Shown: in pieces, positions 1-22,475 of the stretch
Numbering within the stretch: the stretch's first letter is position 1
Layout of the letters: each line of letters begins with the position of its first letter
Source of the DNA: a virus
Reading direction: 5' to 3' (one strand)
Length of the DNA: 22,475 bases
IMG/VR virus record: IMGVR_UViG_3300043331_001812
Span: 1-22,475 of that record
Notes under the pieces: model-generated
The model's database searches: none
What the model saw: only the letters and a program-made list of their open reading frames with translations
What the model was told of the DNA's origin: nothing
Program-made: the position numbers and the translations under genes

Positions 1-110
1 TGGGCCAGCGGGTCAAGTATGTTGAGGTGCCCGTCAAGCCGGACGACGGTGTGGTGGAGTACGGCATGGACCTGACAAGCTTCAAAGCCTACCTGCTTCA
101 AGCAAGGTAG
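1..110 (+). CDS. C-terminal fragment of unknown protein
   Basis: An open frame enters from the left edge (first full codon at base 3) and ends at a TAG at 108-110. It gives 35 residues ending in FKAYLLQAR. The fragment has charged and hydrophobic residues in normal protein proportions and the same GC-rich codon use as the genes downstream, so it is probably the end of a real gene. No motif allows a family call. It lies upstream of a long gene-free region, so it may close the preceding operon. Confidence 0.55.
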   Translation, partial: GQRVKYVEVPVKPDDGVVEYGMDLTSFKAYLLQAR

Positions 111-468
111 GCTGCCGCAACAACAGCCGCGCGCAAGACGCGAGAGTGCGCCGGCCGACATCAACCGCAAGGTCGCAAGGCAACGCGATACGTGCCGATG
201 GGAAACTCTCGCAACTGTTACAGGCTCAGACCACGACTGGCCAACTCCCAAGCGTCCACTTCGGATGGACCTCCCCGGACAAAGCAGAGAACAGCGGGGA
301 CACGCAAGCGTGAAAGGTGATGCGGCCGACTCAGCCCATTCCGGGTGTAGCATAGGCACCCTCCCTCACAGGGAACAGGGAATGGATCGCGGAGTCGCTA
401 TGCCCCATGCATAGGTGTACTCCGCCTATTGCTCACCCTTACTCGGTGAGCGGAAAGGAGTTCTTCGA
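111..468 (+). ncRNA. Candidate structured RNA or long 5' leader
   Basis: This is the longest gene-free stretch of the window (358 bases) and is full of paired segments. Perfect complements include 140-146 with 206-212 (GCGAGAG/CTCTCGC), 272-277 with 295-300 (TCCCCG/CGGGGA), 327-332 with 392-397 (CGACTC/GAGTCG) and, nested inside that, 336-342 with 379-385 (CCATTCC/GGAATGG). A stem at 254-258/266-270 with an inner C-G pair is capped by a UUCG tetraloop. Bases 398-403 (CTATGC) can pair either with 350-355, which would make a pseudoknot, or with 409-414. No tRNA or standard intron signature was matched. It could be a phage noncoding RNA, an intron relative, or a regulatory leader of the gene at 469. 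The strand is inferred from the direction of the flanking genes. Confidence 0.4.
419..461 (+). promoter_or_regulatory. Hairpin next to ribosome binding site
   Basis: GCTCACC at 431-437 pairs perfectly with GGTGAGC at 445-451 around a seven-base loop. The ribosome binding site AAGGAG (455-460) follows directly, eight bases before the ATG at 469. ACTCC at 419-423 can pair with GGAGT at 457-461 and would bury that site. The layout would suit translational control of the downstream gene, but no regulator is evident and no U-tract marks it as a terminator. Confidence 0.35.
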
Positions 469-894
469 ATGAGAACACGTTCACGTATCCGCCGAAGGAT
501 CTCGGAACTACTCTCCGAGGTACTTCCCTATCCCCAAAGCGAGGTCTACACCGACAAGGTGCTGGACCTCACCCATCCGGAAGTCTCCGTCACGGAGCAG
601 CAGGCGATGGTGGGCGCACTCAGCCACGTCACTGGTTTGCACGCGGCATTGAATGGTGGGCGGCTGGGCACGCTGGCCACATCGCTGCTCAAGGCACGCT
701 TCACGTCGCAGCAGATCCTGGAGTGGTATGAGCCCATCGAGAGCAGTCTGTGGGGCCAGGACTGGCGCAGTCGGCAGAAGGGTGCGCGTGGGGTGCAGCT
801 GGTCAACGAGAAGCAACTGCGCGAGACCATCGGTGCCTTCGCCAAGAGCGCGGAGGCGGAGGCGGTCATCCGGGTGGAGAGCTATGACCACTGA
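469..894 (+). CDS. Unknown protein upstream of DnaB-type helicase
   Basis: The product is 141 residues. The ATG at 469 is preferred over the in-frame GTG at 415 because AAGGAG lies eight bases upstream of it. The N-terminus is very basic (RTRSRIRRR), followed by a mostly helical, charged sequence with no motif I recognise. The end overlaps the helicase start at 884 by 11 bases, so the two are probably translationally coupled. Genes just upstream of phage helicases are often loaders or replication accessory proteins, which is inference from position only. No zinc site, Walker motif or membrane segment is visible. Confidence 0.75.
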   Translation: MRTRSRIRRRISELLSEVLPYPQSEVYTDKVLDLTHPEVSVTEQQAMVGALSHVTGLHAALNGGRLGTLATSLLKARFTSQQILEWYEPIESSLWGQDWRSRQKGARGVQLVNEKQLRETIGAFAKSAEAEAVIRVESYDH

Positions 895-1885
895 CCCCAC
901 ACAGTTGTTCTGGACCCCAGCCGAGCTCAGCAATCTGGCGGTGGAGTACTACGACTACATCGGCACCACGCCAGGCGTGCAGTGGAGCGTGCTGTCCATG
1001 CGCGACATGCTGGCATGGCGACCGGGCACTATCATCGCGCTGGTGGCGCGGCCTGGGCATGGCAAGACTACCGTCTCGGCATTCAAGGCGATGGAAACGG
1101 CACAGCAGATCGTGCGGGAGCGCAAGCAGGCGCAGGAGTGCGTGCTGTATGTCTCGCTGGACCAGGCGGTGGATGAGCTGGAGGCGCTGTTCTTCGCCGG
1201 CGACGACTACTCCGCCACGGACTACATGGAGACCTCCGTGCCGCGTGAGGTGGTGGTGGGACGCTCCCTCAAGCGTCCGGACCTGCCCATCTGGACCATG
1301 GGAAAGAGCGTGCTGCGCCGGCGCAGCACCCCACGCATGACCATCGATGTGCTGTACTCCGGCATCGAAGCCATGGAGCAGAAGTATGGTGTCAAGCCCA
1401 GACTGATCATCGTGGACTATGTGCAGATCGTGCCGGCCGTCAAAGCCTCCGAGCGCACGCAGCAGGTGAGCGAGGCGGTCATCCGGGGTGGTGAGCTGGC
1501 GCTGAACGTGGGCTGTCCAATCCTGTTCGACGCGCAAGCCTCACGCGCGGCGGAGCAGCGCGACGACCGCATGCCCACCCTGGCGGACTGCCAGCACTCC
1601 TCGCAGCTGGAGCAGGACTCGGACGTGGTGCTCACAGCGCAGCGGCCGTGGCTGCTACACCGCAAGCGCACGATCAACGGACAGCCGGTGCAGCTGGAGC
1701 TGAACGGCGAGCGCTATCCCATCACAGAGGACCTGTTCCTGCTGCGGGTGGAGAAGCAGCGCTTCAAGGGTGCGGGCAAGTTATACGTGCTCCGGATGCT
1801 GCCGCAATACGTGCGGCTGGCAGATATGGAGCTGGAGCGAGCCGAGCCGGACTTTGGTCCGGCCGTGCAGGAGGAGCTGCTATGA
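884..1885 (+). CDS. DnaB-type replicative helicase, ATPase core
   Basis: The 333-residue protein matches the RecA-like C-terminal domain of DnaB helicases, which unwind DNA at the fork using ATP. Walker A is RPGHGKTT (56-63) and Walker B is LIIVDY (174-179). QASRAAEQR (218-226) and the stretch around QLEQDSDVVL (241-250) are typical of DnaB cores, and KQRFKG (291-296) sits where DnaB has its basic arginine-finger region. Bacterial DnaB is usually about 450 residues, and the N-terminal helical primase-binding domain is absent. The ATG at 884 follows GGAG at 876-879. An upstream start at 653 would only read through the previous gene in another frame. It lies in the replication block with the polymerase at 6549. 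Confidence 0.9.
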   Translation: MTTDPTQLFWTPAELSNLAVEYYDYIGTTPGVQWSVLSMRDMLAWRPGTIIALVARPGHGKTTVSAFKAMETAQQIVRERKQAQECVLYVSLDQAVDELEALFFAGDDYSATDYMETSVPREVVVGRSLKRPDLPIWTMGKSVLRRRSTPRMTIDVLYSGIEAMEQKYGVKPRLIIVDYVQIVPAVKASERTQQVSEAVIRGGELALNVGCPILFDAQASRAAEQRDDRMPTLADCQHSSQLEQDSDVVLTAQRPWLLHRKRTINGQPVQLELNGERYPITEDLFLLRVEKQRFKGAGKLYVLRMLPQYVRLADMELERAEPDFGPAVQEELL

Positions 1886-2109
1886 AAGGTTACATCCTAC
1901 AACTCAACTTCAGGGAGCGCAAAGCGCTGGAGCGCATCGTGAGCACGCTGCTGGGCGGAGACTTCCAGCTGCACGAGGGCAACACCCTGGAGCTGGACGG
2001 CGAGCTGCTGACCATGCTGTTCACGCAGCCGCAAGCCATGCGACACCCGCGTGAGGTGGTGCTGGCGCAGATGCCGCTGCCGCTGCCGCCGGAGGTGTCC
2101 GGTGGTTAA
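1882..2109 (+). CDS. Small acidic unknown protein
   Basis: The product is 75 residues. The ATG at 1882 overlaps the helicase stop (ATGA), and GAGGAG at 1871-1876 is a good ribosome binding site. The sequence is rich in Glu and Leu in the middle (LELDGELLTMLF) and ends in a Pro-Leu stretch, with no metal site or membrane helix. I do not recognise a family. Tight coupling to the helicase suggests co-expression in the replication operon, but nothing shows a direct role. Confidence 0.65.
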   Translation: MKGYILQLNFRERKALERIVSTLLGGDFQLHEGNTLELDGELLTMLFTQPQAMRHPREVVLAQMPLPLPPEVSGG

Positions 2110-2917
2110 CAGACCGGACGTCCTCATCCTGGGGTCAGGACCGGCTGCCGCCTATGCGGTGCTGGCTTGCATGCACGTGGGCGCAACCTACCGTGTGCTG
2201 AGCAACACCCCGCCCAACACCCAGCAGGCGGGTGCGTTCTTCCTGCACTGGCTGCCGCCCAGCTTGGGGGTGGAGCCGGAGGAGGTCTTCATCTACAGCA
2301 CCGGCACCCCGCAAGGCTATCTGCGCAAGCAGTGGGGGAATGGCACGGTGGCTGAGACCTCCTTTCCGCAGGAGTTCCAAACGCAGCAGTGGTACAACTC
2401 CACGCATCTCAAGCGCGTGTGGACCCAGACGCACGTTGAGCCGGTGGACCAGGTTTGGGACGAGCAGCTACTGGCGTGGAGCAGCGAGTACGACTACGTG
2501 CTGCACTCCTTCAGCGCTGACCGGCACGCAGCCGGCCGCACACTGGTGCGCTTCCCCTGCCTGAGCCACCGAGGCACCCTCGAGGATTACGGTCCCAACC
2601 GCATCTGCTACAACGGGGAGCACCAGCAGCGCTGGGTGCGCTCCACCGTGGCCTGGGGCCGACGCAGTTTGGAGTATCCGGTGGGGACGCACGTAGTGAA
2701 CTACGACGGCCTGCACGACGGCCTGCGCGGCACCGGCACCATCAGCATGCTGCGCGACATTCCGCCGGACGTGCAGCCCGTGACCCCGGCCGAATACCTG
2801 GCTCCCAACGTGATGCCCATCGGCCGATATGCCACTTGGCAGCGGCGTGCTCTCAGCCACGACACTTATGCGGCCGTGCTGGGATTGCTGACGGGGGTGC
2901 TGCATGAATCCGCTTGA
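2102..2917 (+). CDS. Rossmann-fold FAD/NAD(P)-binding protein
   Basis: The 271-residue protein opens with a dinucleotide-binding motif, DVLILGSGPAAAYAVLAC (6-23), the beta-alpha-beta fingerprint of FAD- or NAD(P)-dependent oxidoreductases. A conserved-looking C-terminal segment, GRYATWQRRALSHDTY (241-256), resembles ends of flavoprotein-like proteins I associate with phages, although I cannot name the reaction. The GTG start at 2102 is chosen because GGAGGT lies at 2091-2096 and because codons upstream give an Arg-Cys-rich sequence typical of a shadow frame. It overlaps the previous gene by eight bases. Its place among nucleotide-metabolism genes suggests a substrate linked to nucleotides or to flavin supply for ThyX, which is inference. 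Confidence 0.75.
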   Translation: MVNRPDVLILGSGPAAAYAVLACMHVGATYRVLSNTPPNTQQAGAFFLHWLPPSLGVEPEEVFIYSTGTPQGYLRKQWGNGTVAETSFPQEFQTQQWYNSTHLKRVWTQTHVEPVDQVWDEQLLAWSSEYDYVLHSFSADRHAAGRTLVRFPCLSHRGTLEDYGPNRICYNGEHQQRWVRSTVAWGRRSLEYPVGTHVVNYDGLHDGLRGTGTISMLRDIPPDVQPVTPAEYLAPNVMPIGRYATWQRRALSHDTYAAVLGLLTGVLHESA

Positions 2918-3821
2918 GGCGATGGGCATGGACCTGGCGCGGCTGTGGGGTGAGCAGCGCCGTTACAACGACGCCATCAAGGCTGTGCAGACCGAGCGAC
3001 CCAACTGGATGGAGACCTACCTGCTGGGGCTGGTGGGGGAGGTCAACGAGGTGCTGGGCGCACTGCGCTGGAAGTACCACAAGCCCGGTCGCAACCGCAG
3101 CATTGATCGGGATGCGCTGGAGCTGGAGCTGACCGACATGCTCAAGTACGTCGTGTGCTTGTGGCAGGAGACCGGCTTCAGTCTGGCCGACATGCTGGCG
3201 GCTTGGGGTCGAAAGAATCGCCACTTGGAGCACCTGCTGAGCTTGGACTGGTTCCCACCCGAGGGACGCAACATCATCGTCTCGGACCTGGACGGCACGG
3301 TGGCGGACTACCGCCAAGGCTATGCCAGCTGGGCCAAGCTCAAGGACAACGTGCAGACACTGGCAACCGATCTGGACAACGGACTGCCGTGGGACGAGTA
3401 CGAGCGCGCCAAGACTGAGTTCGAGCGCAGCGGTGGATATGGCAGCTTGCGCGCCTATCCGGACGCGGTGCGGCTGCTGGGCAACGAGCAGCTGGCCAAC
3501 ACCTATCTGCTGGTGGTGACGGCTCGACCGGCGGAGGCCATCAGCCGGGTGCGACGCGACACGGACGAGTGGCTGCAGCGGCATGGGCTGCTGGCGGATG
3601 CGCTGCTGTTTGGGCGAGACGAGCGGCTGGTGCAGCTGCTCAAGCTTGCGCCCAATAACAAGCTGCTGTTGCTGGAAGACGACCCTACCCTGGCACTGCG
3701 CGCAGCTGGGGCAGGCTTCAGGGTGTGGCTGCGGGACCAGCCTTACAACCAGGCGATTGAGCACCCCAACCTCCGTCGCTACAGCCAGTTCCCCGAGCGC
3801 GTGGATTGGGAGGCAGCGTGA
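2904..3821 (+). CDS. MazG-like pyrophosphohydrolase fused to HAD phosphatase
   Basis: The 305-residue protein has two domains. Residues about 33-112 look like an all-alpha MazG-like NTP pyrophosphohydrolase, with acidic metal-binding pairs GEVNEV (45-50) and ELTDML (75-80). Residues about 121-290 look like a HAD-superfamily phosphatase: motif I DLDGT (128-132) preceded by a hydrophobic strand, motif II TARP (206-209), and the acidic motif LLEDDP (256-261). Such domains split dNTP to dNMP plus pyrophosphate and remove phosphates from monophosphates, so the fusion could take a nucleotide from triphosphate to nucleoside. The substrate is unknown. The ATG at 2904 overlaps the previous gene by 14 bases. 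An ATG at 2922 after a GAGG is a possible alternative start. Confidence 0.85.
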   Translation: MNPLEAMGMDLARLWGEQRRYNDAIKAVQTERPNWMETYLLGLVGEVNEVLGALRWKYHKPGRNRSIDRDALELELTDMLKYVVCLWQETGFSLADMLAAWGRKNRHLEHLLSLDWFPPEGRNIIVSDLDGTVADYRQGYASWAKLKDNVQTLATDLDNGLPWDEYERAKTEFERSGGYGSLRAYPDAVRLLGNEQLANTYLLVVTARPAEAISRVRRDTDEWLQRHGLLADALLFGRDERLVQLLKLAPNNKLLLLEDDPTLALRAAGAGFRVWLRDQPYNQAIEHPNLRRYSQFPERVDWEAA

Positions 3822-4249
3822 CCCCAAATGATTCTAGGTCCATCCGAATGGCGCCTGAGCTAGTGCGCCAAATCCGCGAGGGTGCGGACCAGTTGCCCAG
3901 TGTTGACCCACAGCCCAGCAGTGCGCTGGAGCAGCGCATGCAGCACCGCCTGGTGCAGTGGGAGCAGATCGTGGGGGAGGCGCGCCAGCTGTTCGAGGAG
4001 CGCAACCGTACCTATGCGGATGCGGTGGCGGTCAATGGGCTGTTGGGGGTGATGTTCGAGAGCAGCGCCATCCTGGCGCGCATCCGTGGGCTGCGGCCGC
4101 TGCTGCTGCGGGAGATGTACGACCACACGCGGGTGGGTCTGCCGGAGGAGGTGCTGCAGAAGAAGATCCGCAACGTGTATCAGGACCTGCTGGTGTACAG
4201 CTTCCTGGCGCTGGCCATGATGGACGACGAGAACTGGGTGGGGGAATAG
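3818..4249 (+). CDS. Possible nucleotide-modification-associated (Nmad1-like) protein
   Basis: The product is 143 residues from a GTG at 3818 that overlaps the previous TGA, with GGAGG at 3809-3813. It is all-helical in appearance. The pattern RNRTYADA (62-69), followed by a loop and then YQDLLVYSFLALAMM (121-135), resembles the DUF1599/Nmad1 family of phage proteins often found near nucleotide-modifying genes. The match is by eye and incomplete. Family members have no proven biochemical role that I can state. It sits between the MazG-HAD fusion and ThyX, which fits a nucleotide function. It could also be another divergent all-alpha pyrophosphatase. Confidence 0.6.
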   Translation: MTPNDSRSIRMAPELVRQIREGADQLPSVDPQPSSALEQRMQHRLVQWEQIVGEARQLFEERNRTYADAVAVNGLLGVMFESSAILARIRGLRPLLLREMYDHTRVGLPEEVLQKKIRNVYQDLLVYSFLALAMMDDENWVGE

Positions 4250-4279
4250 TCCGGCCGCGATGCCGGGGGAGAGAACAAC

Positions 4280-5437
4280 ATGCCTAACTTCAAGGTCGAG
4301 TTTGTGGAGCCGGGTGTGGCGCGCGCCACACTGCTGAACCTGCCCGCGCTGCAGGGTGCGGCCGACTTGCTGGCCACCATCACGCGTGGCTACAAGCAGG
4401 TGTACTCGCCGCATCCGCCTACGGGTGAGGAGCGCGCTGAGCTGCTGGAAGACATCCGCCGCACCAAGCTGCGCTCCCCGTTGGAGTTCATCAACACCAT
4501 CTGGTTGATCACGGGGGTGACGCGTGCCTTCACGCACCAGCTGGTGCGGTATCGGATTGGCACCCAGTTTGTGCAGGAGAGCATGCGCTTCGCCGACAAG
4601 CGTGAGGCGCAAGTGCTGCTCACCCCGGAGCTCACGGGCAGCGCGCGTGGCGAGTTCATGGAGACAGCCCAGGAAGCGTTCGCAGCCTACTCCCGCATGC
4701 TGGACGCCAAGGTGCCCATCCAGGCTGCGCGCGGCATCCTGCCACACCACACCCTGACCAGTGTGTTCTTCGGTTGCTCGCTGGCCACCCTGGCGCACAT
4801 CTACGAGCAGCGCATGTGCTGCCAGGCCCAGCACCACGAGTGGCCTGGGGTGGTACAGCAGATGAAGGCTGCGCTGCCGCTGGAGCTGCAAGCCTTCATC
4901 CCGGCACCCTGGGAGAGCGGCAAGCCGGACTGCGGCTTTGGCGCGACCTTTGACCGGCCGTGCGCGCTGCGACACCTGTGGCCCAAGCCGACCGACAAGT
5001 TTCAGATTGGGGTGGAGACCACGCGCGGCACTCCCAGCGAGGCCTGGGTGCAGACACGCGTCAAGACCGGCCAGACCGGACCCCTGAGCGAGGTCAAGCT
5101 GCCACCTGATCTGCTGTACCAGAAGGGGGAGATGTTTGTGCACGTGCACGACAGCAAGCTGGTGGCGCGCATGCGCGGCAACCGCCACTTCCTGATCTAC
5201 CCGACGCGGTCCATCTCGCTGTTCAGCCCGCTGCTGCAGAAGGCCGCTGAGCGCGGGGTGACCGAGCTGCACATCACGGACTTGGACACGCATCGCACCT
5301 ACATGTGCACCCTGGCGGACTTCCTGGACAAGAGCGTGCTGCAGCCGGCCGACCAGGTGTATCCGGAGCGTCGCTACCTGCCACTGGGGCAGTGGACCTG
5401 GGTGGAGAATGGGGAGACGGTGCATGTCCCAGCATAG
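4280..5437 (+). CDS. thyX: Flavin-dependent thymidylate synthase ThyX, extended
   Basis: ThyX converts dUMP to dTMP using methylenetetrahydrofolate, FAD and NADPH. The signature region reads QLVRYRIGTQFVQESMRF (87-104), against the usual RHR-x7-S pattern, with Tyr in place of the central His. The second conserved stretch, ARGILPHHTLTSVFF (150-164), and the AQ-containing helix near 180-187 also match ThyX. The protein is 385 residues, whereas ThyX is usually about 220-250. The last roughly 135 residues form an additional region I cannot assign. GGGGGAGA at 4265-4272 supports the ATG at 4280. It would supply dTMP for the polymerase encoded downstream. Confidence 0.88.
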   Translation: MPNFKVEFVEPGVARATLLNLPALQGAADLLATITRGYKQVYSPHPPTGEERAELLEDIRRTKLRSPLEFINTIWLITGVTRAFTHQLVRYRIGTQFVQESMRFADKREAQVLLTPELTGSARGEFMETAQEAFAAYSRMLDAKVPIQAARGILPHHTLTSVFFGCSLATLAHIYEQRMCCQAQHHEWPGVVQQMKAALPLELQAFIPAPWESGKPDCGFGATFDRPCALRHLWPKPTDKFQIGVETTRGTPSEAWVQTRVKTGQTGPLSEVKLPPDLLYQKGEMFVHVHDSKLVARMRGNRHFLIYPTRSISLFSPLLQKAAERGVTELHITDLDTHRTYMCTLADFLDKSVLQPADQVYPERRYLPLGQWTWVENGETVHVPA

Positions 5438-5693
5438 TTGGTTCTGCAACGGCTGCAACGACGTGTTCTGGAGCGACGACGGTCAGCCGCAGTGCCCCAG
5501 CTGTGGCTCCTTGGAGGTTGAGCGCATGCACCCCGACAGCGCCTACGCAGCACCCACCAACCTCAAGGGCGATGAGGACGAGTACTCCTCGCCCGAGTAC
5601 TGGCAGGACGTGCCGCCTCCCAGGGGACTGCTGGGCATCTGCGCCAAGCTGGGCGGCATGCTCATCGGCTTCATCTGGGGACCGGAGCAGTAG
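5424..5693 (+). CDS. Small zinc-ribbon protein
   Basis: The product is 89 residues. The ATG at 5424 follows GGGGAGA (5411-5417) and overlaps the end of thyX by 14 bases. CNGC (9-12) and CPSCGS (24-29) form a four-Cys zinc ribbon near the N-terminus. A hydrophobic C-terminal stretch, LLGICAKLGGMLIGFIWG, could be a membrane anchor or an amphipathic helix. Zinc ribbons bind nucleic acid or protein, and no more exact role can be read. It is one of eight small proteins of this kind in the window. Confidence 0.75.
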   Translation: MSQHSWFCNGCNDVFWSDDGQPQCPSCGSLEVERMHPDSAYAAPTNLKGDEDEYSSPEYWQDVPPPRGLLGICAKLGGMLIGFIWGPEQ

Positions 5694-5694
5694 C

Positions 5695-6054
5695 ATGTAC
5701 GCTGTCGAAGGTCTCAACAAGCTGGCCAAGCAAGTGCACCTGTGGGCCGTCGGCAAGGGGTGGTGGCCACTGCCGCTGGAGGGTGGACCACAGCCCAAGA
5801 CGTTCCTGGAGCAGTGCGCGCTGTTCCACACCGAGATCTCGGAGGCGGTGGAAGCGTGGCGCAATGGCCACGAGCCCAAGGAGCTGTACTACCTGGAGGA
5901 CAAGCCGGAGGGCATCCCGGCTGAGCTGGCGGACCTACTCCTTCGGGTGCTGGACACCTGTGGCAAGTACGACATCGACATCGAGCAGGCCATCCGGGAG
6001 AAGATGCTGTACAACGTGTCGCGACCGCAGCGGCATGGAGGGAAGCGCGCATGA
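5695..6054 (+). CDS. MazG-like NTP pyrophosphohydrolase
   Basis: The 119-residue protein matches small all-alpha MazG-like enzymes that hydrolyse (d)NTPs to monophosphates. Acidic motifs are TEISEAVEA (46-54) and PAELADLL (75-82). The C-terminal signature, EKMLYNVSRPQRHGGK (102-117), is typical of this group. The ATG at 5695 starts two bases after the previous stop with GGAG at 5684-5687. It is distinct from the MazG domain of the fusion at 2904, so the phage carries two such activities, probably with different substrates. Likely job: controlling or cleaning the dNTP pool during replication. Confidence 0.85.
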   Translation: MYAVEGLNKLAKQVHLWAVGKGWWPLPLEGGPQPKTFLEQCALFHTEISEAVEAWRNGHEPKELYYLEDKPEGIPAELADLLLRVLDTCGKYDIDIEQAIREKMLYNVSRPQRHGGKRA

Positions 6055-6293
6055 GCATCACGGAAGCAGACCTGGACCGTCGTCTGAACGTCAACGGGTG
6101 GGGCTGGATGCTAATCTCAACCCTGACACCGGGTGTGGTTCGCATTCAGCTGGCCAATGCGGGCGAGGAGGACTGGGGCTGGCGCGCGTGCGTGGAGGCA
6201 CCTACCTTGGAGGAGGCGGTAGCACAAGCGGAGGCGCTGGTGAACTCCACGAGTGCCTCCGAGTATATGGCGCAGATGGGTGGACAGCCGTGA
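6051..6293 (+). CDS. Small unknown protein
   Basis: The product is 80 residues. The ATG at 6051 overlaps the preceding stop (ATGA), with GGAGGG upstream near 6038. It looks like a compact alpha/beta fold: a Trp-rich strand (NGWGWMLIS), a further strand pair, then an Ala-Glu-rich helix (TLEEAVAQAEALV). It has no metal site and no family I recognise. The helix pattern resembles small phage proteins with a beta-alpha unit of unknown role. Its position in a tightly packed operon supports expression. Confidence 0.65.
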   Translation: MSITEADLDRRLNVNGWGWMLISTLTPGVVRIQLANAGEEDWGWRACVEAPTLEEAVAQAEALVNSTSASEYMAQMGGQP

Positions 6294-6571
6294 GCGCCAG
6301 CATGGATTGGCGCGCGCTGCTGCGGCATGGTGCCAGCTGGATCGGGCTGATCAAGCCGCTGTGCGTGGAGTGCGGTGTGCGGCCGGCACTGCAAGGCAAG
6401 GGCAGCCGCTGCGACAGCTGCGCCACGGCCGCGCTGCTGGCAGCCATGGCAGAGCCGGATACCTGCCCGGAGTGCGGTGCGCAGGCGGTCATCCCGCTGG
6501 ATAGGCCGTTCACCTGCCCGCAATGCGGCTGGGACGAGGGAGCGCAAGATGGCGAAGCGCAAGAGCAGTAA
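6290..6571 (+). CDS. Protein with two zinc ribbons
   Basis: The product is 93 residues from a GTG at 6290 overlapping the previous TGA. An ATG at 6302 is an alternative start. Two zinc sites can be read: CVECGV with CDSC in the first half, and CPECGA with CPQCGW in the second. An Ala-rich helix (TAALLAAMAE) links them. The end overlaps the polymerase start by 23 bases. Double zinc ribbons of this size are usually nucleic-acid or protein-binding adaptors. Coupling to the polymerase gene hints at replication or transcription, without proof. Confidence 0.7.
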   Translation: MSASMDWRALLRHGASWIGLIKPLCVECGVRPALQGKGSRCDSCATAALLAAMAEPDTCPECGAQAVIPLDRPFTCPQCGWDEGAQDGEAQEQ

Positions 6572-8513
6572 GGCCATGGGGGTGGCGGACCGTGCCGTCA
6601 TCCCCCTGAGCCTGCCGTTCATGGAGGACCAGGCACTGTATGGTGCGCCGCGCGACGTGCTGCGCTGCGCCGGCAAGACGGTGGTGCTGGACACGGAGAC
6701 CACCGGGCTGGACTGGTGGCGGGATCAGATGGTGGGGCTGGCGGTGTGGTGCCCGGAGGCGCAGGTCAAGGTGTTCATCCCGACTTTGACCGCCTCCGAG
6801 CGCGTGGAGGTCAAGGAGGCGGTCCGAGTGACCGCCTCCAACCCCGACACCCGCATCCTGGCCCACAATCTGAAGTTTGACGCGCACTTCTTGGAGCTCA
6901 GGCTCTGGGAGGTCAACTGCAAGCTGCTGGACACGGCCGTGATGCTACACTTGCAGGACTCGCGACAGCGCAAGAGCCTGGCAGCGGCGGAGCAGCGCTG
7001 GCTGGGCACCCGCACCAAGGAGCACTATCGCGGGGACCAGGCCGAGGTACACCGCATGCCACTGGGCGCAATGGCGGAGTATGCCATCAACGACTGCCGC
7101 ATCACAGCCCTGCTGGCGCAACGGCTTGCGCCGGAGCTGGCGCAGCTCAAGCTCACCACCCTGCTGCGGATGCAGATGCAGTATGTGCGGCTGCTGCAGC
7201 GCATCGAGGCACGCGGCATGCTGCTGGACGAGACGTTTGTGGTACGCGCGCTGGCGCGTTTCCAGCGCAACCTGGTGGCCATGGAGCAGGAGCTGTTTGC
7301 TGCCATCCCTGGCAAGCGGGTGTTCAACTGGCGCAGCGACGAGCAGCTCAGTCACGCCGTGTACGACTGGTATGGCTGGGAGCGACCCAAGAACCCCTAC
7401 GCGGACGCGGATGGGGTGGACCGCAGTCGGTTTGCGGATCGCGGCAAGTACAACTCCACCAGCACCAGTGCCTTCCTGCTCATGGAGAAAGCAGAGCACC
7501 CGCTGGGTGGGCTGATCATGGCCATGCGTGAGACCGACAAACTGGCCACCACGCTGCAGTCCTGGCACGACCTGGCAGACCACTCCAGTGGGCAGGCGGT
7601 GCTGCATACCTCCTTCAACGAGAACGGCACCCGCACCGGCCGGCTGAGCAGCAGTCGCCCCAACTGGCAGAACATGCCGAGCGACGTGCGCACGCGCGAG
7701 ACGCAGTCGGTGTACTCCGGCGGCACCACGCGCGAGGCAGAGTACAACCTGCGGCTGGCTATCCGTGCTCGACCGGGAAACGTGCTGCTGAGTGTGGACC
7801 ACAAGCAGCAGGAGATGAAACTGTTCGCAGTGATCGCCAAAATCCCGCAGATGCTGGAGGCCATCAAGCAGCGTCTGGACATCCACGCGGAGATCGCCAA
7901 GAGCGTGTGGCCGGAGGACATCGCACGCGACCCCAGCTGCCTCAAGGTGCGCCGGGAGTGGTCCAAGACCATCGGCTTTGGACTGCTGTACGGTGGCACC
8001 ACCGGCTCCCTGGAGCACCGTCTCAACAAGAGCCGCGACGAGGCAGCCGCCATCGCGGCTGCCTACTGGGAGCGCTTCCCACGCATCCTGCCGTTTCTGC
8101 ACGAGACGGTGGAGGAGTGCAAGCAGCACAAGCTGGTGCGCTACTGGTCCGGGCGCATCTGGCGCGAGGAGGACGAGCAGCACATGTACAAGGGCACCAA
8201 CGCCAAGGTGCAAGGTGGCGCGGCGGACCTGATGGCCATCGCGGCCATGCGCTGCCAGGCGCACTTGGACGGATACGGCAGCGGTGCGGGAATCGCCAGC
8301 ATCATCCACGATGAGCTGTTGTTCGAGCTGCCGGCCGAACAGCTGACAGACGCGGTGGTGGCGGACTTGCAGCGCACCATGGAGGTGGAGGATCTGTTCG
8401 GGGTGCCGTTCGGCACGGACGTCAAGGCTGGACCCAGCTATGGGTCCATGGGCGACTTGGTCGAGTTTCGCGCGCAGCTGCAAGGAGGGACACATGCGCT
8501 GGCTGAGCATTGA
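6549..8513 (+). CDS. polA: Family A DNA polymerase with 3'-5' exonuclease
   Basis: The 654-residue replicative polymerase has exonuclease motifs VVLDTETTGL (45-54), HNLKFD (106-111) and YAINDCR (178-184), giving the DEDD-type proofreading site. Polymerase motif A is VDHKQQEMK (416-424), motif B is the O-helix from R469 through KTIGFGLLYG (473-482), and motif C is IIHDELLF (585-592). Motif A normally reads close to DYSQIELR. Here the Asp and Glu are kept, but Ser is Lys and Ile is Gln. The O-helix has Phe (477), as in Pol I. There is no 5'-3' exonuclease domain, which is normal for phage enzymes. The ATG at 6549 follows GAGGGAG near 6536. Confidence 0.93.
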   Translation: MAKRKSSKAMGVADRAVIPLSLPFMEDQALYGAPRDVLRCAGKTVVLDTETTGLDWWRDQMVGLAVWCPEAQVKVFIPTLTASERVEVKEAVRVTASNPDTRILAHNLKFDAHFLELRLWEVNCKLLDTAVMLHLQDSRQRKSLAAAEQRWLGTRTKEHYRGDQAEVHRMPLGAMAEYAINDCRITALLAQRLAPELAQLKLTTLLRMQMQYVRLLQRIEARGMLLDETFVVRALARFQRNLVAMEQELFAAIPGKRVFNWRSDEQLSHAVYDWYGWERPKNPYADADGVDRSRFADRGKYNSTSTSAFLLMEKAEHPLGGLIMAMRETDKLATTLQSWHDLADHSSGQAVLHTSFNENGTRTGRLSSSRPNWQNMPSDVRTRETQSVYSGGTTREAEYNLRLAIRARPGNVLLSVDHKQQEMKLFAVIAKIPQMLEAIKQRLDIHAEIAKSVWPEDIARDPSCLKVRREWSKTIGFGLLYGGTTGSLEHRLNKSRDEAAAIAAAYWERFPRILPFLHETVEECKQHKLVRYWSGRIWREEDEQHMYKGTNAKVQGGAADLMAIAAMRCQAHLDGYGSGAGIASIIHDELLFELPAEQLTDAVVADLQRTMEVEDLFGVPFGTDVKAGPSYGSMGDLVEFRAQLQGGTHALAEH

Positions 8514-8634
8514 CTTGCGGAGCTACTACAAGAGCATCTGGATTGGACCCCTGCTGCTCACCTGGTGCATCCCAGTGGGTGAGCCGTGGTGGAAGGTTTC
8601 TGAGCCAGCTCTCTGCTGGCGACCGGAAGGATAG
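8494..8634 (+). CDS. Very small hydrophobic protein
   Basis: The product is 46 residues. The ATG at 8494 lies six bases after a strong AAGGAGG (8482-8488 region), inside the last codons of the polymerase gene. One hydrophobic stretch, IWIGPLLLTWCIPVG, could insert in the membrane, and the protein is rich in Trp. No family is recognised. The strong ribosome binding site and the following gene with its own site argue that it is translated. Confidence 0.5.
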   Translation: MRWLSIDLRSYYKSIWIGPLLLTWCIPVGEPWWKVSEPALCWRPEG

Positions 8635-8644
8635 GAGGCATACC

Positions 8645-8761
8645 ATGAGCGAACGACAGAAGGAGCTGTTGGGGATCTTTCTCGGAACGGTGGTCATCAT
8701 CGCGAGTACGCTGGGCACGCTGCTGTTCGGCATGCTGACACAGGGCTGGCGCTTTCCATGA
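8645..8761 (+). CDS. Single-pass membrane mini-protein
   Basis: The product is 38 residues: a short polar N-terminus (MSERQKELL) and one clear transmembrane helix (GIFLGTVVIIASTLGTLLFG). AGGAGG at 8633-8638 is ideally placed for the ATG at 8645. It ends with an ATGA overlap into the next gene. Size and topology are common among phage membrane peptides, including holin-like and superinfection-exclusion proteins, but nothing specific identifies it. Confidence 0.6.
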   Translation: MSERQKELLGIFLGTVVIIASTLGTLLFGMLTQGWRFP

Positions 8762-9210
8762 GCACCCAGACTGTGTCCCAGGAGCACTTGCTCAACGAGC
8801 TAAAATTGAATCAGCGCGCGGCGGAGCGCATGCTGTGGGTGGCACTCAACAGCGCGCACGAGCGCCGGCTGCTGGCGGGACGGCAGCTGGGCTGGTGGAC
8901 GGAGAACGGGCAGGTGCAGGTGGCAGTTGCCGGACATGCTCTGGCACGTGTGTGGTCGCCGGCCACCGACTGGGCGGACGCCATGCTGCTGTTCAAGCGG
9001 CTGTCGGACGTAGGCTATCAGCTGGACATCCGTGGCGACCGTGAGCTGTGGCAGATGTGGCAGCGCATCGGCGGTGGCGGCGTGGTGACGCTCACCACCC
9101 CCAGCTGGCAGTTCCTGCTGAGCGGACCACCCCAGCCGTCCACCGTCACGGCCGGCTGTCTGAAGGCAGCCCACCCACAGAACGGGAGACGGCGACGTGC
9201 TTCCGGGTGA
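8758..9210 (+). CDS. Unknown protein, mixed alpha/beta
   Basis: The product is 150 residues from an ATG overlapping the preceding stop. A helical N-terminal third (LNELKLNQRAAERMLWVAL) is followed by Trp-rich strands and a basic tail that ends in RRRRASG. There are no membrane helices, metal sites or nucleotide motifs. The C-terminal 40 residues are low in hydrophobics and may be disordered. I do not recognise a family. It sits among small membrane proteins, so a partner role is possible but unsupported. Confidence 0.6.
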   Translation: MSTQTVSQEHLLNELKLNQRAAERMLWVALNSAHERRLLAGRQLGWWTENGQVQVAVAGHALARVWSPATDWADAMLLFKRLSDVGYQLDIRGDRELWQMWQRIGGGGVVTLTTPSWQFLLSGPPQPSTVTAGCLKAAHPQNGRRRRASG

Positions 9211-9220
9211 GGAGGAGGCA

Positions 9221-9403
9221 ATGAGCTCAAGCGGGATGCTGGGTGCGGCGGTGATCGCCATGGGCACCCTGTTGCTGGGCGCACTGGTAGCCACCCTGAT
9301 GATCGCGGCCGGTCTGCGAGACTACCTGTGGCTGGGACTGACCGTGTTCGCAGTCAGCTACCTGGCGTTCACGGCTGCGCTGGTGCGCGGACGACAGCGA
9401 TGA
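9221..9403 (+). CDS. Two-helix membrane protein
   Basis: The product is 60 residues. The ATG at 9221 is chosen over a GTG at 9197 because a GAGGAGGAGG tract sits just upstream. Two hydrophobic helices (about 5-28 and 35-53) are split by a short polar turn (LRDYL), and the end is basic (RGRQR). This two-helix hairpin layout is that of small holins but is not diagnostic. It overlaps the next gene by ATGA. Confidence 0.6.
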   Translation: MSSSGMLGAAVIAMGTLLLGALVATLMIAAGLRDYLWLGLTVFAVSYLAFTAALVRGRQR

Positions 9404-9519
9404 GCACTGGACCGCGCGCACCCAACTGCGTGACGGCGCTGATCGTGGTGGCCGGAATGCTGGCGTATTGCATTGGGCTGGGGATCGTCTACTGGGCACT
9501 GCAGAATCTGCTGCCCTAG
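9400..9519 (+). CDS. Single-pass membrane mini-protein
   Basis: The product is 39 residues with one hydrophobic helix (ALIVVAGMLAYCIGLGIVYW), starting at an ATG that overlaps the previous stop. The ribosome binding site is weak, so translation probably depends on coupling. No family is recognised. It is one of a series of tiny membrane genes between the polymerase gene and 10280. Confidence 0.5.
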   Translation: MSTGPRAPNCVTALIVVAGMLAYCIGLGIVYWALQNLLP

Positions 9520-9533
9520 TGGGGTGAGCTGGC

Positions 9534-10280
9534 ATGAAGTGGATTGTTGACGGCCGAGAGTACGACATCGTACGACTGAGCGCACTGCTGGGGCTGCTCA
9601 CAGCCTTGACAGTGCTGGGGCTGGGGCTGCTGGCACGCTGGGGCTGGCAGCTCACAGCCCTGCTGGCTGGCACGGCCGGCTGCATGGCGGCAGCTGGGGC
9701 GGTGGGTGCCTTCCTGGCGGACCTGCTGCTGAATGCGCTGGCGCAGGGCAGGCTCAAGCGTGCCCGCATGCGCGCGGCCGCAGCCCACTACGCGCGCTGG
9801 GCCAGCGCAGCCGAGCCAGAGCCAGGGCTGCTGCGGACCATGGACGTCAACTACAAGGGTCAGCGCCGCGAGATCCGCTGGCTGGAGGACGACCAGCCCA
9901 GCGCGCGTGCCTACCGGGCGTGCCTGGTAGAGCTGGTGCGCACGGCCCAGGACGTGTGGCGGCACTCCAGCGAGGAGCCACGCCGCACCGGGCTGACGGA
10001 GCAGGACCTGGTGGGGGAGGGACGCATGTTCGAGCGCAAGCGCGACTACCTCAAGGCCATCCGGGTCTTGGCGGACATGCAGCTGGTGCAGCGCGAGAAC
10101 GGTCTGCCCACCCGGCTGGCGGACGGCTGGAGCTATGCGCGCGCCATGAGCTACCTGCGGGAGCAGGCACCCCTCCCGGACCTGCCGGATCCCCCACCCC
10201 TATGGAACAGCGTAAAAGCCAGGGAAAAGCGTCCCCCGGAGTCCCCCGGCGACCCGGCTGCAGGCGCTCAGGCGGTGTGA
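9534..10280 (+). CDS. Membrane-anchored protein with possible winged helix
   Basis: The product is 248 residues. Two transmembrane segments (about 15-34 and 38-66) are followed by a basic, cytoplasm-type region. Residues about 125-210 look like a winged-helix domain: a helix, then YLKAIRVLADMQLVQ as a probable recognition helix leading into a strand-turn-strand wing. The C-terminal 35 residues are Pro-rich. GGGGTGA near 9519 precedes the ATG at 9534. If the winged helix binds DNA, the protein could tether phage DNA to the membrane. It could equally be a protein-protein module. It is the last gene before the intergenic control island. Confidence 0.65.
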   Translation: MKWIVDGREYDIVRLSALLGLLTALTVLGLGLLARWGWQLTALLAGTAGCMAAAGAVGAFLADLLLNALAQGRLKRARMRAAAAHYARWASAAEPEPGLLRTMDVNYKGQRREIRWLEDDQPSARAYRACLVELVRTAQDVWRHSSEEPRRTGLTEQDLVGEGRMFERKRDYLKAIRVLADMQLVQRENGLPTRLADGWSYARAMSYLREQAPLPDLPDPPPLWNSVKAREKRPPESPGDPAAGAQAV

Positions 10281-10289
10281 GCGGACATC

Positions 10290-10307
10290 ACTAGGATTGG
10301 CTTTACG
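10290..10307 (+). promoter_or_regulatory. Shared intergenic motif, copy 1
   Basis: The sequence ACTAGGATTGGCTTTACG recurs at 21625-21643 with one substitution and one inserted base. Both copies start at or just after the stop codon of the last gene of an operon. The shorter core CTTTACG also occurs at 10460-10466 and at 10552-10558. It may be a phage regulatory or promoter element. Confidence 0.45.
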
Positions 10308-10345
10308 GTCTGGAAGGTCGTTTCGCCTGTCTCCCCTACCCTACT

Positions 10346-10365
10346 GGGCTCCTAGAGGCTCCTAG
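10346..10365. repeat. Tandem ten-base repeat with CTAG
   Basis: GGGCTCCTAG is followed directly by AGGCTCCTAG, nine of ten bases alike. The CTAG core recurs at 10291-10294 and 10488-10491, giving four copies in about 200 bases, while it is sparse in the rest of the window. This could be an operator with repeated half-sites. Confidence 0.4.
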
Positions 10366-10421
10366 TGTGTTTTCCGTCGGGTAAGCATAAAGCCCAAAAA
10401 GCACCGAATAGGTCTGGGAAA

Positions 10422-10456
10422 CGCGGGTGGTCGGCCGGATAAGCTGCCCACCCGCG
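10422..10456 (+). terminator. Strong hairpin, possible terminator
   Basis: CGCGGGTGG at 10422-10430 pairs perfectly with CCACCCGCG at 10448-10456 around a 17-base loop. The bases after the stem (CTCCTTTACG) include only three consecutive T, so it is a weak intrinsic terminator at best. Its place just ahead of a promoter candidate suits insulation of the upstream operon. Confidence 0.4.
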
Positions 10457-10460
10457 CTCC

Positions 10461-10489
10461 TTTACGAGAGCTACTGACTACAGTACACT
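10461..10489 (+). promoter_or_regulatory. Sigma70-like promoter candidate
   Basis: TTTACG (10461-10466) and TACACT (10484-10489) are separated by exactly 17 bases. Each hexamer matches the sigma70 consensus at four of six positions. The first gene of the next operon starts 51 bases downstream at 10540. The -35 box overlaps a CTTTACG motif copy. Confidence 0.45.
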
Positions 10490-10539
10490 AGGGGACCAAT
10501 CCCACACCATCCTACCCGAGCGAGAGGCAGAAGGAGCCA

Positions 10540-10710
10540 ATGACCGGCCATCTTTACGTACCACGTCAGCACCCCAAGCCCAAGGAACTGCTCCCCATGG
10601 GCGCATTGGCGCGTCAGGACCCCGCCTGGTGGCAGCGCGCCATGCTCCGGGTGCACTGGGCTGCAGCCCACGCGCGCATGCGGCGCAGGAGCGCACCCCA
10701 CCGTGCCTGA
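10540..10710 (+). CDS. Small basic unknown protein
   Basis: The product is 56 residues: it starts MTGHLYVPRQHPKPKELL and ends in a basic stretch rich in Arg and His. AAGGAG at 10531-10536 lies just before the ATG, a slightly short spacing. It is the first gene after the promoter candidate at 10461 and overlaps the next gene by eight bases. The composition suggests nucleic-acid binding, but there is no motif. Confidence 0.55.
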   Translation: MTGHLYVPRQHPKPKELLPMGALARQDPAWWQRAMLRVHWAAAHARMRRRSAPHRA

Positions 10711-11032
10711 AGAATTTCTTAAGGTGGATGAGAACACCTCCCTGCGACTGCTGCTCGCACCGGAGGGACTGGCGTACCTGGTGGAGGGACTGGGCCGACT
10801 GCGCGGGCTGGAGCGCGTACAGCTGGCCTACGCACCCAGCACCGACCAGTGGGCCGTCAGCGACGCAGCCACCGGACAGACCATGCTACTCGCCAGCGAG
10901 CTCAAGCTGGACCGCCTGAGCGCCGAGCGCATGCTACGTGCCTATCTGACCAGCACCGCACCCCTGCTGTTCCACACCCCGGACCGACCCCAGCGTCACA
11001 ACAACCAGGACCTATGGACGCTCATCGAGTGA
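10703..11032 (+). CDS. Unknown protein
   Basis: The product is 109 residues from a GTG at 10703 with GGAG near 10688, a rather distant site. The sequence looks like a soluble alpha/beta protein with a strand (SLRLLLAPEGLAYLVEGL), a helix, and a second helix (LKLDRLSAERMLRAYL). There are no metal sites or membrane segments. No family is recognised. It overlaps both neighbours, fitting the coupled operon. Confidence 0.65.
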   Translation: MPEEFLKVDENTSLRLLLAPEGLAYLVEGLGRLRGLERVQLAYAPSTDQWAVSDAATGQTMLLASELKLDRLSAERMLRAYLTSTAPLLFHTPDRPQRHNNQDLWTLIE

Positions 11033-11235
11033 CCCCACCCGCACCCACCCCACCCACACCTCAGAGCATTGTGCGTGGCGGCGACCCGGACGCACCCTGT
11101 CCCTGTGGCGGCAGCTACCACCTGCGCTGGCAGGCGGGTGCCTGGCACCTGAGCTCCAGCGCCGGCGAGGACGTGGTGCTGGAGTGTCCCTTTTGCCTGC
11201 GACCGCTGTACCCACCCTCAGGAGCCACCCCATGA
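11014..11235 (+). CDS. Small zinc-ribbon protein
   Basis: The product is 73 residues if it starts at the ATG at 11014. A GTG at 11029 overlapping the previous stop is an alternative. A Pro-Thr-rich N-terminus precedes a four-Cys site: CPCGG near residue 30 and CPFC near residue 60, with beta strands between. It overlaps the next gene by ATGA. Function is unknown beyond probable zinc binding. Confidence 0.6.
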   Translation: MDAHRVTPPAPTPPTPQSIVRGGDPDAPCPCGGSYHLRWQAGAWHLSSSAGEDVVLECPFCLRPLYPPSGATP

Positions 11236-11477
11236 GCTACACCCGCAGCTGCAAGTGCGGCAACTACACCACCAGCGGGGACCGTTCGCACCCGCAGTGC
11301 AGCGCTTGCGCCAAGTGCGGCACGGTGCCCCACATCATCCCGCAGCGCGCACCCCAGCCCATCCCACACTACTGGGTGATGCGCTACGAGCAACACACCG
11401 GTCAGGAGTACCAGCTGTGCCTGCGCTGCCAGGCCACGCGTGCCGTGCCGCTGCCGACCGGCTGGGTGCGCACATGA
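11232..11477 (+). CDS. Small multi-cysteine zinc-binding protein
   Basis: The product is 81 residues. AGGAG at 11219-11223 serves the ATG at 11232. Cys pairs occur as CKCG near residue 8, CSACAKCG near 24-30 and CLRC near 65-68, enough for one or two zinc sites. Between them lies an aromatic strand region (HYWVMRYEQHTG). No named family is recognised. It is one of three successive zinc-ribbon genes interrupted by a membrane protein. Confidence 0.6.
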   Translation: MSYTRSCKCGNYTTSGDRSHPQCSACAKCGTVPHIIPQRAPQPIPHYWVMRYEQHTGQEYQLCLRCQATRAVPLPTGWVRT

Positions 11478-11495
11478 GTCAGGAGGAGGCAACCC

Positions 11496-11678
11496 ATGGG
11501 AACACTGCTCACACTGGTGATCGCCATCGTCGTGTTCTACCTGCTGTACCTGCTCATCGGCTACCTGCCCAACCCACCCAGCTCCCCACCCATCAAGCAG
11601 GTGCTGTACATCCTGCTGATCCTGATGGCGGTGCTGTGGCTGGTGGAGCGCTTCCTGGGCGGACAGCTGCTACCTTGA
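11496..11678 (+). CDS. Two-helix membrane protein
   Basis: The product is 60 residues. AGGAGGAGG lies just upstream of the ATG at 11496. Two strongly hydrophobic helices (LLTLVIAIVVFYLLYLLIGY and VLYILLILMAVLWLV) flank a Pro-rich loop (PNPPSSPPIK). It resembles phage membrane peptides and holins in size, but no lysin gene lies nearby in this window, so a lysis role is unsupported. Confidence 0.65.
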   Translation: MGTLLTLVIAIVVFYLLYLLIGYLPNPPSSPPIKQVLYILLILMAVLWLVERFLGGQLLP

Positions 11679-11932
11679 GACGCGGAAGGGGAGGCTGTCC
11701 GCACTGGGGCGAGCAGCGGCCGTGGAAGATGGTCTGCCTGGGGCTGCGCAAGGATGAGGTACGACGTGTGTACCTTTGCACCGACTGCGGCCAGACCTAT
11801 ACACCCTACAACCTTGCGCCGGCCGACTTCGACTTGCGCTGGCGTGTGTGGCTGATGCAAGCTACCATCTGGCAGTGGAAGCACTCCCCGCTGCAGCCCA
11901 ACGGGCACGTCATCTATCGGAGGCGCGCATGA
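11675..11932 (+). CDS. Small zinc-ribbon-like protein
   Basis: The product is 85 residues from a TTG at 11675 overlapping the previous TGA. An ATG at 11729 would give a shorter form. The TTG start is preferred because it keeps CPHWG, which pairs with CTDCG further on to form a Cys-His-Cys-Cys type site. The C-terminal half is a Trp-rich helix (LRWRVWLMQATIWQWK). The start is uncertain and the function unknown. It ends by ATGA overlap with the small terminase gene. Confidence 0.5.
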   Translation: MRRGRGGCPHWGEQRPWKMVCLGLRKDEVRRVYLCTDCGQTYTPYNLAPADFDLRWRVWLMQATIWQWKHSPLQPNGHVIYRRRA

Positions 11933-12537
11933 CCAACGGTGGGCGCAATGGTGGACCCGTCAACGAGGAGGGTCTCACCATGAAGCAGATGCGCTTTGTG
12001 GAGGAGTACCTGACCTGCTGGAACGGTAGTGAGGCCGCGCGACGTGCAGGCTATGCCGTCAAGACAGCACACGTGCAGGCTACAGACAACCTTCGAAACC
12101 CAAAGATCCGCGCAGCTATCGATCGCCGGCTGAGGGATTTCCACCTGGGTGCGGATGAGGTGCTGGCGCGCATGGCGGACCAGGCCATGACGACGCTGGA
12201 CGATCTGCTGAGTATGCGGGGTGGCAAGCTCACGCTGGATCTCACCAAGGCCAAGCGACTGGGCAAGCTGCACCTGGTCAAGAAGGTGACTACCACCAAG
12301 CAGGGCATGATCGTTGAGCTGCACGACAGTCAGCGCGCGCTGGATATGCTGGCGCGCACCCTGGGGCTGTACATCGACAAGATCGCCCCCACGGACCCAA
12401 CGGGCACCAAACCTTACGAGGCATTGACGGACGATGAGCGAGCTGCTCGAATTGCTGCCATACTTGAGCGTGCGCGAGCGCGTCGAGCTGGACAGCCTGC
12501 TGAGCCCACCGACCAAGACGCTGACGCCTCCGCCTGA
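11929..12537 (+). CDS. terS: Terminase small subunit
   Basis: The 202-residue protein matches the Terminase_2 type small subunit, which recognises phage DNA and regulates the large subunit. MKQMRFVEEYL, then GSEAARRAGY and a helix (about residues 18-65), form the helix-turn-helix region typical of this family. The central region is helical and the C-terminal tail is acidic and Ala-rich. GGAGG at 11919-11923 supports the ATG at 11929. The last 104 bases overlap terL, a larger overlap than anywhere else in the window. Confidence 0.88.
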   Translation: MTNGGRNGGPVNEEGLTMKQMRFVEEYLTCWNGSEAARRAGYAVKTAHVQATDNLRNPKIRAAIDRRLRDFHLGADEVLARMADQAMTTLDDLLSMRGGKLTLDLTKAKRLGKLHLVKKVTTTKQGMIVELHDSQRALDMLARTLGLYIDKIAPTDPTGTKPYEALTDDERAARIAAILERARARRAGQPAEPTDQDADASA

Positions 12538-13921
12538 CGGCTACGTCAACAGCGAGACCGGCAAGCGTTACACCCCGCACTCGGATGAGGAGCGGGAGTT
12601 TGTGTTCAGCGATGGTCCGCGCTATGGCCTGATCAAGGGCGGAGAGGGCAGCGGCAAGAGCGTGGCAGGCGTCATCAAGGACCTGGAGCGCGTGCGACGC
12701 GGTATGAGCGGCATCCTGGTCAGCCCGGACCTGCCGCACTTCCGCAAGAGCCTGTGGCCGGAGTTTCGGCGCTGGTGTCCGTGGGAGTGGGTGGTGCCGG
12801 AGCAGCGCTATCGCAAGAGCTTCTCCTGGGAGCCGCACGAGCCGTTCATCCTGGCGTTTCTGAATGGGGTGGTGGTGCTGTGCGGTGGCATCGAGAACCC
12901 CATCAGCTGGGAGGGCCCAAACGTCACCTGGGCTCACATGGACGAGGCACGCCGCGCCAAGAACGCGGCAGCCCTCAAGGTGCTGGACGGCCGTGTGCGC
13001 ATCGCCGGACCAGGTGCTGAGCCACCGGCACTGTGGCTGACCACCACCCCCAAGCGCAACTGGCTGTACGAGTACTTTGGACCGGAGGGCATCGCCGGCG
13101 ACGAGAGCCACACCGAGTTCAAGAACAACATGCGGGTCATCACGCTGCGTACGATCGACAACGAGCAGGCCGGCAACCTGGCACCCGGCTACACAGCTCA
13201 GCGCCGCAACTCCCTCACCAGCGAGGAAGCGGACCAGCTGCTGGAGGCCGGCTGGGGCACCGCCTCCGAGGGGGTGGTGTATGCCACCTTCAACGAGGAC
13301 AACGTCACGACCGGCGAGCCGGATCCAGAGCAGCCCATTGAGCTGGCGGTGGATGACGGCTACATCGATCCGCGCGCCATCCTGTTCATTCAGCGCACCT
13401 CCACGCGGGTGCTGGTGTTCGACGAGCTGTACCACTCCAAGCATCTGGAGGAGGTTTGCGTACGGGAGGCCATTGACCGCTGCGCCAAGCACTTTGGCTA
13501 CACGCTCATGGATCCTGGCAAGGGCCAGAGCACGCAGCCAATCACGGCCGCGCAGTGGGCTGAGCTGCCGCCGGAGCAGCAGGCGCAGTACCGTATCACG
13601 CGGCTGCCGGAGATTGCGGTGGGCTCTCCGGAGGCCAAGGCACTGCAGGTGCACTTTCGGCGCGCCAACATCCCCATGCGAGGGGACAACCACATGGTGG
13701 TGGAGGGCATCAAGCGTGTGCGGCGCCTCATCTGCGATGGGCAGGGTGTGCGCACGCTCAAGGTGCACATCCGCTGCCGCAACCTACTGTCGGAGCTCAC
13801 GGAGGGCTATGTGTATCCGGAGACCGGCACCAAGAGTGACGACGAGAAGCCACTGGACGGCAACGACCACGCCTGTGAAGCACTGCGACACTGGGTGTGG
13901 CTGCGTGGAAGAGGAGGCTGA
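12434..13921 (+). CDS. terL: Terminase large subunit
   Basis: The 495-residue packaging motor combines an ATPase and a headful or site-specific nuclease. Walker A is GGEGSGKS (69-76), Walker B is VTWAHMDEA (164-172) and the coupling motif is WLTTTP (201-206). The RNase H-like nuclease shows acidic residues in LAVDDGYIDP (304-313), TLMDPG (357-362) and DGNDHACEALRH (475-486). The ATG at 12434 lies inside terS. It is kept because the N-terminus it gives (ELLPYLSVRERVELDSLL) resembles known large terminases. Length is normal. Confidence 0.92.
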   Translation: MSELLELLPYLSVRERVELDSLLSPPTKTLTPPPDGYVNSETGKRYTPHSDEEREFVFSDGPRYGLIKGGEGSGKSVAGVIKDLERVRRGMSGILVSPDLPHFRKSLWPEFRRWCPWEWVVPEQRYRKSFSWEPHEPFILAFLNGVVVLCGGIENPISWEGPNVTWAHMDEARRAKNAAALKVLDGRVRIAGPGAEPPALWLTTTPKRNWLYEYFGPEGIAGDESHTEFKNNMRVITLRTIDNEQAGNLAPGYTAQRRNSLTSEEADQLLEAGWGTASEGVVYATFNEDNVTTGEPDPEQPIELAVDDGYIDPRAILFIQRTSTRVLVFDELYHSKHLEEVCVREAIDRCAKHFGYTLMDPGKGQSTQPITAAQWAELPPEQQAQYRITRLPEIAVGSPEAKALQVHFRRANIPMRGDNHMVVEGIKRVRRLICDGQGVRTLKVHIRCRNLLSELTEGYVYPETGTKSDDEKPLDGNDHACEALRHWVWLRGRGG

Positions 13922-13923
13922 GC

Positions 13924-14028
13924 ATGTGGACAGCGGTGCTGTTCGCGGCTGGGGTGATCGTGGGTGCGGTAGTTGGCGGCTGGCTGCTGGGGTGGTGGCT
14001 GCTGCGTGGGATTGACGGACAGCTATGA
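13924..14028 (+). CDS. Single-pass membrane mini-protein
   Basis: The product is 34 residues, almost wholly one Gly-Trp-rich transmembrane helix (VIVGAVVGGWLLGWWLL). GAGGAGG at 13911-13917 is an excellent ribosome binding site for the ATG at 13924, and the gene overlaps the next by ATGA. Function is unknown. A membrane peptide between terL and portal genes is uncommon. Confidence 0.55.
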   Translation: MWTAVLFAAGVIVGAVVGGWLLGWWLLRGIDGQL

Positions 14029-14204
14029 CGCGCACTGAAGGGCAAGGTTACGCTCGGACGTCCACGTCGTGTGGGGTGGTCCCGAATGCGGGTAGGCGCG
14101 ACACGCTTCACGTTGGCGACGTGGCTCAATTCGGCACCCCGGAAACTCCTCCTGAGGAAGCGGACCGCAGTGCGCGCAGGGAGCTGGCATGGCAGTCAAG
14201 CTGA
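14025..14204 (+). CDS. Small unknown protein
   Basis: The product is 59 residues from an ATG overlapping the previous stop (ATGA). It is polar, rich in Thr, Arg and Glu, with no hydrophobic core, so it may be unstructured. No ribosome binding site of its own is clear, so translation would rely on coupling. Support is positional: without it a gap of about 160 bases would break the packed gene order. Confidence 0.4.
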   Translation: MTRTEGQGYARTSTSCGVVPNAGRRDTLHVGDVAQFGTPETPPEEADRSARRELAWQSS

Positions 14205-14368
14205 GTCTGGGGCTCAAGCGGCTGGGCGCACGCATCGCCGGCGACGTGCTGGCGCTGTGGGTGGGCAGCTGGGCCGCAGTGGGCTGGTGCGTGGGGCTGT
14301 GCAAGCGCGCATGGTTGCTGGCGCGCGCGGCCCTGGCCGAGGGGTTTGAGACGGGAGCGAAGCTATGA
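14189..14368 (+). CDS. Small membrane-associated protein
   Basis: The product is 59 residues. GGGAGCTGGC precedes the ATG at 14189, and the end overlaps the next start by ATGA. A basic N-terminus (MAVKLSLGLKRLGARIAG) leads into a hydrophobic helix (LALWVGSWAAVGWCVGL) and a second amphipathic helix. It probably inserts in or lies on the membrane. No family is recognised. Confidence 0.55.
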   Translation: MAVKLSLGLKRLGARIAGDVLALWVGSWAAVGWCVGLCKRAWLLARAALAEGFETGAKL

Positions 14369-14628
14369 GTGCTGCATTGCCGGCGGGCTATCTCAAAGCG
14401 AAGGTACCGCTAAGTGCCAGTGAGATTGAGAAACTGTCCGAGCGGTGGCACGCAGCATTCTCCGGTAAGGGGGCGGCGTTCCGGATACCTGTTTTGGGTC
14501 CGGATGTTGAATTTGTGCCGTTTGCCGGCAGCTTGCCGGATGCGTTCTGTAAGTATTGCGGCATTGCGAACCTGGCTGCTTCGGTTTGGTGCGGTGGTTG
14601 CGGTGCACCACTGCTACGGGAGTCGTGA
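14365..14628 (+). CDS. Zinc-ribbon protein with atypical codon use
   Basis: The product is 87 residues from an ATG overlapping the preceding stop. The C-terminal third carries CKYCG and CGGCG, a four-Cys zinc ribbon. The N-terminal part has a helix (SASEIEKLSERWHAAF). Codons such as gcattg, aagtattgc and tcggtttgg are less GC-rich at third positions than in its neighbours, which suggests more recent arrival. The ribbon resembles zinc-finger tails of small phage proteins, and the function is not known. Confidence 0.65.
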   Translation: MSAALPAGYLKAKVPLSASEIEKLSERWHAAFSGKGAAFRIPVLGPDVEFVPFAGSLPDAFCKYCGIANLAASVWCGGCGAPLLRES

Positions 14629-14631
14629 TCT

Positions 14632-14883
14632 ATGACCCGACACGCGGGCACCTTCCGAATGAGCGGGCTGCTGCTCAAGCAGGCGCTGGGCCTGCCGCTA
14701 GAGACCGTGCTGCTCAGAGTGGAGCTGGAGCCGGCCGGCGAAATGCTGGAGCTCACCGTGGCCCACCCGGAGCTGCCAGTGGTGGCGGAGGGCTGCAAGC
14801 CGACAATGGTCTCGCCGGTGTGGGTGCAAGACGACAGCCGCTATGCCGGCCGGCTGCTGGTATGGGATCGGAGTGAACTATGA
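14632..14883 (+). CDS. Small unknown protein before portal gene
   Basis: The product is 83 residues. An ATG at 14632 is used, and ATG 14659 is possible. It reads as a beta-rich soluble domain: LETVLLRVELEPAGEMLELTVAH and a later strand WVQDDSRYAGRLLVWD. It overlaps the portal gene by ATGA. No family is recognised. Confidence 0.6.
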   Translation: MTRHAGTFRMSGLLLKQALGLPLETVLLRVELEPAGEMLELTVAHPELPVVAEGCKPTMVSPVWVQDDSRYAGRLLVWDRSEL

Positions 14884-17546
14884 GCGACCTGCTGACACGC
14901 GTCACGGAGCGCGCACGTGCGCTCAGCACCGAGGGCAAGGCAATGGCGGAGCTGCACCCGGAATTTGGGGACCGGGTGCACATCACGGAGATCCGCCAGG
15001 GTCAGATCGCGGCTGCCTCGTCCTACAGCTACCTGCTGGCGCTCAACGACTATCAGCAGCACGTATGGGTGCGCAAGGCTTGCAGTCTGCTGATGAATAA
15101 CTTCGCAGCGCTGCCCCTGCGAGTGGAGCGCGCGGAGGAGCCGGTGGAGGGCCATGAGCTCACGCGGCTGTTCAGCGATGTCAATGAGAGCATGTCGTCC
15201 GTGGACTTGTGGAAGTGGTGGATGGCGGATATGCTGCTGGCAGGTGAGGCCGGCTTTGAGCTGGTCAAGAACGGCCGTGGGCGTTACAGTGAGCTCTGGC
15301 CACGTCAGCCCCACACCGTCATCATCATCCCAGACGAGACCAGCAAGCGCTACTACAAGGTGGCTGCCTACAGGATCGACGACGGCAAGGGACCCTCCTA
15401 CGACCTGCCGCCGGAGGAGTTCCTACACACCAAGTTTTTCAACCCACGCAATCCCTGGCGCGGGCTGAGCGTCATCAGCGCCGTGCGGCAGTCCATCCTG
15501 ATCGATACCTTTGCGCAGGCCTGGTCGCGGCTGTTCTTCACCAAGAGCGCGCGGCCGGACTATGCCGTCATCAGCAAGGGTGGCTTGACGGTCACGGAGC
15601 GCGAGGACCTGGAGAAGAAACTGACCAGCAAGTTTGGTGGGCTGGAGAACGCCCACAAGCCCATCGTGCTGGAGGAAGAGGTCACGGACCTCAAGCTCAT
15701 CGACTACCGTCCCAAGGACATTGAATGGCTGGTACAGCGCGAGATGGCGCGCGACGAGGTGGGCGGGTGCTTCGGGGTGCCGGACGGCTTGATGGGCTGG
15801 GGTCAGGAGAGCTACGACACCGCCACCAAGCTGGAAGGCGACATGCGCGCGCTGTGGACCCTGACACTGCTGCCGCTGGTGCTGCAGCGCGATACCTCCC
15901 TCACGGAGTACTTCCGACGTGTAGGTGCGCTGCGGCCGGAGGAAGCGCTGGTGACGGACTTGAGCTCCGTGGGGGTGCTCAAGCAAGACGTGACGCAGCT
16001 GATTACGGCTGCCAGCGCGCTGTTCGACCGAGGGCTGCCCTGGTCTACCATCAACAACTACCTGGGCATGGGGCTGCCCGAGTTTGAGGGCTGGGAGGTT
16101 GGCTACTTGCAGGGAACTTTGCTGCCCGCCAACTTCGAGCCGCAGCAGCGCATGCTCAGTGGCAAGCGTGCCAAGGCTCCCGAGTTCGGCAGCCAAGAGC
16201 ACAAGACCGCCTGGGAGCGCAAGGATCGTCGGCTGGATCCCATCCGTCGCGACATGAAGCGCAAGCTGCAGCGCGAGATCGAGCGCCAGGGCAAGGAGGC
16301 CGTCAGCCGGCTGCAGTCCGCCAAGGCACTGCTCAACGGCAGCACCCTGAGCAAGCTGCGCGCCGGCGACGTGTTCGACTTGGAGGCGGAGGTCCGACGC
16401 TTCAAGCGCGAGTTCAAGCAGCTCATTGAGGATGCCGTGGCGCGCGCGGGTCAGGACGAGCTGGACGAGCTGGGGGTGGACTTTGACTTCGACCTGGAAC
16501 GACCGGCCGTCAAGGAGGCGCTGGACGAGCTGCTCACCAATTTCGCGGAGAAGACCAACGACAGCACCTACGAGGCACTCAAGACACTGTTCGAGCGCGC
16601 AGCTGAGGACGGTGTTGCCCTGGCGGAGATTGAGGAGCGCCTGAGCGTGTACTTCGAGGGCCGACGCAGCGAAGCTTCCGTGGAGCGCATCGCCCGCACG
16701 ACGATGACGGGTGCCAACGGTGCCGGCGACCAGAGCGCCTGGGAGCAGAGCGAGGTCGTGACCGGCAAGGAGTGGTTGGCCACCTTGGACGACCGGGTGC
16801 GGGACGAGCACGAGGAAGCTCATGGGCAGGCGGTGGGGCTGGACGAGGACTTCACCGTTGGTGGCGAAAGCCTGCGCTATCCGGGTGACCCTGCCGGCGA
16901 CCCTAGCAACATCGTAAACTGTCGCTGCAGCCAGCTGCCGGTGCTACGGGAAGGGAAGACCCGCAACTGGGCTCCTAGGGCCACCCGGTCACACGGCAGA
17001 CCCATCTTGCCGGCTCCCGAGGAGCGCGCGCTGGCGCGGCTGGGCGGCAAGGTGGTGCGTGCCCTGCCAGAGCCGGCCGGCGAGCTGAGCGCGCTGGCGC
17101 GCGAGGCCGCGCGCGAGATTACCTTGGAGGACTTGCTGCTGGCGCTGCGGCGTGAGCTGGGGGAGCGGCTGGGTGGGCTGGAGGCGCATCAGCGCGACCT
17201 GGCGGAGGCGCTGGGCTCCTTGACGCAGGTGCCGGCTCGACAGGGCATGCTGGAACGTGCGCTGGCAGAGGTGCGTGGGACGGTACACAGCCTGGGTGGG
17301 GAGCTCAATGCCCTGCCACGCTTGCCGCAGGACCTGGCGCAGCAGCTGGCAGAGCAGGTCAAGACGGACGTGCTGCGCGCAGCTGCTGGCCGCACGGTGG
17401 TGAAGCTTGAGGTCCTGACGACCGACTCGGTGGACCGGCCAGTGCGGGTGCGTCGCAACTTCAGCGACGGCAGCACGGAGGTGCTGTGTGTTGAGCGTGA
17501 TGGGGAGGGCAGATTGATCGGACTGAAGCCGGAGGAGTCGCAATGA
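14880..17546 (+). CDS. Portal protein fused to MuF/SPP1-gp7 head domain
   Basis: The 888-residue protein combines three regions. Residues about 35-425 form an HK97-like portal: a beta-rich clip, FLHTKFFNPRNPWRGLSVIS (181-200), and the conserved stretch GVPDGLMGW (299-307). Residues about 450-595 are largely coiled-coil helices. Residues about 598-683 match the MuF/SPP1 gp7 minor head domain, with ARTTMTGANGAG, DDRVRDEHEEAHG, YPGDP and the ending NCRC. A further 200 residues follow, mostly helical and ending in a beta-rich patch. Portals are normally 400-550 residues and MuF is usually a separate gene. The protein forms the DNA gate of the head. Confidence 0.88.
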   Translation: MSDLLTRVTERARALSTEGKAMAELHPEFGDRVHITEIRQGQIAAASSYSYLLALNDYQQHVWVRKACSLLMNNFAALPLRVERAEEPVEGHELTRLFSDVNESMSSVDLWKWWMADMLLAGEAGFELVKNGRGRYSELWPRQPHTVIIIPDETSKRYYKVAAYRIDDGKGPSYDLPPEEFLHTKFFNPRNPWRGLSVISAVRQSILIDTFAQAWSRLFFTKSARPDYAVISKGGLTVTEREDLEKKLTSKFGGLENAHKPIVLEEEVTDLKLIDYRPKDIEWLVQREMARDEVGGCFGVPDGLMGWGQESYDTATKLEGDMRALWTLTLLPLVLQRDTSLTEYFRRVGALRPEEALVTDLSSVGVLKQDVTQLITAASALFDRGLPWSTINNYLGMGLPEFEGWEVGYLQGTLLPANFEPQQRMLSGKRAKAPEFGSQEHKTAWERKDRRLDPIRRDMKRKLQREIERQGKEAVSRLQSAKALLNGSTLSKLRAGDVFDLEAEVRRFKREFKQLIEDAVARAGQDELDELGVDFDFDLERPAVKEALDELLTNFAEKTNDSTYEALKTLFERAAEDGVALAEIEERLSVYFEGRRSEASVERIARTTMTGANGAGDQSAWEQSEVVTGKEWLATLDDRVRDEHEEAHGQAVGLDEDFTVGGESLRYPGDPAGDPSNIVNCRCSQLPVLREGKTRNWAPRATRSHGRPILPAPEERALARLGGKVVRALPEPAGELSALAREAAREITLEDLLLALRRELGERLGGLEAHQRDLAEALGSLTQVPARQGMLERALAEVRGTVHSLGGELNALPRLPQDLAQQLAEQVKTDVLRAAAGRTVVKLEVLTTDSVDRPVRVRRNFSDGSTEVLCVERDGEGRLIGLKPEESQ

Positions 17547-17794
17547 CCGAACAGCCACAGCGCAGTCTACAGGAGCTATACGCGCGCTTCGCCTTGTGCC
17601 GCAAGTGCATCCAGGTGCTGAGCGAGGTAGACAAGTCCGACCCGCGTCGAGCGGATGCGCTGGCGGAGTACAACCGTCAGCTGCAGTCCATCAGCGACCA
17701 GATCGCCGCCATCACCGGCAAGCCACCGTCCATCACCGTGGGGCTGAAGCCGGCCGTGTTATTTCCCGAGGCACCCAAAGGAGGTCTCTCATGA
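17543..17794 (+). CDS. Small helical unknown protein
   Basis: The product is 83 residues from an ATG overlapping the portal stop. The first 60 residues form a charged helical hairpin (LQELYARFALCRKCIQVL and ADALAEYNRQLQSISDQI) with a possible coiled coil. A Pro-rich tail follows. It could be a head accessory or scaffold-like protein by position only. Confidence 0.6.
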   Translation: MTEQPQRSLQELYARFALCRKCIQVLSEVDKSDPRRADALAEYNRQLQSISDQIAAITGKPPSITVGLKPAVLFPEAPKGGLS

Positions 17795-18150
17795 GCTATG
17801 ATCCGCTGCAGCTGTGCGCGCTGGACGAGGCATCCGGCAAGCACGTGGTAGACCCGGCTGTGATGTTCCCGGCCACCATTGCGCACATTCAGGCGGTGGT
17901 GCGTGGGGAGGCACAGCCGGTCGAGATCATGACGCCAGGGTGGTCTGGTCGTCCCGACCGTGAGCCGGTGGCGGACAGGTTTGTCAAGCAGGCGGAGGCG
18001 ATGCCGCCTGGGGCATGGTCGCTGGAGACCGACGACCGCACGCGCGTGCTGGAACTGGCGGAGAGCTGGTTCAAGCGCGCACTGGTGCTCAAGGTTGGGC
18101 GTGGGATCCGGCTGCACATTATTCGCAACGACGAGTATCGGAGGGCATAA
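17791..18150 (+). CDS. Unknown protein in head-gene region
   Basis: The product is 119 residues. AAAGGAGGT at 17778-17786 is the best ribosome binding site in this region and fixes the ATG at 17791. It appears to be a soluble alpha/beta protein with a helix (ADRFVKQAEAM) and a C-terminal strand-helix pair. No motif is recognised. It overlaps the next start by one base (TAATG). Confidence 0.65.
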   Translation: MSYDPLQLCALDEASGKHVVDPAVMFPATIAHIQAVVRGEAQPVEIMTPGWSGRPDREPVADRFVKQAEAMPPGAWSLETDDRTRVLELAESWFKRALVLKVGRGIRLHIIRNDEYRRA

Positions 18151-18575
18151 TGGCTGAGGGTGATGCGACTGTCTGGAACAACTTCAAGGAGCAACTGCTC
18201 CTGAAGGTGATTGATTGCGATAGCGACACGTTCAAGGTGGCGCTGTATACCGCCAGCCAGACCCCACCGGATGGGGCAGCGCCGGCCTACACCGCCACCA
18301 ATGAGGTGGCTTCCGCCAACTACACGGCGGGTGGGCAGAGCATTGGTACTCCGGTGGTGGCGCAGGACGACACCAACAACCGCGCCTCCTGGGACGATGA
18401 CGGCTCCAACGTCAGCTGGTCCTCGCTGGGTGCATCCACCATCGCGGAGGCCTGCCTGTACGACGACACCACTGCCACCAAGCACCGCTGCATCTCGTGG
18501 GAGATTGCCACCAACAGCAATGGGGGCGACTACACCCTGGCGTTCCACGCCAACGGGATGCTGCTGCTGAGCTGA
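18150..18575 (+). CDS. Virion-type structural protein
   Basis: The product is 141 residues with GGAGGG at 18140-18145 before the ATG. After a short helix (WNNFKEQLLLKV) it is almost all beta: FKVALYT, an Ala-Thr-rich middle, a strand with ASWDDDGSNVSWSSLGAST, then EACLYDD and a final strand pair. This pattern is shared by many small phage virion proteins with a jelly-roll or tail-fibre type fold. The exact place in the virion cannot be read. Confidence 0.65.
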   Translation: MAEGDATVWNNFKEQLLLKVIDCDSDTFKVALYTASQTPPDGAAPAYTATNEVASANYTAGGQSIGTPVVAQDDTNNRASWDDDGSNVSWSSLGASTIAEACLYDDTTATKHRCISWEIATNSNGGDYTLAFHANGMLLLS

Positions 18576-18579
18576 GCAC

Positions 18580-18993
18580 ATGGCGACCTACTCCTACGAG
18601 CGCAGCCTGAACGACCTGCAGCTGGCGCTTGCGCGCATCGAGCACGACGTTGGGGTTGCGCCCACCGGCATCTCTTCCGGCTCAGGCGGACTGACCACTG
18701 TCGAGTTTGCGGCCGACCTGACGGCTGGACAGCTCACGGCCCTCAACAGCCTGATGGCTGGTGCCAGTCCCGACAGCGTGCACGCTTCCACGGGCACCGT
18801 CTTCCGGGTGCGGGACCTCAACCGCCTGCGAGCGTTTGTACGCTCCCAGTTCGGTGTGTCGTTCGCGGTCTATCCTGATGTGGGTCTGGGCGGCGAGGGC
18901 TACCGCCTGGTGTTTGACGTGAACCTCACCGCCCAGCAGCGCAACAACTTCCGCGACCTTTGGACGCAGCTGCTGGTGCTGGTCTCGAACTAG
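18580..18993 (+). CDS. Unknown virion-region protein
   Basis: The product is 137 residues. It starts at an ATG five bases after the previous stop, without a clear ribosome binding site. An N-terminal helix (NDLQLALARIEHDVG) is followed by a Gly-Ser linker and a domain with helix and strand elements ending in FRDLWTQLLVLVSN. The next gene starts directly after its TAG. Function unknown. Location points to a virion or assembly role. Confidence 0.65.
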   Translation: MATYSYERSLNDLQLALARIEHDVGVAPTGISSGSGGLTTVEFAADLTAGQLTALNSLMAGASPDSVHASTGTVFRVRDLNRLRAFVRSQFGVSFAVYPDVGLGGEGYRLVFDVNLTAQQRNNFRDLWTQLLVLVSN

Positions 18994-20901
18994 ATGTCCA
19001 AGATTGTCAAGGTCGTCCCGCTGGCCCACGAGATTACCGATAGCCGTGCCAATGGGCTGTATGGTAACACCGCCTTCGCCGTGCATTGGCTGTATACGGC
19101 TGCCAACTACGACCCCACGCCTGCGGTGTACTTCGAAGCCATTCTGGCGGTCACGGGGGGTTCAGGGACGGCCTATGCCTCGCTGTACACCGCTGGCGGG
19201 TCAGCGGTAACGGGTGGGGAGGTCTCCACTACCAGCGGCACCCCCACCCGCGTCCGGACTGCCGACCTGCTGGCCAACCTGGTGGATGGCACGGAGTATC
19301 GCTATCGGCTCAAGTCCACCGATGGCACCGTCACCTGTACGGTCTATATGGCCCGCCTGGTCATCGTCCAAAACGGGACGATCGTCGCCACCGAGACCGT
19401 TGTCGACTTTGGATCATCCTTTTCGTTCGCGAACACCAGCTACGCGACCGACACCACCAAGACCCAGGTCATGCTGGTGGACAAGGACCAGTACGACGGC
19501 ACCGTCGCCTGCTACTTTGAAGCGTCTTTATCAACCACCAGCGGCACGGTCAACGCCCAGCTGGCCAAGAGCGACGGCACCGACATCACCGGCACCGAGC
19601 TGTCCCACAACACGTCCACGGACACCCGCAAGCGCTCAGGCGACATCTGGGGCAACATCACCGACGGCGACACCCACCTGGTCGAGATCAAGACCAGCGC
19701 CGGCACCGGCCGCTGTCGCCATGCACGCCTGGTGATCGTACAAACCGGGACCCCCACCAAAACTGAGACCTTCTATCAGATCGAGACGTCTCTGCGCCCC
19801 AATGTCGGCACCACGCGCGTTGTTGGCAACGGCGACATTCTGTGGGATGCCGACGAGTGGAGCGTCAGCAGCTACTCGGTCTTCCACGAAGCGCACTTTG
19901 ATAGCAATGCCGGTGGCTCCACGTTCAACTGCAGTCTGAACGACGGCACCAACGACGACGACACCCGCAACACCACCTCCGCGACACTGGTGCGCTCACG
20001 CTCTGGGGCGCTGACACTGACCGACAGCGACCAGCTGGACGCGGAGTTCTATCTCTCGTCTGGCTCCAGCAGCGGCACCAATGCGTACATGAGCATGCTG
20101 GTTATCCAGGCGACGCTCAGCGGTGGCACCACGACCATCAACCTGGCTGCCGCAGCGCTCAGCGCCAGCGGGCAGGCACTGGACGTGCAGCCGGGTGCGG
20201 TGAGCAAGGCACTCAACGCGGCAGCCCTGAGCGCCAGCGGACAGCAGCTCAGCGTTGCCGCAGTTTACACGGCAGCGCTCTCGGCCGCAGCGCTCTCGGC
20301 CGCAGGCCAAGCGCTGGACGTGCAGCCCGGAGCCAGCACCACAGCCCTCAGTGTGGCGGCCTTGAGTGCGGCTGGCCAGCCCCTGAGCGTACAGGCGGTG
20401 TACACCGCTGCGCTGGCGGCAGCGGCTTTGAGTGCGGCCGGCCAAGCCCTGACCGTGCAGCCGGGTGCGATCAGCCGCAATCTGAGCGCGGCACTGCTGA
20501 GTGCGGTCGGCCAAGCGCTTACGGTCACGGCCGGTGGGGAGATCCTGCTGAGTGCGGCAGCCTTGACAGCCGCTGGCCAAGCGCTCACTGTTGCACCCGG
20601 TGCGAGCAGCACGGCGCTGGCGGCTGCTCTGTTGACGGCTGCTGGGCAAGCCTTGACGGTGGATGCACCCGGCATCAGCCCCACCACCGTGCAGCTGGCA
20701 GCCGCATTACTGAGCTTGCTGGGGCAGCCCTTGACCATCGAGGGCGGCACACCCGCCAGCGCTGCGGACTATGTGGTCGGCCACCACGTGCTGCGCACCT
20801 TCATCGATCTGTTCGATCCGAGTGTCCTGGTGCAGGAGGCCTGGGTGCGGCGGCTGAAGCGCGAGGAAGAGGAGCTGCTGTGGCTCTTGCTGAATGGGTA
20901 G
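18994..20901 (+). CDS. Large repeat-bearing virion protein, fibre-like
   Basis: The 635-residue protein has two parts. Residues about 25-375 look like three beta-sandwich domains in tandem, each around 110-120 residues. The first two end with RLVIVQNGT or RLVIVQTGT, and the third ends with SMLVIQATL. Residues about 384-583 are nine copies of a 22-26-residue unit centred on a Leu-Ser-Ala-x-Gly-Gln-x-Leu-x-Val pattern, with GQ at 393, 416, 438, 461, 483, 506, 528, 551 and 577. The end is an amphipathic helix rich in Glu and Leu. It is probably a surface fibre or decoration protein. It starts just after the previous stop. Confidence 0.75.
   Translation: MSKIVKVVPLAHEITDSRANGLYGNTAFAVHWLYTAANYDPTPAVYFEAILAVTGGSGTAYASLYTAGGSAVTGGEVSTTSGTPTRVRTADLLANLVDGTEYRYRLKSTDGTVTCTVYMARLVIVQNGTIVATETVVDFGSSFSFANTSYATDTTKTQVMLVDKDQYDGTVACYFEASLSTTSGTVNAQLAKSDGTDITGTELSHNTSTDTRKRSGDIWGNITDGDTHLVEIKTSAGTGRCRHARLVIVQTGTPTKTETFYQIETSLRPNVGTTRVVGNGDILWDADEWSVSSYSVFHEAHFDSNAGGSTFNCSLNDGTNDDDTRNTTSATLVRSRSGALTLTDSDQLDAEFYLSSGSSSGTNAYMSMLVIQATLSGGTTTINLAAAALSASGQALDVQPGAVSKALNAAALSASGQQLSVAAVYTAALSAAALSAAGQALDVQPGASTTALSVAALSAAGQPLSVQAVYTAALAAAALSAAGQALTVQPGAISRNLSAALLSAVGQALTVTAGGEILLSAAALTAAGQALTVAPGASSTALAAALLTAAGQALTVDAPGISPTTVQLAAALLSLLGQPLTIEGGTPASAADYVVGHHVLRTFIDLFDPSVLVQEAWVRRLKREEEELLWLLLNG
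20143..20742 (+). repeat. Nine coding repeats with Gly-Gln core
   Basis: These bases encode nine units of the repeat described in the 635-residue protein. Spacing of the Gly-Gln codons is 23, 22, 23, 22, 23, 22, 23 and 26 residues. Odd units tend to carry a DVQPGA-like end and even units a VAAVYTAAL-like end, so the basic duplicated unit may be a pair of about 45 residues. Confidence 0.75.
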
Positions 20902-21131
20902 GACCGACTGCACTGGCAACCATCGTTGGTGTGGTGCCGCAGCACCTGCCACGCTACGAGGTGCGCTGTGGGCACGAGCGTCGCGGTCGGTGCTGTAATG
21001 CGCTACTGGCGGTGATTGTTGGAGCGGTGCTCGGCAGCGTTACCATCCGCTGTCAGAAGTGCCACAAGGACGTGGTGTGGCCGCCGGGTGTGGCGCAGAC
21101 CATCGTCAAGGAGAACGGACATGACGGGTGA
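20880..21131 (+). CDS. Com-like zinc-finger protein
   Basis: The product is 83 residues from a GTG at 20880, placed six bases after GAGGAG but overlapping the previous gene by 22 bases. The core runs YEVRCGHERRGRCCNALLA, then a hydrophobic strand and VTIRCQKCHKDVVW. This matches the layout of Mu Com, a zinc finger that opens the mom mRNA to allow translation: an RC strand, a C-N-x-L-L turn, and I-R-C-x-x-C. Many phages carry Com relatives of unknown target. The insert between the Cys pairs is longer than in Mu Com. Confidence 0.65.
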   Translation: MALAEWVGPTALATIVGVVPQHLPRYEVRCGHERRGRCCNALLAVIVGAVLGSVTIRCQKCHKDVVWPPGVAQTIVKENGHDG

Positions 21132-21636
21132 TGTGGGGTGTCCCAAGTGCGGCTGCACCGAGTGGATCCAGAAGCATGTGGTGGGAGTGGGAGTGGGAGA
21201 CAGCTTCAAGGTCTGTCTGTACTGTCGCCACCAGTGGGACCAGCGCACAGACTCAGCGCAGTACACCACCCACTCCTTCAGCTGGGAGCCACGTCGCGCG
21301 GGCACCTATCGATACGCAAAGTATCACGCGCCACAGGGTGCGCGCGTGGTCCATCGTGGGGACTGGGGCGAGGACGTCTGCCGCAACTGCGGCAGTGCGC
21401 GCAACAACCGTGTGGAGACCCAGTCTGGGGCTGTGATGCGGCGCTGCCTGCGGTGTGGTAACACTTGGCAGCTTTTGACCTCGGAGCCGGTCGTTGTCCC
21501 CCTACCCTATCCGGTGCTGGCAGCCTATGGGCTCACGCGCGAGGCATTCGAGAAGTACCAGCTGGGGCTGCGGGCGGACTACGACGCGCGCAAGCGACAG
21601 ACCAGGGTCACCTGCCGCTGGGTGACTAGCGATTGA
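21121..21636 (+). CDS. Protein with two zinc ribbons
   Basis: The product is 171 residues. AAGGAG near 21109 supports the ATG at 21121, which overlaps the Com-like gene. The first ribbon is CPKCGC with CLYC, and the second is CRNCGS with CLRCG followed by NTW. Each has the spacing of a DNA- or RNA-binding zinc ribbon, as found in transcription factors. The C-terminus ends with a helix and basic residues (ARKRQTRVTCRW). A transcriptional or RNA-binding role is plausible but unproven. Confidence 0.7.
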   Translation: MTGDVGCPKCGCTEWIQKHVVGVGVGDSFKVCLYCRHQWDQRTDSAQYTTHSFSWEPRRAGTYRYAKYHAPQGARVVHRGDWGEDVCRNCGSARNNRVETQSGAVMRRCLRCGNTWQLLTSEPVVVPLPYPVLAAYGLTREAFEKYQLGLRADYDARKRQTRVTCRWVTSD

Positions 21637-21643
21637 CTTTACG
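21625..21643 (+). promoter_or_regulatory. Shared intergenic motif, copy 2
   Basis: ACTAGCGATTGACTTTACG overlaps the stop codon of the preceding gene and repeats the motif at 10290-10307. It includes TTGACT, and TAGAAT follows at 21651-21656, but only 12 bases separate them, too few for a standard sigma70 promoter. It may be a start site for the leader downstream, by a different rule. Confidence 0.45.
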
Positions 21644-21785
21644 AGTAGGGTAGAATAGGAGCACCGCAGGCTCTTCCTGCCCACCAACTTAGCAGTCGAG
21701 CGCCTCCGAGCGCCGTTTCTCGTCCTACTTTGAGCGCCATCGAGTGCCCCAACTCGATGGCGCTTTTTTGTTGCTCGGAGGCCGC
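21637..21785 (+). other. Leader region ahead of prohead protease
   Basis: This gene-free stretch begins within motif copy 2. It has a hairpin GCAGG/CCTGC (21666-21670 with 21676-21680), three copies of GAGCGCC (21698-21704, 21708-21714 and 21732-21738) and a strong terminator at 21733-21769. A CGGAGG ribosome binding site for the protease follows at 21776-21781. The order suggests either an attenuated leader or a short separate transcript. Confidence 0.5.
21733..21769 (+). terminator. Intrinsic terminator
   Basis: A perfect 13-base stem, AGCGCCATCGAGT (21733-21745) with ACTCGATGGCGCT (21752-21764), closes a six-base loop and is followed by a run of six T (21764-21769). This is the clearest terminator in the window. 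It would stop transcripts from the virion operon before the protease gene, unless read through. Confidence 0.9.
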
Positions 21786-22475
21786 ATGCCCAACAAGATG
21801 GTTCACAAGACCTTCGGGATCAAGATCCTGGAGCGCACCAAGGAGGGAGGCCGGATCCTGATCAACACTGCCTCGGTGGACCGAGACCGGGACCGCGTGC
21901 TGCCCACTGGCGCGCGTGTGGAGAATTACCTTCGCAATCCGGTGGTGCAGTGGGGCCACAACTACCGCGACCCATGGGCCACCGTCGGCAAGAGCGATAC
22001 GCTGGAGCTGTCGCCCGATGGCATCATCGCCAACTTCACCCTGCGCCCAGCCGCCAACGACCAGGACCCACAGAACATTGTGGCGCTGCTGTGGGAGGGT
22101 GGCTGGGTGCGAACCGCCTCCATCGGCTTCATCCCAACGCAAGGCAAACCCAACGACCAGGGTGGTATGGACTTCAATGAGTGGGAGCTGCTGGAGTGGA
22201 GCCTGGTGCCCATCCCCTCCAACCAGGACGCCATGCGACTGGCCATCAAGGGTCTTGACAACCTTGACCCGTCGCCAGCGCCTGAGCTTGAGTCTGCGCC
22301 GGTGCAGCCGGCCGCGCGCGCTTGGGTGCGGTGTCTGACGGCTGAGACCCAGAAGGGCACGCAGACAGTGCTGGCGGCCATCCACCGCTACAAGGTGGCT
22401 GTGCCGCAGGACGCCACGCTGCTACAGTTCGACTTTACACTGGGGGATTGCAAGGAGGTGCCACACCCGGACGCG
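21786..22475 (+). CDS. Prohead protease, HK97 type, partial at right edge
   Basis: The gene starts at ATG 21786 after CGGAGG and stays open to the edge, giving 230 residues. It matches HK97-type (U35) head maturation proteases, which cut scaffold and capsid during assembly. The expected His lies in VVQWGHN (53-59, H58) and the Ser in RTASIGFIP (109-117, S112). ELLEWSLVPIPSN (134-146) is the family's closing motif. The first 165 residues are the protease domain. The rest is a Pro-Glu linker and a following region that may be a fused scaffold or another domain. The end lies outside the window. Confidence 0.88.
   Translation, partial: MPNKMVHKTFGIKILERTKEGGRILINTASVDRDRDRVLPTGARVENYLRNPVVQWGHNYRDPWATVGKSDTLELSPDGIIANFTLRPAANDQDPQNIVALLWEGGWVRTASIGFIPTQGKPNDQGGMDFNEWELLEWSLVPIPSNQDAMRLAIKGLDNLDPSPAPELESAPVQPAARAWVRCLTAETQKGTQTVLAAIHRYKVAVPQDATLLQFDFTLGDCKEVPHPDA

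Follow-up and report, generated by a model that had tools for sequence, protein, structure and literature searches.

A candidate orphan RNA structure ahead of the replication genes of a metagenomic phage

GOLLD and ROOL are structured non-coding RNAs of phages and prophages, of unknown function, whose folds include pseudoknots and kissing loops; many GOLLD RNAs exceed 800 nt, and both families are often found near tRNA islands (Nature 2025, PMC12286853). The gene-free stretch described here, 358 bases at positions 111-468 of a lone metagenomic phage (the window analysed was the whole virus record, 22,475 bases), resembles them in being a structured non-coding RNA in a phage, although here only as a candidate, and differs from them in that its folded part measures 286 nt, has no tRNA, adjoins replication genes and gives no Rfam match even at an E value of 10. 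In fact, none of the 4227 models of Rfam 15 matched at the gathering threshold anywhere in the window, and when matches with E up to 10 were accepted on both strands of 1-700 only a 21-nt, 10-bit chance match was obtained. The GOLLD and ROOL models found no match in sequence or structure, and ARAGORN detected no tRNA- or tmRNA-like domain in the window. The stretch also recalls the structured leaders at the 5' ends of operons in phages and bacteria, being a folded region just upstream of a ribosome-binding site, on the same strand and without a terminator of its own, but no leader family model matches it. In the case of group I and group II introns, the likeness lies in the multi-branched fold and in a size near that of small ORF-less group I introns; we rejected them because no catalytic-core model matched at E up to 10 (a very divergent core might escape) and because there is no evident split gene, as the upstream ORF stops at 110 and the downstream gene has its own Shine-Dalgarno sequence (452-460) and ATG (469), with no sign of exons that would join in frame. 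We thus treat the stretch as an unclassified orphan RNA candidate.

All clear genes of the record, whose G+C content is 65%, lie on the + strand, in the order truncated gene, gap 111-468, 141-aa gene, DnaB, MazG-domain protein, ThyX, DNA polymerase A, terminase and portal. The first of these is cut off by the left end of the record and runs in the same direction as the 141-aa gene (469-894), which in turn overlaps the gene for a DnaB-type helicase (884-1885; Pfam DnaB_C, E 1e-24). A strong Shine-Dalgarno sequence, GGAAAGGAG, can be read 8 nt upstream of ATG 469. No family match was found for the 141-aa protein; its likeness to a phage protein encoded near the replisome organizer in MW202725 is weak (E 0.9), and the fold predicted from its single sequence was unusable (pLDDT 47).

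With a codon model derived from the phage's own genes, no coding signal appeared in any of the six frames of 61-540, and the upstream fragment 3-107 scored as coding under the same model. Every frame of 111-468 scores below the genes, which removes a coding or decayed-gene reading. A previous sequence-only reading of this DNA had called it the largest gene-free stretch, and this was borne out, since it is the biggest gap of the record with no coding frame; the rival gap at 10281-10702 holds a short ORF at 10540, with AGAAGGAG ahead of it. The windows with the highest A content of the record (0.27, against a mean of 0.19 and an SD of 0.025) fall over it, and no repeat copies of the stretch occur elsewhere in the 22,475 bases.

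The other two gaps between genes, at 10281-10539 and 21637-21785, have features of their own. Both contain the word TTTACG, at 10302, 10461 and 21638; two of these copies are CTTTACGAG-like, and the one at 10461, with TACACT 17 bases downstream, may be a candidate phage promoter. Positions 10423-10457 hold a strong hairpin, CGCGGGTGG...CCACCCGCG. The gap at 21637-21785 has a very stable structure (z -4.6), dominated by an apparent intrinsic terminator at 21732-21765, a 14-pair stem with a T run that is nested within a second pairing of the flanks.

On the + strand, positions 140-425 are predicted to fold as a closed RNA domain of 286 nt in which four helical elements, P1 to P4, join with almost no unpaired bases into a four-way junction. 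The closing helix P1 pairs GCG-a-GAGUGCGCC (140-152) with GGUGUACUC-CGC (414-425) through 12 pairs, two of which are G-U, and has a single bulge; the pair probabilities are 0.75-1.0. P2 also has 12 pairs, formed between GGCCG-a-CAUCA-a-CC (153-166, with two single-A bulges) and GGUGAUGCGGCC (316-327). Its inner region (167-315) is mostly poorly determined, with pair probabilities of 0.2-0.65 for most of it, except for the well-supported hairpins 273-277/295-299 and 301-304/309-312 (0.88-1.0) and the pairings 227-229/237-239 and 223-225/240-242 (near 0.96-0.99). The P3 arm (328-396) consists of GACUC/GAGUC, CCAUUCC/GGAAUGG and the terminal hairpins 343-361 and 362-374, at probabilities of 0.78-1.0, and the subregion 327-403 folded alone reaches a z of -3.5. 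P4 is a predicted hairpin, UAUGC/GCAUA, at 399-403/409-413 (398-414 with the outer C-G pair). A separate 9-pair hairpin at 429-453 follows the domain and abuts the ribosome-binding site; there is no T tract behind it and it was not called as a terminator.

The sequence-only reading had listed at least five perfect stems, which are indeed present, and what it had not noticed is that they link up as one closed domain. Its nested helix pair stands in the inner part, with probabilities of 0.99-1.0 for 336-342/379-385 and 0.78-1.0 for 328-332/392-396, whereas the outer pair C327-G397 exists and competes with C327-G153. Similarly, the UUCG-capped hairpin that it described can be formed at 254-270 (GUCCAC-UUCG-GAUGGAC, with one A bulge), but it is one of two alternatives inside P2 and the minimum-energy fold prefers the other, which overlaps it. 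The two mutually exclusive pairings proposed for 398-403 are real complements, as CUAUGC is complementary to GCAUAG, which occurs at 409-414 and again at 350-355; the first gives the favoured hairpin and the second a pseudoknot with the loop of 343-361. To leave the two strands of the pseudoknot unpaired costs 4.4 kcal/mol, and the 6-bp duplex would return about -5.9 when the loop cost of a pseudoknot is not yet counted, so that the two forms are close in energy. On paper, then, the switch idea stands on a single 6-nt complement whose two pairings are modelled to be near balance.

The folding of 140-425 on the + strand is better than that of shuffled sequences at a level that is suggestive, not established. 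Taken as a whole, the 358 nt depart only slightly from shuffles (z -1.6 to -2.0), and the domain itself reaches a z of -3.2 on the + strand, with none of 200 shuffles equally stable, against -1.0 for the reverse complement. When the selection of the ends was corrected for by searching the best ends over 16 windows, 7 of 240 shuffles were equally stable (about 3%); 3/240 had a closing helix with 12 or more pairs, and 5/240 an equally low pairing entropy. The enrichment of unpaired A in the fold does not exceed that of shuffles, 33 of 200 of which reach the same level. Furthermore, several other 280-nt windows of the record have a z below -3, one of them owing to an apparent intrinsic terminator. 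The proposal that this is an undescribed phage RNA is partly supported: it agrees with the missing coding signal, the difference between the strands, the closure of the domain and the searches for Rfam families, tRNA and tmRNA, which matched nothing.

The best explanation, which we consider quite possible though short of probable, is that the stretch is a structured + strand RNA acting in cis as a leader of the replication genes and co-transcribed with its neighbouring genes. Neither a sigma-70-type promoter nor a + strand terminator was found within 1-900 (other promoter types are invisible to this search), in agreement with the earlier statement that standard terminator signals are absent, although the same phage has a strong, textbook intrinsic terminator at 21732-21765; read-through from the co-directional upstream gene is therefore the simplest reading of how a transcript would enter 140-425. 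The four-way-junction domain could then act as an insulator between the ribosome-binding site and the message that precedes it. The hairpin at 429-453 would leave the Shine-Dalgarno sequence accessible and, if the mRNA is processed, may serve to mark or protect its 5' end. Judging from position and fold, such a leader would act on the replication operon (the 141-aa protein, DnaB and the following genes) either by the way in which it presents the ribosome-binding site or by way of mRNA processing; transcription, read-through, in vivo folding and any regulatory effect are all steps that we infer. Counted in favour of this leader are the missing coding signal, the high A content, the fold on the + strand only, the low entropy and the strong Shine-Dalgarno sequence directly after the structure, and counted against it are the selection-corrected significance, the lack of a homologue, the unpaired A at shuffle level and a length of about 286 nt, which is long for a simple leader.

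That same excess of length is one reason to consider a phage non-coding RNA of about 290-320 nt that stands alone and acts in trans, either excised from the replication mRNA or transcribed apart from it, like other large phage RNAs of unknown function. A single closed domain with paired 5' and 3' ends is found in many stand-alone RNAs, and the complement between loop and arm could give a pseudoknot or a kissing contact. We nevertheless regard it as rather unlikely, as the search of 1-900 gave it neither promoter nor terminator of its own, it is below the size of many GOLLD RNAs and away from tRNAs, and no copy was found in any other phage searched. At the DNA level, searches of phages and plasmids in which matches up to E 10 were accepted returned short chance pieces only, and a 16-base probe had 19 matches in IMG/VR, none of which extends meaningfully or is recognised by the covariance model.

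Single-query protein searches with the 141-aa protein, DnaB, PolA and ThyX gave no close relative. Alignment-based ThyX and PolA searches did reveal a family, with more than 20 phage contigs in IMG/VR that share the gene order p2102, MazG fusion, p3806, ThyX and PolA at about 25-49% identity; in the one contig whose genes were examined by family, a helicase, an exonuclease, a Sak4-like annealing protein and a possible SSB lie to the left of the module. The RNA model, DnaB and the 141-aa gene were detected in 0 of 32 whole records, nhmmer, blastn and a single-sequence covariance model gave no trace of the RNA, and cmsearch of fetched flanks was empty. The whole-record search combined a single-sequence model with a fast first pass, which finds only fairly similar RNAs, so that these negatives are weak. 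The DnaB alignment scan gave relatives at 24-33% identity among the matches listed, none of those with the RNA, and a PolA scan of bacterial genomes listed only distant polymerases (24-28%) that resemble bacterial Pol I. Judged by these comparisons, the RNA belongs with the 141-aa gene and this DnaB to what appears to be a local module, one for which no close relative is known.

Within the neighbouring module (2102-8513) of our phage, p2102 has an FAD-binding-like N-terminus and MazG is fused to a HAD-like domain (DLDGTVAD). The usual ThyX signature is RHRxxSxNExS; the ThyX-like protein at 4280-5437 scores 66, below the NCBIfam thyX cut-off of 88, and has RYR and QES at the signature position; it could be a variant form of the enzyme, serving for instance to make a modified base.

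It is unlikely that the stretch is a spacer, inert or in decay, that seems structured only as a chance effect of high G+C. The modest z of the whole stretch, the shuffles that equal the fold once the ends are selected, the ordinary windows of the record with z below -3 and the fact that no conservation was seen all speak for it, but the strand asymmetry, the entropy, the long closing helix and the A content agree in direction, and it is rare for phages to carry 358 bases without a use among densely arranged genes. Quite unlikely, too, is an element working at the DNA level, such as a replication origin or an initiator-binding site, with the RNA folds as by-products; the biggest gap in the record, directly upstream of the 141-aa gene and DnaB, would be a suitable place for it, but a cruciform would not fold so differently on the two strands, P1 uses G-U pairs, and no AT-rich unwinding region was seen in a stretch with 61% G+C. 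Finally, a new class of medium-sized phage RNA, in which the four-way junction and a pseudoknot/hairpin switch (398-403 with 350-355 or 409-414) would control or prime the replication module, is very unlikely.

The present value of the cis-acting leader and of the fold that underlies it is that of a defined hypothesis with exact pairings rather than a discovery, for an orphan in one unplaced contig. If real, it would be one more undescribed structured phage RNA, sited just ahead of the replication genes.
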